Source: Peredibacter starrii
GTDB lineage: Bacteria > Bdellovibrionota > Bacteriovoracia > Bacteriovoracales > Bacteriovoracaceae
Assembly: GCF_034259205.1 (NCBI RefSeq)
Contig: NZ_CP139487.1
Coordinates: 3,782,001 to 3,846,000 of the forward strand
Direction: 5' to 3'
DNA: 64,000 bases
This document shows positions 1-64,000 of this stretch, one piece after another. The position numbers were made by a program, and so were the translations under genes. Numbering within the stretch: the first letter of the stretch is position 1; each line of letters opens with the position of its first letter. The notes under the pieces were generated by a model. That model saw only the letters and a list, made by a program, of their open reading frames with translations, was not told where the DNA came from and did no database searches.

Positions 1-318
1 CACCATCTCAAGTTCTTTATCCAGAGTCAGGTTGAACATTGTGGGGTGACTCTTGAAATGAGTCATCGCCGTTTCACGAATGTCTTTCGTCGGATTATTG
101 TGAAAATCGTCCAATAAGGCCAGGAAGACCTGACGTGATGTTTGCTTTAACGTTTTGTCCTGAGACATCGACACGACTTCATGAACTGCGGTTGGTTCAC
201 TTGTTTGAGTTTCAGGTTGAGATGAGTTGATTTTTTCTGATGCTTTATCGAAAAGGCGCAAGACCACATCAATGCGGACCAGGACCACTACGATGACTAA
301 GACAACCAGATATTTCAT
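1..318 (-). CDS. Partial membrane-anchored hypothetical protein (N-terminal 106 residues)
   Basis: The gene starts at 318 and runs off the left edge with no stop. The first 14 residues are an uninterrupted hydrophobic stretch beginning MKYLVVLVIVVVLV, which I read as an N-terminal anchor or uncleaved signal. A polar Ser/Gln/Glu/Thr-rich linker follows (about residues 27-47), then a helical segment with a motif resembling a HEAT-like repeat (DIRETAMTHF). It is divergent from the symporter at 353, with only 34 bases between the start codons. There is no clear Shine-Dalgarno. I do not recognise the family. That it is coding rests on codon-like composition and the clean start, so function is unknown. 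Confidence 0.6.
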   Translation of the reverse strand, partial: MKYLVVLVIVVVLVRIDVVLRLFDKASEKINSSQPETQTSEPTAVHEVVSMSQDKTLKQTSRQVFLALLDDFHNNPTKDIRETAMTHFKSHPTMFNLTLDKELEMV

Positions 319-340
319 AGCAAAAGGATAAATCAAAACA

Positions 341-346
341 TATAAT
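341..346 (+). promoter_or_regulatory. -10 TATAAT placed for a leaderless transcript of the symporter gene
   Basis: TATAAT is followed by exactly six bases and then the ATG at 353, so a normal start about 6-7 nt after the -10 would put the first A of ATG at the mRNA 5' end. No Shine-Dalgarno lies in the gap. The -35 region is poor. Confidence 0.5.
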
Positions 347-352
347 CTAGCT

Positions 353-1756
353 ATGATTTCCCATCATGCCTTATTGCAATTCCTGAACCCTTTGGACTGG
401 ATTATCTTCTTTGCCGTTTTAGCGGCAACTTTCGCATGTGTGGTATGGGGACAGAGTAAGAAACAGAAGCTTTCAGAGTCTGAACAAATGAGTACGGTGG
501 AACTTCTCCTTATGGGTAGAAGACTAACTCTGCCAATTTTTGTGGCAACTCTTGTGGCCACTTGGTACGGTGGGATTTTCGGAGTAACCGCACTCTCTTA
601 CGAAAAAGGGATCTACAATCTTCTGACTCAAGGGATTTTCTGGTACGGAAGTTACCTCATCTTTGCTTTTTTTCTAGTCAAAAAGATTCGCAACTACAAC
701 GTCATGACCATCCCAGAGATGGCGGGTAAGGTCTTCGGACCGAAAGCAGAAAAACTCACTGCTACTCTGAATTTCCTGAATCTCTTACCACTCGCCTACA
801 CCATCAGCCTTGGCCTTTTTCTTCAGGCTGTCTTTGGTGGTTCCCTTTTCATCAATACATTTTTGGGTGTTTTACTTGTGACTCTATGGTCACTGTGGGG
901 CGGATTCCGAGCGGTAGTCTACTCAGATATCGTTCAATTCGTAGTGATGATTGTAGCAGTGTTTTTAGTGGTGATATTTGCTTGGGCACAAATGGGCTCC
1001 CCGTTTACACTCATGAGTCAACTTCCCGCCACTCACCTGGATTGGACCGGCGGTGAAAAAACCAGCACGATTTTAGTCTGGGGATTCATTGCTCTATCAA
1101 CCCTGGTTGATCCGAATTTTTATCAACGAGTTCTCGCAGCTGACAGTGAAAAAACCGCGAAACGCGGAATCATTATCTCAACAATTATTTGGTTCTTCTT
1201 TGATTGTTGTACCACTTTAGGTGCTCTCTACGCTCGAGTGGCACTTCCCAATGTTGATCCTAACAACGCTTATTTGCAATTTGCGATTCAACTAGTTCCT
1301 CATGGGGTGAGAGGGTTTATCCTCGCTGGAATTCTCGCCATCATTCTCTCTACTCTTGATTCTTACATCTTCAATGCTGCCACTTCTGTCAGTTATGATT
1401 TTTTCAAAATCAAAGATCGCTTCAAAGTTTGGCATCACCATATTGCCCTTATATCAGTGAGCCTTGCATCAGTTTTGATCGGTCTTCAATTTGAAGGAAA
1501 TGTTGTGGAAGTTTGGCGCACCTTAGGTGGATTTTCGGCCGCCTGTCTTCTTTTTCCACTCTTGGTTGGACAATGGAAACCGGGAGTCATTTCGGAGAAA
1601 AGTTTTTGTTGGGCCGTATCATTTGGTTGTATTGGCATTGTGTCATGGAAAGTTATTAACAAAGTTTTTGAGTTATCCACAATCGACGAGTTCTACATCG
1701 GACTTCTTTGTACAACTCTGCCCCTAATTCCGTCCCTCCTTCGTAAAAAAGCCTGA
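353..1756 (+). CDS. Sodium:solute symporter family (SSS) transporter
   Basis: A 467-residue polytopic inner-membrane protein with about 12-13 hydrophobic helices, the first near residues 14-33. Family-typical stretches are visible: the TWYGG(I)FGVTA segment (about 70-80), the LWGGFRAVVYSDIVQF segment (about 180-195) and a late ILAIILSTLDSYIFNAATS helix resembling the conserved LSTxDS motif of the PutP/SSS family. These transporters couple Na+ influx to uptake of amino acids, sugars or organic acids; the substrate cannot be read from the sequence. Length fits the family (450-550). The start has no ribosome-binding site but has a TATAAT just upstream. It is followed by the malic enzyme gene, which is compatible with carbon or amino-acid uptake but is not proof. 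Confidence 0.85.
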   Translation: MISHHALLQFLNPLDWIIFFAVLAATFACVVWGQSKKQKLSESEQMSTVELLLMGRRLTLPIFVATLVATWYGGIFGVTALSYEKGIYNLLTQGIFWYGSYLIFAFFLVKKIRNYNVMTIPEMAGKVFGPKAEKLTATLNFLNLLPLAYTISLGLFLQAVFGGSLFINTFLGVLLVTLWSLWGGFRAVVYSDIVQFVVMIVAVFLVVIFAWAQMGSPFTLMSQLPATHLDWTGGEKTSTILVWGFIALSTLVDPNFYQRVLAADSEKTAKRGIIISTIIWFFFDCCTTLGALYARVALPNVDPNNAYLQFAIQLVPHGVRGFILAGILAIILSTLDSYIFNAATSVSYDFFKIKDRFKVWHHHIALISVSLASVLIGLQFEGNVVEVWRTLGGFSAACLLFPLLVGQWKPGVISEKSFCWAVSFGCIGIVSWKVINKVFELSTIDEFYIGLLCTTLPLIPSLLRKKA

Positions 1757-1858
1757 TCGACTCTCTTGTCTCTGCGCATTCTAGAGTGTCATTTCGCACA
1801 AAAGCTGTTATCGTCGGTGCATATTTTTTCGACAGTTTCGCCAACAAAAGGATGACGT

Positions 1859-4189
1859 GTGACTACACCTACAAATGAAACGACGTCGGCCGAAGAGAAG
1901 TATCGTCTGGCCCTCGACTATCACGCCCACGGACGCGCTGGTAAAGTTGAAATCACTCCAACAAAACCAACAATGACTGCGAGAGATCTCTCACTTGCAT
2001 ATTCGCCAGGAGTTGCGGCCCCATGTCTTGAGATCGCAAAAAATCCTGATGATGTTTATAAATACACTGCAAAAGGAAACCTGGTTGCTGTTCTTTCAAA
2101 CGGAACTGCAGTTTTGGGCCTTGGTGATATTGGTCCATTAGCTGGTAAACCAGTAATGGAAGGTAAAGGTGTACTCTTCAAGCGTTTTGCTGACATTGAT
2201 GTTTTTGATATCGAAATCAACAACCGCTCTGTAGAAGAAATCGTTCGTACAGTTAAGTCTCTTGAACCAACATTCGGTGGTATCAATCTAGAAGACATTA
2301 AAGCTCCTGAGTGTTTTGAAGTTGAAACTCAGCTTCAAGAGATCATGGATATTCCTATTTTCCACGATGACCAACACGGTACTGCCATCATTGGTGGAGC
2401 AGCTTTCCTTAACGCTTGTGAAATCACAAACCGTGATATTTCAAAAGTTAAAGTAGTTGTTTCAGGTGCTGGTGCAGCTGCGATTGCTACTGCTAATTTC
2501 CTTCTTGAACTTGGTGTAAAACGTGAAAACGTTCTTATGGCAGATTCTAAAGGTGTGATCTACAAGGGTCGTACTGAAGGTATGAACAAGTACAAAGACG
2601 CTTTCGCGAATGAAACTAAATGCCGTACTCTTGCAGACGCCATGGTGAATGCTGATGCTTTCATCGGTTGTTCAGCAAAAGGTCTTGTATCGAAAGATAT
2701 GGTTAAAGCAATGGCGAAAGATCCTATCATCTTCGCAATGGCAAACCCTGATCCTGAAATTACTCCTGAAGAAGTAGCACAAGTTCGTTCGGACGCTATC
2801 ATGGCGACTGGTCGTTCTGACTATGCTAACCAAGTGAATAACGTTCTTTGTTTCCCATTCTTGTTCCGTGGTGCACTTGATGTGCGTGCACGCAAGATCA
2901 ATGAAGAAATGAAGAAAGCGGCAGCAATGGCGCTTGCAAAACTTGCGAAAGAAGAAGTTCCTGAAGACGTTAAACGCGCCTATGGAAATGAGAATTTCTC
3001 TTTCGGACGTAACTACCTCATTCCAAAACCTTTCGATAAACGCGTTCTTACTTGGGTCGCTCCTGCAGTTGCAAAAGCAGCCATGGATTCAGGTGTGGCC
3101 CGCATGCCAATTGAAGACTTTAATGCTTATGCAAAATCTCTTCAAGAGCGTTTGGGTCAGGTTGGCTCAATCATGAGAAACATCCGTTCTCGTCTTCCAG
3201 GTGCCGGTAAAGCTGAAAAGCCTCGTATCGTTTTCCCTGAAGGAACAAACGCACGTATTCTTAAAGCAGTTTCAATTCTTCGTGACGAAGGTCTGATTCA
3301 GCCGATCCTTCTTGGTAACAAGAAAATCATTCACCGTAAGATGGATGAGCTTGGGGTTTCTAATCTTAAAGATCTTGAAATCATCTATCCTGAAGACAAT
3401 GCTAATTACGAAACATTCGTAAAAGATTACTTCACTCAACGTCAGCGCAAAGGTGTTTCATACTCTTTTGCTAAAGACACAATGAAGCGTGGTAACTACT
3501 TCGGTTCAATGATGGTTAAAACTGGAAACGCTGACGGTATGATTACAGGTGCGACTCAGAACTATCCTGAATGTATTCGCCCAATCATGAAAGTCATTGG
3601 TACAAATTCTCCAGGTCGCGCGAAAGTAGCGGGCATCATGATGCTTGTATTCAAGCAACGTGTAGTGTTCCTTGCTGACTGTACTGTTCAGATGAACCCA
3701 GATGCTCACGATCTAGCGGACATCGCTCTATCAGCAGCTCAAATGTACCGTAATGTAATGCAAGCAGAACCACGTGTAGCGTTCCTTTCATACTCGAACT
3801 TTGGATCAAACCGTGATCCACAAGCTGCGAAGATGGCCGAAGCCGTAAAAATCGCAAAAGCAAAAGACCCAACTCTTATTGCTGATGGTGAAATGCAAGC
3901 AGACGTTGCTGTTAATGCTGACATCATGAAAAACCTTTTCGAGTTCTGCTCACTTGATAAGGCCGCAGACGTTCTGATTTTCCCTGACCTTGGTTCAGCG
4001 AACATCAGCTACAAGCTTCTAGCACAACTTGGTGGAGCGACTTCAATCGGTCCAATCCTTCTTCCATTGAAATACGCAATCAACATCGTTCAGCGTACCT
4101 CAACAGTTGATGAGATTGTGAACATGAGTCACCTGACTGCCCTAATCTCGCAAGAGATCAAGGCCCACAGAGCACTAAAACATTCTTAA
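1859..4189 (+). CDS. maeB: NADP-dependent malic enzyme fused to a phosphotransacetylase-like domain
   Basis: 776 residues. The N-terminal malic enzyme part (about 1-430) shows YSPGVAAPC, the FHDDQHGTA metal/substrate segment and the nucleotide-binding [10 protein letters not shown] loop. The C-terminal part (about 430-776) is phosphotransacetylase-like, with [20 protein letters not shown] and a helix-rich C-terminus. This two-domain plan and length are those of MaeB, which decarboxylates malate to pyruvate with NADP+ reduction; in characterised MaeB the PTA domain is regulatory (acetyl-CoA sensing) rather than catalytic. The start is GTG, chosen because AAAGGA sits six bases upstream and no in-frame ATG is near. 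It is followed 10 nt later by ridA, probably in one operon. Confidence 0.95.
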
Positions 4190-4199
4190 GGAGAAACAT

Positions 4200-4583
4200 A
4201 TGTCATTCCAAAAAACTATCATCAATACAGATAAGGCACCTGCGGCAGTAGGTACTTACTCTCAAGGCGTTTTCCATAACGGCGTTTATTACTTCTCGGG
4301 CCAAATTGGTCTAGATGCAAAAACTGGCGAGATGGCGAATGGTTTCGATGCTCAACTTGAAACAGTTATGAAGAACATCGACGGTCTTCTTCAGTCTCAA
4401 GACCTGACTCGTGCAAACATCATCAAAACAACAATTTTCATGACTGACCTGGCGCAGTTCGGGAAAGTGAATGAAGCTTACGTGAAATTCTTCGCAGCTC
4501 CATACCCTGCTCGTTCAACTGTTCAAGTTTCAGCTCTGCCTAAAGGCGCAGTGGTTGAAATTGAGGTTATTGCTGCTAAGTAA
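4200..4583 (+). CDS. ridA: RidA family enamine/imine deaminase
   Basis: 127 residues, the standard YjgF/YER057c/UK114 length. The signature near the C-terminus, PARSTVQVSALPKGAVVEIE (about 103-122), contains the Arg that contacts the substrate carboxylate in RidA, and the KAPAAVGTYSQ N-terminal segment is also typical. RidA trimers hydrolyse reactive enamines made by PLP enzymes such as threonine dehydratase, which protects other PLP enzymes. AAGGAG lies a few bases upstream of the ATG. It is downstream of maeB by 10 nt and two nt upstream of the SanA-like gene, suggesting a three-gene transcription unit. Confidence 0.95.
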   Translation: MSFQKTIINTDKAPAAVGTYSQGVFHNGVYYFSGQIGLDAKTGEMANGFDAQLETVMKNIDGLLQSQDLTRANIIKTTIFMTDLAQFGKVNEAYVKFFAAPYPARSTVQVSALPKGAVVEIEVIAAK

Positions 4584-4585
4584 TT

Positions 4586-5251
4586 ATGTTTGGACGTAAG
4601 TATACTTTCGAATCAAAAACCACCAGACTACGCCGCTTAGCTTTAAGCGGCGTTTTTCTGGCGTGTCTCACGATCGCTCTTGTCGTTAGCTTTATCGTTT
4701 ATATTCCGATTTACGCTAAAATGCAGAAAGGTCGCGCGGCAGGTGCCTTCTTCCAGAAGTCTCCGGATGCTATTGCTGTATTTACAGGAGACAAAGGTCG
4801 AATTGCATACGCCATGGATCTTCTTAAAAAGAATCCTACGTCTAAACTATTCATCTCTGGGGTTCATGCTGCGAACTCGGTTCAAACGCTCATTAACAAG
4901 CAATCTAACGATTCTACAGCACCGGAAATTAACGATGCTGGAGTTCAGGTGGACCTGGATTATGAATCAAAGAATACTTTCGAGAATGTGCGTGAAACTG
5001 TTTCTTACTTGAAGGCCAATCCAGAGATTCAGAACGTGTTGATCATTTCAAGTGATTACCACATCATGAGAATTAAACTCATCATTGCTCACTTCCTATC
5101 GGGCTCAAAACAGCAGTTTTACTTCGATAGCGTGCCTAATACCTACACCACCTGGAAGGACACGAAGAAGCTTCTAAAAGAAGCGGTAAAGATCGTGAGG
5201 ACCTTCATTCAGTTGAAGATTTTTAGAGAAGATTTTGTAACTGAAGATTAA
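4586..5251 (+). CDS. SanA/ElyC/YdcF-like DUF218 membrane protein
   Basis: 221 residues. One transmembrane helix (about 20-45) anchors a soluble domain that is probably periplasmic. DUF218 features are visible: AIAVFTGDKGRIAYAMDLL, LFISGVH, the NTFENVRETVSYL segment and LIISSDYHIMRIKLI. Known relatives (SanA, ElyC, YdcF) affect envelope barrier function, peptidoglycan or undecaprenyl-lipid metabolism, though exact chemistry is debated. The start follows the ridA stop by two bases with no clear ribosome-binding site, so translational coupling is likely. The stop overlaps the stop of the convergent lipoprotein gene by 4 nt (TTAA). Confidence 0.85.
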   Translation: MFGRKYTFESKTTRLRRLALSGVFLACLTIALVVSFIVYIPIYAKMQKGRAAGAFFQKSPDAIAVFTGDKGRIAYAMDLLKKNPTSKLFISGVHAANSVQTLINKQSNDSTAPEINDAGVQVDLDYESKNTFENVRETVSYLKANPEIQNVLIISSDYHIMRIKLIIAHFLSGSKQQFYFDSVPNTYTTWKDTKKLLKEAVKIVRTFIQLKIFREDFVTED

Positions 5252-6060
5252 ATTACAAGTTCAGTCGCTGGATCAAACTGAGCAGGATCAATTGTGCTAT
5301 CAGTTTTGCAATCTAGCTCATATGGGAAATTAAATGTATTTGGCGTTCCACCATTGGACTTAATCGTACAGTAAGAACGATTGGCATAGTTGGTATACGG
5401 GTAACTCAAATTTGGAGGACTTGTTCTTCCAGTCATTACGTACTCATAAACTTCGGTTTTAGAAAGAGTGTCGTCTGACTCTTTATAAATCTTCTTTTCA
5501 CGTTTAAGTTTTCGTACGCCAAAGTAGCCAGGAAGATTGAAATCAAAAGTGTATGTCACGATGGGCTTGTAGTAAGTTTCCGAATCGTCAGAACCTTGGG
5601 CCTCTTCAATTTTTGCGGAAGCTGAAGTTGTACCATCAGAAACAGTGAGAGTCTTAGCGCATTTTTTTACTCTAAGATCAGCAATTAATTCCGAATTTGT
5701 CGTTGTATTAATTTTCAAAAAGCGATTCGTAGTAGAACCACCTTCGGTTAATGTCAGAAGAAAATAGGCCACACTACCAGTAACGTTCCAAACGCTGATA
5801 TATGAGGTTTCTATGACTGTATTATCTTTTTTATACTCATATTTCCAAGACTGGTGACGAAGCATATCGACCATCTTCTCATTGGAAAGAGCGGCGAAAT
5901 CTTCGTAATCTCTTTTTGAGTCTTCAAGACACTTAAGTTCACGTCGTTGACGAATAGCTTCCTGCTCGCCAGGGGTTAGCTCATTGAAAGCACGAATAGT
6001 CTCCTCTTTACAAGAAACACTAAGGAGCACCAATGAAGCAATCAGGATGAATGATTTCAG
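5248..6060 (-). CDS. Hypothetical lipoprotein, probable non-AUG start coupled to the upstream barrel gene
   Basis: I extend this gene to a CTG at 6060 (or the ATT codon just before it). The first conventional start, TTG at 6033, would leave only seven residues before the lipobox Cys and no basic N-terminus. From 6060 the protein is 270 residues and begins (M)KSFILIASLVLLSVSC, a good lipoprotein signal with the lipid-attachment Cys at 17. The CTG overlaps the TTC-TGA end of the frameshifted barrel gene, with a GGGGG run about 12 bases upstream, so reinitiation coupled to that gene is plausible. The mature protein is charged near its N-terminus (residues 20-50), later rich in Thr, Ser and Tyr, and has three further Cys. 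No family recognised. Confidence 0.65.
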   Translation of the reverse strand: MKSFILIASLVLLSVSCKEETIRAFNELTPGEQEAIRQRRELKCLEDSKRDYEDFAALSNEKMVDMLRHQSWKYEYKKDNTVIETSYISVWNVTGSVAYFLLTLTEGGSTTNRFLKINTTTNSELIADLRVKKCAKTLTVSDGTTSASAKIEEAQGSDDSETYYKPIVTYTFDFNLPGYFGVRKLKREKKIYKESDDTLSKTEVYEYVMTGRTSPPNLSYPYTNYANRSYCTIKSNGGTPNTFNFPYELDCKTDSTIDPAQFDPATELVI

Positions 6061-6871
6061 AATCTGTATCCCCCGCCAAGAGCATATACGATTACAGGAT
6101 CTATTGTAGCACCATTATCTTTTCGAGAGCTAATATTTAACGGCCCGCCATTCTGTTGAATTTTCGACTCAATTTTTCTCTCATTTAGGTCATAGCGAGT
6201 TTGAGTAATTCTTGTGTAGAAGAAAAATCCATTACTTGCAGTGAAGTTGGCCCGATACCCAGCTGAAGACTGGTTAATTGATCAGAAATCGACTGCTTGA
6301 AACGTTCATCAGTAGTATCAAGATCATAGCTGTAGTTCACGCTATTATAAGCACGTGCGATCCCAATCCCGGCCATAACAAAAGGCTCAACTGTCAGGTA
6401 AGTCCATTCGTCCATGAAAGGATTTTTGGTTTTCATATCAAATAAAAATCCCAATTGTTGTGAGGCCGTAGCACCCCAAACCTGGCCGGTTTTTTTTGTA
6501 TATGCGAATTCGGCATCATCATCTTCAGGTCCACCGTTAAGAACTTGCGAAAAAAGTGTTCCTAAATAATAGGCCTCAACAAGTGTGGTAGTAGTTATCT
6601 GATTACCCAAGTAAATTGATCCACCAAGCCCGAGACGAGCACCCCAAAGATCATTTTTCGTGGCGGCGAAATTCTTCTTCACCCCTGTAAAGGTATCGAA
6701 GTCCGCTCCATATCTCATTCCCTCAAATCCAAAAGTGGTCAGCCAATGACTCTTACGAGGATTGAATTTCAATTTATCATAGGGATTTTCAGTCGTAAGA
6801 ACCGCCAGGTCCTTTTCAGCGAAGGCAGAAACAGAGAAAACACAGAGAATGGCGAGTAATAATTTATTCAT
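6057..6871 (-). pseudogene. Outer-membrane beta-barrel protein gene with a frameshift near 6258-6260
   Basis: The first frame starts at 6871 with signal peptide MNKLLLAILCVFSVSAFA and reads through a barrel-like protein until about residue 210. It then runs into an unlikely C-terminus stopping at 6185. Adding one base at the GGG run (CCC on the + strand, 6258-6260) joins it to another open frame that continues alternating aromatic strands (LGYRANF, NGFFFYTR, QTRYDLNER) and ends YALGGGYRF before a TGA at 6057-6059. A terminal Phe after an aromatic pattern is the signal read by BAM for outer-membrane barrels. So the intact product would be about 271 residues. The break may be a sequencing or assembly error or a true mutation. 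A start at 6892 is possible but gives a worse signal peptide. Confidence 0.75.
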
Positions 6872-6916
6872 AGAATAATTATGGCTCGCCATTTCTGAAA
6901 GTCAAAATGAATTGTT

Positions 6917-9118
6917 TTAAGCTCGGTTCACCGAAATGACTTCTTCCATCTGCTCGATGCTCGAGATTGTCTTAAGAAGCTCTGAGTAATCCTTCACTTC
7001 GATCTCGAAAATGAAGTTACCCTTTTGATCCGGCATCGATCGGGCAATCGCCGAACGAATATTGATGCCAGCGTTGTTAATTGACTTAGAGATTTTTGAA
7101 AGAATCCCCGGCTTATCGTGGGTCGTAACCTTAATGTTAACTGGGTGGCTGAACGTATAATGCTTGTTCCACTCAACATGGATCTGGCGACTCTTTTCGA
7201 TGTCTACAATTCGTCCGCAACCAATTGTGTGAACTGTGATACCACGGCCACGAGTAATGATACCTGTGATCGGGTCACCTGGAATTGGATTACAACAACG
7301 GCCCATCTTCACCATGATGTCATCAAGACCATCAACAATAACGGCGTTGTCATTACTGGTACTCTTGCGGGCAGTTTTAGCAACTTTCTTATAATAGCTT
7401 TCAAGTTCCTTATCATCTTCCTTGAAATCGAGTTCATCTGTTTCGGTGAACGCGATAGAAGGAATGGCAACCAGCACATCTTTAATTGGAAGGTGATTTG
7501 AACCAATGTTAACGAAAAGCTCTTCAAGCGTTTTGTAGTGGTTCTTTTCAAGGATTGGTTTGAACTCACCTTTTTTATCCAGGGCCTTAATCGAAGTTTC
7601 AAACTTCTTCAGGGCCTTCTCAAGAACATCTTCACCAAGGGTACGATGTTCATCACGCTCGACCTTCATGAGATACTGACGAATCTTCGTGATGGCACGA
7701 GAAGTCTTACAGATCTTTAACCAGTCTTTCGACGGAGTCTGAGTTTTGGATGTGAGAATTTCAACTGTGTCACCAGACTTAAGACGGTACTTAAGTGGAA
7801 CCATCTTACCATTTACTTTTGCACCTACGGTCTTGTTACCGACTTCAGTGTGAACGGCATAAGCGAAGTCCAGCGGAGTCGCTCCGTAGCGAAGTTCTTT
7901 TACGTCTCCAGTTGGAGTGAAAATGAATACTCCACCAACATCCAGATCGTTTTTCACAACGTCCATGAACTCAGAAGAGTTCTGAACGTTCTGGTTAAAC
8001 TCCATGAGTTCTTCGACCCACTTCAGTTTATTTACACCTTCGCCTTTATTTCTTTCTTTATACTTCCAGTGAGCGGCCACCCCGCGCTCAGCAACTTCAT
8101 GCATTTCAAACGTACGAATTTGAATTTCGATACGCTCGGCCTTGGGTCCAATTACCGTCGTGTGAAGCGACTGATAGTTGTTCACCTTAGGAATGGCAAT
8201 GTAGTCTTTGAAACGTCCAGGAACTGGCGTAAATGCTGAGTGAATAATACCCAGACACTTGTAACATTCAGTGATGTTATTAACGAGAATACGGAAAGCG
8301 AGCAAGTCTTGAATCTGCTCAAAATCCACTCCACGCTGCTGCATCTTTTTATAAATTGAAAAGAAGTGCTTCGGACGACCAGTAACTTCACCAGTTACCG
8401 AGTACTCGAGCATCTTTTCTTCAATCAGATTATGCGTCTCAGTGATATACGCTTCGCGCTCGCGCTTTTTCATCGCGATTTTTTCAGCGAGACGATAATA
8501 GATATCAGGATGAATATAACGGAGACATAAATCTTCTAGATCTGCTTTAACCGAGTTAATACCCAGACGAGAGGCCAGTGGAACATAGATATCCAAAGTC
8601 TCTTGCGCTTTCGCCTGCTGCTTCTCCTTCGTCATATACTGAAGGGTACGCATGTTGTGCATTCTGTCTGCGAGCTTCACGATAATTACGCGAAGATCCT
8701 GGGCCATTGCCACAACCATCTTACGAAAGTTTTCTGCTTGAGATTCTTCTTTGGTTTTAAATTTAATTTTAGAGATCTTCGTACAACCCACAACAATTTG
8801 GGCCACACTCTGACCGAACATCTTGGCGATGTCTTCCGGAGAAACATCACAATCCTCAACAGTATCGTGAAGCAGACCGGCCATGATGGAATCAAGGTCC
8901 ATTTTAAGTTTAATCAAAGTCGCCGCTACGTTAAGCGGGTGAATGATATAAGGTTCACCAGAAGAACGCTTCACCCCAGAGTGCATTTTATCTGCAAACT
9001 CAAAGCACTTACGAAGGATCGTCAGATCAGCTTCAGGCAAAAGCACTTCCGCACGTTTGACGAGTTCATCAATCGTAAGGTTTGCTTCATGGGAGAAATC
9101 AATTCTTTCTGCGAACAT
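6917..9118 (-). CDS. rel: Bifunctional (p)ppGpp synthetase/hydrolase (Rel/SpoT family)
   Basis: 733 residues with the full long-RSH order. The HD hydrolase domain (about 25-180) has LLHDTVED intact and KLADRMHNMRTL. The synthetase domain (about 230-350) has RFKDYIAIPKVNNYQSLHTTV and EIQIRTFEMHEVAERGVAAHWKYK. A TGS domain follows (about 385-445, FIFTPTGDVKELRYGATPLDFAY), then a linker with the CCNPIPGD(P) zinc-finger-like motif, and an ACT domain (about 655-730). The intact HD box supports hydrolase activity, so this is a Rel-type bifunctional enzyme that sets the stringent alarmone. It is the last gene of accA-yicC-gmk-rel, two nt after gmk. The rpoZ gene that often sits between gmk and spoT is absent. 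Confidence 0.96.
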   Translation of the reverse strand: MFAERIDFSHEANLTIDELVKRAEVLLPEADLTILRKCFEFADKMHSGVKRSSGEPYIIHPLNVAATLIKLKMDLDSIMAGLLHDTVEDCDVSPEDIAKMFGQSVAQIVVGCTKISKIKFKTKEESQAENFRKMVVAMAQDLRVIIVKLADRMHNMRTLQYMTKEKQQAKAQETLDIYVPLASRLGINSVKADLEDLCLRYIHPDIYYRLAEKIAMKKREREAYITETHNLIEEKMLEYSVTGEVTGRPKHFFSIYKKMQQRGVDFEQIQDLLAFRILVNNITECYKCLGIIHSAFTPVPGRFKDYIAIPKVNNYQSLHTTVIGPKAERIEIQIRTFEMHEVAERGVAAHWKYKERNKGEGVNKLKWVEELMEFNQNVQNSSEFMDVVKNDLDVGGVFIFTPTGDVKELRYGATPLDFAYAVHTEVGNKTVGAKVNGKMVPLKYRLKSGDTVEILTSKTQTPSKDWLKICKTSRAITKIRQYLMKVERDEHRTLGEDVLEKALKKFETSIKALDKKGEFKPILEKNHYKTLEELFVNIGSNHLPIKDVLVAIPSIAFTETDELDFKEDDKELESYYKKVAKTARKSTSNDNAVIVDGLDDIMVKMGRCCNPIPGDPITGIITRGRGITVHTIGCGRIVDIEKSRQIHVEWNKHYTFSHPVNIKVTTHDKPGILSKISKSINNAGINIRSAIARSMPDQKGNFIFEIEVKDYSELLKTISSIEQMEEVISVNRA

Positions 9119-9120
9119 AG

Positions 9121-9681
9121 TTAACTCAAAATCTTTTCAACGACTGCTTTCAGCTTTTCATATGCGCTGTCCACATTATCGTTAAGGATCAAATGATCGT
9201 ATTTGTGTTTGTTTTTAAGTTCTTCACGGGCGTTCTTAATTCTTTCCTGAATCACATGAAGAGCATCAGTTCCGCGAGCAATAAGTCGCTTCTCTAATTC
9301 CTCTACTGAAGGTGGTTCAATGAAAATCACCTGAGCGTCCGCTCCGTAGATGCGTTTCATGGCATCGGCACCTTGCACGTCCAGATCGAAGAGCATTTTA
9401 TGTCCCTTCTGAATCCCTTCGCTCACAAAGCGCTTTGAAGTTCCGTAATAGTTTGAATGAACTTTCGCCCATTCAATAAATTCATCATCGGCAATTTGCT
9501 TCTCAAAGCTCTCGACTTTGATGAAGAAATAATCTTTTCCGTGCGTCTCCCCTGTTCTCATAGGACGAGTCGTGCATGAAACTGACCACACAAGGTCAGG
9601 GATATCGGCCTTTAGCCTATTTAATAATGTAGATTTACCCGTACCCGATGGGGCACAGATCACAATCATTCTTGAGGACAT
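9121..9681 (-). CDS. gmk: Guanylate kinase
   Basis: 186 residues. The P-loop APSGTGKST is at about 9-17, followed by SVSCTTRPMRTGETHGKDYFF with the family SxTTRxxRxGExxGxxYxF signature that binds GMP, and GTDALHVIQERIKNAREEL near the lid/C-terminus. The enzyme phosphorylates GMP to GDP with ATP, feeding GTP and therefore (p)ppGpp synthesis by the adjacent Rel. The start is 2 nt after the yicC stop and the stop is 2 nt before rel, so translation of the four genes is probably coupled. Length is slightly shorter than E. coli Gmk (207) but normal for the family. Confidence 0.97.
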   Translation of the reverse strand: MSSRMIVICAPSGTGKSTLLNRLKADIPDLVWSVSCTTRPMRTGETHGKDYFFIKVESFEKQIADDEFIEWAKVHSNYYGTSKRFVSEGIQKGHKMLFDLDVQGADAMKRIYGADAQVIFIEPPSVEELEKRLIARGTDALHVIQERIKNAREELKNKHKYDHLILNDNVDSAYEKLKAVVEKILS

Positions 9682-9683
9682 GA

Positions 9684-10559
9684 TTATTCCAAATTTAGGG
9701 CCTGCTCTCTAATCTTCTCTAATTGTACTTTCATCTCGACTACATTTGTCGAAATTTCAGGAACGGCAGATTTTGATCCCATGGTATTGGTCTCACGACC
9801 AAGTTCCTGAAGAAGGAAGTCGATTTGACGACCGATTTCGCCAGAGGATTTGAGGACTGATTTAAGTTTAACGACGTGGATTCTTGCCCGATTGATTTCC
9901 TCGTCTATTTCTAATTTCTCTAGGTAGTACACTACTTCCTGAAGGAAGCGTGACTCATCGATTTTGATGTCTTTCAGTTTCTCATTAAGCTTTGCTGTAA
10001 GCTTCTCTTTCATCATGTCAGGGAACTCTTGCTTCATTGCCTCGATTTTAGCGAGACATGCCTCATAAATAGCAAGGTGCTCAAGAAGTTTATCAACGAG
10101 CTTCTTCCCCTCGCCCGCACGAGAAATTTTAAGGGCCTTGATGGCATCTTCAAATGAGGCCATGACAAGCGGCTCAAGCTCAGTTTCCTTTGACTCGTCT
10201 TCGTCTTTGTAAAAGTCAGAACGAAGAAATTCAGTAGGACTAACTTGTAGAGGAACGTTGTTCTTTTCGAAAACTGGTTTCATAAGCGACAAGTAAGCTT
10301 CCACTTTTTTTGAGTCGACTTGAAATTCAGTCACTGCTCTTTCTGTGCGTTTATAAGTAACAGAGATATCGAAGCTTCCACGACGAAATTCGCTTTCTAG
10401 TTTCGAACGAAGATCCAATTCTACAGAGTTAAATAGTGAACTCATGCGGAATTTGAAATCCTTGAAACGATTATTTACCGTTTTGATTTCTGTCGTGATG
10501 GAATAGTTCTGCCCTTGAGCTTCACCTTTCCCGAATCCTGTCATCGAATAAACGCTCAT
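9684..10559 (-). CDS. yicC: YicC/YloC family endoribonuclease-like protein
   Basis: 291 residues, matching the usual 290. The N-terminus MTGFGKGEAQ (about 6-15) and the C-terminal HVVKLKSVLKSSGEIGRQIDFLLQELGRETNTMGSK region (about 224-260) are the two conserved blocks of the YicC/YloC family. E. coli YicC has been described as an endoribonuclease involved in small-RNA turnover, and the gene is commonly placed directly before gmk, as here. It begins 2 nt after the accA stop and ends 2 nt before gmk. It contains predicted coiled helices in the central section (about 150-215). Function in this organism is inferred from family only. Confidence 0.93.
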   Translation of the reverse strand: MSVYSMTGFGKGEAQGQNYSITTEIKTVNNRFKDFKFRMSSLFNSVELDLRSKLESEFRRGSFDISVTYKRTERAVTEFQVDSKKVEAYLSLMKPVFEKNNVPLQVSPTEFLRSDFYKDEDESKETELEPLVMASFEDAIKALKISRAGEGKKLVDKLLEHLAIYEACLAKIEAMKQEFPDMMKEKLTAKLNEKLKDIKIDESRFLQEVVYYLEKLEIDEEINRARIHVVKLKSVLKSSGEIGRQIDFLLQELGRETNTMGSKSAVPEISTNVVEMKVQLEKIREQALNLE

Positions 10560-10561
10560 GA

Positions 10562-11533
10562 TTAACCTTCCGACTGATCAATAGTAAGAGTTAAGTTACC
10601 CATCTGACGGAACTTCTCAAAACGCTTCTGCATAACCACATCAAGGTCTTCTTTCTTAAGACCTTCAAGGCTTGCAAGAATCGCATCTTTTACCATCGCA
10701 ACAGCACGATCAGGATGACGGTGAGCTCCACCTGCCGGCTCTTTAATAATGGCATCGATCACTTTAAGTTCGATCGCCTTATTTGGAGAAAGCTGAAGTG
10801 AGTTAGCAGCAGTCTCTGCCATCTTTGGATCTGACCAAAGAATTGAAGCACATGATTCCGGAGAAATTACTGAGTAAACAGAGTACTCCATCATGAATAC
10901 TTTATCTGCCACAGCGATACCAAGAGCACCACCAGATCCACCTTCACCAATTACGATAGAGATGATTGGGGCCTTGATGTTGAACATTTCTTCAAGGTTC
11001 TCAGCGATCGCAAGTGCTTGTCCGCGCTCTTCAGCACCGATTCCAGGGTATGCACCTGGAGTATCAACGAAAGTCACAACAGGAATGCTGAACTGAGACG
11101 CCATCTGCATTACGCGGATTGCTTTTCTATAACCTTCAGGATTTGCCATCCCGAAATTACGCTTAATTTTTTCCTGAGTTTTACGACCTTTCTCAATTCC
11201 GATTACGGCAACTTTCTTGCCATCGATATAACCGAAACCAGCAATCATTGATGGATCATCTGAGAAACGACGGTCGCCATGAACTTCATGGAAATCAGTT
11301 ACGATTTTTTCGATGTAATCAATCGCGTGAGGACGCGCTGGGTGACGAGAAAGCTGAGTTCTCTGCCACGGAGAAAGTTTTGTATAAATATCTTCCAGCA
11401 TGCGATCGACTTTCGCTTGAAGCGCTTCGATCTCATGAGAAATATCGATGTTCTGGTGTGAGGCCTGTTTTAATTCTCTGATCTGATTTTCGAGCTCGGA
11501 AACCGGACGTTCAAATTCTAAAGTAAAATCCAT
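10562..11533 (-). CDS. accA: Acetyl-CoA carboxylase carboxyltransferase subunit alpha
   Basis: 323 residues from the ATG at 11533; a TTG one codon upstream is an alternative. I prefer the ATG because GAGGG lies 7 bases before it. The sequence is a full-length AccA: the N-terminal helix pair (about 1-60), SRHPARPHAIDYIE, FGMANPEGYRKAIRVM, the FVDTPGAYPGIGAEERGQ segment that binds CoA/biotin, and GEGGSGGALGIAVADKV. With AccD it transfers CO2 from biotinyl-BCCP to acetyl-CoA, the committed step of fatty-acid synthesis. It heads a four-gene operon with yicC, gmk and rel; AccD is not in this window. The 5' untranslated region (11534-11640) shows no clear regulator site. Confidence 0.97.
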   Translation of the reverse strand: MDFTLEFERPVSELENQIRELKQASHQNIDISHEIEALQAKVDRMLEDIYTKLSPWQRTQLSRHPARPHAIDYIEKIVTDFHEVHGDRRFSDDPSMIAGFGYIDGKKVAVIGIEKGRKTQEKIKRNFGMANPEGYRKAIRVMQMASQFSIPVVTFVDTPGAYPGIGAEERGQALAIAENLEEMFNIKAPIISIVIGEGGSGGALGIAVADKVFMMEYSVYSVISPESCASILWSDPKMAETAANSLQLSPNKAIELKVIDAIIKEPAGGAHRHPDRAVAMVKDAILASLEGLKKEDLDVVMQKRFEKFRQMGNLTLTIDQSEG

Positions 11534-11718
11534 CAAAACCCTCGGGGTTCTAAGTTGATAATTGAGACTTAAAGTAATGGGTTAAATTACCCTGTCCGAG
11601 GGGAAAATGCACGAATTTCCTGTTGCGTGAATGACCTAACTCATTGAATTCTAGTCACTACAACGCAATGCCGACAGCTAAATTCAAGTACTTTTCTCTC
11701 TCCACCGAAAAGAGGCCT

Positions 11719-12579
11719 ATGAAAAACCATCTACGCTTCTTAACGGGCCTCTTATTTCTCGCGCCGAACTTCGTCTCAGCGAAATGTAATACGGGTGCCA
11801 TTGAGTTCAGAAACGAGACCGGATTTGGAATTTCCATCGGTGGTAAAAACTCGTCGAGTTTTGAGCAACAACAAAGCATCAACATCCCGATGACCATAAA
11901 TGGCGAGGCCGCTTGTTATCGAAAGAAGACCTCACTCAAATTTAATACAGAAGAAAACAAGAAAGGAAGTTTCAGAGATATTCTGATTACTCCCATGGAC
12001 ATTGAATTTGAAAACGTGCCTGATGCCCACATCAAGCAATATATCTTTGTCGAAACTGATCCGACCAATAAGGCCCTGACAAAATTTCATTCCATGAGAT
12101 TTATCTGCTCGGGAAACATTCCCCTTTCAGTCGAAGCAGTCAGTGACAAGTATCTTAAAATTCTAACAGACGAGCGGGCCTCGGTTCATGTTTCTACTGT
12201 TTTTGCCACAGGTGCAGCGGCACAAAATCTGAATGTCGGTAAGAAAGAAAAAAGCAATAACCAAGAGACTTTTGATTTCTTCGTGAAGCTTTATAAAAAC
12301 AAGACTCAGCGTTCGTTGGAAGAAGCACCCAAATGTGAATACAACATCCCTAGTGTCTTTTCTGAGACCACTATCACGGCCCTGACTGATGTACATAGAG
12401 AGATCGCCTCAAACTACACGACGATGGAAACAAAAGTTGTGAATGGTTGTACGAAAGATTTTTCAGGGGCCATGGCCAACTATCAATTAGAGAATTTCAA
12501 AGACAATGAATCTTTGAAAGACTTCAAAGTGAAGAAGAAGGCCTTCTCGAAAAAAATTCTGATGGAGTGGAAGGAGTAA
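11719..12579 (+). CDS. Secreted hypothetical protein
   Basis: 286 residues starting at 11719, preceded by AGAGG. An in-frame ATG 75 bases upstream lacks a ribosome-binding site and would push the signal peptide inside. The N-terminus MKNHLRFLTGLLFLAPNFVSA reads as a Sec signal with cleavage before KC. The mature protein has five Cys (including ACYRKK, FICSG, KCEYN and NGCTKDF), probably in disulfides, and a lysine-rich C-terminus. No domain recognised. It abuts the convergent lipoprotein gene at 12579/12580 with no gap, so the two stop codons are adjacent. It is likely periplasmic or exported; the role is unknown. Confidence 0.75.
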   Translation: MKNHLRFLTGLLFLAPNFVSAKCNTGAIEFRNETGFGISIGGKNSSSFEQQQSINIPMTINGEAACYRKKTSLKFNTEENKKGSFRDILITPMDIEFENVPDAHIKQYIFVETDPTNKALTKFHSMRFICSGNIPLSVEAVSDKYLKILTDERASVHVSTVFATGAAAQNLNVGKKEKSNNQETFDFFVKLYKNKTQRSLEEAPKCEYNIPSVFSETTITALTDVHREIASNYTTMETKVVNGCTKDFSGAMANYQLENFKDNESLKDFKVKKKAFSKKILMEWKE

Positions 12580-13203
12580 TTACTCCCAGCCTTGGACTTG
12601 TCCACCTTCAAAATAAATGAACTTTTGTCCATTTTTCACTCGGTAAAGCCAACGCTCATTTTCATATGTGGGATTACCGGCGATTTCAATTCGCAGTGGT
12701 TTTCCCCAACTTTCCACAACTTCATTTTTAGACATTCCAAGTAAGATGTCCTGACCACGAACTGCAAAAGCACGTTCACGCTCTGAAGTCATTTCTACTT
12801 TTTCTTCTTCTAAGAAACCACGAGAGGCCAGATAATCACGGCGCTCACGAGGAGGAAGCTCAAGGAAATAAATTCGTTCAGAAACAGTTCCGAATTTATG
12901 CTGATACTTCTGATAGAGTTCATCTTCTGATTGAGAGCTTTCGAGTTCACGCAACTCTTGCCTTAAAGAACGTTTGCGATTTTCTTCTGCAATATCTCCC
13001 AAGGAAGCGGGTGTCCTGGCCCTGGTCTCTTCTTCTGTGTTCCAGAAACGACCCGAATCTCCACCCACAACTGGAAAGTCATCACGAGGATTGAAGAAGC
13101 GCGAGTCATCGCTTTCCATCTCAGTAAGATAGGAGCGGCCCGTATATAAATCTGCACAGCTTGTTAAAAGAAATAGTGAGAGAATGAGAGAACGACGCTT
13201 CAT
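12580..13203 (-). CDS. Lipoprotein with C-terminal SmpA/OmlA (BamE-like) domain
   Basis: 207 residues. MKRRSLILSLFLLTSC is a lipoprotein signal with lipobox LTSC. A long charged, Arg/Glu-rich middle (about 40-140) is probably helical or disordered. The last 60 residues read as a small SmpA/OmlA fold: ILLGMSKNEVVESWGKPLRIE, then ERWLYRVKNGQKFIYFEGGQV, matching the 'GMTkxeVxxxlGxP' and following strand pattern of BamE-like domains. BamE itself is an outer-membrane assembly lipoprotein, but this one is longer with an extra N-terminal region, so it may be a separate envelope lipoprotein. AAGGATGG precedes the start. Confidence 0.75.
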   Translation of the reverse strand: MKRRSLILSLFLLTSCADLYTGRSYLTEMESDDSRFFNPRDDFPVVGGDSGRFWNTEEETRARTPASLGDIAEENRKRSLRQELRELESSQSEDELYQKYQHKFGTVSERIYFLELPPRERRDYLASRGFLEEEKVEMTSERERAFAVRGQDILLGMSKNEVVESWGKPLRIEIAGNPTYENERWLYRVKNGQKFIYFEGGQVQGWE

Positions 13204-13350
13204 AAAACCATCCTTGTTTTACGTCATTCCACTCTTCGGAAGTTCCTTACAGTCACGTAAGATCCAAGAGTTAGAGAGGAAGAAAGTTCCTATTCCTGAG
13301 CGAAATGCTTTTAACTCATTATTACTGATAAACGTCCGACAAGATTACTG

Positions 13351-14199
13351 ATGGGCCTTATAGAGAAAATTGAGAACCTAATTAACATGTTGCTGATCAA
13401 GCTGAGCGAGCTTATATACAAGTTCGTTCCCGCTCCGATCAAGCGTGTGATTGAAAAAATTCAGTCATGGTTTTCTTTTCTTGGCGAGCAATTCAAGTTG
13501 CTTCCTTCGTATGCCAAAACTTTTATTCTTTTCCTCATAGCAAAAGTTAAAAGCACTCTTGCCTCAATTGATTTCAAAGCGATCTTTGCTGACAGTTATA
13601 AAAAAGCACTCGCTCAATACAAAGAGAAGTCTTCAGGGAAGTCCGGCAAGCTTAAAACAGTTTTCATGGCCCCGTTTCTAGTTGTAGGACAATGGCTTCA
13701 AGGTCTGACGACTTCGCAATCAATGCTTCTTTTGGCCTTCACTTCTGCATCTATTCTTTCAGTTATCGGAATTGGTTTCTCGGGAAACCGTCTTGCCAGT
13801 CATCATATGGAAAGCGACCGTGCTCCTGCGAGTGTTGAAGAAGAGATTCCTTATGACCGCCCTGGTTACTACAAAAAGCAAACCAGGCACTTTGAAATTA
13901 ATAATTTAAGACTTCCGGTTTATGTGGCACAGGTGAATGAAATTCGTTCTGTGGACATTGATTTTACAGCAACTACATCCAACCGAAATGCACGTATGTT
14001 CTTGGAAAAGAAAGAATTCCAGTTACGAGATCATTTAATTATTCAAATTGAGCCTTCCGTGGCCTCATTCCCCCTTGAAGAAGAAGGTAAAGAAATTATC
14101 AGAAGAAAGCTTCTGGTCGAAATCAATGACTTTCTTAAGTTACACAACATTGAAGGTGAGATCACTGAACTTAAGATCACCTACGTTCTTGCCAATTAG
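13351..14199 (+). CDS. Membrane protein with a C-terminal FliL-like domain
   Basis: 282 residues. The first 110 residues are amphipathic, lysine-rich helices without a signal peptide. One clear transmembrane helix lies at about 127-147 (LLLAFTSASILSVIGIGF). The C-terminal 100 residues show the FliL pattern: VYVAQVNEIRSVDIDFTATTSNRNARMFLEKKEFQLRDHLI, then IIRRKLLVEINDFLKLHNIEGEITELKITYVLAN. FliL proteins sit around the flagellar stator and modulate torque; here there are no other flagellar genes nearby, and the long N-terminal extension is unusual, so this may be a FliL paralogue with a different partner. The stop overlaps the convergent sigma-54 regulator by 4 nt (TTAG). Confidence 0.6.
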   Translation: MGLIEKIENLINMLLIKLSELIYKFVPAPIKRVIEKIQSWFSFLGEQFKLLPSYAKTFILFLIAKVKSTLASIDFKAIFADSYKKALAQYKEKSSGKSGKLKTVFMAPFLVVGQWLQGLTTSQSMLLLAFTSASILSVIGIGFSGNRLASHHMESDRAPASVEEEIPYDRPGYYKKQTRHFEINNLRLPVYVAQVNEIRSVDIDFTATTSNRNARMFLEKKEFQLRDHLIIQIEPSVASFPLEEEGKEIIRRKLLVEINDFLKLHNIEGEITELKITYVLAN

Positions 14200-15467
14200 A
14201 CCTTCCCCACAATTGTTCTCACAGTTTTCTCAGTTAATTGAAGCTTCCTAGCCGTCATGGCAACATTTCCTTCACACATGGAAAGGGCCTTCTTTACATA
14301 ATCTTCTTTCAAATCTCTCAGGGGCACTAGTTCTTCCATTGAAGAGAAACTCATGAGATCTGAACTTTGAAGGAGAAGCTCTTCATCCAGATGATCGAAA
14401 TCAAGTTTAGCGTACCGACTAAGAATGCGTTTCTTATCCAGATGACCAAAAAGCTGGCGAAGGTTTCCGGGCCAGGCCAGTGTCTCATAAAAATCAGAAA
14501 GTCTCTGGGAGATGGTTACCCCGTTTTTAAGAGTATAGAACTGACAAGCATCTTTAATCCGTTTGATATCATTTCGAAGAGACTTTAACTCAATAGTGTG
14601 CCCGGCCTTAAGTCGAAAATAAAAATCCTTTCGAAATGTTCCGTGTTGGACCATCTTCTCTAGTGATTGTCCGGCAGCAAATATGACCCGAGTATTGATA
14701 GAGCTTTCTTTCACATCACCTACTCTCCGGAACTTGTTATTATCGATGAAAGTCAGAAGTTTGGTTTGAAGGTCCATCGGCAAAGAATCAACTTCATCTA
14801 AGAAAAGTGTTCCATGCTCGGCCGTCTTAAAGGCCCCAATTTTATCTGAAATTGCCCCGGTAAATGCGCCCTTTTTATGCCCGAACAACTCTGATTCAAT
14901 TAACTGCGGATTATATGAAGATAAATTGATTGCCACAAATGAACCCTGCCTTCCACTCTTATCGTGAATTTTAGAAGCAAGATGACTCTTACCTGTACCG
15001 GTTTCACCCAAGATCAAAATCTTCAAATTTGAAGAGATTAAATTTTGTTCCATCAAAACCGGGTGCTCAAAATGACGGTTCAAAATTTCCTGCAAATCAA
15101 AGGGGTCAAAGTTCATTTTATTATCATCAATATAAACTTTGTCTTGTCTCTCAATATAGGCCTCTTTGGCGGCCAATCCATTTAGCCAAAAAGGATTTCC
15201 CTTGATTGTTTTCAACACAAATCTTCCATCTTCATCCTTATGATCCAGCTCCAATCTATAATGAAAATGCTGGATATCAGAGTTCGGTAATTCAACGTAA
15301 CTCATGGATAAATTGTCGGGTCGATACTCTGACGAGATCAAATCAATGCAATGCCGATTTAAAGTAAATGCCTTTCGATGACCACGAGAGGGAAATATGC
15401 TGCAACTGTCTCCCAGCCTAACCCCTGCAAATTCTATTTGTTTCTTCATTAACTTACGTTGATACAT
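14196..15467 (-). CDS. Sigma-54-dependent enhancer-binding regulator with FHA-like N-terminus
   Basis: 423 residues. The AAA+ core shows Walker A GETGTGKS (154-161), the GAFTGA loop (200-205) that contacts sigma-54, Walker B GTLFLDEVD, and the FRKDFYFRL sensor region. The C-terminal 40 residues (DYVKKALSMCEGNVAMTARKLQLTEKTVRTIVGKV) are a Fis-type helix-turn-helix. The N-terminal 120 residues are not a receiver; strands around NPFWLNG and ERQDKVYIDDN look like an FHA fold that would bind phosphothreonine, so activation by a Ser/Thr kinase is possible. FHA-type NtrC-like activators are abundant in Deltaproteobacteria and Bdellovibrionota. GGGGAGAGGG precedes the ATG at 15467. Targets are unknown; -24/-12 sites were not identified nearby. 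Confidence 0.88.
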   Translation of the reverse strand: MYQRKLMKKQIEFAGVRLGDSCSIFPSRGHRKAFTLNRHCIDLISSEYRPDNLSMSYVELPNSDIQHFHYRLELDHKDEDGRFVLKTIKGNPFWLNGLAAKEAYIERQDKVYIDDNKMNFDPFDLQEILNRHFEHPVLMEQNLISSNLKILILGETGTGKSHLASKIHDKSGRQGSFVAINLSSYNPQLIESELFGHKKGAFTGAISDKIGAFKTAEHGTLFLDEVDSLPMDLQTKLLTFIDNNKFRRVGDVKESSINTRVIFAAGQSLEKMVQHGTFRKDFYFRLKAGHTIELKSLRNDIKRIKDACQFYTLKNGVTISQRLSDFYETLAWPGNLRQLFGHLDKKRILSRYAKLDFDHLDEELLLQSSDLMSFSSMEELVPLRDLKEDYVKKALSMCEGNVAMTARKLQLTEKTVRTIVGKV

Positions 15468-15551
15468 ACCCTCTCCCCTTAAAATTGAAGACGCTTGTGA
15501 CCTTTTCTGCTAGGATGAGGAAAAAGAAAACCTGATATACGGAAAGAGCCA

Positions 15552-16214
15552 ATGAACATTCAGAAAGGAAAAACCGAATTCCTTATGGGAATCGATACTG
15601 TTGAACAACTTCAGCAATGGCTGAATGAACACTCTTTCGCAAATGGAATTGCTTTTATCGGTCGTTCCAATGTTGGAAAATCTTCGCTGATTAATGCTCT
15701 TTTCGGAAAGACCACTGCTCGAGTTTCAAAAACTCCTGGTCGTACCCGTCAGGTGAACATTTTTGACTTCATCGTGCAAAACAAAGAGACCAAATCTCTT
15801 GAACACTTCTATCTTTTCGATGTTCCAGGTTACGGCCATGCGGATGTTTCAAAAGAGATGGCCCAAAACTGGCAGAACCTTTTAGATACCTTCTTCCAAA
15901 TGTGCAGCGAGAAGATCCTTCTTCTTAACGTTCAAGACTGCCGTCACCCTGTCCAAGATAGCGATTTGCTTTTTCACGAATACATCAAAGCGTTCGACCT
16001 AGAGACCTACGTTCTCTTCAACAAAGTTGATAAGCTTAAAACTCAAAGTGAAAAGGCCCGTCTTAAAAACCTAATGCCTGACATTTATAATAAGTTTAAA
16101 TGGGTCAAACAAATCCATTTTACCTCTGCAGAAAAGGGCGATGGCATCCCGGCAGTTGAACAGGCAATCATCACTTTTGTTAAGCGCAACAGTGATATGA
16201 AAGGTTTTAACTGA
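15552..16214 (+). CDS. engB: Ribosome biogenesis GTPase EngB/YsxC
   Basis: 220 residues. GTPase motifs are in order: G1 GRSNVGKSS (about 37-45), the T-loop Thr in TPGRTRQ, G3 DVPGYGHADV (about 94-103), and G4 NKVDKL (about 153-158). The family-specific FVGRSNVGKSSLINAL region and length (about 200) fit EngB (YihA), an essential GTPase needed for late assembly of the 50S subunit. The start has GAAAGAG upstream. It stands alone between the divergent regulator and the acyltransferase. Confidence 0.95.
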   Translation: MNIQKGKTEFLMGIDTVEQLQQWLNEHSFANGIAFIGRSNVGKSSLINALFGKTTARVSKTPGRTRQVNIFDFIVQNKETKSLEHFYLFDVPGYGHADVSKEMAQNWQNLLDTFFQMCSEKILLLNVQDCRHPVQDSDLLFHEYIKAFDLETYVLFNKVDKLKTQSEKARLKNLMPDIYNKFKWVKQIHFTSAEKGDGIPAVEQAIITFVKRNSDMKGFN

Positions 16215-16246
16215 CCGATTTGATCCTGGAAAAAAGGTATGCCTAG

Positions 16247-16281
16247 AGTATGGGCCCCTTCGGGGTTAAAATAGCCATACT
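16247..16281 (+). promoter_or_regulatory. Nested hairpin abutting the start codon of the PlsC-like gene
   Basis: AGTATGG (16247-16253) can pair with CCATACT (16275-16281), enclosing a CCC-UUCG-GGG mini-hairpin (C(UUCG)G tetraloop, 16256-16265). The outer stem ends on the base before the ATG at 16282, and no Shine-Dalgarno is present. A TAAAAT in the loop could alternatively be a -10 giving a very short leader. Confidence 0.4.
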
Positions 16282-17172
16282 ATGTTGAAACTAGGTGAAT
16301 CATTCCTCCTCAGCATTGAGGACGAAATCAAAATTAATCAAATCTTCGCTGAACTCAAAGAGAAGTATAAGGACTACAAAGATCCGTGGGGATTCAATCT
16401 CGAGCTTTGTGAAAAGACCTTGAAAAAGATTGTTCCTTTTTATCGTTCCTACTTCAAAGTCAGAGTATTTGGCGCTGAGAATGTTAAAGATCAATCTTAC
16501 ATTGTGACCTCGAATCACACTGGTCAATTACCACTCGATGCCATTCTCATTACGATTGCATTTCTTTTAGATGTTGCCCCACCACGCGTTCTGCGTGCCA
16601 TGGTGGAAAGATTTATGGCCCAGCTACCTTTCATTGGAGACTTCGCCGCTCAAACCGGATCAATCTTAGGTGATCGTGCGAATTGTGCTTACTTGATTGA
16701 GCATGGAGAATCTATTCTTGTTTTTCCGGAAGGTGTTCGGGGGATTTCAAAGAACACTCCAGATTATTATAAGCTTCGCAGTTTTTCTGAGGGCTTTTAT
16801 CGAATCGCTCTTCAAAAGAAGACACCAATTCTCCCCGTATGTGTAATTGGTGCTGAAGAGATGTTTCCTTTTGTGTTTCACTCAAAGAGATTGGCACGTT
16901 TATTAAAAGTACCTGCTCTTCCCCTTACGGCAAACCTCTTCCCTCTTCCTTCGCCAATCGATATTTATATTGGAAAAGAAATTCCTATTCCAGCACATCT
17001 CGAGCATGAGGCATCGGACAAGGAAATAAAAGAAAATGTTTTCCACATCGAAAACACAATTAAGCGCATGCTGATCCACGGTCTAAAACATAGAAGGCCG
17101 TTTTTTGATACAGTTAGAAAACCGATCTCAAAGTTTGTGATCAAAGAATTCAGAAATAAAGGTGACCGATGA
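16282..17172 (+). CDS. Lysophospholipid acyltransferase family protein (PlsC-like)
   Basis: 296 residues. Acyltransferase motifs: SNHTGQLPLDA (about 75-85), where the spacing from His to Asp is longer than the HX4D of classical PlsC, and VFPEGVRGISK (about 150-160), the block that binds the phosphate of the acceptor. A hydrophobic segment (about 85-100) is likely membrane associated. This NHxGxLPxDA variant is seen in a subfamily of putative 1-acyl-glycerol-phosphate acyltransferases. It is coupled to the next gene (an SDR) by a 4-nt ATGA overlap, an arrangement that suggests a shared lipid substrate. The acceptor and acyl donor cannot be read from the sequence. Confidence 0.85.
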   Translation: MLKLGESFLLSIEDEIKINQIFAELKEKYKDYKDPWGFNLELCEKTLKKIVPFYRSYFKVRVFGAENVKDQSYIVTSNHTGQLPLDAILITIAFLLDVAPPRVLRAMVERFMAQLPFIGDFAAQTGSILGDRANCAYLIEHGESILVFPEGVRGISKNTPDYYKLRSFSEGFYRIALQKKTPILPVCVIGAEEMFPFVFHSKRLARLLKVPALPLTANLFPLPSPIDIYIGKEIPIPAHLEHEASDKEIKENVFHIENTIKRMLIHGLKHRRPFFDTVRKPISKFVIKEFRNKGDR

Positions 17173-18125
17173 GTCAGAAGAAGAAAATCCTACTCATTGG
17201 AATTGCCGGTGGTCTGGCCCAAATGACAGCGAGACTCATTCTTACGGAACATCCGGATTGGGAAATCATCGGAATCGATTCTCGAGATGTTTCTAATGTA
17301 CCGGTGCTGAATAATTTAACACCCATCAATTTAAAATACTCTCGCGGTAATTTTGAGAACCTATTTCGAACTCATCACTTTGATGTGGTTTATCACTTGG
17401 GCCGCATCAGTCATTCTTCTAACGAGCACAATGTACTTGCGAAAAGAATTGATCTCTCCGTGATGGGAACAAATCGCATTTTGGAATTGTGCGAACGTTC
17501 AGGAGTAAAGAAAGTTGTCATCCTTTCTACTTTCCATGTTTATGGTGCCCTTCCAGACAATTCAATTTTCTTGAAAGAAGACGCTCCTTTGAGAGCGAGC
17601 ATTCGTCATCCAGAACTTCGCGACGTGATCGAGATGGATCAAATCTGCACTAACTGGATGTGGAAAAATCAAAATAGTATTTCGACTGTTGTTCTTCGTC
17701 CCTGCAATATCATTGGAACTCAAATTCAAAACGCCATGACGAAGTTCTTGTCTGGTCCGGTTGCTTTAAGCCCGATCGATTACAATCCGTTCTTTCAGTT
17801 TATTCACGAATTCGATATGGCCCATATCCTTTATCGTGCACTCGAATCTCTTCCTACTGGAACCTACAATGTTGCGGGAAGTGACTTCATTTCTTTAAGA
17901 GATGCCTTGAATGAAGTTGGTACTAAAGGAATTCCATTTCCTATGGTTCTTGCTGGAGGCCTCAACAGCGCTTTGAAGAAGCTGAATATCGAAGTTCCAG
18001 AGTACCTACTCGATTACTTGAAGTTTTCATGCCTCATTTCCAATAAAGAGCTGGAGAAGCATTTAGGTCCCAAATTCCTGAGATTTTCAATCAAAGAGGC
18101 TTTAGAGCTCATTAAGCTTCGTTAG
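17169..18125 (+). CDS. Atypical extended SDR (NAD-dependent epimerase/dehydratase family)
   Basis: 318 residues. Rossmann start KKILLIGIAGGLAQMTARLIL has GxxGGxA in place of the canonical GxxGxxG. STFHVYG and VLRPCNIIGTQ (about 175-190) match the extended SDR pattern. However the catalytic YxxxK expected near residue 155-160 is not visible: the corresponding region reads VIEMDQICTNWMW. So the protein may bind a dinucleotide without classical SDR catalysis, or use another residue. Overlaps the acyltransferase stop by ATGA, so the two are translated together. Function is likely lipid or sugar-lipid modification, by inference from the neighbour. Confidence 0.8.
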   Translation: MSQKKKILLIGIAGGLAQMTARLILTEHPDWEIIGIDSRDVSNVPVLNNLTPINLKYSRGNFENLFRTHHFDVVYHLGRISHSSNEHNVLAKRIDLSVMGTNRILELCERSGVKKVVILSTFHVYGALPDNSIFLKEDAPLRASIRHPELRDVIEMDQICTNWMWKNQNSISTVVLRPCNIIGTQIQNAMTKFLSGPVALSPIDYNPFFQFIHEFDMAHILYRALESLPTGTYNVAGSDFISLRDALNEVGTKGIPFPMVLAGGLNSALKKLNIEVPEYLLDYLKFSCLISNKELEKHLGPKFLRFSIKEALELIKLR

Positions 18126-18179
18126 TTTTCAAGTACTTAACTTTATTAAAAAGGGCTTAATCAGAATTGTCGAAATACC

Positions 18180-18185
18180 GATAAT
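18180..18185 (+). promoter_or_regulatory. -10 GATAAT placed for a leaderless transcript of the NHL lipoprotein
   Basis: GATAAT is followed by seven bases and the ATG at 18193, with no Shine-Dalgarno between. The -35 region is not recognisable, so this is a positional argument only. Confidence 0.4.
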
Positions 18186-18192
18186 TATTAAG

Positions 18193-20814
18193 ATGAAGCT
18201 CCTATCACAGGCCCTAATTTGGCTCGCAGTTATCAATCTTTCCGGTTGTGGAAAGATCACTGCTTCATTGACTGGTGGAGCACTGACCAGTTCTGCTCAA
18301 GTCTTCCCTATTGGTAACAAATTAAAAACTCCGCTCTTAAAAGATGCGACGATTATGGCGGATCAAAATGGCCAGATCGTTTTGACCGATACAGCTAATA
18401 ATCAAATGTTGGTCATTACTGAGGATGGTCAATTAACTAGTACCATCACAGGCACTGGAAATTTGATTGGACTCTCACTCGATTTATCAGGCTTAAGTTT
18501 GATTGCCTTTGATAAAACAACCTCGTCCATAAAGCGATATACTGCCGCTGGAGCAAATACTCAGACCTTCGGTTCGGCCGGCTCGCCAGTCACTATCAAT
18601 TATCAACCAATGGGAGTAGAAGAGGCCGCTGGTTATTATTACGTCTCCGATCAGTTGAACAACAAAATTCACAAATACGATTCACACGGTATTTACATGA
18701 CGAGCTTTGGGACTGGTGTTCAAGGTTCGGCCAATGGCCAATTTTATCTTCCGAGAAGTTTGAAAGTAGACATCGCAGGTAACATCTACATCGCTGACAT
18801 GCTTAATAGTCGCGTCCAGAAGTTTAATGCTGCCGGTTTGCATATACTCTCTTTCGGTAGCTACGGCTCAGGTAACGGCCAATTTGTTGAGCCTGTTAGC
18901 GTAGAAGTGGATGAAGGGAATGGAAATATCTATGTAACCGATTCTGGGAACGACCGCATTCAGGTTTTTGATTCTACCGGTACCTATGTTTCTCAATTTG
19001 GAGCAAGCGGTTCGGCCAATGGTCAATTAGACCTTCCCACTGGTATTCATTTTTCACCAACTTCAATTTTTGTGGCAGATGCAAATAACGGAAGAGTTCA
19101 AGAATTTGATTACTCTTGGGTACATCAAGCAAACTATGGAGCTCCAGGAACTGGTAACGGCCAGTTTTCATTCCCAGTTGAAGTGGCAACTGATGGATTA
19201 AATAACGTCTACGTCTCTGATTATAATAATTCCAACGTGCAAGTCTTTGATGAATTCGGAGCCTTCCAATATTCAGTTGGAGGAGATGGAACGAATCCGG
19301 ATCAGATGAATGAAACCGGTGGTGTTGATCTCGACCCACTTGGAAACATCTATGCTGCGGATGTTGGGAATGGTGAAGTCAAAAAATTTAACTCTTCTGG
19401 AGTCATTAAATATTTCGAACGTCCTCATACAGATCAGGCCACCGGCAAATTTTTGAATGCCTCCGATACCTGGGTTGATGGAGCAGGAAATATTTACGTC
19501 TTAGATAAAGGAAACTACCGCGTTCAAATCTTCGATTCGGCCGGTGTTTATCAAAAACGTTTTGGCCGCCAGGGAACTCTCGACTCTCAATTCTCAAATC
19601 CAAAATCTATTGCCGTCGATGGTTCTGGAAACATCTATGTAACCGATGGCAACAGAGTGAAAAAATTTGATCCAGATGGTGAGCCGATCCTTGCTTGGGG
19701 TACGACTGGTTCTGCCAATGGAGAATTTAATGGCGCTGGCGACATCATGATTGATGCCTCTGGAAATGTCTGGGTTGCAGACGAGAATAACGGACGAGTA
19801 CAAAAATTTGATACTTCCGGAAACTTCATCAATAAAGTTGGAGATTCAGGCTTCGCCAATGAACGTCTGAGTAAACCGACTTCTATCACTCTCGGTTATG
19901 GAAATGTCATGCATGTTTTCGATTCTACTAAACTTGAAATTTTTACTTTCGGTACGGTTGATTATGGTCTCGAAAGAAAGATTCAAAGCTTAAACAAGCA
20001 AGATGGCTCACTCTCTGGTCCGAATGGAGTTGCTTTTGATTCGACCGGCAACATCTACGTCGCTGATACTGACAACCATCGTATTCAAAAATTCAATTCA
20101 AGTGGAGTTCATGTCCAGGATATTGGCTCGTTTGGAAGTGGTGACGGAGAATTCAATAAACCGTCAGATATTGCCATAAACTCAAATGACGAAATTATTG
20201 TGATAGATGCTGTTAACAATCGTGTTCAACGCCTATCAACTGATGGGACCTTTATTGGCAAGTTTGGTACGGCAGGAACTGGTAATGGAGAATTTGATTT
20301 GCCCCTTCAGCTGGAGATAGATGCCAGCGATAATATTTACGTTGCCGATACCTACAATCACCGCGTTCAAAAATTTGATAGCTCGGGAACATACCTTTCT
20401 CAATTTGGAGGCTGGGGTTCAGCGAATGGCGATCTTAAAGAGCCAGGTGGTATTGCATTTGATGCTCTTGGAAATGTCTACGTTGCTGACTCAGGAAACA
20501 AACGAGTTCAGAAATTTGATTCTACCGGAGCTTACGTCGATCAATTTGCACCAGCAAGTTTTGAAGAAATCACTGACGTCGCCGTGGATTCATCCGGAAA
20601 CATTTACGTTACAGACTCGGCCAATATCAATGTCCAAAAGTTCAACTCGAGCTTTGCTCCGGTCCTCTCATTCGGAACTCCAGGCACGAATTATAATCAA
20701 TTTGGTAAACCGGTACGTGTGGATGTGGACGCCAGCGGAAATGTCTATGTCGTCGACACTGGAATGGCCCGCGTTCTAAAATTTAGCTCTACTGGCACTC
20801 CTCTCACGAAATAA
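18193..20814 (+). CDS. NHL-repeat lipoprotein (beta-propeller)
   Basis: 873 residues. The signal MKLLSQALIWLAVINLSGC ends in the lipobox LSGC, so the mature protein is lipid anchored. Nearly the whole chain is tandem NHL repeats of about 45-47 residues with the core pattern GNIYVAD...N.RVQKFDSSG.Y...FG..G..NGQF..P..I.VD. By eye there are at least 15 units, enough for two or more six-bladed propellers. Repeats in the middle (GNIYVADTDNHRIQKFNSSG, GNVYVADSGNKRVQKFDSTG) are nearly identical, suggesting duplication. NHL propellers bind proteins or other ligands; the surface location suggests a binding or adhesion role. No catalytic domain is fused. tRNA-Leu follows 67 nt downstream. Confidence 0.9.
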   Translation: MKLLSQALIWLAVINLSGCGKITASLTGGALTSSAQVFPIGNKLKTPLLKDATIMADQNGQIVLTDTANNQMLVITEDGQLTSTITGTGNLIGLSLDLSGLSLIAFDKTTSSIKRYTAAGANTQTFGSAGSPVTINYQPMGVEEAAGYYYVSDQLNNKIHKYDSHGIYMTSFGTGVQGSANGQFYLPRSLKVDIAGNIYIADMLNSRVQKFNAAGLHILSFGSYGSGNGQFVEPVSVEVDEGNGNIYVTDSGNDRIQVFDSTGTYVSQFGASGSANGQLDLPTGIHFSPTSIFVADANNGRVQEFDYSWVHQANYGAPGTGNGQFSFPVEVATDGLNNVYVSDYNNSNVQVFDEFGAFQYSVGGDGTNPDQMNETGGVDLDPLGNIYAADVGNGEVKKFNSSGVIKYFERPHTDQATGKFLNASDTWVDGAGNIYVLDKGNYRVQIFDSAGVYQKRFGRQGTLDSQFSNPKSIAVDGSGNIYVTDGNRVKKFDPDGEPILAWGTTGSANGEFNGAGDIMIDASGNVWVADENNGRVQKFDTSGNFINKVGDSGFANERLSKPTSITLGYGNVMHVFDSTKLEIFTFGTVDYGLERKIQSLNKQDGSLSGPNGVAFDSTGNIYVADTDNHRIQKFNSSGVHVQDIGSFGSGDGEFNKPSDIAINSNDEIIVIDAVNNRVQRLSTDGTFIGKFGTAGTGNGEFDLPLQLEIDASDNIYVADTYNHRVQKFDSSGTYLSQFGGWGSANGDLKEPGGIAFDALGNVYVADSGNKRVQKFDSTGAYVDQFAPASFEEITDVAVDSSGNIYVTDSANINVQKFNSSFAPVLSFGTPGTNYNQFGKPVRVDVDASGNVYVVDTGMARVLKFSSTGTPLTK

Positions 20815-20881
20815 TTCGCCTTTCCTGCGCCGCATCTCATTGACACAAAAGACCCCAATCAATAGAATCGTTAGTCTGTGT

Positions 20882-20967
20882 GGCTTCCTGACGGAATGGT
20901 AGACGTAGCGGATTCAAAATCCGCCGTTGGCAACAACGTCCGAGTTCGAGTCTCGGGGGAGCCACCA
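20882..20967 (+). tRNA. tRNA-Leu (anticodon CAA)
   Basis: The acceptor arms GGCTTCC and GGGAGCC pair over 7 bp, with discriminator A and an encoded CCA. The anticodon stem GCGGA/TCCGC carries loop TTCAAAA, so the anticodon is CAA, reading UUG. The long variable arm (CGTTGGCAACAACG) is the class II feature of Leu tRNAs, and the T arm CCGAG-TTCGAGT-CTCGG is canonical. Confidence 0.95.
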
Positions 20968-20984
20968 CTTAAAAATGAAATAAG

Positions 20985-21010
20985 AAGGACCTGCAAAGGT
21001 CCTTTTTTAT
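20985..21010 (+). terminator. Rho-independent terminator after tRNA-Leu
   Basis: Stem AAGGACC / GGTCCTT with a 6-base loop (TGCAAA), followed by a T run. It sits 18 bases after the tRNA and before the convergent gene ending at 21017. Confidence 0.85.
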
Positions 21011-21016
21011 TTTCTG

Positions 21017-21541
21017 CTATCTAGGCAACTTCATGGCCAGCTCAAAAACTTCTGATGAAATTTCTGCATCTGTCACGGACATGGGAATATTCCACAGGGG
21101 AACCTGACTTAGAATTTTATTTAAGCACATTGCTCTGATCGAAGTAGCTATCTCTTGATCCACGGCACACTTCTTAAAGAAATTCATAGCATCTAATCTT
21201 TTTTTGGGTTCCCTTTCCGCTTCATCATAAACTTTACCGATGAGCCCTCCACCTTCAAGTATGATCTCCGGAGTGTGATGAACTTCTTCTGCTGTTAAGT
21301 TTTTCAAATCACCCATGGTTGGAAGTTTTTTTAAATGACGGTCCAACTCATCTTGAAAATCAGATTGATCATCATTAACAACCGGTTTTGTCTCATCTAC
21401 TCCAAGGTCGATGGGTTTTGACTGCACTGAAAGAGAGCTATGATTTACCTGCCCATCAATTTTTTCAGTTGTCCCCGACATCGATTTCAAAACGATGATG
21501 GATACAAAAATCAAAGTTATGATAATTAGTTTCTTTCTCAT
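21017..21541 (-). CDS. Hypothetical protein with N-terminal membrane anchor
   Basis: 174 residues. MRKKLIIITLIFVSIIVLKS is an anchor or signal without a clear cleavage site. The rest is acidic and polar, with a helical C-terminal half containing two Cys (KKCAVDQ and IRAMCLNKIL). Its start overlaps the stop of the preceding HExxH protein gene by one base (21541), so the two are co-translated. No family recognised. Because it is coupled to a predicted secreted peptidase, it may be an accessory, inhibitor or substrate of that protein; this is inference. Confidence 0.65.
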   Translation of the reverse strand: MRKKLIIITLIFVSIIVLKSMSGTTEKIDGQVNHSSLSVQSKPIDLGVDETKPVVNDDQSDFQDELDRHLKKLPTMGDLKNLTAEEVHHTPEIILEGGGLIGKVYDEAEREPKKRLDAMNFFKKCAVDQEIATSIRAMCLNKILSQVPLWNIPMSVTDAEISSEVFELAMKLPR

Positions 21542-22635
21542 TATTTTCTTAGAGAAGCATTCATCAGTTTGGATGTTTCTTCCACCGATGCTTCTTTGAA
21601 ACTTCCTTCTGGTTTCGGATCCATCGCTTTTGCAAACGCTGGAGTTTTCAGTTCTTTAAGTTGATCTTCGCTTTCCTTTTTCTTTGCTCTCATCCGTTCT
21701 AATTCTTGAACATAAGCTGGCACCGGATTTTTGGCGAGGTAGCCAACATAAAAATCTATCACTTGTTGATAAGTAGCAATTTCGGCCAACAGTTCTGCTT
21801 CAGTTTTAACATGGGATCTCACTATCACTCGGCCATAAGCATCCGCAATCGCGGCAGTCAGTTTGCCTTTATCTTCATTTGAACAAGTTTTACAATTCAG
21901 TAACATTGTCTTAGTCGCCACTGCCTCAAGTGAATAAGAACCGTTACTATAAGGCTCGCAGGCCTCTAAGCCGGACAATACGTGTCCTGAAGGACAAGGG
22001 GCGTGAATAAAGCCAATATGCTCAGAGTGACCGTCTCCATGACGGGCCTCATGGAAAATCGTTCCAAGTCTTTTAATGGTATTTGCTTCAGAGAGTGGCT
22101 CTTTATTGACGAGTAGTCTTTCCAGGAAAAGTCCTTCACCTACCTGAATAATACCGGCACGTGGAGAGGTAGCGTAAACGGTCCCATCATCGAGGCGTAG
22201 TCCCATTAAAGTTTTCTCTTTTTTACCAGCGACATAAAGCTCGGCCGCCATGTTGTACATAATCATCACGCCCCAGAATTGAGCGTTCCCATTGGCTACC
22301 GAGGGAGGCAGAGGGGTCGAAGGAAAGACATGTCCCTTCTGTTTAACAATGTTCTTCCCTCTTGGGTCATAGGATTGTCCGAGGACATATTTCACACGGT
22401 TGTAAATCCAGTTATACATGTTAGGCCCATCTACTTTTGAGAGATTAGCCATGGTTTTAAACTGGGGATCAGTCTCATTAATTGGATTTTTGTAAAGATA
22501 AGAGATGTCTTGTTTAAGGGTCCTGACTTGTGAAGCAGGTAGAGAAGAATGAAAATCAATGCCACCAAATTTTTCCCCCGCTGTTGCAGCAAAAGATAGG
22601 GTCAGAACACATGCTATTAAGGCGACTCTTCTCAT
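21541..22635 (-). CDS. Secreted protein with an HExxH zinc-metallopeptidase-like motif
   Basis: 364 residues. MRRVALIACVLTLSFAATAG is a Sec signal. HEARH at 195-199 fits HExxH and is followed by a His-rich stretch (GDGHSEHIGFIH, 200-211) and a cysteine pair (APCPSGHVLSGLEACE). A further CKTC lies at about residue 250. The C-terminal 100 residues are charged and helical. The motif, the secretion signal and the His/Cys cluster make a metal-dependent secreted peptidase plausible, but no named family was recognised. GAGGAA precedes the start. It is the first gene of a two-gene unit with the anchored protein ending at 21017. Confidence 0.7.
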   Translation of the reverse strand: MRRVALIACVLTLSFAATAGEKFGGIDFHSSLPASQVRTLKQDISYLYKNPINETDPQFKTMANLSKVDGPNMYNWIYNRVKYVLGQSYDPRGKNIVKQKGHVFPSTPLPPSVANGNAQFWGVMIMYNMAAELYVAGKKEKTLMGLRLDDGTVYATSPRAGIIQVGEGLFLERLLVNKEPLSEANTIKRLGTIFHEARHGDGHSEHIGFIHAPCPSGHVLSGLEACEPYSNGSYSLEAVATKTMLLNCKTCSNEDKGKLTAAIADAYGRVIVRSHVKTEAELLAEIATYQQVIDFYVGYLAKNPVPAYVQELERMRAKKKESEDQLKELKTPAFAKAMDPKPEGSFKEASVEETSKLMNASLRK

Positions 22636-22856
22636 AACTATTCCTCAGTATTCGTTATGCTTTCAATTTAACAGATACCGCCATACCGAGATTAATTTAA
22701 ACTTAAGGTCAGTAATTTATTCATAATCATTGATTAAATTTGATTTTTTTGAGTGATAAAGATCATTAACTAACAGTTAACTATAATGAAAATCATTTCA
22801 CTTTTTATTAACTATCCCCTCGGATAGCTTTTAAGCAACCAACAAAAGGGGTTTAA

Positions 22857-23213
22857 ATGAAGTTTTTTATCACATTTCTATTATTTATCAGTCAGGCCCA
22901 GGCCATGGAGATCTACCTCCTGGACACCAAAATCAACAATACGGTCTTTAAGGACCTCATGATCGTGAATTCCATCAAAACTCCCAAGCTCGAAGGGACT
23001 GTCACCGTTCCCGGCCAATTCACCACTAAAATGCTGACGGTAAAGCACGATCGAAAGCTCATCACTTTTGATATTTCCACCATCGAGAATGGCTCCCCTC
23101 TTAAGGCAAGCTATCAGTTGAGATCAGTTAACGATTTTCAAAATCTCGATGGCGAACTCACCATCGAAAACCAGCGCTATTCAATTGTTGGGAAGAGGAT
23201 TTATGCAGAATAA
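22857..23213 (+). CDS. Small secreted hypothetical protein
   Basis: 118 residues with signal peptide MKFFITFLLFISQAQA, cut before MEIYLLDTK. The mature 100 residues are rich in beta-prone residues and have no Cys. AAAGGGG precedes the ATG. The 3' end overlaps the start of the nitroreductase gene by 11 bases, so the two may be co-transcribed. Not recognised. In the 220-bp upstream gap, an inverted repeat TTAACT-AAC-AGTTAA (22766-22780) sits just before TATAAT (22782-22787), a possible promoter and operator. Confidence 0.7.
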   Translation: MKFFITFLLFISQAQAMEIYLLDTKINNTVFKDLMIVNSIKTPKLEGTVTVPGQFTTKMLTVKHDRKLITFDISTIENGSPLKASYQLRSVNDFQNLDGELTIENQRYSIVGKRIYAE

Positions 23214-23988
23214 AATCTTTGAAGGAATTGCAAGTCATCGCTCTATTAGAAAATATAAGGACCAAGAAGTCTCAGATGATATCATTCACCAGATCGCTGA
23301 GACCGCCATGAATGCATCCTCATCCGGGAACATGCAGAGTTACAGCATAATCGTGACCAAAGATAAAAAACTTCGAAAGAAACTTTATCCTCTGCATTTT
23401 AAACAAAGCATGGTCTTAGATGCTCCTGTCTTGATTACCTTCTGCGCGGACTTTAATCGTATGCGAAAGTGGGTAAGACAGAATCGGGCCCCAATGAACT
23501 TTGATAATTATATGAGCTTTATGATCGCAAGCATTGATGCAACCTTGGTAGCTCAGAACTTTGCCCTCTTGGCGGAATCTGTTGGTCTTGGAATTTGTTT
23601 CATGGGCACTACTCTCGCTAATGCTCATGAGATAGGACGGGTCTTAAATTGTCCTGCCAATGTAGTGCCGGTGGTGGGCTTTTCATTGGGATATCCAGAC
23701 GAAGCACCTGAAGTGAGAAAGCGCCTTCCCCTTTCAGGTGTGATTCATCAGGAGAAATACCAGGACTACACACCAGAACAAGTTGGTGAGATTTATCAAG
23801 AGCGAGAAACACTCGGGATGAAACGCTATTCAGAAGTGCCTGAGTTAAAAAAGATGATGAAAAAACATCGTGCCACAAACTTGGCAGAGGTATATACGAA
23901 AGTAAAATATACCAGAGAGTCTCACATTACCTACTCGCAAAATGTGCTTACCTATTTAAGTGAACAGAACTTTATGAATCACTCGTAG
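23203..23988 (+). CDS. NfsA-type nitroreductase / flavin reductase
   Basis: 261 residues from the ATG at 23203, chosen because GAAGAGGA lies just upstream and the protein then begins MQNKIFEGIASHRSIRKYKD, the standard HRSIR FMN-binding start of the family. Further matches: ASSSGNMQSYSIIV, SIDATLVAQNFALLAESVGLGICFMG and VPVVGFSLGYPDEAPEVRKRLPLSGVIH, the last typical of NfsA/FRP NADPH-nitroreductases. These enzymes reduce quinones, nitro compounds or flavins with NAD(P)H. It overlaps the upstream secreted protein by 11 bases and the convergent DUF72 gene by 10. Confidence 0.9.
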   Translation: MQNKIFEGIASHRSIRKYKDQEVSDDIIHQIAETAMNASSSGNMQSYSIIVTKDKKLRKKLYPLHFKQSMVLDAPVLITFCADFNRMRKWVRQNRAPMNFDNYMSFMIASIDATLVAQNFALLAESVGLGICFMGTTLANAHEIGRVLNCPANVVPVVGFSLGYPDEAPEVRKRLPLSGVIHQEKYQDYTPEQVGEIYQERETLGMKRYSEVPELKKMMKKHRATNLAEVYTKVKYTRESHITYSQNVLTYLSEQNFMNHS

Positions 23989-24881
23989 TTAAAGAGATCT
24001 CTTTCTTCTTCAATGGTGAAGTTAGGTACATCAGGGAATCCTTCGCCATTAAAGATTTCTTCCGCCATTTGAGCGAACTCGATGGTGTGAGTATCTGCTT
24101 CTTGGTGTAGAAAGAGAAAGGTTTCCTGAAGTCCCATTTGCGCCCAAGAATTTAATCTCTCTGCCCAATCATACAATCGAATCTCATCACTTGGATCAAG
24201 ATCATTTCCAATCAGACGGATCATGGTCCAGGGCGCGGAGACTGAACTATGAAGCACATCTCTTCTCCCTGCCACATCTGTAATCACCAGACCTATGTTC
24301 TTTTTATTAAGATAATCAGTAAGGGCCGGAAGAATTTTACCATTTTCAAACCAGCTAGGATGACGAAGCTCCAACGAGAGCCTAAAGTCACTGGGCCAAT
24401 TCTCTAAAAATTTGAATAAGAGAACCTTATCGGTATAAGAAAACTGTTCGTGAAACTGCACAAAGCAAGGTCCAAGATTCTTTCCATAGTACGGAAGTGT
24501 GTCCAACCAGGAATTGAGAAGTGGTTTATCCACCATGCCAACTCTGTTATGTGAAATATCTTTGAAGAGCTTTGGGCAAAAGAGGAAATCCTCAGGAACC
24601 TGCGAGGTCCATTCTTTGACAGTCGCTTCATCTGGAATACGATAATGAGTGGTATTGAGCTCAATGCTGTTAAAGTTTCGGGAATAGTAATAAAGAAACT
24701 TTTCCGGTGGAGTCTTAGCTGGATAGATCTTCCCTACCCAATGCTTATTTCCCCAGGCAGGAGAGCCGAAGTATAGCTTATGATCTTTCTGGGCCGTTAA
24801 TAAACGACCAGCATTCTTGGGATCATCTGAAGGCATGTGCCAGTCAACTAATGAGATATCTTCTAATTTACCGAATTCCAT
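23979..24881 (-). CDS. DUF72 (YecE-like) family protein
   Basis: 300 residues. DUF72 signatures: LYFGSPAWGNKHWVGKIYP near the start, YSRNFNSIELNTTHYRIP, DFLFCPKLFKDISHNR, LGPCFVQFHEQFSY and LRHPSWFENGK. The family adopts a TIM-barrel-like fold of unknown activity. The 3' end overlaps the nitroreductase by 10 bp. Upstream, TACTAT is seven bases before the ATG with no Shine-Dalgarno, so the mRNA may be leaderless. The promoter region is shared with the divergent fluoride riboswitch/crcB. Confidence 0.88.
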   Translation of the reverse strand: MEFGKLEDISLVDWHMPSDDPKNAGRLLTAQKDHKLYFGSPAWGNKHWVGKIYPAKTPPEKFLYYYSRNFNSIELNTTHYRIPDEATVKEWTSQVPEDFLFCPKLFKDISHNRVGMVDKPLLNSWLDTLPYYGKNLGPCFVQFHEQFSYTDKVLLFKFLENWPSDFRLSLELRHPSWFENGKILPALTDYLNKKNIGLVITDVAGRRDVLHSSVSAPWTMIRLIGNDLDPSDEIRLYDWAERLNSWAQMGLQETFLFLHQEADTHTIEFAQMAEEIFNGEGFPDVPNFTIEEERDLFNYE

Positions 24882-24888
24882 AGATTCG

Positions 24889-24894
24889 ATAGTA
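24889..24894 (-). promoter_or_regulatory. -10 TACTAT placed for a leaderless transcript of the DUF72 gene
   Basis: On the minus strand TACTAT is followed by CGAATCT and the ATG at 24881. There is no ribosome-binding site. The -35 match is weak. Confidence 0.4.
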
Positions 24895-24932
24895 AAATGA
24901 TCGAATTGAAAATTCCATCACAAGTTGCTATG

Positions 24933-25016
24933 CTGGGAGAACGGCAATGGAGTCTGCCTTATAACCGCCCTAGTGCTAATGACTCCTACTAAACGAGACT
25001 TGCTCATAGTAGGAGG
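24933..25016 (+). promoter_or_regulatory. Fluoride (crcB-motif) riboswitch with translational expression platform
   Basis: The segment contains the crcB RNA signature: a 5' GGGAG (24935-24939), a GGC...GCC hairpin, AACCGCC (24963-24969) and GCTAATGACTCCTAC (24975-24989), close to the consensus GCUGAUGACxCCUAC. In the folded aptamer the ACTCC arm pairs with the 5' GGAG. Without ligand the same bases, CTCCTACTA (24983-24991), can pair perfectly with TAGTAGGAG (25007-25015), which holds the AGGAGG ribosome-binding site of crcB. So fluoride binding would free the ribosome-binding site. Position immediately upstream of crcB confirms the call. Confidence 0.9.
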
Positions 25017-25020
25017 ATGT

Positions 25021-25386
25021 ATGGATATTTTATTAGTTGGTTTAGCAGGAAGCTTAGGTGCCATTGGCCGTTATCTCATTTATCAAATTGAACGTTCTTT
25101 TCCCCCACACAATTTTCCTTTCGCCACACTATTCATAAACCTGGTTGGATGTTTTATTGCCGGTCTCGTTCTAGGTTTTGCAACAAAAGCACTTCCCCAT
25201 CAAAAGCATCACTTCATGCTATTTTCGATTGGCTTTGTAGGATCATTTACGACGTTTTCGACCTTGACAGTAGAAACGCTTCAACTCGCACAACATAGTT
25301 TTCCATTGGCGGCCATTGCCAATGTACTGTTGAATTTTATTTTAGGAGTTCTACTGGTGTGGATCGGACAATCGATCACGATTTAG
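25021..25386 (+). CDS. crcB: Fluoride efflux channel CrcB/Fluc
   Basis: 121 residues from the ATG at 25021, 4 bases after AGGAGG; longer readings into the riboswitch are not credible. Four transmembrane helices are evident. Family motifs: GSLGAIGRYLIY (about 10-21), PFATLFINLVGCFIAGL (about 34-50) with the conserved Asn, and GFVGSFTTFSTLTVET (about 73-88) with the GxxGxxTTFSTF signature that lines the pore. Fluc channels work as dual-topology dimers to expel fluoride. Control by the upstream fluoride riboswitch is expected. Confidence 0.97.
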   Translation: MDILLVGLAGSLGAIGRYLIYQIERSFPPHNFPFATLFINLVGCFIAGLVLGFATKALPHQKHHFMLFSIGFVGSFTTFSTLTVETLQLAQHSFPLAAIANVLLNFILGVLLVWIGQSITI

Positions 25387-25408
25387 ATGATTTCAAGGGT
25401 AGACGATC

Positions 25409-26137
25409 CTATAGACCCGAGTACCAGTCATATCCACGCTCGGCCCAGTAATCAGGTGGTCTTGAGTCCGAGAAAAATATCCGGCCTATGCGTTTTAAGC
25501 TCTTAATACCGTATTTAATGGGAATAATGAGTCGAATGGGCGCTCCGTTTTCAAGAGACAGTGGTGCCTCGTTCATTTCATAGGCCAGAACGGTTTGTTC
25601 ATGCATCATGGATTCCATATCAATGGAAACATAATATTTACCATCAGGTGTCTCTAGGCCAACATATTGGTAGTAAGTGCCGTCGGCTTTTTTCCCCAAA
25701 TCATAATACTTCATGAAATCTGAAAACCTTGCCCCAGCATAATGGGTCTCCTCACTCCATCCTTCGATACAGCGAAAGTCAGTGGAGTAACTGGACTTTG
25801 AAATGAGATGAAACATTCCCAAAGGCAATTTTAGTTCTTTATTTCCACTCTCCACAGTTACGACATAATTTTTAAGATCGACTGGCGACTCGAGGCCCAG
25901 CATTCCGTTGACTCTGGGAGCTTTGCCTTTAGGTGGTTTAGGTTTCTTGACTGACATCCGTCTGGCGGAAGAAAGAATCGACCACACCTTTTCATTCCAC
26001 ATAAAAGAATGGCGAAGCGCAGATGGGGCCCCATCTATTTTAGGACCTTTTTGAATATAGTTAAAGGTCGTAAAAAAACCTACAACTAAAACAAGACCAA
26101 CAATGAGTGAAATCAAAAGTCTTTTATTCAATCTCAT
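25409..26137 (-). CDS. Membrane-anchored molybdopterin-dependent oxidoreductase (SUOX/MsrP fold)
   Basis: 242 residues from the ATG at 26137. An N-terminal anchor (about 6-25) precedes an oxidoreductase molybdopterin-binding domain; the segment TDFRCIEGWSEETHYAGARFSDFM contains the Cys that ligates Mo in the sulfite oxidase/MsrP fold, and YQYVGLETPDGKYYVSIDMESMM and APLSLENGAPIRLIIPIKYGIKSLKRI are also typical. It overlaps the 3' end of the cytochrome b gene, as in MsrP-MsrQ-like pairs that move electrons from quinols to a periplasmic Mo enzyme. Oddly, the anchor begins MRLNKRLL and has no twin-arginine motif, although most exported Mo enzymes use Tat. Substrate unknown. Confidence 0.85.
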   Translation of the reverse strand: MRLNKRLLISLIVGLVLVVGFFTTFNYIQKGPKIDGAPSALRHSFMWNEKVWSILSSARRMSVKKPKPPKGKAPRVNGMLGLESPVDLKNYVVTVESGNKELKLPLGMFHLISKSSYSTDFRCIEGWSEETHYAGARFSDFMKYYDLGKKADGTYYQYVGLETPDGKYYVSIDMESMMHEQTVLAYEMNEAPLSLENGAPIRLIIPIKYGIKSLKRIGRIFFSDSRPPDYWAERGYDWYSGL

Positions 26138-26741
26138 ACCCCGCAATCATTGATCTAAGGTTGTTCCATCCTGCTCGTAAAACTTGAATGACATGAATGA
26201 TAAAAAAGAAAACAAATCCCAGCATTAATATGAAATGAAGAAATCGCGCGAATGGATAACCTCCCAGCAAAGCTGTGAGCCATCCGACTTGAACCGGTTT
26301 ATAAATCGCAAGTCCTGTAAGAAGGGAACCAAGCCCCATGAGTATGACCATGAAGTAAGCAACTCTTTGAGCGGCATTATACTTACCTCTGATAGGAGGA
26401 GCATGCGAACGCAGCTTCAAATCATGCAACACCACCGGAATGACTTCTCTAAATGACTGACGATCAGGAAATAGAAATTTCCAATCTCCACTTAGAGCCA
26501 AATAGACAACATAAACGATGCCATTCAAAGCGAAGGGCCACATAATAAAAAAATGCCATCCCATTCCCTCTGCTAATCGATGATCAATTCCTAATTGTTC
26601 TGCCACATTCTCTGGCACAACAATGTAGGCCTGATGGGCCCAATAGATTAAAATTCCACTCCAGATCATGAGGAATAAAAAGAAGAAATTAAACCAATGG
26701 CATATTCGTAAAATACGAGAATGTTTTTCAATAAACTTCAT
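26124..26741 (-). CDS. Cytochrome b561-type membrane subunit (prokaryotic cytochrome b / DiHeme)
   Basis: 205 residues with four strong transmembrane helices. Candidate haem ligands: His at HSRILRICHWFNFF (about 7-20), WHFFIMWPFALNG (about 62-74) and HFILMLGFVFFFIIHVIQVLRAGWNNLRSMIAGYE (about 169-203). This is the di-haem cytochrome b pattern used by thiosulfate reductase, formate dehydrogenase and molybdo-oxidoreductase partners. It precedes and overlaps the Mo oxidoreductase by 14 bases, so the two form a quinol/Mo redox pair. GGAGGAGTGA precedes the start. Confidence 0.88.
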   Translation of the reverse strand: MKFIEKHSRILRICHWFNFFFLFLMIWSGILIYWAHQAYIVVPENVAEQLGIDHRLAEGMGWHFFIMWPFALNGIVYVVYLALSGDWKFLFPDRQSFREVIPVVLHDLKLRSHAPPIRGKYNAAQRVAYFMVILMGLGSLLTGLAIYKPVQVGWLTALLGGYPFARFLHFILMLGFVFFFIIHVIQVLRAGWNNLRSMIAGYEIE

Positions 26742-26859
26742 TCACTCCTCCGAGGAGTATCCTCTTAAAAGCAAGAAGTTAGGGAAAGGCGCATGGATTC
26801 ATATTCCTTTCACAATCTATGACTAAGATCAGCTTGTGAAAACGAAACGAGGAGTGTTT

Positions 26860-27462
26860 ATGAATTCACATATTTTAACAATCGCGTCTTCAACTGGGGG
26901 ACCAGAAGCTTTAAGAGCGTTATTGTCACAATTCGGCGAAAATATTCCGCCAATTCTAATCGTGCAGCATATGCCAGTGGGCTTCACAAAGATGCTGGCC
27001 AATGGATTAAACAAAGTAGTGCCATTCGAAGTAAAAGAAGCATGTCACGGAGATGAAATTCTTCCAGGAAGAGTTCTGATTGCACCTGCTGGATATCATA
27101 TGGAAGTTGCTCAAGCCTTTCCATTTAACATCGTGATCCTTCATAAAGCAGATCCTCAACATGGTGTTCGACCTGCAGCAGACTATCTCTTTAATTCCGT
27201 TGCTAAACATTATGGTAAGAAGGCCATTGGAGTCATTCTTACAGGTATGGGCAAAGATGGTGCTAAGGGTCTGGAGATCATGAAAAGAAATGGAAGTTTT
27301 AATATTGCTCAAGATGAAGCAACCAGCATTGTTTACGGAATGCCAAAGGCGGCGGTGGACCTTGGGGCCATTGATGTCATTTTACCTTTGAATAAAATTG
27401 CGCAGAAGCTTAAAACTTTGAGAATTTGGCCGGAGAGAAAAGATGCTTTGGTACTTGGATAG
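26860..27462 (+). CDS. Stand-alone CheB methylesterase domain
   Basis: 200 residues from the ATG at 26860; GAGGAG lies seven bases upstream, so I reject the GTG at 26836. It is the CheB catalytic domain only: ASSTGGPEAL with catalytic Ser at 11, QHMPVGFTKML with His, and ILTGMGKDGAKGLEIMKRNG with the Asp (all three of the Ser-His-Asp triad visible). There is no receiver domain, and no other chemotaxis gene in the window. CheB deamidates and demethylates chemoreceptor glutamyl residues. Stand-alone CheB domains may act on receptors constitutively or in other signalling modules; partners are unknown here. Confidence 0.85.
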   Translation: MNSHILTIASSTGGPEALRALLSQFGENIPPILIVQHMPVGFTKMLANGLNKVVPFEVKEACHGDEILPGRVLIAPAGYHMEVAQAFPFNIVILHKADPQHGVRPAADYLFNSVAKHYGKKAIGVILTGMGKDGAKGLEIMKRNGSFNIAQDEATSIVYGMPKAAVDLGAIDVILPLNKIAQKLKTLRIWPERKDALVLG

Positions 27463-27463
27463 A

Positions 27464-27500
27464 AAGGCCCAGAGAGTGACAAACTCTCCAGGCCAGATGG
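27464..27500. terminator. Possible bidirectional terminator between CheB and the histone-like gene
   Basis: An imperfect hairpin (GGCC...AGAGAGT / ACTCTC...GGCC) lies between the two convergent stop codons. T runs occur beyond it but not directly against the stem. Moderate only. Confidence 0.4.
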
Positions 27501-27501
27501 A

Positions 27502-28026
27502 TTACTTTTTCTTCGCTGCTTTTTTGGCAACTTTCTTAGCTGGAGCTTTCTTAACTGCTTTCTTAGGAGCGGCCTTCTTAGCTGGAGCTTTCTTAACCGC
27601 TTTTTTAGGAGCAGCTTTCTTTGTAACTTTTTTAGCGGCTTTCTTAGCAGGAGCTTTCTTCGCTGCTTTTTTAGCAACTTTCTTTTCAGCTTTCTTAGCA
27701 GGTGCTTTCGCAGCAGCTTTTGGAGCTTCTTTTTTCGCAGGAGCGGCTTTCTTAGCTACTGGAGCTTTTGCAGCAGGAGCTTTCTTTTCAGCTTTAGCTT
27801 TAACTGGTTCTTCTTTCGGAAGATCCGGCTTATCTACAAGCTTCTGATACTCAACAAGCATTTCGTGGAAGAAATCCCAAGATTCTTCTGGCTTAAGAGT
27901 CGCAAGACGAGCTTTGTATTTTTCCCATAGGGCCAGGTCTTTATTCTTAAACTGACCTACTAGGTAGTGACACTTTTGAGTTAGATTTTCCTTATGATGA
28001 TCAGAAATCTCTTTTGGAAACGTCAT
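27502..28026 (-). CDS. Histone H1-like, lysine/alanine/proline-rich DNA-binding protein
   Basis: 174 residues. The N-terminal 80 residues form a small acidic/helical domain (SDHHKENLTQKCHYLVGQF, WDFFHEMLVEYQKLV). The C-terminal 95 residues are low complexity, made of KKAAKKAPAKKA-, KKAVKKAPAKKAAPKKA-type repeats, 40-50 percent Lys. This resembles H1-like proteins (Hc1/Hc2, AlgP-type tails) that bind DNA or RNA nonspecifically. The repeat length is prone to change by slippage or recombination. It is convergent with CheB. The tail encodes false open frames on both strands which I do not call. Confidence 0.85.
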   Translation of the reverse strand: MTFPKEISDHHKENLTQKCHYLVGQFKNKDLALWEKYKARLATLKPEESWDFFHEMLVEYQKLVDKPDLPKEEPVKAKAEKKAPAAKAPVAKKAAPAKKEAPKAAAKAPAKKAEKKVAKKAAKKAPAKKAAKKVTKKAAPKKAVKKAPAKKAAPKKAVKKAPAKKVAKKAAKKK

Positions 28027-28093
28027 GGTAATTCCTCCATAAATAAATAGATATTATTAGGCTACCTATGACTTTGTCCGTTAGCAATCAGAT

Positions 28094-30472
28094 TTATTTT
28101 TGTTGAATACGGTTAGCTCTTTGATACCAGCGTGCCAGATCCAAAGGAGTCCAGCGGACCCATTTGTCGAGGGCCCCAAAGTGCTCGGAGATTTTTCCCC
28201 GTGGGAAACTTAAGGCGACTAAAAGGGCTCCTATCACCAAAGAATGGAGTTTGGCCCCGAGGGACATCTCGCCTATAAAGAAGGTGGAAAGTACTAACCA
28301 CGCACCAAAGACCACGTTAAAGAGACGTACAATTCGTGCAACCTCAGCAAAAGCAATAACAGCAAAAGTCGTGATCAGGGCCCCGGAAATCCAAATGTTG
28401 TTAGCGGCACTTCCGGTTATTCCGAATACACCCGGAGTTGCCATGAGCCAGCAACCCAAAACAGTACTCGCAATCAGATTATAAGGTACTCCTCCTTCAT
28501 CCAACTTAGGTCGCGTAAATTCACCTTGAACTTCTGTGTCCCCGAACCAGAAGGTTCTCCAGAATGGTCGACCACTTCGCACACTTCTTCTTAAAAACTG
28601 TACCGAAGCACAGACCTCATCCACAGATGGAGGAACCATGATCAACATCACAAACGAAGCAAGTAAACAGATAGTACACCAGGCCCCTACACCAATTGGT
28701 TGAAGCATGACGAGAGTTATACTGGTAACACCGGTTGGTACAATGAAAAAACCAAACAAGATCACCATCCATGGCATTGTTCTCCAGCGATTCTTATCAC
28801 CAATCGCAGCAGCGATCACATCCAAAACATAAGACAGGGCACCCAGACCTGCATCAGAAATTGGAAACGCTTTTGAAACATCCGAATGAAGAATGGTTTC
28901 GGTTCCATTACCAAAGAAAGGATCCCAGGCATTCGAAATATGACCTAATTGAAACGCGGCCAGGTATCGGGCGAGTAAGAATCCTGTGAAGCCTAACATC
29001 ATGATGGGGAGACGCTGTCTCCATGACGATGGATTATAAGTCCACCCGGGAGGAAGCTCATTAGGTGCATTCGGATCTTTGGAAGGCGTATATGCACTCA
29101 ATAGTAAAATAATCGAGGCCAGTAAGGTATCGGCTGAATACGCTGCTGCCGATTGGGTCCAAAAGATAAGAGGAGAAAACATTAACCAAGCAGCAAAGAC
29201 CGTATTAATCCAACGTACCCAACGAAGGGTGGGAAACAAACTTAAAGCGGCGGTAAAGGTAATGAGAACACCGGAAATCACTTCACTCCAAAATTCTCCA
29301 CGAGAAATGTCGCCAAAAGTAAAGGGATTCGCGAAAAGCCAAAGTCCCAAAAATATATTGATGATGGCCATCGTCCGATAAGAGGTCTCCTCGAAGTTGG
29401 ACGTCACAAGGCTTCGCCAGGCAGGTGGTATCATTTTATGTTCTTTATACCATCGTTCGGGATTCTCTTTGAGGGAACTGATGATACTTGGAAGAGTATC
29501 TCGAAGTTTATGTGTCGGTGACCAATTAAGATGTGATCTCACCTTACTCATATCAAGTTCATAATGATCATCAGCAAAGGGAATCATCCATGGCTTAATG
29601 AAAGGCTCGCGCATGAAAGGAGTTCTTTGCTGAACAAAAGCACCGGCCGACGCAATAAAGGCAGGAATTTTTATCGTAGGCCATGGTGACTCGTGCAGAA
29701 GAGTTCCAATCCGTTCTTGCAGCTCTCTATAGGTCATCACATCTTCCTCACCTAACAATAATGTCAGTTCAGAAGGCAGTGAAGTTCGTTTCTCAATCAG
29801 TAATTCCATAGCATGAATCAGATCATCTAAGTGAAGGTATGACTGGCCATGATTGGCGTTACCGGGAAAAAGAGCTGAACTAATTTGTTGCTCGTAGACT
29901 CGGGCAATATGTTGACCGATAGGGATCGAGTGTCCGTAGTCATCGTAGACTCCGGCCATTCGTAAGTAGACAACTGGAGTGTCGCCTTTAACCTCACGAA
30001 TGGCCCTCTCGGCCGCGACTTTAGATTGGGGATAAGGCCATCCTGCTGCGACCTCTGATTCCTCAGAGATTTTATCACACGGTCTTGTCGGAGCATGTAC
30101 CAGCATGGTGCTGGAAAAGATGAACTGATCCAAATGAAAATGACGAAGAAGTGAACTTAGGAAGTTTTTAGTTCCATCAACTGTTATCTCTTGATACTTG
30201 GAACTGGGTTGACCAGAAAAACTATAGTAGGCCACGAGATGAATGACGGAGTTGATTCTGCTCCCGAATTCATCATAAATTTCATCAAGGACATTTTCGA
30301 TGTTTTTAGAGGAAGAAATGTCTAAAGATTTATAAGTTACGTTGGGAATTTTTTTCTCGGGAATTCCGAGATCGAGACCAATAACGTGATATTTTTCCAC
30401 AAGCCTGGCGGCCAGTGACCGACCGATATAGCCGCTACTACCCGTTATTAAAATGATTTCTTTATCCGCCAT
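28094..30472 (-). CDS. Fusion of an SDR epimerase domain, SPW-repeat membrane domains and a VKOR-like domain
   Basis: 792 residues. Residues about 1-320 are an extended SDR with TGSSGYIGRSL and the catalytic YPQSK. From about 375 it becomes a membrane protein: SPW-like repeats (NIFLGLWLFANPFTFGD, FAAWLMFSPLIFW, and near the C-terminus VLGCWLMATPGVFG and VFGAWLVLSTFFIG), with a VKOR-like section between (about 490-620) containing GAWCTICLL, C599-x-x-C602. A CxxC in a membrane VKOR domain normally reoxidises a disulfide-forming partner using quinone; the other two family cysteines are not visible. It begins 73 bp downstream of the Hsp20 gene on the same strand. AGGTATAAA precedes the start. Confidence 0.8.
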   Translation of the reverse strand: MADKEIILITGSSGYIGRSLAARLVEKYHVIGLDLGIPEKKIPNVTYKSLDISSSKNIENVLDEIYDEFGSRINSVIHLVAYYSFSGQPSSKYQEITVDGTKNFLSSLLRHFHLDQFIFSSTMLVHAPTRPCDKISEESEVAAGWPYPQSKVAAERAIREVKGDTPVVYLRMAGVYDDYGHSIPIGQHIARVYEQQISSALFPGNANHGQSYLHLDDLIHAMELLIEKRTSLPSELTLLLGEEDVMTYRELQERIGTLLHESPWPTIKIPAFIASAGAFVQQRTPFMREPFIKPWMIPFADDHYELDMSKVRSHLNWSPTHKLRDTLPSIISSLKENPERWYKEHKMIPPAWRSLVTSNFEETSYRTMAIINIFLGLWLFANPFTFGDISRGEFWSEVISGVLITFTAALSLFPTLRWVRWINTVFAAWLMFSPLIFWTQSAAAYSADTLLASIILLLSAYTPSKDPNAPNELPPGWTYNPSSWRQRLPIMMLGFTGFLLARYLAAFQLGHISNAWDPFFGNGTETILHSDVSKAFPISDAGLGALSYVLDVIAAAIGDKNRWRTMPWMVILFGFFIVPTGVTSITLVMLQPIGVGAWCTICLLASFVMLIMVPPSVDEVCASVQFLRRSVRSGRPFWRTFWFGDTEVQGEFTRPKLDEGGVPYNLIASTVLGCWLMATPGVFGITGSAANNIWISGALITTFAVIAFAEVARIVRLFNVVFGAWLVLSTFFIGEMSLGAKLHSLVIGALLVALSFPRGKISEHFGALDKWVRWTPLDLARWYQRANRIQQK

Positions 30473-30545
30473 TTTATACCTCTCTCGTGCATTACCATTA
30501 AGTGCAATACAGGGACCAAGAGAGGTAAAAAATGAACTAAGTCAA

Positions 30546-31040
30546 TTAATGGCGGTTAGAGAGATTTTTATCGGCGGAACCTGTTTTATTGATCGCAATC
30601 TTTTTGGACTTTGACTCGACTTCGGCATTTTTGTCCAAGGAGATGCGAAGAACGCCATCTTTATAAGTGGCGGACACAGTTTCAGGATTCACGTCTCCTG
30701 CCAGAGGAATGGCGCGATAGAAACTACCGTAAGAAATCTCTGAACGGTAAAAGCCCTTCCCTTCTTTCTTATTTTCGTTTTTCTTCTCGCCTTCGATAAT
30801 CAACATATTATCTTTCAGAGAAATATTGATATCATCTTCTTTCATCCCCGGAAGTTCTGCCGATAGCTCATACTTTGAACCAGCGTCACGTACTTCAAGC
30901 TTGGGCATGAAACTCGATTGATCACTTGGAAAAATTTCTCTGGCAAATCGATCGAAGAAATCATTCATTTCATTTCTAAAAGATGCCAATGGATTCAGTC
31001 CTCTTTCATTTCTCTCTGTCGGTAAATTTCGTGATGCCAT
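30546..31040 (-). CDS. Small heat-shock protein, Hsp20/alpha-crystallin family
   Basis: 164 residues. The alpha-crystallin core spans about 45-140: ELPGMKEDDINISLKDNMLIIEGEKK, RAIPLAGDVNPETVSATYKDGVLRISL with the A-x-x-x-x-GVL motif, and a C-terminal tail. The N-terminal 45 residues include NEMNDFFDRFAREIF, typical of the disordered arm that assembles oligomers. It holds unfolding proteins for ATP-dependent chaperones. AAAGGAGTG precedes the ATG. It is followed on the same strand by the SDR-SPW-VKOR gene, so the two may be co-expressed under stress; no sigma-32 box was recognised. Confidence 0.93.
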   Translation of the reverse strand: MASRNLPTERNERGLNPLASFRNEMNDFFDRFAREIFPSDQSSFMPKLEVRDAGSKYELSAELPGMKEDDINISLKDNMLIIEGEKKNENKKEGKGFYRSEISYGSFYRAIPLAGDVNPETVSATYKDGVLRISLDKNAEVESKSKKIAINKTGSADKNLSNRH

Positions 31041-31192
31041 ATATTCACTCCTTTGAAATTCTAAAACATGATTCTATCGATGAGGCGGTAGTTCTCAAAA
31101 GACGCAACTATGCTTCACGACTAAAATTTAGAATTTATAAAATTTCATCCCCCGGAAATTTTGAGTCTAATCACTCCACTTTTGGAGGGACC

Positions 31193-31558
31193 ATGAAGAC
31201 CATTATTCTTTTGTTCATTTTTACGTTACTAAGCGCTACCGAAGTCCTGGCAAAGCAGAACCATATTTGTAAGGCCCGGGAATTTACTTCATGTCGCTTT
31301 GAATACGCGTTGATTTGTCCCAATGGATACATTGATGGATGCATGACTGGTGAAACAACCAAGCATCAATGCGTAATGAAAGAAGAAGGCCCGGCATGTG
31401 AATTTGAAATTGCTATTCTTTGTCCTGAGCATTTTCGCGATGGTTGTGAAATTGGAGCAACTGATACGCATCAGTGTGTTCCTGTTCCAGGACCGAGCTG
31501 TGCAATAAATACAAGATGGACATGTCCGTCAGGTTTTATAGATGGATGCAAGTTATAG
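31193..31558 (+). CDS. Small secreted cysteine-rich protein with three tandem repeats
   Basis: 121 residues; starts at the ATG after GGAGGGA (31184-31190). A signal peptide (MKTIILLFIFTLLSATEVLA) is followed by about 100 residues built from a repeat of roughly 35 residues: C-x(8)-C...G(Y/F)xDGC...HQC. The three units begin near SCRFEYALICPNG, CEFEIAILCPEH and CAINTRWTCPSG. Most Cys are conserved between repeats, so each unit probably forms two disulfides. No family was recognised. The exported, disulfide-rich, repeated structure resembles small binding, inhibitor or toxin-like scaffolds, but that is inference. Confidence 0.7.
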   Translation: MKTIILLFIFTLLSATEVLAKQNHICKAREFTSCRFEYALICPNGYIDGCMTGETTKHQCVMKEEGPACEFEIAILCPEHFRDGCEIGATDTHQCVPVPGPSCAINTRWTCPSGFIDGCKL

Positions 31559-31584
31559 TAATGTCATGGAGTGTAAAACTCAGA

Positions 31585-31612
31585 TTGCCCTTTGTGGCAA
31601 ATCTGCTATAGT
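31585..31612 (+). promoter_or_regulatory. Promoter TTGCCC-16-TATAGT for the small GTG-start gene
   Basis: TTGCCC at 31585-31590, a 16-bp spacer and TATAGT at 31607-31612. The GTG at 31619 begins six bases after the -10, so translation would begin at or next to the mRNA 5' end. Confidence 0.5.
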
Positions 31613-31618
31613 TGGCTA

Positions 31619-31936
31619 GTGCAAGTACTAAAGCTCTTCGTTCTATTCAGCTTTCTCTTTAACATTCCATTTACAAGTCTTCCTGAACTTGATGGTCCAT
31701 TATCGTCATCTAATCGCGTTTCTCGTTCTGAACGCACTGCTCATACATTGATCGTTCTAGAACAACTTACGACCACTACCGTCAAACGCTTAGTTACTCA
31801 GGACCTTGCTCCGCTCCCAGATACATTATCTCTTGCTCCTAAAACATTCTTGGCCGAGTTACCTGAGAACTCACAAATCATTCACAATGAGTCTCTCGCT
31901 AGAGGCCCTTCTCAGGCCCGAGCTCCTCCCGTTTAA
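31619..31936 (+). CDS. Small hypothetical protein with N-terminal hydrophobic segment
   Basis: 105 residues if it starts at the GTG at 31619, which sits directly downstream of a promoter-like TTGCCC-N16-TATAGT. The N-terminus (V)QVLKLFVLFSFLFNIPF is a signal or anchor; the remainder is polar, rich in Thr, Ser, Leu and Pro, with no Cys. An ATG at 31592 is in frame but would lie upstream of the -10. I do not recognise it; coding status rests on the promoter placement and the hydrophobic start, so it may be a leaderless small gene. Confidence 0.45.
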   Translation: MQVLKLFVLFSFLFNIPFTSLPELDGPLSSSNRVSRSERTAHTLIVLEQLTTTTVKRLVTQDLAPLPDTLSLAPKTFLAELPENSQIIHNESLARGPSQARAPPV

Positions 31937-32021
31937 GTCACATTCTCCTGCAATACTACATGTTGCTTAGTTGTGCTGTTTCAGCACATCTCGAATTACG
32001 ACTTTAACTAAAGAGCTCAAT

Positions 32022-32150
32022 ATGAAGACCCAAAAAACTGTTTCAAATGACACAACTCAAAAAGCACTTTCTCTAAAATCAGTCCTTATAGTTCTTTCTA
32101 CTTTCATCATCATTGGCGTGTTAATCTGGGTCGAGATGAAATTTAATTAA
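32022..32150 (+). CDS. 42-residue single-span membrane protein upstream of the antiporter
   Basis: A short frame, ATG at 32022 to TAA at 32150, encodes 42 residues: a polar N-terminus (MKTQKTVSNDTTQKALSLK) followed by one hydrophobic helix (SVLIVLSTFIIIGVLIWV) and a short basic end. AAGAGC lies upstream. It ends nine bases before the start of the CPA2 antiporter, so it is probably in the same operon. Small single-span proteins often sit beside transporters as regulatory subunits, but I have no homologue to name. Confidence 0.55.
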   Translation: MKTQKTVSNDTTQKALSLKSVLIVLSTFIIIGVLIWVEMKFN

Positions 32151-32159
32151 AAAGGTCTT

Positions 32160-34364
32160 ATGCACTTAGCCCCGCTCATTATTGATTTGGCCCTGATTCT
32201 TGGTATTGCCGGAATCATGAGCTTTATCTTTCAGAAGATTCGCCAACCAGTTGTGTTGGGTTACATCATCGCTGGTGTAATCGTGGGTCCATATACCCCA
32301 CCTGCAAAACTGGTAATCGATATTCCGAGTATTCAAACTCTCGCTGAATTAGGCGTGATTTTTCTGATGTTTACACTGGGACTTGAATTCAGTTTCAGAA
32401 AACTCCTGAGCGTGGGACTAACTGCGGCCTTAGGTGCCGGCTTCGAAGTACTCTTCTTTCTGTTTGTAGGATTTGGTCTTGGACAATGGTTAGGCTGGTC
32501 TTCGATGGACAGTCTTTTCCTAGGTGCGATGCTATCAGTTTCATCAACTACGATCATTATTAAGGCCCTGGAAGAACTCAAATTAAAGAACCATCGATTT
32601 GCGAGTTTGATCTTCGGGATTTTAATTGTAGAGGATCTTATTGCGATCCTTCTACTTGTTGGTCTTACAACGGTTGCAACGACTCAAACCTTCTCAGTTG
32701 TCGCCCTTCTCTCTGCAGGTCTTAATCTTCTTCTTGTTGTAGGTAGCTGGTTCATCACTGGTTACTTTATTGTTCCTCGCCTTGTTTCCTATATCGGGAA
32801 GTCAGGTAATAAAGAAATGCTTACACTGGTGTCCATCGCTCTGTGCTTAGGGTTGGTGGTACTTGCTTCTCACTTAGGTTACTCAACCGCTCTGGGTGCC
32901 TTCATCATGGGTTCAATCCTCGCCGAAACTGATATTATCCATGAGATCGAAGAACTCATGGCACCACTTAAAGATCTTTTCGGTGCGATCTTCTTCGTTT
33001 CTATCGGAATGCTGATTGATCCCAAGATCATGTGGGAATATAAGGAAACTATCGCTCTCCTATGTCTTGTAACGATCTTTGGTAAGATTTTCTCGACCTC
33101 ATTCGGTGCTTTGATTTCAGGTCAGTCTTTTAAAAACTCACTTCAAGTCGGTATGGGTCTTGCTCAGATTGGTGAGTTCTCATTCATCATCGCCTCACTT
33201 GGGGTGGGTCTAAATGCGATCAGTAACAAGCTTTACCCGATTGGGGTGGCGGTTTCTCTCGTAACAACTTTCACCACTCCATACATGATTAAGTATTCAG
33301 GTAAGATTGCTGACACGATTGAAGACAAGCTTCCCTGGAAACTTCGTAATAATCTTAACCGCTATATGGTATGGAGTGAATATCGCAAGACCGGCGGTTC
33401 AAAGAACAAAGATATTATTCTGATTATTGCTCGTTGGGCCCTTAACGGGATCATCGTGACTTTCATTTTCAACCTCGGTCTAACCACCATTGCTCCGCTT
33501 ATTGAATCTAAGTGGTCTGCAGTCATTACCTGGTTTATTACTTTGGCAATCGCCTCGCCGTTTATTTGGGGCATGATTTTCACCTCAAAGAAAAACTATC
33601 TACGAATTCGCAAAGAGAAGAACTTCTTCAAGGCCATCATTGTTCTCTCTTTCCCGATTTTAACTGCTGTTTGGATTGGTTATTTAAGTACCAAGTACTT
33701 CTCACTTAGATACATTCTACCAGTAACGATTCTACTGATCATCGTTGTATACCTGTCGCTTTATCGAAAACTTGAGTCTTACTACAAGTGGTTTGAACGC
33801 ACGTTCCTTGAAACATTTGAAGACAAGAAAACTGAAACAAAAACTCATGTACTAACGAACCTTGCTCCTTGGGACTCGCACTTAGTTAACATCGAAGTTC
33901 ACCCGAACGCCAACTTGGTTAACAAGTCTCTTATGCAGGCACAGCTCAGAAATAAGTACGGTATTAACATCGTTGCCATTCAACGTGGAATGGAAACTAT
34001 CATTGCTCCTAAGCCCCAGGAGGTTCTCCTTCCTCGGGATACCTTGATTGTATTAGGAACCGATGATCAACTAGATCAGGCCCGTCCTGATCTAGAGATC
34101 CCGGTAAATATTGCAAACAGGTTCTCTTCAAGCACTAATTATCGCTTGAAGCATATGAAACTTACTGCCAAATCTCCGGTGGTAGGTCTCACGATCAGAC
34201 AATCAGGTATTCGTGAGAAATATCACGCTATGGTTGTGGGGATTGAGAGAGAACATGCTCGTATCATTAACCCTGATACTGATTTTGAATTGAAGATCAA
34301 CGATACACTGTGGATCGTTGGTGAAAATTCAATGCTTGAAACTCTTCTAGGTGATTTTAGCTAG
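32160..34364 (+). CDS. CPA2-family monovalent cation:proton antiporter with two C-terminal RCK_C domains
   Basis: 734 residues. About 13 transmembrane helices in the Na+/H+ exchanger domain (about 1-390): FIFQKIRQPVVLGYIIAGVIVGPY, AELGVIFLMFTLGLEFSFRKL, and the LSVSSTTIIIKALEEL and SHLGYSTALGAFIMGSILAETD segments typical of KefB/CPA2. A further membrane section (about 420-530) follows, then two TrkA-C (RCK_C) ligand-binding domains (about 575-640 and 655-730). The TrkA-N (RCK_N) domain usual in KefB/KefC is absent. Likely K+ or Na+/H+ exchange regulated through the RCK_C domains. The stop overlaps that of the convergent receiver gene by CTAG. Confidence 0.88.
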   Translation: MHLAPLIIDLALILGIAGIMSFIFQKIRQPVVLGYIIAGVIVGPYTPPAKLVIDIPSIQTLAELGVIFLMFTLGLEFSFRKLLSVGLTAALGAGFEVLFFLFVGFGLGQWLGWSSMDSLFLGAMLSVSSTTIIIKALEELKLKNHRFASLIFGILIVEDLIAILLLVGLTTVATTQTFSVVALLSAGLNLLLVVGSWFITGYFIVPRLVSYIGKSGNKEMLTLVSIALCLGLVVLASHLGYSTALGAFIMGSILAETDIIHEIEELMAPLKDLFGAIFFVSIGMLIDPKIMWEYKETIALLCLVTIFGKIFSTSFGALISGQSFKNSLQVGMGLAQIGEFSFIIASLGVGLNAISNKLYPIGVAVSLVTTFTTPYMIKYSGKIADTIEDKLPWKLRNNLNRYMVWSEYRKTGGSKNKDIILIIARWALNGIIVTFIFNLGLTTIAPLIESKWSAVITWFITLAIASPFIWGMIFTSKKNYLRIRKEKNFFKAIIVLSFPILTAVWIGYLSTKYFSLRYILPVTILLIIVVYLSLYRKLESYYKWFERTFLETFEDKKTETKTHVLTNLAPWDSHLVNIEVHPNANLVNKSLMQAQLRNKYGINIVAIQRGMETIIAPKPQEVLLPRDTLIVLGTDDQLDQARPDLEIPVNIANRFSSSTNYRLKHMKLTAKSPVVGLTIRQSGIREKYHAMVVGIEREHARIINPDTDFELKINDTLWIVGENSMLETLLGDFS

Positions 34365-34747
34365 GTAATCTCAAGTTGTTTTAGCTGAGCGGCGACCTTG
34401 TCCATTAAATCCATCATGGTAAAAGGCTTCTGAATAAAACCTAGAACTCCTTCTGGATAAGGTTGAGCGAAAGGAACATCACAGAAGCCACTACAAAAAA
34501 TAAAGTAGGGCGCATCACTTTGACTTTCTCGAATTCTTTTTAAAAGTTCAAGCCCACCGATACGTGGCATGACGAGATCACAAATCACTAAATCAATTTT
34601 TTCTTTTTCTAAGATTTCCAGAGCAGCGAGAGCACTTGCTGCTTTGAAGTGACGATATCCATAGTGCTCAAAGTACATGCCCATAACCGATAGCAATTCA
34701 GGTTGGTCATCAACGATGAGAATAACTGCGCGCTGTTTGATTTCCAT
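34361..34747 (-). CDS. Single-domain response regulator (receiver)
   Basis: 128 residues, receiver only. Acidic pocket D13-D14, phosphoacceptor D57 in LVICDLVMP, and the conserved Lys in GFIQKPF. There is no output domain, so it acts through protein contacts or as a phosphorelay intermediate. Upstream is a promoter TTGGAC-18-TTATAA whose -10 is seven bases before the ATG, with no ribosome-binding site. It overlaps the antiporter stop by four bases. Partner kinase is not adjacent; a sensor kinase lies at 51354 but no link is shown. Confidence 0.88.
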   Translation of the reverse strand: MEIKQRAVILIVDDQPELLSVMGMYFEHYGYRHFKAASALAALEILEKEKIDLVICDLVMPRIGGLELLKRIRESQSDAPYFIFCSGFCDVPFAQPYPEGVLGFIQKPFTMMDLMDKVAAQLKQLEIT

Positions 34748-34754
34748 GTTGGGC

Positions 34755-34784
34755 TTATAACAAGGAATTTCAACAGCAGTCCAA
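34755..34784 (-). promoter_or_regulatory. Promoter TTGGAC-18-TTATAA, leaderless placement, for the receiver gene
   Basis: On the minus strand TTGGAC (34784-34779), 18 bp, TTATAA (34760-34755), then GCCCAAC and the ATG at 34747. The best -35/-10 pair of the leaderless candidates together with the one at 31585. Confidence 0.5.
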
Positions 34785-34812
34785 TGACTTCTTTTCTAAT
34801 TTTTCTTAATAC

Positions 34813-35445
34813 TCACCACTTACAACCATTCTTCTTCATATAGCTGAGAATTCTAAAGATCTCATCGACTGAGGCCACAGCGCTACCGGCTTGATAGAGC
34901 TTCTTGTCTTCAGCTGAAGGCTCCATGAAAAAATTGTAGCTGGACTTATGGCCCTCTTTGGCCAGGTTTGCCAATCCTTCGAAGACATCTTCCCAGTCAG
35001 GCTTTGCTGATCGAGCATTCTTCATGAGGTCTTCGTAAGTTTCATTTTGATTTTGACTCTTAAATTCACATTTCACAGTTCGCTTGATTTTCTCATTCTC
35101 ATCCGCGAAGTATTCAATCTCCATAACATCTTTGACGGGCTGAACTCTTAAGACTTGCCCATCAACTTTGAATCCCACCAACCCCCAATCCAGCATTGGG
35201 AACTCATCTAGGGCCTTTTTGGTTTTTGATTCTTTGATGACCAGATCTTCAGTCATGATAAGATCACCCTCTTTTTGCATGCCTCCACCTTCAATCATAA
35301 GACCTTTAATTGCAGGAATTAGGGCAAAATCACCTTTCAATAATTCATCTTCGGACTGGGCCACTTTCTCTGGAACAGGGCCAGTTTTCTTGGCATCCTG
35401 ACAGCCAATTACAAGCAGCAAGGTAAACAAAAAGAAATATTTCAT
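34813..35445 (-). CDS. Hypothetical lipoprotein
   Basis: 210 residues. MKYFFLFTLLLVIGC is a lipoprotein signal with lipobox VIGC (Cys 15). The mature chain is acidic and lysine-rich, with beta segments around the middle (KIKRTVKCEFKSQ) and a helical C-terminus ending KKNGCKW. Three Cys in total including the lipidated one. AGGAGAACCCT precedes the ATG. No family recognised; single-gene unit, separated from the ABC transporter by a divergent promoter region. Confidence 0.7.
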   Translation of the reverse strand: MKYFFLFTLLLVIGCQDAKKTGPVPEKVAQSEDELLKGDFALIPAIKGLMIEGGGMQKEGDLIMTEDLVIKESKTKKALDEFPMLDWGLVGFKVDGQVLRVQPVKDVMEIEYFADENEKIKRTVKCEFKSQNQNETYEDLMKNARSAKPDWEDVFEGLANLAKEGHKSSYNFFMEPSAEDKKLYQAGSAVASVDEIFRILSYMKKNGCKW

Positions 35446-35536
35446 AGGGTTCTCCTATTCAAAATTATAGGTATTAGGCGGGGTTACCTCAAGAGCGCTC
35501 ACTCAAGTTTTTTAAAATTTAAGGTATGGACACCCA

Positions 35537-35555
35537 CCTCCCCTAAAATAGGAGG
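35537..35555 (+). promoter_or_regulatory. Hairpin that can mask the ABC-transporter ribosome-binding site
   Basis: CCTCC (35537-35541) is complementary to GGAGG (35551-35555), the Shine-Dalgarno just before the ATG at 35557, with a nine-base A-rich loop. The stem is short, so the effect may be modest. Confidence 0.35.
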
Positions 35556-35556
35556 A

Positions 35557-36423
35557 ATGAACATCATTGAAGTTAAAAACCTATCTATGGCATTTGGCGC
35601 TAACAAGGTCCTGGAAGACATCTCTTTCAATATTAAGAAAGGTTCGTTCACTGCACTGCTAGGGCAAAATGGATCCGGCAAGTCTACCATCTTGAACCTA
35701 CTGATGGGGCAATTGAAACTATCTAAGGGTGAATGCGAGCTATTCGGACAAGATATTAAAAAAGATCCTTATGAACTTAAAAATAAGATTGGTCTTGTTA
35801 CCGAGAAGATCCGCTTTGATTATCCAGAAACCATCCACAAATTCATGGCCGAATACGCCAAGCTCTTTAATCATTTTGATCTAGAGTACTTTTACAAACT
35901 AGCTCAAGATGTGAAGCTTGATCTTAGTAAGCAATTTGGTTCCTACTCCAGAGGTCAGAAGATGCAGATTGTCTTGATGTCTGCTCTCGCTCAAAAACCA
36001 GAATTACTACTTATTGACGAAGTCACTGCCGTTTTAGATGCCTATACCAGAAACTACTTCATAACATTATTAAGACAATTTACATCTCAAGGCGGGACAG
36101 TGATCATCACGACAAACATCGTGACAGAGGTTCAGTTCTATTGCTCAGACGTAATTTTCTTAAACAATAAGAAAATCAAATTCCAAACCGAGCTGGCCCA
36201 GATTAAATCTGATTTTAAAAAAATTAGAATCAAAGATGGAACCCATCCGGTGCTTCAGAAGAAAGATTGTATCTGGGCCGGGATTAATAGTGATGGTTCC
36301 CAGACATACCTTGTTTCCAAGGAAACTTTTAAATCATTAGATTTGAATGGCATCCATGAAGACAAGCGATCAATTACGCTGGAAGACCTTTATATCTATC
36401 ACAGTCAGAGTGAAGAGCTATGA
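35557..36423 (+). CDS. ABC transporter ATP-binding protein
   Basis: 288 residues. Walker A GQNGSGKST (about 38-46), signature YSRGQKMQ (about 130-137; SRGQ in place of LSGGQ), and Walker B LLLIDEV with the catalytic Glu (about 147-153). The C-terminal 70 residues extend past the core domain. It overlaps the next gene, a membrane protein, by ATGA, so they form a transporter pair. Its closest general type is the YtrB/CcmA-like ABC-2 group, where the partner lacks an ATPase domain. Substrate unknown. Confidence 0.9.
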   Translation: MNIIEVKNLSMAFGANKVLEDISFNIKKGSFTALLGQNGSGKSTILNLLMGQLKLSKGECELFGQDIKKDPYELKNKIGLVTEKIRFDYPETIHKFMAEYAKLFNHFDLEYFYKLAQDVKLDLSKQFGSYSRGQKMQIVLMSALAQKPELLLIDEVTAVLDAYTRNYFITLLRQFTSQGGTVIITTNIVTEVQFYCSDVIFLNNKKIKFQTELAQIKSDFKKIRIKDGTHPVLQKKDCIWAGINSDGSQTYLVSKETFKSLDLNGIHEDKRSITLEDLYIYHSQSEEL

Positions 36424-37646
36424 AAATACTTCATTTTTTTCTACCGAGAATATTCAAACTGATCCTGATGTATTTTCTGGCAGCAGTCGTTCTTTCATCA
36501 GTTCTTGCTTACCTTATGCCAAACTCAAGTTTTCTTCCGATCTTCATCATGTATCTCATATTCCCCATGCTCTCCTCTGTTTCACCCTCTATTACAGTTT
36601 CCGGGAATATTCATTGGTTGTTGATGACACCACATAAGAAGAGTCATCTTATCCTGATCAACGCGGCAGTAAATTCTATTAAGACGCTCCTGACTTTGAG
36701 TCTCCTTGGTCTGTATACGACAATCGTTTTCTGGAAAGAAGTCAAAGAGACCTGGGATGATTTCTTCATCCCATCGCCATCGGGAATGCCAGAACAATTC
36801 CTTCCTTCCGGATTCTTACTCGCGGCCCTTGTATTAGTAGCAGTCTTGATCGTCTTTCACTTTGGTATCTTCTCTTTTGATCAGAATAAACTGCAGGAAG
36901 CTCGTCAGTATAAAACGAGCGCAGAACGTAATAAACATTTCGCTTACATTTTTGGCGGATTAATAGGCGGGTCTATACTCATTCACTATACAGGAACTCT
37001 CCTGGATGCAGTTTCAGGTTATGTACCTTTTAACGTCCTGGGACCGTTTTTTTTAAGTCTCTTCATCACTATCTCTATCCTTGGGACCCTTGAAACGCTA
37101 AAAAGTTATTACTCTAGAAAGAAACTGGCCTTTATTGGGTTAATCATTTTTATGATCACCACGGTCTCGCTTTTTACGGTTTCGTTTCATCATTTAGAAA
37201 ACTCTGAAGTTGGTCTCTCTACACGAATTTCAGATATGGATAACTCAGGGATCTATGCTAAAAACTACCAAGATGAGATCACCCAAGAGCTGACTCAAGC
37301 AAAAGCAACTGTCTTACGCGAAGGTGATATAAATGTATTATTCGCTAAATCAGGACCAACTCTAAAGTTAGTTTATCAGCAGTGGGATCAGGACTGTAAA
37401 AGCAAAAGTAACTATAGCTGTCGTCTGGCCTTTTATGCAGAAGCTCTCGCTTCAAAAGATGCAACCCCCACTCGCTTGAGACTTTCATGTCCAAATGATA
37501 TTGAGAGTTGCTTTTTAGGGTATAGAAAAACGAAGTTTAATAAGGCAGAACAGGTTTACTATCGGGACAATATTCTCAAATATTGTGATGCCCCCTATAA
37601 TTCCAAACTAGAGTCATGCAAGAAATTTATCAGCAAAACGAATTAA
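36420..37646 (+). CDS. ABC transporter permease-like membrane protein
   Basis: 408 residues. Six or so hydrophobic helices lie in the first 270 residues (for example ILMYFLAAVVLSSVLAYLM, PFFLSLFITISILGTL and AFIGLIIFMITTVSLFTV). The C-terminal 140 residues form a soluble domain with six Cys (around DCKSKSNYSC, LSCPNDIESC, and YCDAPYNSKLESC) likely paired in disulfides, so probably periplasmic. This domain is unusual for an ABC-2 permease. It overlaps the ATPase start by 4 nt and the convergent hypothetical gene by 4 nt (TTAA). Substrate unknown. Confidence 0.75.
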   Translation: MKILHFFLPRIFKLILMYFLAAVVLSSVLAYLMPNSSFLPIFIMYLIFPMLSSVSPSITVSGNIHWLLMTPHKKSHLILINAAVNSIKTLLTLSLLGLYTTIVFWKEVKETWDDFFIPSPSGMPEQFLPSGFLLAALVLVAVLIVFHFGIFSFDQNKLQEARQYKTSAERNKHFAYIFGGLIGGSILIHYTGTLLDAVSGYVPFNVLGPFFLSLFITISILGTLETLKSYYSRKKLAFIGLIIFMITTVSLFTVSFHHLENSEVGLSTRISDMDNSGIYAKNYQDEITQELTQAKATVLREGDINVLFAKSGPTLKLVYQQWDQDCKSKSNYSCRLAFYAEALASKDATPTRLRLSCPNDIESCFLGYRKTKFNKAEQVYYRDNILKYCDAPYNSKLESCKKFISKTN

Positions 37647-38002
37647 TGATCGTTATAGAAGTCCTTCGCCTTCTTAACCAGGTCCTTTAAGAAAGGTCTC
37701 ATACGCACTCTGACCTCCTTACTCGTGGCCTCTAGTAATTGGGCATTGTCGCCTTGAATATAAATCAATTGCTGAGAACGTTCACACCAGCGAATGCTCT
37801 CGGTATCGTTCACACTCATCGTAATATCAGGAATGCCATCACGAAACATCAGGCTAAGTAAGCGAATATCTCTTTGAGCTTCATTGGCCTTTACCGTGAG
37901 TTCTTTGTCCTCTCTGATCCTGGCCTTTTTCATATCAAACAGTTCTACCAATTCATTTGATAGAGAATCTGTCATTTCACTGCTCTTCTGTTGTTCTGCC
38001 AT
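37643..38002 (-). CDS. Hypothetical cytoplasmic protein
   Basis: 119 residues with no signal or membrane segment. Charged N-terminal half (LFDMKKARIREDKELTVKAN), then a predicted beta pair around IPDITMSVNDTESIRWCERSQQLIYIQG and a lysine-rich C-terminus. AGGAGGAAC lies directly before the ATG, giving a strong ribosome-binding site. I do not recognise a family. The stop overlaps the convergent permease stop. Confidence 0.7.
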   Translation of the reverse strand: MAEQQKSSEMTDSLSNELVELFDMKKARIREDKELTVKANEAQRDIRLLSLMFRDGIPDITMSVNDTESIRWCERSQQLIYIQGDNAQLLEATSKEVRVRMRPFLKDLVKKAKDFYNDH

Positions 38003-38368
38003 AAGTTCCTCCTAATAAAACCTTCGAGGATTACTTTTTGCCACAGAGAATTTTTTGAATCATGCTAGGAAAGATATGCCGAAACAAAAAGCTCTGATCA
38101 ATAGACAGGTGAAGTACTAGAAATTCTCCAATACTCCTAAAAAGTGCAATGAGTATGGATTGTGGAAAATGGGCCTCCACAGTTTCATTCCAATCGTAAA
38201 AAACTTTTTTTACTGCCCAGGAATGCTCAGTTTAACTCATTGAAAAGATTTAGGCCGATTGGATTAAAGCCCAAATTATCAATAGGATACATCCATAAAC
38301 CCGACCCGATTATATTAGTATAGGTTTTGCTGACATATTCCGATACGCCATAGGTAAAGGTAGGAACC
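38003..38368. other. Gene-free stretch between divergent genes
   Basis: About 365 bases without a convincing gene. It has a small inverted repeat TGTGGA/TCCACA (38161-38166 and 38176-38181) and an A/T palindrome GTAAAAAA/TTTTTTAC (38196-38213), which together look like a possible small-RNA 3' end, but no promoter could be paired with it. The last 20 bases carry the ribosome-binding site AGGTAGGA of the next gene. Confidence 0.4.
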
Positions 38369-39952
38369 TTGATTAAACTTATCGCCGCACTAGTATTCCT
38401 GTGCTCGTTTACGAGCTGGTCTCAGACCAGCACCGGTCGACACGCGTGGAAGGTGACTAATAAGTACGGGAAGGTACAACTCCTGACTGGATACCAGGTC
38501 TTCTATAATGAGCTGTCTCAAAAAGAAGCGGCCACATACGAAGAATGGAAACTCAGACAAACAACGATGTGGCAGTTTCTTATAAATGAGGCCTGGGCCA
38601 CTGAAGGCATGAACTGTATTTATGCGGGTTGGCCTTCAAAGCGTGTAAGCAATCTGTGTTCTTCTCCTGGTCGAAATAATCCCGATTATGACAACGGACC
38701 TTGCTCATCAAATCAGATGCATTGTCAGCCAATGATGTTCGGTAAGGGTCTTTGTGTACCTACGGGAACTCAACAACAGAGAAGTCTAGCTTTCTCAAAC
38801 TGTACAAAGAAATTCGCGGCCTCTAAAAAAACCATGGAAGACGTGGTGAATGAAGTGAAGGCCGATAATAAAGAGGCCCAACTCCTCGAGCTCATGGATT
38901 TCGCGGACAAGATTTGTACTGAAGGAAAACAGGCCTCAACTCCTATGTGTACTCGCTTGAAGGCAACTGTTGGGAAGCTTCGTCACTTTGATGTGAAACC
39001 AAAAGAAGAAAAGAAGCCTGAAACAAAACCTGAAGAAACTAAGCCAGATGAGAAAAAGCCCGAAGAAACAAAACCAGACGAAACAGAAATTGTTGTAAAA
39101 ACTGAGCCTATTGTTGTGATTGATGGCGAGAAAGTGATTGATGAAGAGCAGAAGAAAGTTCTCATTGAGTCAGTTGAGCTGGTTAATAAAGGTATTGTCG
39201 AAATTAAAGAAGAAGTTTCAATCATTGATTGTCCTCCGGAGACAAAGGGAAAACCTTTTGATCGTGAGGAACCTCGTCCGATTAAACTTGAATATACGAC
39301 TTCACGTCCAGGTTCAGATAAAGCTTGGGACATGACCTATATGAAAGATCAAAACGAATCTGATCTTCGTCCGACAGGCTTCGTTCTCTCAAACGTGGGC
39401 CCGAATAAAATTGCCGGCACTCCGCTTGATCCAGAAGAAAAAGTTATGCGTGAATGGCGTTTCGTGAGTGAGGATAATTCTCAACAAGAGACTTATCTTT
39501 GGGTCACAGATGATGCTGGTTCAGGAAGACTTTCTCAACTCATGGAATCAGTAGTGATGCTTATCCCAAGAAGAATGAAACCAGACGTTGCAGTGATCAA
39601 TGGTGACGTCCATGTGACTCTCGCGACGGGTGAGAAAGTGGTCTTTGATAAAGAAACGAAAGAAGTAAAGGCCGGCGTAATTAAAGAAAGACCAGTGGAT
39701 TTAAATCCTGATCGCTTTCAGCGTAAGCCAGCCCCTCTTGATTATGCAGGTTCCGGCATCAGCATCCGAGTAGATCGTCGAGGTGAAGACCCTCGCTTGA
39801 TCAAAGGTAATGCCGTTATTACCCAAAATGGTAAGAAGTGCGAAGTTCCGGCCGGACAACTCTGGGGTGGAGACACATCATTCCGTTACAAGAACGATAA
39901 CGATCTGGTGAATTTCCTCAACCGTAAGTGCGGAAATAAGTTCAGTATCTAG
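38369..39952 (+). CDS. Large secreted Cys- and Lys/Glu/Pro-rich hypothetical protein
   Basis: 527 residues from a TTG start preceded by AGGTAGGA; no ATG is in a better position. Signal MIKLIAALVFLCSFTSWS. The N-terminal domain (about 20-210) has a Cys cluster (CIYAGWPS, LCSSPG, GPCSSNQMHCQPMMFG, LCVPTG), likely disulfide bonded. A low-complexity PEETKP/PDEKK linker (about 212-242) leads to a C-terminal domain (about 243-527) without obvious repeats. The overall form (signal, Cys domain, spacer, second domain) suits a periplasmic or surface protein. The 3' end overlaps the convergent cbpM stop (CTAG). Not recognised. Confidence 0.7.
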   Translation: MIKLIAALVFLCSFTSWSQTSTGRHAWKVTNKYGKVQLLTGYQVFYNELSQKEAATYEEWKLRQTTMWQFLINEAWATEGMNCIYAGWPSKRVSNLCSSPGRNNPDYDNGPCSSNQMHCQPMMFGKGLCVPTGTQQQRSLAFSNCTKKFAASKKTMEDVVNEVKADNKEAQLLELMDFADKICTEGKQASTPMCTRLKATVGKLRHFDVKPKEEKKPETKPEETKPDEKKPEETKPDETEIVVKTEPIVVIDGEKVIDEEQKKVLIESVELVNKGIVEIKEEVSIIDCPPETKGKPFDREEPRPIKLEYTTSRPGSDKAWDMTYMKDQNESDLRPTGFVLSNVGPNKIAGTPLDPEEKVMREWRFVSEDNSQQETYLWVTDDAGSGRLSQLMESVVMLIPRRMKPDVAVINGDVHVTLATGEKVVFDKETKEVKAGVIKERPVDLNPDRFQRKPAPLDYAGSGISIRVDRRGEDPRLIKGNAVITQNGKKCEVPAGQLWGGDTSFRYKNDNDLVNFLNRKCGNKFSI

Positions 39953-40212
39953 GATTCAATTTCTCTTCTGTATGATCTAAATGCATTCAACTGATCTATT
40001 AAATGCAGGATGATTGGTATCGCCTCATCATTCACGCCAAATTCATTTTTAAGCTCCACAATGAGTTTTATACGTGCCACATCTTCATCATCGAATACAC
40101 TGTGTTCGCGATCGATGGGATGAAGCCACTCCTCTTCAATGAAGTGCAGAATGATCTCCTGAGAGGTTCCGCACATAACACATACTTCTTCTATGCGACG
40201 TCTGAGCTTCAT
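39949..40212 (-). CDS. cbpM: Chaperone-modulator CbpM family protein
   Basis: 87 residues with a MerR-like helix-turn-helix start: RIEEVCVMCGTSQEIILHFIEEEWLHPI, then VFDDEDVARIKLIVELKNEFGVNDEAIPIILHLIDQL, which is the CbpM pattern. CbpM binds the J domain of CbpA and inhibits both its DNA binding and its co-chaperone activity. The start overlaps the end of cbpA by ATGA, confirming the pair. The stop overlaps the convergent large secreted gene by 4 nt. Confidence 0.88.
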   Translation of the reverse strand: MKLRRRIEEVCVMCGTSQEIILHFIEEEWLHPIDREHSVFDDEDVARIKLIVELKNEFGVNDEAIPIILHLIDQLNAFRSYRREIES

Positions 40213-41138
40213 ACCGATGTCCTTGGATCGTAAGCAAATTTTTCGGCCAATGGCTTGATCGCCTCGACCAACTCAGGAGATGGATGCTTAGGGACAACTA
40301 CTTTAAGTGCCACCAGAAGATTTCCACGTGACTCTCCACTGCCCGCACCTTTTCCTTTCACTCTCATTTTCGTACCACTTGAACTTCCAGACGGAACTTT
40401 TAACATGACAGTGCCATCCAGAGTTTTGACTGGTACTTCACCACCTACTAATGCCTCAAACAGACTGATTGCGACCTCGGTTTCAATGTCTTTGCCAGAG
40501 CGCTTGAAACCTTCTTTGGGTTTTATTTTGATTTCTAAATATAAATCACCCGCAGGAGCATTTCCCATTCCGGGACTACCCTGACCGGTGAAGCGAAGTT
40601 TTTTTCCTTCTTCAATTCCTGCAGGGATTTTTACCTGCAACTTTTTTCCATTCGGTAATGTGATAATTCTTTCAGCCCCCAAAGCGGCCTCTTCAAATTC
40701 AACTTCAATTTGAAAGAGTTGATCTTCACCCGGAAAACCTCCGCGCGCCTGACCTCTTTGACCGCGCTTTCCTCTTGAACCAAACAATGCTTCAAAAAGA
40801 TCTTCGTCACCCATATCGTCCTGAAACGAATACGTGTAACGTCCACCATCGCTTCCCTCTTGGGTGTTATAATAAAATGGTCCGCGTCTTTGCTTAAAGG
40901 CCTCCTCATATCTCGCTTGTTCATGCTCCTGAGTTTCGCCTCGATCAAACTTTGCTTTTGCTTCAGGAGTTCCGATTAAATCAAAAGCGTGTGAGGCCTC
41001 TTTAAATTTTTTTTCAGCTTCTTTGTTTCCTGGATTCAAATCAGGATGATGTTTTTTAGCGAGAGCGCGATAGGCCTTTTTTATTTCATCTTGAGTGGCA
41101 GTTTTAGAGACACCCAAGGCCGCATATGGATCAAACAT
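40209..41138 (-). CDS. cbpA: DnaJ-class co-chaperone CbpA
   Basis: 309 residues from the ATG at 41138, which GGAGGAAAT precedes; an upstream in-frame start (41186) would add a polar non-conserved tail. J domain at the N-terminus (about 1-65) with HHPDLNPG carrying HPD, a Gly-rich linker (around RGPFYYNTQEG to GKRGQRGQARGG), and two C-terminal substrate domains (about 115-300; LFQIEVEFEEAALGAE, GKKLRFTGQGSPG). It has no Cys zinc-finger, so it is CbpA-like rather than DnaJ. It feeds clients to DnaK. Coupled to cbpM. Confidence 0.93.
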   Translation of the reverse strand: MFDPYAALGVSKTATQDEIKKAYRALAKKHHPDLNPGNKEAEKKFKEASHAFDLIGTPEAKAKFDRGETQEHEQARYEEAFKQRRGPFYYNTQEGSDGGRYTYSFQDDMGDEDLFEALFGSRGKRGQRGQARGGFPGEDQLFQIEVEFEEAALGAERIITLPNGKKLQVKIPAGIEEGKKLRFTGQGSPGMGNAPAGDLYLEIKIKPKEGFKRSGKDIETEVAISLFEALVGGEVPVKTLDGTVMLKVPSGSSSGTKMRVKGKGAGSGESRGNLLVALKVVVPKHPSPELVEAIKPLAEKFAYDPRTSV

Positions 41139-41254
41139 GGGATTTCCTCCACTTGCATTTTCAGATTGCTCAGAGAGCAATGACACGACCTAGATTGTCA
41201 CAAATTAATCCATATTAACGTCTTAGAGCTGTTTCCCTATCAAAGAATAAGGAC

Positions 41255-41260
41255 TATACT
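41255..41260 (+). promoter_or_regulatory. -10 TATACT placed for a leaderless transcript of the TauE gene
   Basis: TATACT is followed by six bases (CGACTC) and the ATG at 41267, with no Shine-Dalgarno. The -35 region is weak. Confidence 0.45.
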
Positions 41261-41266
41261 CGACTC

Positions 41267-42085
41267 ATGTATTCTATTCTCCTACTTGTAATCTCAGTTT
41301 TTGGTGGATTTCTTGGTGCTCTGTTAGGTCTAGGAGGCGGTGTTATTGTTGTTTCAGCTCTGACACTTTTCTTCGGAGTTGATATTCGTTACGCCATTGC
41401 CGCCAGTCTTATTTCCATCATCGCAACTTCCTCTGGGGCCGCTGCAAGTTTCTTGAAAGATCATCTAACGAATTTACGTCTGGCAGTTCTTTTAGAGGTT
41501 GGTACTGTTTTCGGAGCGATTGCAGGTTTTTTTATTTCTTCTTACATTCAATCAAAGTGGCTCTTCTTTTTATTTGGTGGCTTCCTTCTCTTCTCGGCCA
41601 TCTCAATGCTGAAGAAAAAAGGAGATTCTCGAGCTGAAGTGAATCATCCATGGTCAGAGAAATTAAACTTGGGTGGAAAATTTAACAATGAAGTTGGCGA
41701 ACTTGTTCATTATCATGTAGCAAACGTTCCGCTTGGACTATTTGTTATGTTCTTCGCTGGAATTTTCTCCGCACTACTTGGTATCGGAAGCGGTATCTTC
41801 AAAGTGATGGCAATGGATGGAGCGATGAAAATTCCGATGAAAATTTCATCAGCAACTTCTAACTTCATGATTGGTGTGACCGCAACTGCAAGTGCCGGCG
41901 CTTATCTCATGAAAGGTGATATTCGTCCGGAAATTGCTTGTCCAGTTTCTCTTGGAATTATTATTGGTTCATTTGTTGGTGCTAGAGTCATGCCGAAAAT
42001 GCCGGCCGATAAGATCAGAAAAATCTTTGTTGTTGTACTTGTTGCAGTGGCAATTCAGATGGTGATGAAAGGATTTAAAGCATGA
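41267..42085 (+). CDS. TauE/SafE family membrane transporter
   Basis: 272 residues with about eight hydrophobic helices. The N-terminal repeat FGGFLGALLGLGGGVIVV and the C-terminal GIFSALLGIGSGIFKV are the paired glycine-rich signatures of the TauE/SafE (DUF81) family, followed by KISSATSNFMIGVTATASAGAYL. Members are thought to export sulfite, sulfoacetate or related sulfonates. It overlaps the DUF1634 gene by ATGA; the TauE-DUF1634 pairing is common. TATACT lies 12 bases before the ATG. Confidence 0.9.
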   Translation: MYSILLLVISVFGGFLGALLGLGGGVIVVSALTLFFGVDIRYAIAASLISIIATSSGAAASFLKDHLTNLRLAVLLEVGTVFGAIAGFFISSYIQSKWLFFLFGGFLLFSAISMLKKKGDSRAEVNHPWSEKLNLGGKFNNEVGELVHYHVANVPLGLFVMFFAGIFSALLGIGSGIFKVMAMDGAMKIPMKISSATSNFMIGVTATASAGAYLMKGDIRPEIACPVSLGIIIGSFVGARVMPKMPADKIRKIFVVVLVAVAIQMVMKGFKA

Positions 42086-42447
42086 ACGAAATTGAATCAT
42101 TAGAACTTAAAATTTCTAAATTTCTTCGTGTCGGTGTTTTAGTTGCCGCTGCCTTCATGTTCGTAGGTTGGATGATGCAATTTAAACTAACGGCGAATCC
42201 ATTCTTTAACTTCTCTACTTACGATCAGATTCCATTCATGGACATGATTCAACATCATATTATGCGCAAGAATTATGGTGCGCTCATTTCTTATTTCGGT
42301 CTCATTGTACTCATTAGTCTTCCACTGATTCGCGTAACACTAACTGGATTTCTATTCTTGAAACAAAAAGAATATGTTCTGGCCGGTGTCGCCTTCTTGG
42401 TTTTGTTTGGTCTTATTATCAGCTTTGTTTTCGGATTCGAGCACTAA
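42082..42447 (+). CDS. DUF1634 small membrane protein
   Basis: 121 residues with three hydrophobic helices (LRVGVLVAAAFMFVGWMM, LISYFGLIVLISLPLIRV, VLAGVAFLVLFGLIISFVFG). The start IESLELKISKFLRVGVLVAAA matches DUF1634 proteins, which are regularly encoded right after TauE/SafE transporters and are presumed auxiliary subunits. It overlaps TauE by 4 nt and the convergent sterol-desaturase-like gene by 4 nt (CTAA). Confidence 0.8.
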   Translation: MNEIESLELKISKFLRVGVLVAAAFMFVGWMMQFKLTANPFFNFSTYDQIPFMDMIQHHIMRKNYGALISYFGLIVLISLPLIRVTLTGFLFLKQKEYVLAGVAFLVLFGLIISFVFGFEH

Positions 42448-43199
42448 AGCCCAATCATCATTCGCCAGTTCTTAGGCTTCTCTTTTAGACCGTACTTAAA
42501 GTCCGGACGGATTTTTTTAGGATCAACATAGCTTCCAAAGAGTCGGTCCCAAAACGTAAATACGTTTCCGAAATTCTTATTCTGAGTTCCCATCTGTGAA
42601 TGATGGGGATGATGAAAGTCTGGAGTTACAAACACCCAATGAAGTGGCATCCACTTAGGAAGAGCTAGATTAGAATGAGTGAAGAGGTTTGATACCGCTC
42701 CTACCCCAAATCCAATTCCAAGCTCCAGTGGAGTGAATTTGAAAATATAAAACCCTACTAAGACTTGAGGGAACGCATAGATAAATGCATGCATGAAGCT
42801 AGTTCTAAAACCCGAGAACCAATAGAGGGCCTCTGCAGAATGATGCCACTGATGAGTTCTCCAGAGAAAACCACCTTTATGCATAAAGCGATGAATCCAA
42901 TACAGCATGAAATCTGAAATAAGATGGGCACCGATAAGCTTCAAGAAAAAGGGCCATGTCAAAGTTGCTTCTAAAAGACCCAACGTTTTAAATCCAATCG
43001 AATCATAAAAAAATGGAACCACAAAACGAGAGAAGTTCACACTTATCGCGAGAAACACAAACGCCAGAATATCAGTTTTCAAATGCGCCTTAGCATCCAG
43101 AGTTGCATGCTTTGGTGCCAACCTCTCCATGACAAAAAAGAACAGGGCAAATGCCACAAGGATGATGGTTTCGATGTCTTGGTATTTCAGTGCTTCCAT
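42444..43199 (-). CDS. Sterol desaturase / fatty-acid hydroxylase superfamily protein
   Basis: 251 residues from the ATG at 43199; an upstream in-frame reading adds an unlikely tail, and AGG precedes this ATG. The di-iron histidine boxes are HRFMH (103-107), HQWHH (116-120) and HHPHH near residue 195, the pattern of the superfamily. Four to five hydrophobic helices place it in the membrane. Such enzymes hydroxylate or desaturate lipids or carotenoids using O2. The stop overlaps DUF1634 by 4 nt. Confidence 0.88.
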   Translation of the reverse strand: MEALKYQDIETIILVAFALFFFVMERLAPKHATLDAKAHLKTDILAFVFLAISVNFSRFVVPFFYDSIGFKTLGLLEATLTWPFFLKLIGAHLISDFMLYWIHRFMHKGGFLWRTHQWHHSAEALYWFSGFRTSFMHAFIYAFPQVLVGFYIFKFTPLELGIGFGVGAVSNLFTHSNLALPKWMPLHWVFVTPDFHHPHHSQMGTQNKNFGNVFTFWDRLFGSYVDPKKIRPDFKYGLKEKPKNWRMMIGL

Positions 43200-43304
43200 A
43201 TACCTAAATTCTAGCCGCGACTGAATCCTTGCGAAGTGTGGAAAAACTGTCCCGGTCCCATGTAGGGGCATTCTTTGATAAACTGATAAGGACAGGAGGA
43301 AAGC

Positions 43305-43745
43305 ATGAGGCTTTCAGGACTTCTTTGTTTAATCATTTTAGCTGGTTGCGCTCAAAAAGCCGTAAAGACCCCGGCCGCACCTGCACCCTCTCCTTACGCT
43401 TCGGCCTCGATGGCCAAAGGAAAAATCACTGCCTCCGCTGTTAAAACCATCACTGACCAAGATATTTGCATCGTCATCACTCTCCACTCCAAGGGAACTC
43501 GATCTGAAGCAGTTCAGCCTTTTAACTGGATGGCGGCAGTAGTGGACCAAAAATCTCAGTATCATCTATTAACCATCAATCAACGTGACCCGGCCTCTGT
43601 TCCAGTTGGAAAAAAGAGAACCTGGAGTCACACTCTTCGAACCTGTGCATCTCGCGCGCGCATGCAAGATGTGAAAAGATTAGTTTTGACTCCTAAGGAG
43701 CTCCCCTTTAAAAATGAGGAAGAACTTCAACTAAATTGGAACTAA
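43305..43745 (+). CDS. Small lipoprotein
   Basis: 146 residues. MRLSGLLCLIILAGC gives lipobox LAGC. The mature part starts with an Ala/Pro-rich linker and continues in beta-rich segments (DICIVITLHSKG, MAAVVDQKSQYHLLTI, KRTWSHTLRTCASRAR). Three Cys in the mature chain including the lipidated one. AGGAGGAAAG lies before the start. The stop overlaps the next start (TAATG), so it is co-translated with the TM2 protein. Not assigned to a family. Confidence 0.7.
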   Translation: MRLSGLLCLIILAGCAQKAVKTPAAPAPSPYASASMAKGKITASAVKTITDQDICIVITLHSKGTRSEAVQPFNWMAAVVDQKSQYHLLTINQRDPASVPVGKKRTWSHTLRTCASRARMQDVKRLVLTPKELPFKNEEELQLNWN

Positions 43746-44143
43746 TGGAAGAACGCGCATCAACTCACTCAATCCCACTAGGTTATTTACTTTGGATTTT
43801 CGGTTTCACAGGATCTCATCGTTTCTATTACGGCAAGACTTGGACTGGAATTTTATACTACTGTACATTTGGTTTACTGGGCGTAGGTTGGATCATCGAT
43901 TTCTTTCTCATTCCAGGTATGGAGCGTGAATCTAATCGCAAATTCGCACCCGGACGCTATGACTACAGTGTGGCATGGCTACTTCTCACCTTCTTAGGGA
44001 TTTTCGGTGTTCACCGGTTTTACCTTGGAAAATGGGTCTCAGGAATTATCTGGCTCTGTACAGGTGGACTCTTGGGAGTTGGCTGGGTCTATGATTTTAT
44101 CAACATGAACGAAATAGTTAACGAACAAAATTTACTGAAATAA
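43745..44143 (+). CDS. TM2-domain protein with two TM2 units
   Basis: 132 residues from the ATG at 43745, whose A is also the last base of the preceding TAA stop. Two copies of the TM2 motif: GYLLWIFGFTGSHRFYYGKTWTGI...LLGVGWIIDFFLIP (about 14-58) and LLTFLGIFGVHRFYLGKWVSGI...LLGVGWVYDFINM (about 80-123). Each has two hydrophobic helices separated by the short HRFYxGK turn. TM2 proteins are small membrane proteins of unclear function. A bidirectional terminator hairpin follows the stop. Confidence 0.85.
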   Translation: MEERASTHSIPLGYLLWIFGFTGSHRFYYGKTWTGILYYCTFGLLGVGWIIDFFLIPGMERESNRKFAPGRYDYSVAWLLLTFLGIFGVHRFYLGKWVSGIIWLCTGGLLGVGWVYDFINMNEIVNEQNLLK

Positions 44144-44145
44144 AA

Positions 44146-44170
44146 AAGGGCCCGTTTATTTCGGGCCCTT
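44146..44170. terminator. Bidirectional terminator between TM2 and TerC genes
   Basis: AAGGGCCCG / CGGGCCCTT with a seven-base loop. A-rich sequence precedes and T-rich sequence follows, so it can act on both strands. It lies between convergent stops at 44143 and 44177. Confidence 0.75.
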
Positions 44171-44176
44171 CTTATT

Positions 44177-45109
44177 TTAAGCATTCTTTGCTTTCTTACG
44201 ATTACTCCAGATAGACAGAAGTACCGAACCAAGAAGTACCGTGAAAATCACGGCCATGGTTACGGCCACTGGCATATGGAACCAGTGGATGATGAGCATC
44301 TTCGCTCCAATGAACATCAGGATAAGGGCAAGACCATACTTTAAGTAATGGAACATGTCCGCAAAGCCTTTCAAAGCAAAGTATAGAGAACGAAGTCCCA
44401 GGATCGCAAATACGTTAGACGTAAACACCAGGAACGGATCATTCGTAATACCAATAATTGCCGGGATTGAATCAATCGCGAACACTAGATCCGAAAACTC
44501 TACGAAGATCAATGTAATGAAAAGCGGAGTAATCATCCAAGCTCCGTTGAGCTTCACGAAGAACTTATCATCATGGAAGTGTGGAGTCGTCGGGAAGATT
44601 TTCTTCGTCCAGTTAATCACCCAGCTCTTCTCAAGATCATGATCGTCGGCATGAGGCATAAGCATCTTGATTCCAGAGTAAACCAGGAACGCACCGAAGA
44701 TGTAGATGACCCATTCGAACTTGGTAAGGATCGCAATACCCGCCCAAATAAAGAAGGCGCGCATAATAAGAGCACCTAAGATACCGTAGAATAGGACCTT
44801 ATGTTGGTACTGATTCGGAATTTTAAAGAATCCGAAGATCAACAAGAACACAAAGAGGTTGTCCACGGACAGAGACTTCTCAATGACGTAACCGGTGAGG
44901 AACAACATAAAATCTTCCTGGCCACGCCAGTAAAGAATGATGACCGCAAAGGCCAGCGCGAGTGCAATCCAGACACCTGACCAGATGATGGATTCTTTAA
45001 ACCCGACAGTGTGGGACTTCTTGTGGAAGACCCCTAGATCCAGGAGAAGCACGAGTAGAATAAAGATAACAAATCCTACCCAGACAGCGAGAGACGTTTC
45101 ATGATACAT
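44177..45109 (-). CDS. TerC-family integral membrane protein
   Basis: 310 residues with about seven to nine helices. Family features: KSLSVDNLFVFLLIF with the conserved Asp, LFITLIFVEFSDLVFAIDSIPAIIGITNDPFLVFTSNVFAILGLRSLYFAL, and DMFHYLKYGLALILMFIGAKML. TerC proteins have been linked to tellurite resistance and to metal homeostasis or co-translational metal loading (for example Mn export in YkoY/Alx). The alx/ykoY leader RNA often found upstream was not recognised here. Ribosome-binding site GAGGAAAA precedes the start. Confidence 0.9.
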   Translation of the reverse strand: MYHETSLAVWVGFVIFILLVLLLDLGVFHKKSHTVGFKESIIWSGVWIALALAFAVIILYWRGQEDFMLFLTGYVIEKSLSVDNLFVFLLIFGFFKIPNQYQHKVLFYGILGALIMRAFFIWAGIAILTKFEWVIYIFGAFLVYSGIKMLMPHADDHDLEKSWVINWTKKIFPTTPHFHDDKFFVKLNGAWMITPLFITLIFVEFSDLVFAIDSIPAIIGITNDPFLVFTSNVFAILGLRSLYFALKGFADMFHYLKYGLALILMFIGAKMLIIHWFHMPVAVTMAVIFTVLLGSVLLSIWSNRKKAKNA

Positions 45110-45277
45110 AATTTTTCCTCAAACGATTTGTTACTCTATATTCTATTAAGCAGCCAAATAAATTGGACATAAAAATGTGCTGCAGCATCAGTTTCAAAGG
45201 CCAGCAGACAACATACAACAGCTTGCTTTCAGCGCAAATTCACTTATTATGAAGGTGTTATTAACCTTGGATTAAGA

Positions 45278-45865
45278 ATGAGTGCTCGTCTTGTCAGTGC
45301 CTTAGAGGAAGTTCGCGATTTACCCCAGATAACTTTGGGCAAAATCGTTGAACACGTTGAAGGTGAAGCACTTCTGATCCTCTGCTTAGTGGCAATCCTT
45401 CCCTTCATGCAGCCCATCCCGATTCCAGGTCTTTCAAGTGTTCTGGGGCTGATTGTTCTTCTTCAAGGAATCGGACTCATGTTTTGGAGCAGGCCTCTTT
45501 TGACTAAGAAGTTAAGAGAAGTGAACATCACTCACGAGAAGTTTGAGATGATCTATAAGGCGGCGGTAAAGTTTAGCCGTTTTACTTCAAAGATCTCCGC
45601 CTACAAACATCCTATTACGAATACTCGAGTGAGCCACATTATCTGTGGTCTGGCGATCACACTTTCGGCCGCCTTTCTTTCTTTGCCATTACCGATTCCC
45701 TTCTCGAATCTCATTCCGGCATTAAGCATTTTTATGATCTGTGTGGGACTTTTGGAGGAAGATATTATTCTGATTCTGATCGGCCACGGCATCACCATCA
45801 CGGTTATGTGGATGGCGATGCTTTCGTATGCCTTACTTAAAGAACAAATTCAAAACTGGCTTTAG
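45278..45865 (+). CDS. ExoD-like (exopolysaccharide synthesis ExoD) membrane protein
   Basis: 195 residues. Family pattern: LPQITLGKIVEHVEGEALLILCLVAILPFMQPIPIPGLSSVLGLIVLLQGIGLMF, and late LSLPLPIPFSNLIPALSIFMICVGLLEEDIILILIGHGITI, with the paired proline-rich PIPIP / LPLPIPFSN motifs. Four to five helices. ExoD was found in Sinorhizobium exopolysaccharide mutants but the molecular activity is unsettled. It overlaps the convergent small secreted gene by 4 nt (TTAG). Confidence 0.82.
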   Translation: MSARLVSALEEVRDLPQITLGKIVEHVEGEALLILCLVAILPFMQPIPIPGLSSVLGLIVLLQGIGLMFWSRPLLTKKLREVNITHEKFEMIYKAAVKFSRFTSKISAYKHPITNTRVSHIICGLAITLSAAFLSLPLPIPFSNLIPALSIFMICVGLLEEDIILILIGHGITITVMWMAMLSYALLKEQIQNWL

Positions 45866-46098
45866 TGAGCGTCATCTAGTGAGCAACCTGTGTTGCCGCT
45901 AAGAGAGATTGTCTCTTCTTTGATTTCGATTGGCTTCTTCGCCTTATCATCGCAATCTTCTTCTTTCTTTTGAGACTTAGCTGTTTCTTTTTTTGCAGCT
46001 TCCATTTCTTTTTGAACAGGTGCCGCTCTCTTCGTAGCAGTTGGGGCAGCATAAACAGCAGATGAAGCGACAAGAGCTAGAACGATAAAGAATTTCAT
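45862..46098 (-). CDS. Small secreted hypothetical protein
   Basis: 78 residues. MKFFIVLALVASSAVYAAP is a signal peptide. The mature chain is a lysine/glutamate-rich stretch (EMEAAKKETAKSQKKEED) with a likely helix, then a short polar tail with two Cys (EEDCDDK and TGCSLDD). Downstream of the SDR by two bases, on the same strand, so likely co-transcribed. Not recognised. Confidence 0.6.
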   Translation of the reverse strand: MKFFIVLALVASSAVYAAPTATKRAAPVQKEMEAAKKETAKSQKKEEDCDDKAKKPIEIKEETISLSGNTGCSLDDAH

Positions 46099-46100
46099 GA

Positions 46101-46853
46101 TTACTCCTTACTATAATTTACGGCCTTGAAGCTCATAAAGGCCCGGTACCAGGTACGAGGGAGCATTCCAAGGATACGAACAATGGTTGCGAAGAAAAAT
46201 GGAAATGCATAGACCATTTTCTTTTTCTCAATGGCATGTGCGATTTTTTCAGCGGCCTTTGGCGCTGACATAATAAACGGCATTTTGTGGTGATTTGATT
46301 GAGTAAGTGGTGTGTCCACAAAACCCGGACAGATCGAGGTTACATTGATGCCGAACTGACGAAGATCCAGATGCAGAGACTCGCAATACTTCTGAACTGC
46401 TGCCTTTGTAGCACTGTAAGCGGAAACACCAGGAAGACCGTTGTAACCGGCGATGGAAGAGATCGCCACCAGCTGGCCTTTGCTTCTTGGGACCATTACG
46501 TCCAGAGCGGCTTCAAAGGCATACATAACACCCAGAAAGTTCACATGGACCATTTTATAGCTCCAATCGAAATCCGGGATTTTAGTCTTAAATTTATAGC
46601 CGATTCCGGCATTGGCGATGAGGAGATCCAGGCCAATAGACTTAGAAAAGTCCGCAATGGCGGCCTTTAATTCAGCTCGATTAGCGACGTCCACCTGATA
46701 AAAGGCGATTTGGTCCTTCTCAGTCTGAAAGTTATCATCGAATTTTGTTTTATCTCGACCGCAAACCCCGACTTTCCAGCCCTTTTTGGCGTAAAGTTTG
46801 GCGAGCTCCATGCCCATTCCGGTGGTTCCGCCGGTGATGAAAACAGCTTTCAT
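46101..46853 (-). CDS. SDR-family NAD(P)-dependent oxidoreductase
   Basis: 250 residues, classical SDR. TGGTTGMG near the N-terminus binds the nucleotide, ANAGIGY is the NNAG-like loop, and SSIAGYNGLPGVSAYSATKAAV contains catalytic Ser, Tyr and Lys (YxxxK). PGFVDTPL follows. The C-terminal 40 residues (FPFFFATIVRILGMLPRTWYRAFMSF) are hydrophobic, suggesting membrane association as in lipid-acting SDRs. AAAAAGGA precedes the ATG. Substrate is unknown. Confidence 0.9.
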   Translation of the reverse strand: MKAVFITGGTTGMGMELAKLYAKKGWKVGVCGRDKTKFDDNFQTEKDQIAFYQVDVANRAELKAAIADFSKSIGLDLLIANAGIGYKFKTKIPDFDWSYKMVHVNFLGVMYAFEAALDVMVPRSKGQLVAISSIAGYNGLPGVSAYSATKAAVQKYCESLHLDLRQFGINVTSICPGFVDTPLTQSNHHKMPFIMSAPKAAEKIAHAIEKKKMVYAFPFFFATIVRILGMLPRTWYRAFMSFKAVNYSKE

Positions 46854-46989
46854 TTAAAATCCTTTTTAAGTCTCAAAATTCTAGCACGATTTGGGATTCC
46901 CAACTACGATGCCGCACCTCAAAAAAAGATTTTTTGAGTATTTATCCTTGACGAGAACACGCCGGGTCTTTATATTTGTTGAACATTCT

Positions 46990-47066
46990 GGGGGAGTAGT
47001 TAAGTTGGTTATAACGTCTGCCTGTCACGCAGAAGGCCGCGGGTTCGAGTCCCGTCTCTCCCGCCA
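46990..47066 (+). tRNA. tRNA-Asp (anticodon GTC)
   Basis: Acceptor GGGGGAG/CTCTCCC (one G-U pair), discriminator G and an encoded CCA. The anticodon loop CTGTCAC gives GTC. T arm CGGG-TTCGAGT-CCCG is canonical. 77 nt including CCA. Confidence 0.95.
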
Positions 47067-47087
47067 TCTTTATTTCAGAATTAAATC

Positions 47088-47118
47088 AAAGGTCATCGAA
47101 AGATGACCTTTTTTTTTG
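47088..47118 (+). terminator. Terminator after tRNA-Asp
   Basis: AAGGTCATC / GATGACCTT stem closed by a GAAA tetraloop, followed by a run of T. Confidence 0.9.
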
Positions 47119-47200
47119 CCTACGAATTTCTTTTACTTAAGTTGAACTCTTACCCCAAGCTAGCATAAAAAGACTCAAAAACTATCCTTGAGGAATATAT

Positions 47201-47863
47201 ATGAGAACGCTTTTGGTTTCTGCACTTTTACTCATCTCTTCGACAACATTTGCCAAGGGCAGATGCCTGGATGACTTTAGAGAAATGGAAGACCTTTCCC
47301 AGGTAATGATTAATCAGAACATCCCTAAAACATTGCGGGAACTATCTCTCATCAGCTCATTACATCAGTTGAATCAGAATTTTAAGAAGGCCTATGATGC
47401 AGTTGATATGAAACAGAAGATCAACCTTCTACATCAATGGAGAAATGAGACTCTGAATTACAAATCTCAGACCTTAAATACTTGGATCGAATTTCAAAGA
47501 GAATCCAATTACATTGGTCACGTGGCCAGTAATGTTTTTTTCTGCCTTGATGATAATCACGCTGGAGTTTGTAAAACAGCAGTCGAGGATGTTTCCGTTC
47601 AACAAACCAAAATAAACAAACAATATTTCGAATTAATGAGAGGCATTCTCGGTGCGTATGATTCTCTTGATAACTTCTTTCAGAGGGCAATTGAAACTTT
47701 ATCCAAGGGTGAAGAGGTCAATGAGTCAGAATTTTTGAATTCATTAAAAAAAATTGAAGATATGGGCAATTTGCATTCTTCTTATTGGAATGCACGTCCA
47801 AGCCTCTCTACGCAATTAACGAATGCCGTAACTGGTGCAAAAAGTTGCCTGACAGAAAACTAA
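47201..47863 (+). CDS. Secreted hypothetical protein
   Basis: 220 residues. MRTLLVSALLLISSTTFA is a Sec signal cut before KGRC. The mature chain is helical and polar, with four Cys (RCLDDF, FFCLDDNHAGVCK, KSCLTEN at the end). GAGGAATATAT precedes the start. A strong hairpin follows the stop (47865-47902), so it is a single-gene unit. Not recognised. Confidence 0.7.
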   Translation: MRTLLVSALLLISSTTFAKGRCLDDFREMEDLSQVMINQNIPKTLRELSLISSLHQLNQNFKKAYDAVDMKQKINLLHQWRNETLNYKSQTLNTWIEFQRESNYIGHVASNVFFCLDDNHAGVCKTAVEDVSVQQTKINKQYFELMRGILGAYDSLDNFFQRAIETLSKGEEVNESEFLNSLKKIEDMGNLHSSYWNARPSLSTQLTNAVTGAKSCLTEN

Positions 47864-47864
47864 A

Positions 47865-47910
47865 TTATAATAAGGGCCATCGAATGGTGGCCCTTATTAT
47901 AATTTTTCTT
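47865..47910 (+). terminator. Strong hairpin terminator
   Basis: A 14-bp perfect stem, TTATAATAAGGGCC (47865-47878) with GGCCCTTATTATAA (47889-47902), followed by a T run. Symmetric enough to act in both directions. Confidence 0.8.
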
Positions 47911-48114
47911 AATCGCAAATTTACAATATCTAATCTTAAGAGCTCGGAAGTTTTTTCCTATATCTAATTCGCCTCTAATACTCTTTAAAATGAAATTTTC
48001 ATTCATTCCTAAATTTAAATTTAGGAATATCAAATATCAAGCTTCAGAAAACGCCACACTTGCCCACTTCAATTATTCAGACAAAATATAAGAAATAAAT
48101 TGAATGAGGTTTTA

Positions 48115-48651
48115 ATGTCTCTGAAGTTAATAATGATCCCATTGATGGCCCTCTTTCTGCTAATAAGTTGTAACAAAAAAGACGATGATGATGGAATGTC
48201 ATGCTCCTTTTATGAAGAACACTTTGGTGGAATTTATTCAGCAACTTTTGTACCTGGCGAGAAGGCCGCTCAGCGTTTCAAGCTTACAAGGAGTACAGCT
48301 CTCACCAAAATTACTCTTGAAATGGATTTACTTACTTCTCAAAGCATAACAATGTCTGTTCACCAGGGAGGAAATGGAAGTCCTACAGGATCAACAAGGG
48401 TTGCCCAATCTACAATCGTTTCCAGTTCAGTCAGTAATACAGGAAAAGTAAGTTTTAACTTTAATGGAAGCAGACTTTCATCTGGCACCGACTATTATTT
48501 AATCCTTGAGAGCACTGGGGGAAATTTTGAAATGACGATGCAGTATCGATCTTTCTTCGACATTTATGGTGAAGTCTGGGAATACAGTTCTTCAACTTGG
48601 AATGATGACCCCGATTATGACTTCTCATTCTCGATGAATGGAGGTTGTTGA
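48115..48651 (+). CDS. Lipoprotein with a possible jelly-roll-like domain
   Basis: 178 residues from the ATG at 48115 (GAGGT upstream). MSLKLIMIPLMALFLLISC is a lipoprotein signal (lipobox LISC). A short Asp-rich stretch (KKDDDDG) follows the lipid anchor; Asp at +2 or nearby influences inner versus outer-membrane sorting in some bacteria, here +2 is Asn. The body is Ser/Thr-rich beta structure (RFKLTRSTALTKITLEMDLL, TDYYLILESTGGNFEMTMQYRS), resembling a small jelly-roll or galactose-binding-like fold, but no named family was recognised. Abuts the convergent NTF2-like gene at 48651/48652. Confidence 0.65.
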   Translation: MSLKLIMIPLMALFLLISCNKKDDDDGMSCSFYEEHFGGIYSATFVPGEKAAQRFKLTRSTALTKITLEMDLLTSQSITMSVHQGGNGSPTGSTRVAQSTIVSSSVSNTGKVSFNFNGSRLSSGTDYYLILESTGGNFEMTMQYRSFFDIYGEVWEYSSSTWNDDPDYDFSFSMNGGC

Positions 48652-48996
48652 TTAGGAATATAATCTTTCAAACGAAAGCTTGTCCCAATACCCTCTCTGC
48701 AGTTTAATCTTCCCATCGAGGATGTGAAAGAACCCACATCCTCTGAACCCCTTCGGATCCTTCCATTCTAGAATCGCCCACTCTCCATCTGAAAAAATAT
48801 TCTCCACAATACAAACCATCTCAGCAGAACCAAACTCTCTTAAAAACATCTGACGAATATTTTCTTTACCCTCAACGGGAGTCAGTGCCACTTGATGATT
48901 GATAGCGTCTTGGTGATAAAGCTCAGCGATACCATTCGCATCGGCCTTATTGAAAAGTTCTAACCACTTTAAAAGTACTTCTTTTGGAGTCTGCAT
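48652..48996 (-). CDS. NTF2-like / SnoaL-like small protein
   Basis: 114 residues. EVLLKWLELFNKADANGIAELYHQDAINHQ and GKENIRQMFLREFGSAEMVCIVENIFSDGEWAILEWKDPKGFRGCGFFHILDGKIKLQRGYWDKLSF fit the cone-shaped NTF2-like fold used by SnoaL cyclases, ketosteroid isomerases and many small uncharacterised enzymes. The pocket's ligand cannot be inferred. Single gene, abutting the convergent lipoprotein. Confidence 0.85.
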   Translation of the reverse strand: MQTPKEVLLKWLELFNKADANGIAELYHQDAINHQVALTPVEGKENIRQMFLREFGSAEMVCIVENIFSDGEWAILEWKDPKGFRGCGFFHILDGKIKLQRGYWDKLSFERLYS

Positions 48997-49049
48997 TATT
49001 CACCTCGTCGCTTCTTTACATCAGAAGTCACAACTGATTTATTTACCCT

Positions 49050-49703
49050 ATGAAAAACGCCATCGCCTTCCTAAAAAAACTTAAAAAGAACAACAAGACT
49101 GAATGGATGCATGCTCACAAGGATGAATATCTTGTGGCCAAGAAAGAGTTTGAATTTCTGGTTCAGGAAATTATCGCACGCATCAGTGAATGGGACTCGC
49201 GCCTTCCCTTCCTAGAGCCCAAAAACTGCACTTTCAGAATTAATCGCGACATCCGTTTCAGCGACGATAAGCGACCTTATAAGACCCATATGGGTGCTTA
49301 CTTCTCATACGGTGGTAAAAAGAGTGATCTTCCTGGCTACTACCTTCACGTAGCACCAGAAGAGGTTTTCGTAGCTGGCGGTGTATGGATGCCTGAGGCC
49401 CCAAGCCTTTTAAAGCTTCGACGTCATATTATGAATTCAGGTGATGATTTAGAGGCCATATTGAAGGATAAGGCCTTTAAAAAGACCTTCGGATCTCTAG
49501 GCATGGACAGTGCTCTTACTCGTCCGCCTAAGGGCTTTTCAGCGGACACTCCTCATATCGATCTAATTAAGCTTAAAAGCTTTGTGGTGACGAAGAAGCT
49601 AGATGTAAGTGATGTGATGAAACCGGGATTTGGAAAGCTGGTAGATAAGAATTTTAAATTGATGAAGCCATTGAACGATTTCTTGTACGAGGGATCAGTA
49701 TAG
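49050..49703 (+). CDS. DUF2461 family protein
   Basis: 217 residues. FLKKLKKNNKTEWMHAHKDEYLVAKKEFEFLVQEII near the start and FRINRDIRFSDDKRPYKTHMGAYFS with the GGYYLHVAPEEVFVAGGVWMPEAPSLLKLR-like segment match DUF2461 (TIGR02453). These are widespread proteins of unknown function. The start has no clear ribosome-binding site. The 22-base gap to the convergent small gene is short and contains GGGGCCC. Confidence 0.85.
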   Translation: MKNAIAFLKKLKKNNKTEWMHAHKDEYLVAKKEFEFLVQEIIARISEWDSRLPFLEPKNCTFRINRDIRFSDDKRPYKTHMGAYFSYGGKKSDLPGYYLHVAPEEVFVAGGVWMPEAPSLLKLRRHIMNSGDDLEAILKDKAFKKTFGSLGMDSALTRPPKGFSADTPHIDLIKLKSFVVTKKLDVSDVMKPGFGKLVDKNFKLMKPLNDFLYEGSV

Positions 49704-49724
49704 GGGCCCTATGCGGCCCACATT

Positions 49725-49934
49725 CTACGATTCATCTAAGTATTTTTTGAAACCCAAAAAAGCTATTAAGGCCAGTGCAGTCGTTCCTACGGCGGCATAC
49801 ATATTACCCGTTAAATTTCCCGCTGTAGCAATTCCAAAAGCGGCAAACGCAGAATAAGTTCCAATCGCCGCGGAACCATCTGCTGAAGCTAAATTCATAG
49901 CTGCTACTTTTGTCTTTGTTACTTTATTCGACAT
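49725..49934 (-). CDS. Small hydrophobic membrane protein
   Basis: 69 residues from the ATG at 49934, preceded by GGAGGTACGT, a strong ribosome-binding site (an in-frame start at 49970 is less likely). Polar start (MSNKVTKTKVAAMNLASADG) followed by two hydrophobic, Gly/Ala-rich helices (GTYSAFAAFGIATAG and YAAVGTTALALIAFLGF) and a short charged end (KKYLDES). No Cys. Too small for me to place in a family; could be a holin-like, small-channel or regulatory protein. Confidence 0.65.
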   Translation of the reverse strand: MSNKVTKTKVAAMNLASADGSAAIGTYSAFAAFGIATAGNLTGNMYAAVGTTALALIAFLGFKKYLDES

Positions 49935-50071
49935 ACGTACCTCCATGGGAAGTCCTAAGAGTAAGTCCAAAAGAAGGATTTATTTCAAAAGAAATAACAA
50001 AAAGAGACAATTCAATAGGATACAGTTTTTTGTTTAGAAAACAGATACTTCCATAAGTATTGGAAGTTAGA

Positions 50072-50096
50072 AAAGAGCCACATATCAGTGGCTCTA
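50072..50096 (-). terminator. Hairpin at the 3' end of the barrel-like gene
   Basis: AGAGCCAC / GTGGCTCT with a six-base loop, followed on the minus strand by a short T run. It overlaps the stop codon at 50094-50096. A second perfect hairpin ACTTCCA/TGGAAGT lies at 50047-50067. Confidence 0.7.
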
Positions 50097-50954
50097 TAAG
50101 ACTCTTCCGAAGATCATGAACCCCAAGGCCAGGGTCTCGTTACGAATGTTTCTTTCATCCATTGCTCGAAGATAAGGCATGAAAGTCCAGTGATGAATGG
50201 GACTAACACCTACTCCTGCGGTGATGTAAGAGTGATAGCGCTTAAAGAAATTGGCATCACGATGTTTAGCATTCGAACTATCATGGGGGGTTAAGTGCTG
50301 CATATCGATTTCATAACCAATCTGAGAACTCCAACGGTCTGTAAAACTATAGCTCATGATCGAGCGCAGATTGAAACGATAGCGTTCGATAGTCGATTCA
50401 GGTTTGAAGTCATAATAAGTAAAACTCGACCAATGAAGAAGGCGCCAATTATCAGAGAGCGCCCAGTTTAACCAGTTCGTGAAAACATAAAAATGATCGA
50501 CCTTCTCATTGTCTCTTGTCTTCACACTCCAGGCCTGACGGTAGGTCGTCGAGATGCCATAATCCAGAGACTGGTTCTTCACAATCGTTCGATAAAAACC
50601 AAGATCCCAATCATCCATCATCATTGTGTGATGATCTTGCTCAGGTCTTAGATCTCCAGGATCACCCATTGCCGTCACAAATCTTGGAACAATGAAGAGA
50701 TCATTTTGTCCCACGAGATTAATACGAGAGTTAAAAGAGTGATACATTGCCACTGGCTCTCGGTTCTTCGTTCCTTGATCTGAGATTTCATTGTCGTCCC
50801 ACTTCTTTATCGAGGGACCTGTTGCAAAGTTCATGTAACCGATTTTCATTCGAGAACGAAGTCTTTCCCATGAAGGAAAATTGAAATCAATTGTGGAAGT
50901 CGATTGTGCCCAAAGATTTGTGGTCACAAAAAAGAGAAGTAAAAAAAATTTCAT
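50094..50954 (-). CDS. Secreted beta-rich protein, probable outer-membrane barrel
   Basis: 286 residues from the ATG at 50954 (MKFFLLLFFVTTNLWAQ is a signal peptide; the longer in-frame reading would place it inside). The mature part alternates aromatic and polar residues in short strands: YRFNLRSIMSYSF, DRWSSQIGYEIDM, HSYITAGVGVSP, TFMPYLRAMDERN, and ends LALGFMIFGRVL. The pattern suits a 10- to 14-strand outer-membrane barrel (MipA/DUF2490-like in general appearance), though it does not end in Phe. Ribosome-binding site not clear. Confidence 0.65.
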   Translation of the reverse strand: MKFFLLLFFVTTNLWAQSTSTIDFNFPSWERLRSRMKIGYMNFATGPSIKKWDDNEISDQGTKNREPVAMYHSFNSRINLVGQNDLFIVPRFVTAMGDPGDLRPEQDHHTMMMDDWDLGFYRTIVKNQSLDYGISTTYRQAWSVKTRDNEKVDHFYVFTNWLNWALSDNWRLLHWSSFTYYDFKPESTIERYRFNLRSIMSYSFTDRWSSQIGYEIDMQHLTPHDSSNAKHRDANFFKRYHSYITAGVGVSPIHHWTFMPYLRAMDERNIRNETLALGFMIFGRVL

Positions 50955-51353
50955 GTGAGAGTTTCCCGCTGTAGGTTTCCCCCTTCTATCGAGGAAAAAT
51001 AATTTCAGAAACATTTTTTTTTACGAATGAAACTTTCACATGAAAACTTAACGAGAGTGGAATGTTTGTGAAAAAAACTTAATTGCAGGATTAAAATAAA
51101 ACCATACAAACTCTTCTCCCCATCACTGCTCTATACTTTTCCGGAATTCCCTTGTCCTTAGAACTCTAAATTTCTCTTAAGTCTTACAGGGCCTATTTCA
51201 GTCTTTCTACTGAAGAGTGTCCCTCTAATTTTTAAGTTTTTCTTAGCAACTTCCCAACTTCTGCCCGATTTTGAACTCCTTAAGGATTTCTTTAGGTGGT
51301 TTTAAAAAACTTACACACCACCTTCCATCAAAAAAAACGCTATAATCCTGCGC
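50955..51353. other. Gene-free promoter region between divergent genes
   Basis: About 400 bases without a convincing gene: AT-rich, with T and A runs. The right end carries TATAAT (51341-51346) for the kinase gene at 51354. No palindrome longer than about seven bases was seen by eye. Confidence 0.5.
51341..51346 (+). promoter_or_regulatory. -10 TATAAT placed for a leaderless transcript of the sensor kinase
   Basis: TATAAT is followed by CCTGCGC and the ATG at 51354, with no Shine-Dalgarno. The -35 region (TTACAC at 51311-51316 is too far) is weak. Confidence 0.45.
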
Positions 51354-52715
51354 ATGAATCCCAGAGATTTAGAACTTCGAAACTTACTTCGTAAGGAAGT
51401 AACTTATAAATGTACGCAAAGTTCGACTGCATTTGCCGTCTGGGCGATCTTTATTTTCTTCTACTGCTTTGGCTGCACTAAATATGAACTGATCATCAAG
51501 CTTTCGATGATTGTTGTCTTCACTGTCTCAATTCTGCGTTTAATGCTGGCCAAGAAAATTAATAAAATTGGCCATGTGAGCGCTCAACACTGGCGCTACA
51601 TGATCTTCTACGTTTGGATGAATGCACTCGGATGGTCTTTGGCCTTCAACTTCGCCTCATACGAATTGAAACTAAGTGGAATTCATTTTATTGCTGCAAC
51701 CACGATGCTTGCCGGTTTTGTGGCGGCATCACTGGTAAGTCTTGCCTACGACGCTCTTTTATTTTTACCATTTCAGGGCATTTTATTACTTCCTCAATTG
51801 GGAGTAATCGCGGTGCTTTATTATAGTGGCAAACAGGTCGATGCACTTCCCTTGATTCCAATCTACATCATGTACTTCTTGTACCAATTGAGACAATTTA
51901 AAGACTACAATTCCCACATAAAGCAAAGACTGAACTACCAACTAGATCTTGAGCACTCTAACCAAGAGTTACAAAGAAGCCAGGATGCGCTTATTTCTCA
52001 GACCACAAAACTAGTTCATACTTCTCGACTTGCGGCGCTGGGTGAAATGTCAGCAGGTATTGCCCACGAAGTGAATAATCCTCTCGCGATTATTTCCGGC
52101 AGCATTCAGCAGATTGAAAAATTAGTATCACGTGGAAAATTTGATCCTGAAACCATTCTAAGGCTTTCGGCCAAGTCACAAACGTCGATTGATCGCGTGA
52201 CTAAAATTATTAAAGGTCTAAGACACTTTTCTCAGCAATCAGATTCATTACCTAAAGTTGTGACTCCGATTCAAGATATCATTCACGATACAACCAGCTT
52301 TTGCAGTGAAATGCTAAGGGCCCGTTATATCAAGCTTCTCATTGATCCTATTCCAGACGTGGAGATTGAGTGCCATCCGATTCAAATTTCCCAGGTTCTT
52401 ATTAATCTCATTAAGAACGCTGAGGACGCCTTAGAATCAGAGATTAATCCTGAAGAAAGATGGGTCAGAATTTCGTTCAGACAGGCCAATGAAGTCATCT
52501 TTATTCAGGTAAGTAATGGAGGTGCGGCCATTACGAAAGAAGTGGAATCTAAACTTTTCCAGCCGTTCTTCACTACGAAGGCCATTGGGAAAGGAACTGG
52601 TCTTGGTCTAAGTATTTCACATGGTCTTATGAGAGAGCATGGTGGAGATCTGGTCTTTGATTCACTAGCAGATAAAACGACATTTATTCTTCAGATACCT
52701 AGTTCAACTCACTAA
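51354..52715 (+). CDS. Membrane-bound sensor histidine kinase
   Basis: 453 residues. Six hydrophobic helices in the first 180 residues form a membrane sensor with almost no periplasmic loop. A coiled linker (about 195-222) leads to HisKA: AALGEMSAGIAHEVNNPLAIIS, phosphoacceptor His 238. The ATPase domain has N box NLIKNAEDAL, then GNGG-like VSNGGAAIT and G box GKGTGLGLSISHGLMREHGGDL. All catalytic boxes are intact. No response regulator gene is adjacent, so it is an orphan kinase. The stop overlaps the convergent lipoprotein gene by 17 bp. Confidence 0.92.
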   Translation: MNPRDLELRNLLRKEVTYKCTQSSTAFAVWAIFIFFYCFGCTKYELIIKLSMIVVFTVSILRLMLAKKINKIGHVSAQHWRYMIFYVWMNALGWSLAFNFASYELKLSGIHFIAATTMLAGFVAASLVSLAYDALLFLPFQGILLLPQLGVIAVLYYSGKQVDALPLIPIYIMYFLYQLRQFKDYNSHIKQRLNYQLDLEHSNQELQRSQDALISQTTKLVHTSRLAALGEMSAGIAHEVNNPLAIISGSIQQIEKLVSRGKFDPETILRLSAKSQTSIDRVTKIIKGLRHFSQQSDSLPKVVTPIQDIIHDTTSFCSEMLRARYIKLLIDPIPDVEIECHPIQISQVLINLIKNAEDALESEINPEERWVRISFRQANEVIFIQVSNGGAAITKEVESKLFQPFFTTKAIGKGTGLGLSISHGLMREHGGDLVFDSLADKTTFILQIPSSTH

Positions 52716-53193
52716 GGCAGCCAGCAAACGCATTTTTATCCTGAAGTAATTCTCTTTGCTCACGCGACTTCTTAACATCTCCGCGTTTTTCATAACATTG
52801 AGTCACTTTATTCAACTGATTAATCTCAGTGCTAAGATCGGGACAACGAAATCGTTCTGGCACTGAAGCTCCATGAAGCTTCTCAAAACATTTTTGGTAC
52901 ATGGATGCAGATCCTATAAATCCAGGTCCCGCAGGCATGCAGGACAAAGTCGGGATCACAATTCCATCAATCACAAAATAGATGAGTCTAGATCTAGAGA
53001 GAGCAATCGTTGCCGTTGTATCCGAAGCGGTCAGACCAAACTCGGTTACTTTATGAGTTTTGAAGTTCGGTAAACTTCTGGCCGCCTCTTCACACTTACC
53101 TTGAGAAAGTAATGATTGAAACCTGGCCTCACTATGATGAGCGCAGGAACTTATCAGGATAAAGAGTAAATATATGTTTAAGGCCTTAGTCAT
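52699..53193 (-). CDS. Hypothetical lipoprotein
   Basis: 164 residues from the ATG at 53193. MTKALNIYLLFILISSC is a lipoprotein signal (lipobox ISSC). The mature part has six further Cys (GKCEEAAR, TLSCMPAGPG, YQKCFEKL, FRCPDL, TQCYEKRG, AGCLSELN) and a TPR-like helical look around RFQSLLSQGKCEEAARSL, with the second half rich in Glu, Lys and Arg. The 3' end overlaps the kinase by 17 bp. Not recognised. Confidence 0.65.
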   Translation of the reverse strand: MTKALNIYLLFILISSCAHHSEARFQSLLSQGKCEEAARSLPNFKTHKVTEFGLTASDTTATIALSRSRLIYFVIDGIVIPTLSCMPAGPGFIGSASMYQKCFEKLHGASVPERFRCPDLSTEINQLNKVTQCYEKRGDVKKSREQRELLQDKNAFAGCLSELN

Positions 53194-53241
53194 AACAGGA
53201 ATTGTTTCACACAAAATCAGCACATGAAAGTGCTATACTTT

Positions 53242-53601
53242 TTAATTTGTGGCGACTTCTCCCCTCATCATAAACAAGACGGCGGATTTCAAGTCAGATT
53301 CTTTACAGTTCACACAACGCCCTTTCTTCGGCATGGCATTCTTTCCTCTCACCGCACTCTTAACCAATACTTCGAGAGTTTTATTATTGGCGAGCCTTTC
53401 ACCCCAGTCCTTACGGTCTCCAAACTTGGGCGACGAAACCATGATATTTGAAGGGGCATGGCAGGCCATACAATATTGCTTATAGACCTTCTCACCTTTG
53501 GTGAATACATCAGCAGGTTGAGAATCGATGAGATGGTTAATTTCGGTGGCCCCCGCAGAGGCCACGATTAAAAACATAAGAATCAAAGTTAAGAGTTTCA
53601 T
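53242..53601 (-). CDS. Secreted c-type cytochrome (cytochrome c5-like)
   Basis: 119 residues from the ATG at 53601. Signal MKLLTLILMFLIVASAGA. One haem-binding CMACH (44-48) and a Met (AMPKKG) as probable second axial ligand. CVNCKES near the C-terminus gives the extra Cys pair seen in cytochrome c5. It begins one base after the amidohydrolase stop, so the two form an operon with a shared redox or secretion theme. Likely periplasmic electron carrier. Confidence 0.9.
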   Translation of the reverse strand: MKLLTLILMFLIVASAGATEINHLIDSQPADVFTKGEKVYKQYCMACHAPSNIMVSSPKFGDRKDWGERLANNKTLEVLVKSAVRGKNAMPKKGRCVNCKESDLKSAVLFMMRGEVATN

Positions 53602-53602
53602 A

Positions 53603-55372
53603 TTAGTCCTGGTATCCACCGAAGTAGTTTACTGGTGACCATTCAGGAATGGCACGCAGAACTTTAGGGCCGAAAGACTTGTAGTCACCTGAACCATGAA
53701 CAATCTTCCCTTCAGTCACAGTCATTACAGACTGAATGTTTTTGATTCTTTCTTCAGGGATCTGGAAATAATCTTCCGAAAGAACCGCGAAATCTGCCAC
53801 TTCTCCAACACTGATATCACCTTTAACCATTTCTTCTCTCGAAAACCAGGCCGCACCTTTAGTCATTAGATACAGTGCCTTTTCACGAGGAAGACCTTCC
53901 ATATGCTTAAGTCCGCCCACTGTTTTACCACTTACTTTCCAGTACATCGAAACCCATGGATTAAAAGAAGAAACTCGAGTTGCATCAGTACCAGATCCAA
54001 GTGGGATACCTAAATCGAGAATGTCCTTAATCGGCGGAGCTTTTTTCGCCTTTTCAGCACCGTAACGATTAATAAAGTCTTCACCCTGAAATGCCATGCG
54101 GTTCTGGATTGAAATACCACCACCAAGGGCCTTGATACGCTTTAAGTTTTTCATTGAAATTGTTTCTGCGTGATCAATAATAAATCTTTCAGGAAACGGT
54201 CCACCCTCTCTCTTTAGCTCCTCAACGACATTCAGTACGCGATTGATGGATTCGTCGTATGTAGCATGAATACGGAACATCCAATGATTGGCGAAGAGAA
54301 GTTTCAAGATGGGCTTCAATTCACTTTCCATATTGGCCGGTAGATCAGGACGTGCTTCAAGGAAATTTTCAAAATCAGCTGCCGCATTAGTTAAGTTTTC
54401 ACCACCGCCTACTAAATGATAAGGAACTATGTGAGAAAGTTCATGCTTACTCGCAGGCGAGATCATCTTAGTCCAGCGTTCAAAGTCCTGAAGTTCTTTT
54501 CCTGGAGTCGGAGCAAACAGGAAGTACGGAAGTTGAACCGGAAGGGCCTTCTCATCGTAAAGCTCTTTAGCAATACGGTGATCCTCCGGGAAGTAGAACC
54601 CACCGCCGCCGGCATCAATTGCAGTCGTAAGACCAAAACGACTTAGCTCTCTAAAGAAAAGAATTGTTGAATTTCTTTCTTCTTCACGATTTTTAAGTTT
54701 AGGGGCCGCCACTAGAGTCTTATAAAGAATGAACGCACTTGGTTTTGCCAGTAAAAGTCCAGTCGGTTGACCATTCTTATCCAACTCAACCTGGCCACCC
54801 GGAAACTTAGTTTTCTTATCGTATCCAAGTGTTTTGAGTCCCACTTTATTTAAGAATCCTCTTGAGTAAAGATACATCACATACAGTGGTTTATCTCCTG
54901 CGGCCTCATTCAACTCAGCAAGAGTCGGCATACGCTTCTCTTCGAATTGGTGAGGAGACCATCCACCGACAACACGCACCCATTCACCTTTAGGAGTACG
55001 CTTGGCCTGTTCACGAATCATCTGAAGACCTTGCTTCAATGACTTTACGCCATCCCAGCGAAGCTCAAGATTGTAGTTCAAACCAGCTCGGATTGGGTGC
55101 ATGTGGGTGTCGATGAGACCAGGAATAACGGTCTTCCCTTTTGCATCGATGATCTTTGTATTTTGTCCTTGGAGTTCTAGTACTTCTACATTGGTACCAA
55201 TTTTATAAAAACGGCCGTCTTTAACAGCGAAGGCCTGATTGAATCCATGTTTATGAGAGAAAACTTTCGCATTTTTAATAATGATGTCTGCTTGTTTTTG
55301 GTCGCGATCCTGATGCGTGCAGGCGCCTACCGTCATAAGTCCAAGTGTTAATCCAACTAATAGCTTTTTCAT
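53603..55372 (-). CDS. Lipoprotein amidohydrolase (YtcJ-like metal-dependent hydrolase)
   Basis: 589 residues from the ATG at 55372. MKKLLVGLTLGLMTVGAC is a lipoprotein signal (lipobox VGAC). Metal-ligand motifs: TVIPGLIDTHMHPIRAGLN (HxH), a central segment (ERFIIDHAETISMKNLKRI) with His, and the C-terminal GSGTDATRVSSFNPW (Asp). The N-terminal IIIKNAKVFSHKHG strand and the C-terminal ADFAVLSEDYFQIP sheet complete the composite domain. YtcJ-type enzymes hydrolyse amides, ureas or carbamates; substrate unknown. Cytochrome c follows after one base and isochorismatase precedes it across a terminator. Confidence 0.9.
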   Translation of the reverse strand: MKKLLVGLTLGLMTVGACTHQDRDQKQADIIIKNAKVFSHKHGFNQAFAVKDGRFYKIGTNVEVLELQGQNTKIIDAKGKTVIPGLIDTHMHPIRAGLNYNLELRWDGVKSLKQGLQMIREQAKRTPKGEWVRVVGGWSPHQFEEKRMPTLAELNEAAGDKPLYVMYLYSRGFLNKVGLKTLGYDKKTKFPGGQVELDKNGQPTGLLLAKPSAFILYKTLVAAPKLKNREEERNSTILFFRELSRFGLTTAIDAGGGGFYFPEDHRIAKELYDEKALPVQLPYFLFAPTPGKELQDFERWTKMISPASKHELSHIVPYHLVGGGENLTNAAADFENFLEARPDLPANMESELKPILKLLFANHWMFRIHATYDESINRVLNVVEELKREGGPFPERFIIDHAETISMKNLKRIKALGGGISIQNRMAFQGEDFINRYGAEKAKKAPPIKDILDLGIPLGSGTDATRVSSFNPWVSMYWKVSGKTVGGLKHMEGLPREKALYLMTKGAAWFSREEMVKGDISVGEVADFAVLSEDYFQIPEERIKNIQSVMTVTEGKIVHGSGDYKSFGPKVLRAIPEWSPVNYFGGYQD

Positions 55373-55383
55373 ATGTGTCCCGG

Positions 55384-55413
55384 AAAAAAAATGGACCGGC
55401 GAACCGGTCCATT
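55384..55413 (-). terminator. Rho-independent terminator after the isochorismatase-like gene
   Basis: On the minus strand ATGGACCGG / CCGGTCCAT with a TTCG loop, then eight T. The hairpin lies between the isochorismatase stop (55431) and the amidohydrolase start, so the downstream pair needs read-through or its own promoter. Confidence 0.9.
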
Positions 55414-55430
55414 TAATGATTTTGTTAGTA

Positions 55431-56135
55431 TTATTTGCCTTCTTTAGCACCGAACATTTCTTTAGCATAGATCACACCAAGACCGTAACCGCCAGCGTGT
55501 TCTTTAACAACACCCATTACGTCGTTGTAAGATTCGCCACGTGCCCAGTCTCTTTGCATTTCAAGAAGGTACTGGATCCAAGTGATTGGGTGAGCACCTG
55601 CTTGAACCATACGTTGAACAGCATATTCATGAGCTGGAGTTGATACCCCACCAGAAGCATCTACTACGAAGTAAACATCGTAACCTTCATTGATGGCCGA
55701 CATAACTGGCATCACACCACACACTTCAGTCCAAAGGGCCGCGATCACCACTTTCTTACGACCTGTTTTCTTAACAGCGTCAGTTACACGATCATCTTCC
55801 CAAGTATTCATGGTTGTACGATCGATGGGTTTCTGGTCCGGGAAAACCGCTTGAAGCTCCGGGAAGATCGGTCCTGAGAAAGACTTCTCCGCTACCGTAG
55901 TCAGGATTGTTGGAACCTTGAAAACCTTTGCCGACTTTGCCAGACCCGTTACATTATTACGAAGTTCAGCGATATCGATTGAGCGAGTCGCAAATGCCAT
56001 TTGAGGCTGGTGATCAATAAGGATCAAAGTGTGGTTTTTTGGAGTTAAAAGGCCCGGAGCTGGTTTACCAGCGAAAGCGGCCGAAGAAGCACCAAGAGTT
56101 AAAACTGCAGCGAAAACTAGATTCATAAATTTCAT
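55431..56135 (-). CDS. Secreted isochorismatase-family (cysteine hydrolase) protein
   Basis: 234 residues. MKFMNLVFAAVLTLGASSAAFA is a signal peptide, which is unusual in this mostly cytosolic family. LILIDHQPQMAFAT contains the catalytic Asp and ALWTEVCGVMPVMSAINEGYDVYFVVDASGG contains the catalytic Cys (TEVCGV). The EKSFSGPIFPEL segment provides the region of the Lys. The nearest described type is YcaC-like hydrolases (YcaC, isochorismatase-like). AGGAGGGTG precedes the start. It is divergent from the LysR gene across a perfect palindrome. Confidence 0.9.
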   Translation of the reverse strand: MKFMNLVFAAVLTLGASSAAFAGKPAPGLLTPKNHTLILIDHQPQMAFATRSIDIAELRNNVTGLAKSAKVFKVPTILTTVAEKSFSGPIFPELQAVFPDQKPIDRTTMNTWEDDRVTDAVKKTGRKKVVIAALWTEVCGVMPVMSAINEGYDVYFVVDASGGVSTPAHEYAVQRMVQAGAHPITWIQYLLEMQRDWARGESYNDVMGVVKEHAGGYGLGVIYAKEMFGAKEGK

Positions 56136-56223
56136 ATAAGCACCCTCCTAAAGGCGTTGTTTGTTTGATGAAACCAGTATCGTTGAAACCTACAAAAATA
56201 ATTAGACGGGATTATCTGGAAAC

Positions 56224-56245
56224 ATTATGCAATATATTGCATAAT
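56224..56245. promoter_or_regulatory. 22-bp perfect palindrome in the LysR/isochorismatase divergent region
   Basis: ATTATGCAATA (56224-56234) is followed by its exact reverse complement TATTGCATAAT (56235-56245). It contains the T-N11-A core expected for LysR-type binding sites. Its right end is CATAAT, which fits a -10 for the LysR gene with ATG seven bases on (56253). So the regulator may cover its own promoter. Confidence 0.75.
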
Positions 56246-56252
56246 CAGATTT

Positions 56253-57137
56253 ATGAATTTAGACGGCATTGATGTATTCGTAAAAGTTATCCAGACTGGC
56301 AGTTTCACTGCCGCGGCCAAGGCCCTCAGAATGCCTACTACAACGGTGAGCAGTAAGGTGGCCTATCTCGAGAGTAGACTGGGAGTGACTCTTATTCAGA
56401 GAACTACCAGAAAGCTTCAGCTCACCCAGGCGGGAACCATCTTTTTTAAGAGATGTGTTATTGCCCTGGAAGAAATTGAAGCGGGCGAGAACGAGCTTTC
56501 TATCGGTAAAACCGAACCTGAGGGAACGCTTAAAATATCTACGGTGGCCGAACTGGGGCATACCATTCTCCCCGATCTCATTCGAGGTTATTTACAGCAA
56601 TATCCAAAAATGAATATCGAGCTCATTCTTACTCCGAGGGTAGTAGATCTTGTCGGCGAGGGGATTGATCTGGCCATCCGTTATGGCCAGCTGAAAGACT
56701 CCAGCCTCAGGGCCAAAAAGATTGTGGACGTGGATTTTTCTTTATGGGCCAGTCCTGAGTATATTAAGAAACACGGTATGCCTAAAAACGGAAGAGATCT
56801 CAAAAAGCATACCATCATTCGTTTCACGGCCTGGTCCCCTACTCTTAGATTTTCTCATGATAAGGAAGTTATCGAAGTCGCGACCTCAGCAAAGATTGTC
56901 GTAGATGATCTTTCCACGGTGAAAGAATTCGCGGTGGGTGGAGATGGGATTGGCATCATTCCTTCTTTTATGGGTAAACGTGAGGCCAAGCATAAGCACT
57001 TAGTTCAAGTGGCATCCGGACTTAGCTGGGGAACAGTTCCACTCTCTTTCGTGTATCCGCCTCAGAGATTCGTCTCGCTAAAGGTGCAATCCTTCATGAA
57101 CTGGGTAGAAAAAAATAAATCAAAGGTTTTTAATTAA
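56253..57137 (+). CDS. LysR-family transcriptional regulator
   Basis: 294 residues. The N-terminal winged helix-turn-helix is VFVKVIQTGSFTAAAKALRMPTTTVSSKVAYLESRLGVTLIQRTTRKLQLTQAG. The C-terminal half is the periplasmic-binding-like effector domain (LKISTVAELGHTILPDLIRGYLQQYPKMNIELIL). It is transcribed away from the isochorismatase, the usual plan for a LysR that controls its neighbour. The predicted operator is the 22-bp palindrome 8 bases upstream of the ATG. CATAAT there could make the mRNA leaderless. The stop overlaps the convergent hemerythrin gene by TTAA. Confidence 0.93.
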   Translation: MNLDGIDVFVKVIQTGSFTAAAKALRMPTTTVSSKVAYLESRLGVTLIQRTTRKLQLTQAGTIFFKRCVIALEEIEAGENELSIGKTEPEGTLKISTVAELGHTILPDLIRGYLQQYPKMNIELILTPRVVDLVGEGIDLAIRYGQLKDSSLRAKKIVDVDFSLWASPEYIKKHGMPKNGRDLKKHTIIRFTAWSPTLRFSHDKEVIEVATSAKIVVDDLSTVKEFAVGGDGIGIIPSFMGKREAKHKHLVQVASGLSWGTVPLSFVYPPQRFVSLKVQSFMNWVEKNKSKVFN

Positions 57138-57658
57138 GGAGATTTGAGATCTCGGATTCTTTCGAAAAGATGCGGAGGCAGAAGATTCACAATGAGATCA
57201 GCTGAAGTCCGAACCACTCCATCTGTCTCGTATTTATTTTTTAACTCTTCAAAGGCCATTCCCATTGCATCGAGTTCATCAGAATTAAAAAGCAGATGAG
57301 CATCTTTAAAAATGACATCTTCTTCGTTATCAATGTGTCCTACAATTTTGGATTGTAAAAGCTCGGCCGTCTCTTTCCACTCCAGATCTGTGTCTTCTTT
57401 GACTTGTAATGCCCGAAGATAGGCATCAATCTCAGCATGCTCATGATAGGACTCAATGACTTCTGAGGTGTCCGATTTCAAAGCACGAATTGAATTATAG
57501 AGAATCACCTCTTCAGAACGCGAATGAGGAAGGATTAAGTGCTCTAATTGTTCTAATAAAACAAATCGATAATCATCTGCCGGATCTAAGGCGACCAATT
57601 CTTCTAACAACTCGCGAATAATGGTGTGATCAATTCTGATCGATCCCAGAATACTCAT
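57134..57658 (-). CDS. Hemerythrin HHE-domain protein
   Basis: 174 residues. The His/Glu ligands of HHE cation-binding domains are visible: IRIDHTIIRELLEEL, LILPHSRSEEVILYN, SYHEHAEIDAYL and KIVGHIDNEEDVIFKDA. The C-terminal 40 residues (TSADLIVNLLPPHLFERIRDL) extend beyond the four-helix bundle. These proteins bind a di-iron centre and sense or store O2, NO or iron. GAGGGA precedes the ATG at about 10 bases. Neighbouring peroxide-resistance genes fit a shared oxidative theme. Confidence 0.88.
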   Translation of the reverse strand: MSILGSIRIDHTIIRELLEELVALDPADDYRFVLLEQLEHLILPHSRSEEVILYNSIRALKSDTSEVIESYHEHAEIDAYLRALQVKEDTDLEWKETAELLQSKIVGHIDNEEDVIFKDAHLLFNSDELDAMGMAFEELKNKYETDGVVRTSADLIVNLLPPHLFERIRDLKSP

Positions 57659-57753
57659 GATTTTATGGTCCCTCTTTGTGAAACAATTGTCCCGAAAAAC
57701 AAACTCAACCCCTTAAAACTGTTAGGTTTTAACATTGTAATTTTAAATACTTA

Positions 57754-57787
57754 TTGATTTTAAAATTAAATTGTATACAATTTAATT
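57754..57787 (+). promoter_or_regulatory. Promoter and OhrR-type operator of ohr-ohrR
   Basis: TTGATT (57754-57759), 16 bp, TACAAT (57776-57781). A perfect 24-bp palindrome (57764-57787; core TTGTATACAA, half-site AATTAAATTGTA) covers the spacer and -10. OhrR and other MarR proteins bind AT-rich palindromes of this kind, so binding would block RNA polymerase. Confidence 0.8.
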
Positions 57788-57827
57788 ACGTTCAACACAT
57801 AAACCTGAACGCTTTTAAAGGAATGAT

Positions 57828-58247
57828 ATGAAAACTTTGTATACTGCATCTGTAACTGTTGTTGGTGGTCGTAATGGTGAAGTGAAATCAAGTGACGGCA
57901 TTTTAAATTTCCCAGTTCGTATGCCAAAAGAACTTGGTGGTAATGGCGGTGCTACTAACCCTGAACAACTATTTGCTGCTGGCTACGCTGCTTGTTTTGA
58001 TGGCGCTCTTAATCTAGTGGCCCGTAACCAGAAAATTGCAGTTGGTCAGACTTCAATTACTGCTCACGTAAGCATTGGCCCAAATGATAAGGGTGGATTT
58101 CAACTTGCTGCTAAACTTCAGGTAAAAATCCCTGGCGTTGAAAGAAATGTTGGTGAACAATTACTGAAGGCCGCGCACGAAGTTTGTCCTTACTCGAATG
58201 CGACACGCGGTAACATTGACGTAGAATTGGAACTTTTACCTGCTTAA
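57828..58247 (+). CDS. ohr: Organic hydroperoxide resistance protein Ohr
   Basis: 139 residues. The two catalytic Cys are C56 (AAGYAACFDGAL) and C120 (HEVCPYSNATRGN), both in their family contexts, with Arg 31 in FPVRMPKELGG completing the active site. Ohr reduces organic hydroperoxides using lipoylated protein. AAAGGAATG precedes the start. ohrR follows three bases later. A perfect palindrome overlaps the promoter. Confidence 0.97.
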   Translation: MKTLYTASVTVVGGRNGEVKSSDGILNFPVRMPKELGGNGGATNPEQLFAAGYAACFDGALNLVARNQKIAVGQTSITAHVSIGPNDKGGFQLAAKLQVKIPGVERNVGEQLLKAAHEVCPYSNATRGNIDVELELLPA

Positions 58248-58250
58248 TAT

Positions 58251-58700
58251 ATGAAGAAAAAAGAGTTGCCCCAACTTAAACTAAGTAATCAGTTATGCTT
58301 TTCCCTCTACTCGCTGGGACTGTCAGTAACTCGCCTTTATCGGCCACACTTAGAAAAGTTGGGGTTAACTTATCCACAATATATCGCCATGTTGGTCCTT
58401 TGGGAGAAAGACCCAATTACAGTGAATGAGATCGGTGAAGAACTGAATCTTGATTCTGGAACCCTTAGCCCTCTCCTGAAAAAGCTTGAGTCGTTAGAAG
58501 TTATCAGTCGTGAAAGAGATCCCGAGGACGAGCGCAGAGTCATCGTTAAGCTCACTAAGAAAGGAAAGGATCTGAGAAACAAAGCAGAAGAGATCCCTTT
58601 TAACATTATGTGCGGGATGGGACTTGATGTGGATAAACTCACGAAGCTGCGTGAAGAGCTTCAGGATTTAAATAAGGCCGTAAAAAAGAGCCTTACTTAG
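58251..58700 (+). CDS. ohrR: MarR-family peroxide-sensing repressor OhrR
   Basis: 149 residues. The conserved redox Cys is C16 in LSNQLCFSLYSLG, as in OhrR. The winged helix-turn-helix is TVNEIGEELNLDSGTLSPLLKKLESLEVISRERDPEDERRVIVKLTKKG, with the DxRxxxV wing motif. It probably represses ohr and itself through the palindrome at 57764-57787 and releases on hydroperoxide oxidation. It begins three bases after the ohr stop with no ribosome-binding site, so it is coupled to ohr. Confidence 0.95.
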   Translation: MKKKELPQLKLSNQLCFSLYSLGLSVTRLYRPHLEKLGLTYPQYIAMLVLWEKDPITVNEIGEELNLDSGTLSPLLKKLESLEVISRERDPEDERRVIVKLTKKGKDLRNKAEEIPFNIMCGMGLDVDKLTKLREELQDLNKAVKKSLT

Positions 58701-58754
58701 CGCGACATGCACAAAACTGATTTGCTTCTTAGAATATTTTAAGAGGTAAATCAT

Positions 58755-59285
58755 ATGAAAAAAATCATCACCCTTCTTTCTCTCACATTATCATTTGCTG
58801 CATTTTCTCAAGATGTTCCTTCGACTCCACCAAATGCTTGCTACTCAGGCTGTACTGAAACTCAGCAACGTCTTCTTACTGATTTTGAAACTGTCGGCGT
58901 TCTTCCAGATCAGGCCCCTGCTGTTTACAGTGGAGTGTGTAATCATCTTGGAATGTACTCTCCGGACGTAGACCATTACTCGGTGGTTCTTCTTGATCAG
59001 CATCAAGGGAAATGGACCTTTGGAAGTATCTTTTCTTTCTTTGCCGAGGAAGATGATTTCAAAAATTGGGACCTGGAAAAGGCGCGTGCTGAAATTTCTC
59101 CCTACTGGAAAGAACACAGCACACTTATTGTTGAAGACAACACCGCCAGGGCAGTTGTGAGATATCCAAGTGGCGCTCCTGCCTACATTTACTGGATGAG
59201 ACAGCATCCAGTGACAAAAGAGCTCCTCTACATCACATACGCTGGGCAGGTGATGATTTCTTTCTGTCGACTTCAGCAGCACTAA
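58755..59285 (+). CDS. Secreted hypothetical protein
   Basis: 176 residues. MKKIITLLSLTLSFAAFSQ is a signal peptide. The mature chain has Cys near its start (NACYSGCTE, GVCNHLG) and one near its end (ISFCRLQ). Its strands (DHYSVVLLDQHQGKWTFGSIFSFF, SGAPAYIYWMRQHPVTKELLYITY) suggest a small beta-sandwich. GAGGTAAATC precedes the ATG. The 3' end overlaps the convergent DUF1254 gene by 53 bp, the largest antisense overlap here. Not recognised. Confidence 0.7.
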   Translation: MKKIITLLSLTLSFAAFSQDVPSTPPNACYSGCTETQQRLLTDFETVGVLPDQAPAVYSGVCNHLGMYSPDVDHYSVVLLDQHQGKWTFGSIFSFFAEEDDFKNWDLEKARAEISPYWKEHSTLIVEDNTARAVVRYPSGAPAYIYWMRQHPVTKELLYITYAGQVMISFCRLQQH

Positions 59286-60684
59286 TACTTGGTCTTGCCG
59301 TCGATTTAAGAATCGGCGGCATACGCCAATTCTTAATCTCTTCTGGCTTGGGCCAATATAATCTCGCCGTAATTGAAAAATCTCCTGCAGGAATGGGCAG
59401 CCAATTTGATTCCATGTTTTTTCCAGGCGAAATGTTCTGGATATAAATATCAAGCGAGCCATCTCGATTATATTTCAAATTACTTCTATTACCGATGGCA
59501 TAACGGTTTAAGGCGTTCTTCACCACGTAACCATCTTTTCCATAGACCGTCAGAGACCAGAAGGCCTTCACTGGTGGAAGTTCATTCTTATCAAAATGAA
59601 GGACATATCGATTACTACCGTTCAATGGATCACCATGACCATCAATCAATGCCGTCGGATAGACAATATCGAGATCCAGACTTGCTCCAAGACCAGCATA
59701 GGCGACCAGAGCGCGTTTAGCGTAATCTGTATCATAACTTCCAAGATTTTTGAGCATGACCCATCCATCTTTCGGGAAGGCCACGGCCTGAATTTCTTTC
59801 TCGAATTTCTCTCTTACTGCTCCTGGTATTTCTTCATATTTTCGAAGCTCTCTTGGATTCACCACTTGGGTCGTGAATTTTACTCCAGGAGCAATTCCGT
59901 ATTTAGCAAATCTCTCAATCGCCGGAGCATCTGCCATTGGAGGTGGATTCTCCAACATGAGTTTATTGAGACGATTAAAATATTCTTCTGTCGACATTTT
60001 AAAGACCTGTTCCACGGGAGAATCTTTAGAGGTCAGTCTTTTATCAACTTTACCAGCAGGAGCATGATAGGTTTTCCCATAGGCACTTAAAGGATAAAGC
60101 TTCATACCTTTTTGAATCTTTGCAACCACCGTCTGGGCATCTTTTTTCCCTCTCGCCTCGGTTCTTCCTACAATCCAGGCCATATTGGTTGGTGACTTAA
60201 TGACCTTAACTTCGATGGGAAGATCACCACTCCAGTTGGGGCCAACTATGGCAAACTTTGATTTTCTCGTTCCAGTAGTTCGTTTGCCAGGAGAAGAAAA
60301 AATATTCGTCCAACCATCTAAAATGGGAAGAATGTAGTATCGATTTTTAGTATCAGGAACTTCAAGAATCATGGGCTCTTTTGAGAGATCCAGCCAGGCG
60401 GTTGAATACATCGTATCAACATTCACTCTTACGACATCTTTAAAACTATGATCTGGAAATCGGCCCGCATGGGCGAATTGATTTATCGGCGCCCGGATTT
60501 TTCTCGAGTCTGGACGTGCAACATTGGTTGCATTTTCCCTGGTCACATCCATTAACACTAAAGGGAAACCATATTCATAAGCATCCGCCAGGACTTCAGT
60601 CATCGACTGAGATCTGGGTTTGTCTGATTCATGAGCACAGCCTAAAAATAAACAGAAAAGAAAAACTAAGTTTAGATAGTGCAT
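59233..60684 (-). CDS. DUF1254/DUF1214 lipoprotein, copy 1
   Basis: 483 residues. MHYLNLVFLFCLFLGC is a lipoprotein signal (lipobox FLGC). DUF1254 N-terminal part (about 25-160; AYEYGFPLVLMDVTRENATN, NVDTMYSTAWLDLSKEPMIL, YYILPILDGWTNIFSSPG) and DUF1214 C-terminal part (about 350-450; RYVLHFDKNELPPVKAFWSLTVYGKDGYVVKNALNRYAIG). Both domains are beta-rich with unknown function, although some relatives resemble hydrolases. The neighbouring gene is a paralogue of about the same length, so a tandem duplication. The last 53 bp overlap a convergent gene. Confidence 0.88.
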   Translation of the reverse strand: MHYLNLVFLFCLFLGCAHESDKPRSQSMTEVLADAYEYGFPLVLMDVTRENATNVARPDSRKIRAPINQFAHAGRFPDHSFKDVVRVNVDTMYSTAWLDLSKEPMILEVPDTKNRYYILPILDGWTNIFSSPGKRTTGTRKSKFAIVGPNWSGDLPIEVKVIKSPTNMAWIVGRTEARGKKDAQTVVAKIQKGMKLYPLSAYGKTYHAPAGKVDKRLTSKDSPVEQVFKMSTEEYFNRLNKLMLENPPPMADAPAIERFAKYGIAPGVKFTTQVVNPRELRKYEEIPGAVREKFEKEIQAVAFPKDGWVMLKNLGSYDTDYAKRALVAYAGLGASLDLDIVYPTALIDGHGDPLNGSNRYVLHFDKNELPPVKAFWSLTVYGKDGYVVKNALNRYAIGNRSNLKYNRDGSLDIYIQNISPGKNMESNWLPIPAGDFSITARLYWPKPEEIKNWRMPPILKSTARPSISAAEVDRKKSSPAQRM

Positions 60685-60690
60685 AATGAC

Positions 60691-62142
60691 CTACGGGTTA
60701 GAGGCTGTTTGATCAGTTGTTTTTACTTCTTCAAAGTCACCTGGCCTCCAAGTCCCTTTAAAGGCGGCGTCACCTGGACCGTAAATACGAAAGTAAGCGA
60801 ACCATCCTTTTCCTGGAATTGTTTTAATCCACTTCCCTTCTTTGCCTGCGATTTGTTTCGGGCCAAAATACACATCAACTGTTCCCATGGTCGGAGAATT
60901 TTTTAGTTCTACTAATGATCGCAAGGCCGCATTGTTTTGATCGGTCTGAATTAAACTTCGCGTTTCATTATCGTAAACTGTCACTGACCAGAATAACTTT
61001 GCGGGAACCGGCATTGGCACAGACAACTTATAAGTTTTGCCGCCATCAAGATATTCGCCCTTATCATCGCGAAGTCCTAGCCAATAAAGAGAACCAGCAC
61101 CTTCTGTTCTTCTAAACATCGCAGGTGAAGCAATAATCGCCTGGGAAAACCAACGGTCCCTCGCTTCTAAATCAAGACCTGATTGAGTCATGAAATTACC
61201 ATTTTCCGAAACCAATCCGACCCATTCCCACCTACGATCCTTCCAAACTATTCTGTCAGGTCGCCAATTCGCGAAGGCCGATACCAACATTTGCCTTCTA
61301 CCTTCTTTGGCCGCCTGCTCAAGAAGACTTCTCATTTTGTTATCTGGCGCGAACTTCTTTCCTTTCTCAATACCCAGGCCGGATAAGAAGCCATACATAG
61401 GTTGAAACTCTTGCAGAATTGGTTCTTCATCGATAACTTTGTGAAGTTTATTCCAAAACTCCATGTTGTTTTCCCACTTCAGTAAAGTTCCATCCATTTT
61501 TCTTGAAGTAAGATTAACGAACCTAAGAAGCTTAGGATTGGCCGAGGTCGAGAATGGATAGATCTTCACTCGAGTGATCATCTCCATGGCCTCTTTCATA
61601 TTTCCGTTCTGAGGGATGGCACGAAGGGCAATCAAGACCTTATTCGAAGTCGCTCTTCCGACATGATAATCTGCGGGAATTTCGCCTTTATAATTCGGTG
61701 GGAGAATAAGATGCTTTCCGCCCTTACCTGCATCAGGCCCAGGAATTCCCATATCCTGAATCCAATTTTGATGATGATCATTAGCAAGTCCTATAAAGGC
61801 ACCCGGCGGCAGCTCTACTACCATTGCACCATCTTTCACATCCAAGGCCGCAACAGCGTAAGGAGTATCCATATTGGCAGTAAAAGCAAGGCCAATCGGA
61901 CTTGCTTGTAAATATCCTATGGCCTCATTGTCATTGACTCCCAAATCACGAAAGCCATTAAAAATTCCTTCTGCTGAAACAGTCGGGTACCAAAAACGAT
62001 AGGCCTGAACAGCTCGCTGAAAGACTTGGTCGTTTCTGACTTGAGTGACTGTATCATTATCTGGATAACCATTTTTAAAACCTGGTTCATCAGCAGCATG
62101 AGATGCAGAAAGTGAAAACAAAAGGAGCAGAAGGAATTTCAT
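60691..62142 (-). CDS. DUF1254/DUF1214 secreted protein, copy 2
   Basis: 483 residues from the ATG at 62142; an earlier ATG at 62148 sits right on the ribosome-binding site AAGGA and so is unlikely. MKFLLLLLFSLSASHA is a signal peptide for cleavage, not a lipobox, unlike copy 1. AYRFWYPTVSAEGIFNGF, ANMDTPYAVAALDVKDGAMVVELPPGAFIGLANDHHQNWIQDMG and LYWLGLRDDKGEYLDGGKTYKLSVPMPVPAKLFWSVTVYDNETRSLIQTD match the family. It ends six bases before copy 1 begins, so they are co-transcribed. One copy is lipid anchored and one free, so they may act as a pair. Confidence 0.88.
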   Translation of the reverse strand: MKFLLLLLFSLSASHAADEPGFKNGYPDNDTVTQVRNDQVFQRAVQAYRFWYPTVSAEGIFNGFRDLGVNDNEAIGYLQASPIGLAFTANMDTPYAVAALDVKDGAMVVELPPGAFIGLANDHHQNWIQDMGIPGPDAGKGGKHLILPPNYKGEIPADYHVGRATSNKVLIALRAIPQNGNMKEAMEMITRVKIYPFSTSANPKLLRFVNLTSRKMDGTLLKWENNMEFWNKLHKVIDEEPILQEFQPMYGFLSGLGIEKGKKFAPDNKMRSLLEQAAKEGRRQMLVSAFANWRPDRIVWKDRRWEWVGLVSENGNFMTQSGLDLEARDRWFSQAIIASPAMFRRTEGAGSLYWLGLRDDKGEYLDGGKTYKLSVPMPVPAKLFWSVTVYDNETRSLIQTDQNNAALRSLVELKNSPTMGTVDVYFGPKQIAGKEGKWIKTIPGKGWFAYFRIYGPGDAAFKGTWRPGDFEEVKTTDQTASNP

Positions 62143-62324
62143 AAACACATCCTTGTGAAAGACTGTCTAGCATTCTCAAAAACCGCAAAGAGTCTTGTCA
62201 CCGTTCACTGCTTATAAGTCTCATTTAGTTGATAAGGTAACCAGGCCGTGAGTTTGCACAGATAGAGTTATTTCTGAATAAAGCTTCGAGATGGTTTCTC
62301 TACGAGGCATTCTAGGAGGGAATT

Positions 62325-63608
62325 ATGGTACTAAGTGATAATCTCATGGGCCTCAGTCAAACTTTTACATCACCCGATGTAGTGAGAAGGTTCAGTATGC
62401 TTTTGGGTGAATCTGAAGAAAAAACCCGGGCGGGACTTAAAACTGCCATACCTACTCTTTTAATGGGAATTGCAGATAAAGGTGCTACCCCTGAGGGTGC
62501 TCAAAAAATCGCAAACCTTGCGGCCAATCATCCTCTTGACCCTAATTCCTCCGCAAATGATTTAACAGAAACAAATCTTCCAGAAGGAAATACCGTCTTA
62601 AATGGAATTTTTGGGAGTGGATTGACTCCCATGATTTCCAGACTTGGAAACTTCACAGGACTGAACACTTCTAGTGTGGCCAAAATGCTAGGACTTGCTA
62701 CTCCACTAGTCATGGGAGTCATTGGCAACAAAGTGAAGAAAGATAATTTGAATGCAGATGGGCTAATGGGCTTTTTCGGACAACAAAAATATGCACTCGC
62801 TGGTCTTCTACCCTCCAGTCTGGGAGGAGGTGCCGCCGCAACTTCGGCCAGAGGATTAGGAGTGAGACCATACAAGACAGTTGGAACTAAACGCTATTGG
62901 TTTTTTGCTGCTTTGGCAGTCTTAGCAGTTCTTATCGGTTTGTGGTTTAAATCTAATAATACAATTGATCAGATTCCGAAGGCGGCGATTACTCCTACTA
63001 GTCCAAATGTTTCTTCCATGCCAGAGACAACAAATGTTCCAGCCGGAACAACTTCTAATACAACTGCGGCCGATTTAAATAGTGACACTGTAAATACGAG
63101 CGCAGCGGCCCCAGAGAGAACGGCCGCACCTGCTCCAGCAACAGCTCAACCAACGGCAAAGGGCCAAGAAGCGACTTCAATTGCAGCCTCGGGAACAACT
63201 GGTGCTGCGGCATTAAGTGAATTATCCGCGTTCTTAAAGGCCGGGGATGCTGCAGCAGTTCCTAAGAGATTTAGTTTTAAAAATCTCGTCTTTGCTTCAT
63301 CAGCGGCCAAGCTTATGCCGGGAGCAGAAGCAGAATTGGATCTTATTGCGAATGCAATGAAAGAGAATGGAACTGCCACTGCAACCATCGAAGGTTACAC
63401 AGACAACTCAGGAAATGCAGCGGCCAATCAAATACTTTCCGAAAACCGGGCCAAAGAAGTTAAAAAGCAGCTGGTCTCACGTGGTATTGCAGAAAACAGG
63501 ATTACAGCAGTGGGTAAAGGTTCCGAAGGACCAATCGCTCCAAATGAAACAATCGAAGGCCGTGCTCTCAATAGAAGAATCGAATTCGTAGTCACAAAAA
63601 TAAAATAA
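62325..63608 (+). CDS. DUF937 plus OmpA-domain protein
   Basis: 427 residues. The N-terminal DUF937 region (about 1-145; LMGLSQTFTSPDVVRRFSMLLGESEEKTRAGLKTAIPTLLMGIADK) is helical. A transmembrane helix (about 190-210; FFAALAVLAVLIGLWF) is followed by an Ala/Thr/Pro-rich linker (about 220-305) and a C-terminal OmpA peptidoglycan-binding domain (about 325-427; FASSAAKLMPGAEAELDLIANAM, ATIEGYTDNSG, NQILSENRAKEVKKQLVSRGI, NRRIEFVV). The topology would place OmpA in the periplasm and DUF937 in the cytoplasm, linking cell wall and cytoplasm. AGGAGGGA precedes the start. Confidence 0.88.
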   Translation: MVLSDNLMGLSQTFTSPDVVRRFSMLLGESEEKTRAGLKTAIPTLLMGIADKGATPEGAQKIANLAANHPLDPNSSANDLTETNLPEGNTVLNGIFGSGLTPMISRLGNFTGLNTSSVAKMLGLATPLVMGVIGNKVKKDNLNADGLMGFFGQQKYALAGLLPSSLGGGAAATSARGLGVRPYKTVGTKRYWFFAALAVLAVLIGLWFKSNNTIDQIPKAAITPTSPNVSSMPETTNVPAGTTSNTTAADLNSDTVNTSAAAPERTAAPAPATAQPTAKGQEATSIAASGTTGAAALSELSAFLKAGDAAAVPKRFSFKNLVFASSAAKLMPGAEAELDLIANAMKENGTATATIEGYTDNSGNAAANQILSENRAKEVKKQLVSRGIAENRITAVGKGSEGPIAPNETIEGRALNRRIEFVVTKIK

Positions 63609-63614
63609 CAAGCT

Positions 63615-63643
63615 ATGCCGTTCTCATTCAATGAGAACGGCAT
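63615..63643 (+). terminator. Perfect hairpin after the OmpA-domain gene
   Basis: ATGCCGTTCTCAT / ATGAGAACGGCAT, 13 bp without mismatch, loop TCA. A T tract does not follow immediately, so termination is likely but not certain. Confidence 0.65.
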
Positions 63644-63760
63644 CATCTCTAAATTTTCCTGAAAATTAATAAACTAAAATATTTTCTTCATCCTTTGTGG
63701 CATTCGACCATGACTTCCCGGCGTACGAAAGTATTCTTACTGGAAACATAGGAGATAACT

Positions 63761-64000
63761 ATGAAATCGATTATCGCCTTTCTGCTCCTTCTTACGGTCT
63801 TCATTGCTGCACCTAGAGCACGAGCTTATTCCACTATGGATTTGAACTTTAACCTTGGTCCTTCACTAAGTCAGTCTGGTGGTATTTCGGATCTGGGTGA
63901 CCCAAATATCAACACCGGTTTTGAATTTAACTACTTTTTTAGAGAAAACCACGGACTTGGTTTCTCTTATTCAAATGAATTCGATTTCAATGGAAGTAGA
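63761..64000 (+). CDS. Partial outer-membrane beta-barrel protein
   Basis: The gene starts at 63761 (AGGAGA upstream) and runs off the right edge after 80 codons. The signal MKSIIAFLLLLTVFIAAP is followed by ARAYSTMDLNFNLGPSLSQSGG, FEFNYFFRENHGLGFSYSNEFDFNGSR, which alternates aromatic and polar residues in the manner of a porin-like barrel (opening strands). Its family cannot be decided from the fragment. Confidence 0.7.
   Translation, partial: MKSIIAFLLLLTVFIAAPRARAYSTMDLNFNLGPSLSQSGGISDLGDPNINTGFEFNYFFRENHGLGFSYSNEFDFNGSR

Follow-up and report, generated by a model that had tools for sequence, protein, structure and literature searches.

Among described outer-membrane proteins, the membrane domain of OmpA, the N-domain of OprF, NspA and OmpW are the closest in predicted architecture to the protein considered here, sharing with it an eight-stranded barrel and an aromatic C-terminal end. 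Such an aromatic end is the signal in outer-membrane barrels that is read by BAM, and small barrels are often missed by sequence models. A second useful comparison is with coupled gene pairs that have a 4-nt overlap; in a study covering gene pairs of Haloferax volcanii and E. coli, coupling was reported to be almost abolished at distances of about 20 nt, and pairs encoding subunits of complexes to be enriched in short overlaps (PMC10666635). Finally there are the frameshifted genes of bacterial records, be they pseudogenes or consensus errors, in which a single break leaves an otherwise whole gene one base short while its relatives are intact, and this is also the situation at the present locus.

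The gene in question lies in a stretch of 64,000 nucleotides (here called the window) and is present once in the source genome, a single contig of 4.15 Mb that is listed as 98.44% complete with 3.33% contamination. Very probably it is a conserved small OmpA-like eight-stranded barrel gene, heading a unit of two genes of which the second encodes a lipoprotein; in this record the barrel gene's phase falls short by one base near the end of strand 6 (Table 1).

Table 1. Features of the barrel locus, in window positions.
Feature	Positions	Strand	Remarks
Whole barrel gene, broken	6057..6871	minus	Signal peptide (by eye) and predicted eight-stranded outer-membrane barrel, with a change of frame inside
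Frame A, 228 aa	6185..6871	minus	Signal peptide and strands 1-6, followed by some 21 out-of-frame residues before the stop
Frame-change interval	6248..6281	minus	Homology favours the 3' end, adjoining 6251
Frame B, 74 codons	6057..6281	minus	Strands 7-8 and terminal GGGYRF; no ATG, GTG or TTG inside
Conserved lipoprotein gene	5248..6060	minus	Probable start CTG 6060-6058, overlapping the barrel stop codon; match in 22/26 distinct relative loci
Upstream neighbour gene	6917..9118	minus	Presumably of Rel/SpoT type; upstream in 22/26 distinct relative loci

Frame A starts at ATG 6871 (from which its length is counted) or possibly at ATG 6892, carries at its N-terminus what was judged by eye to be a signal peptide, and ends in ...STQELLKLAMT, a C-terminus without barrel character. 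Frame B, the phase of which is one base short of that of frame A, is open throughout and finishes in YALGGGYRF. An earlier note on this DNA had proposed just such an arrangement, namely a barrel gene split by a frameshift, with a non-barrel end at 6185 and a second frame continuing to a terminal Phe, which if rejoined would give a barrel of about 271 residues ending at 6057, and all of this is borne out. The site of the change, near 6250, is the one detail that differs: the same note had chosen the GGG run at 6260-6258, while alignment puts it immediately past 6251, next to the second GGG (6253-6251).

That the two frames are halves of one gene is most directly seen from its relatives. In blastp searches, frame A aligns with relatives as far as about residue 207 (best E 1e-77). 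Frame B aligns with the very open frames of those relatives that frame A hits, and does so through to their last residue (best E 1e-16). The likeness exceeds chance for both. Within the genus the matches mostly end near window residue 207 (main matches from 200 to 214), while the relatives' own frames run on. The barrel gene was found in 24 of 25 other genomes of the genus (25/26 with the source genome counted) and in 28 of all 58 genomes searched, again counting the source genome. When the loci were compared individually, setting aside one partial locus (L034) and counting 26 distinct ones, a single uninterrupted frame was found to cover both halves and to end at the frame-B terminus in 24, with GGGYKF as the C-terminal sequence in the same proportion (24/26). 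The most distant two, L031 and L032, match only the frame A half, are also continuous, and end in Trp rather than Phe. Not one of the 26 ends at the frame A stop, which together with the conservation of the continuous frame answers the comparison with homologues that the earlier note had called for. Since the relatives have one continuous frame, the ancestral gene will also have been a single frame, and the window is the exception. One of the relatives, L007, has an insert rich in Pro and Glu that separates the signal peptide from the barrel (L007:1303-2259), which the window and its nearest relatives do not have; the longer open frames of several other relatives may contain the same insert.

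In order to place the fold, an alignment of six intact relatives together with frame A (7 sequences in all) was used as input, with the intact relative L023 as target. The resulting model, in which confidence is moderate (mean pLDDT 69.8), has eight strands, after two broken strands are joined. Its top match in VIA-align is the OmpA membrane domain (1bxw, Z 14.4, 2.6 A over 168 residues), and other matches include OprF (Z 14.2), NspA (13.9), OmpW (13.2-12.6), a Legionella porin and a Thermus protein; in Foldseek that Thermus protein is the best match (E 1.7e-4), and the TM-scores are low (0.42 for 1bxw/OmpA by query length). The intact relative is thus predicted to be an eight-stranded outer-membrane barrel of the OmpA membrane domain kind, and it carries a signal peptide as judged by eye and, for the copy in the relative G003, by a crude rule as well. 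On this model the break, located at about residue 206, coincides with the end of strand 6. The product of the window's gene, the frame A of which holds only strands 1-6, would therefore lack strands 7 and 8 as well as the terminal Phe, the aromatic end being present in frame B only.

Unlike the OmpA, OprF, NspA and OmpW barrels, however, this one is followed by an overlapping lipoprotein gene and gives no usable sequence match: Pfam, NCBIfam and PHROGs yielded none for barrel or lipoprotein, a sequence profile search of PDB chains, made for the barrel only, matched no barrel, and a literature search by title found nothing concerning this barrel gene. Three weak hits were taken as chance, namely Phage_TAC_9 (E 0.2) and a ribosomal protein in the PDB (E 0.28) for the barrel, and NF045973 (E 0.033, with a relative's lipoprotein) for its partner. 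The broken gene is, then, a copy of a conserved, unnamed and otherwise ordinary-looking small barrel gene.

The lipoprotein gene overlaps the barrel gene in much the same way as in coupled pairs with a 4-nt overlap. Its start overlaps the barrel stop as NTGA in 15 of the 26 distinct loci (with TTG as start codon in 14 of these and CTG in L015), a conserved stop/start overlap of the sort that marks a translationally coupled pair; in a further 6/26 the open frame of the lipoprotein extends back over a TAA or TAG barrel stop, and in 5/26 the overlap was not seen. The window differs from coupled pairs of this type in two respects: its overlap reads TTCTGA, as does that of L015, giving CTG as the start codon, and its effective stop, that of frame A, comes about 124 nt before this CTG. 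Between 6060 and 6033 (minus strand), CTG (or ATT/ATA) is all that is available as a start for the full signal peptide; the first in-frame ATG, GTG or TTG is the TTG at 6033, and starting there would leave the signal peptide without its basic N-terminal end. A fold prediction for the lipoprotein reached a mean pLDDT of only 57.2, too poor for a structure search.

If the break is present in the cell, one would expect a product that, having neither strands 7-8 nor the C-terminal signal, would not be assembled by BAM and would be degraded. Ribosomes would also stop well short of the non-canonical lipoprotein start, and poor synthesis of the lipoprotein is consequently to be expected; given the distance of some 124 nt, the lipoprotein is therefore probably lost too.

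The principal question is whether the missing base is missing in the cell or in the consensus alone, and here the evidence is nearly even, with a very slight lean towards the cell. A loss-of-function mutation that is real and recent in this strain, switching off the barrel and, through lost coupling, the lipoprotein, has about an even chance of being correct, and the main evidence for it is that evolution of the stretch after the break has been faster than expected in this lineage. On a fixed tree, the window's frame B branch is 2.7 times that predicted from frame A, the largest excess of 24 taxa and one reached in none of 300 simulated alignments (p 0.003, a per-taxon value uncorrected for 24 taxa, the window being the taxon asked about). 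Taking the Rel neighbour as yardstick, among the 19 relatives that have both neighbours, the window's branch takes up 0.016 of the tree length in Rel, 0.055 in frame A, 0.123 in frame B and 0.030 in the lipoprotein. There are clear caveats, however. The unbroken L013 is also unusual in the same simulations (p 0.013), the unbroken L028 has a frame B share of 0.121, close to that of the window, and by an alternative scaling L007 exceeds the window, while part of the frame B excess lies in a variable loop. Furthermore, a null allele should relax both halves of the gene, yet at strongly conserved columns the window deviates at 2/37 in frame A, which is ordinary, and at 3/12 in frame B, where no other taxon deviates at more than two; the ordinary behaviour of frame A fits poorly with a long-dead gene.

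As the downstream frame is free of stops and still shows its barrel pattern, the break probably happened recently on the scale of the tree. Two further measurements could nevertheless mean that decay has gone on for longer than the word recent implies: frame B resembles its relatives less than would be predicted from frame A (mean z -1.13, the second lowest of 27 rows), and codon scores fall after the break. Relatives fall there too, 4/23 of them as much, so that the codon scores are little guide to decay of frame B. For the identity comparison the duplicates L022-L026 and the partial L034 were left out and relative pairs were limited to those with an A identity of 0.25-0.70; the tree tests additionally left out L030 (partial) and the very distant L031 and L032.

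Only a little below an even chance stands the possibility that the lesion exists in the genome record only, as an uncorrected one-base omission from the consensus, the living cell having a whole barrel gene. Much of what points this way comes from a count of similar breaks, for which 1.458 Mb of the source genome (G000) were compared with 1.4 Mb of G003. Among 980 conserved G003 genes with a match, 4 have an interior break in G000, and all four of these, sorted by eye, are one base short in phase, as against none in 1000 genes in the reverse direction by the same by-eye judgement. The 4 were kept from 11 raw candidates. Of the others, q33, q332, q862, q984 and q1103 were dropped because they lie upstream of where the gene probably starts, q557 as an upstream stretch with stops and q1024 as look-alike domains, while of 10 raw candidates in G003 none was kept, 8 being upstream stretches and two (q320 and q589) repeat or multi-domain look-alikes. 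Interior stop codons, sought in a smaller sample with alignment ends excluded, numbered 0 in 691 genes of G000; the corresponding check of G003 gave 11 stops in 2 of 700 queries (536 and 866), which were taken as spurious reading frames in G000.

The three other breaks lie in stretches with longer runs (the longest being A9 in one, G5 in another, and T5 with C4 in the third), and in one nanopore assembly deletion errors were reported to be associated with homopolymers of two to eight bases, in most cases four to five (PMC12007338). This pattern, like the barrel pattern and the lack of stops in frame B, speaks for a record error. In the barrel gene, however, the interval 6281-6248 contains just two three-base runs, shorter than those at the other breaks and in this respect unlike them, and an error of consensus would leave no such trace as the branch excess described above. 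The kinds of gene affected speak for the reading as a real mutation, in that two of the four meet the crude rule for a signal peptide (a rule met by 248/980 genes) and a third appears by eye to have one.

The three other broken genes lie outside the window (at 3280354-3280414, 3854542-3854557 and 2853345-2853369 of the genome, each one base short) and comprise, in that order, a TPR-plus-barrel protein (the barrel judged by eye), a small protein in which a signal peptide can be made out, again by eye, and a protein of 816 aa that we take to be DNA ligase D-like.

A more ambitious reading would make the barrel and lipoprotein an undescribed two-part outer-membrane complex, kept in step across the genus by the stop/start overlap, and the break an adaptation (for instance to phage or to prey contact) by which one base change switches both off in this strain, other surface genes being broken likewise; this seems rather unlikely. 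Programmed -1 frameshifting, which would join both frames into a whole barrel, must be judged very improbable: the -1 frame is indeed that of frame B, in which the barrel pattern is kept, but there is no X XXY YYZ heptamer in frame A over 6320-6230, the fold after the site is no better than that of shuffled sequences (z 0.75, 155/200 as good or better), and the relatives examined, at 26 distinct loci, use one continuous frame, so that no shift site is conserved among them. Equally slight is the chance that two separate genes are present, frame A encoding a shorter but complete protein and frame B another, for despite the ordinary rate of frame A at its conserved columns, six strands without a terminal Phe do not make this barrel, no relative locus stops where frame A does, and frame B, containing no ATG, GTG or TTG, could hardly be translated on its own. 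A phase-variable run, also raised in the earlier note, finds no support, as neither a long homopolymer nor a short tandem repeat was found within 6281-6248 and the relatives' frames are continuous.

Whichever account of the missing base is correct, a gene call made from this record would mislead: the barrel would be cut short, and the lipoprotein would have a clipped signal peptide. Frame breaks of this kind are common; the more lasting point is that an unnamed pair of barrel and lipoprotein genes is conserved in a genus of bacteria related to the Bacteriovoracaceae and lies outside the family libraries tried.

Two other features of the window may be recorded briefly. At 27502-28026 (minus strand) there is a protein with a long Ala/Lys/Pro repeat tail, which presumably resembles the histone H1-type proteins of bacteria, and at 18193-20814 (plus strand) a long lipoprotein-like protein made up of repeated beta-propeller units, which we take to be NHL-like.
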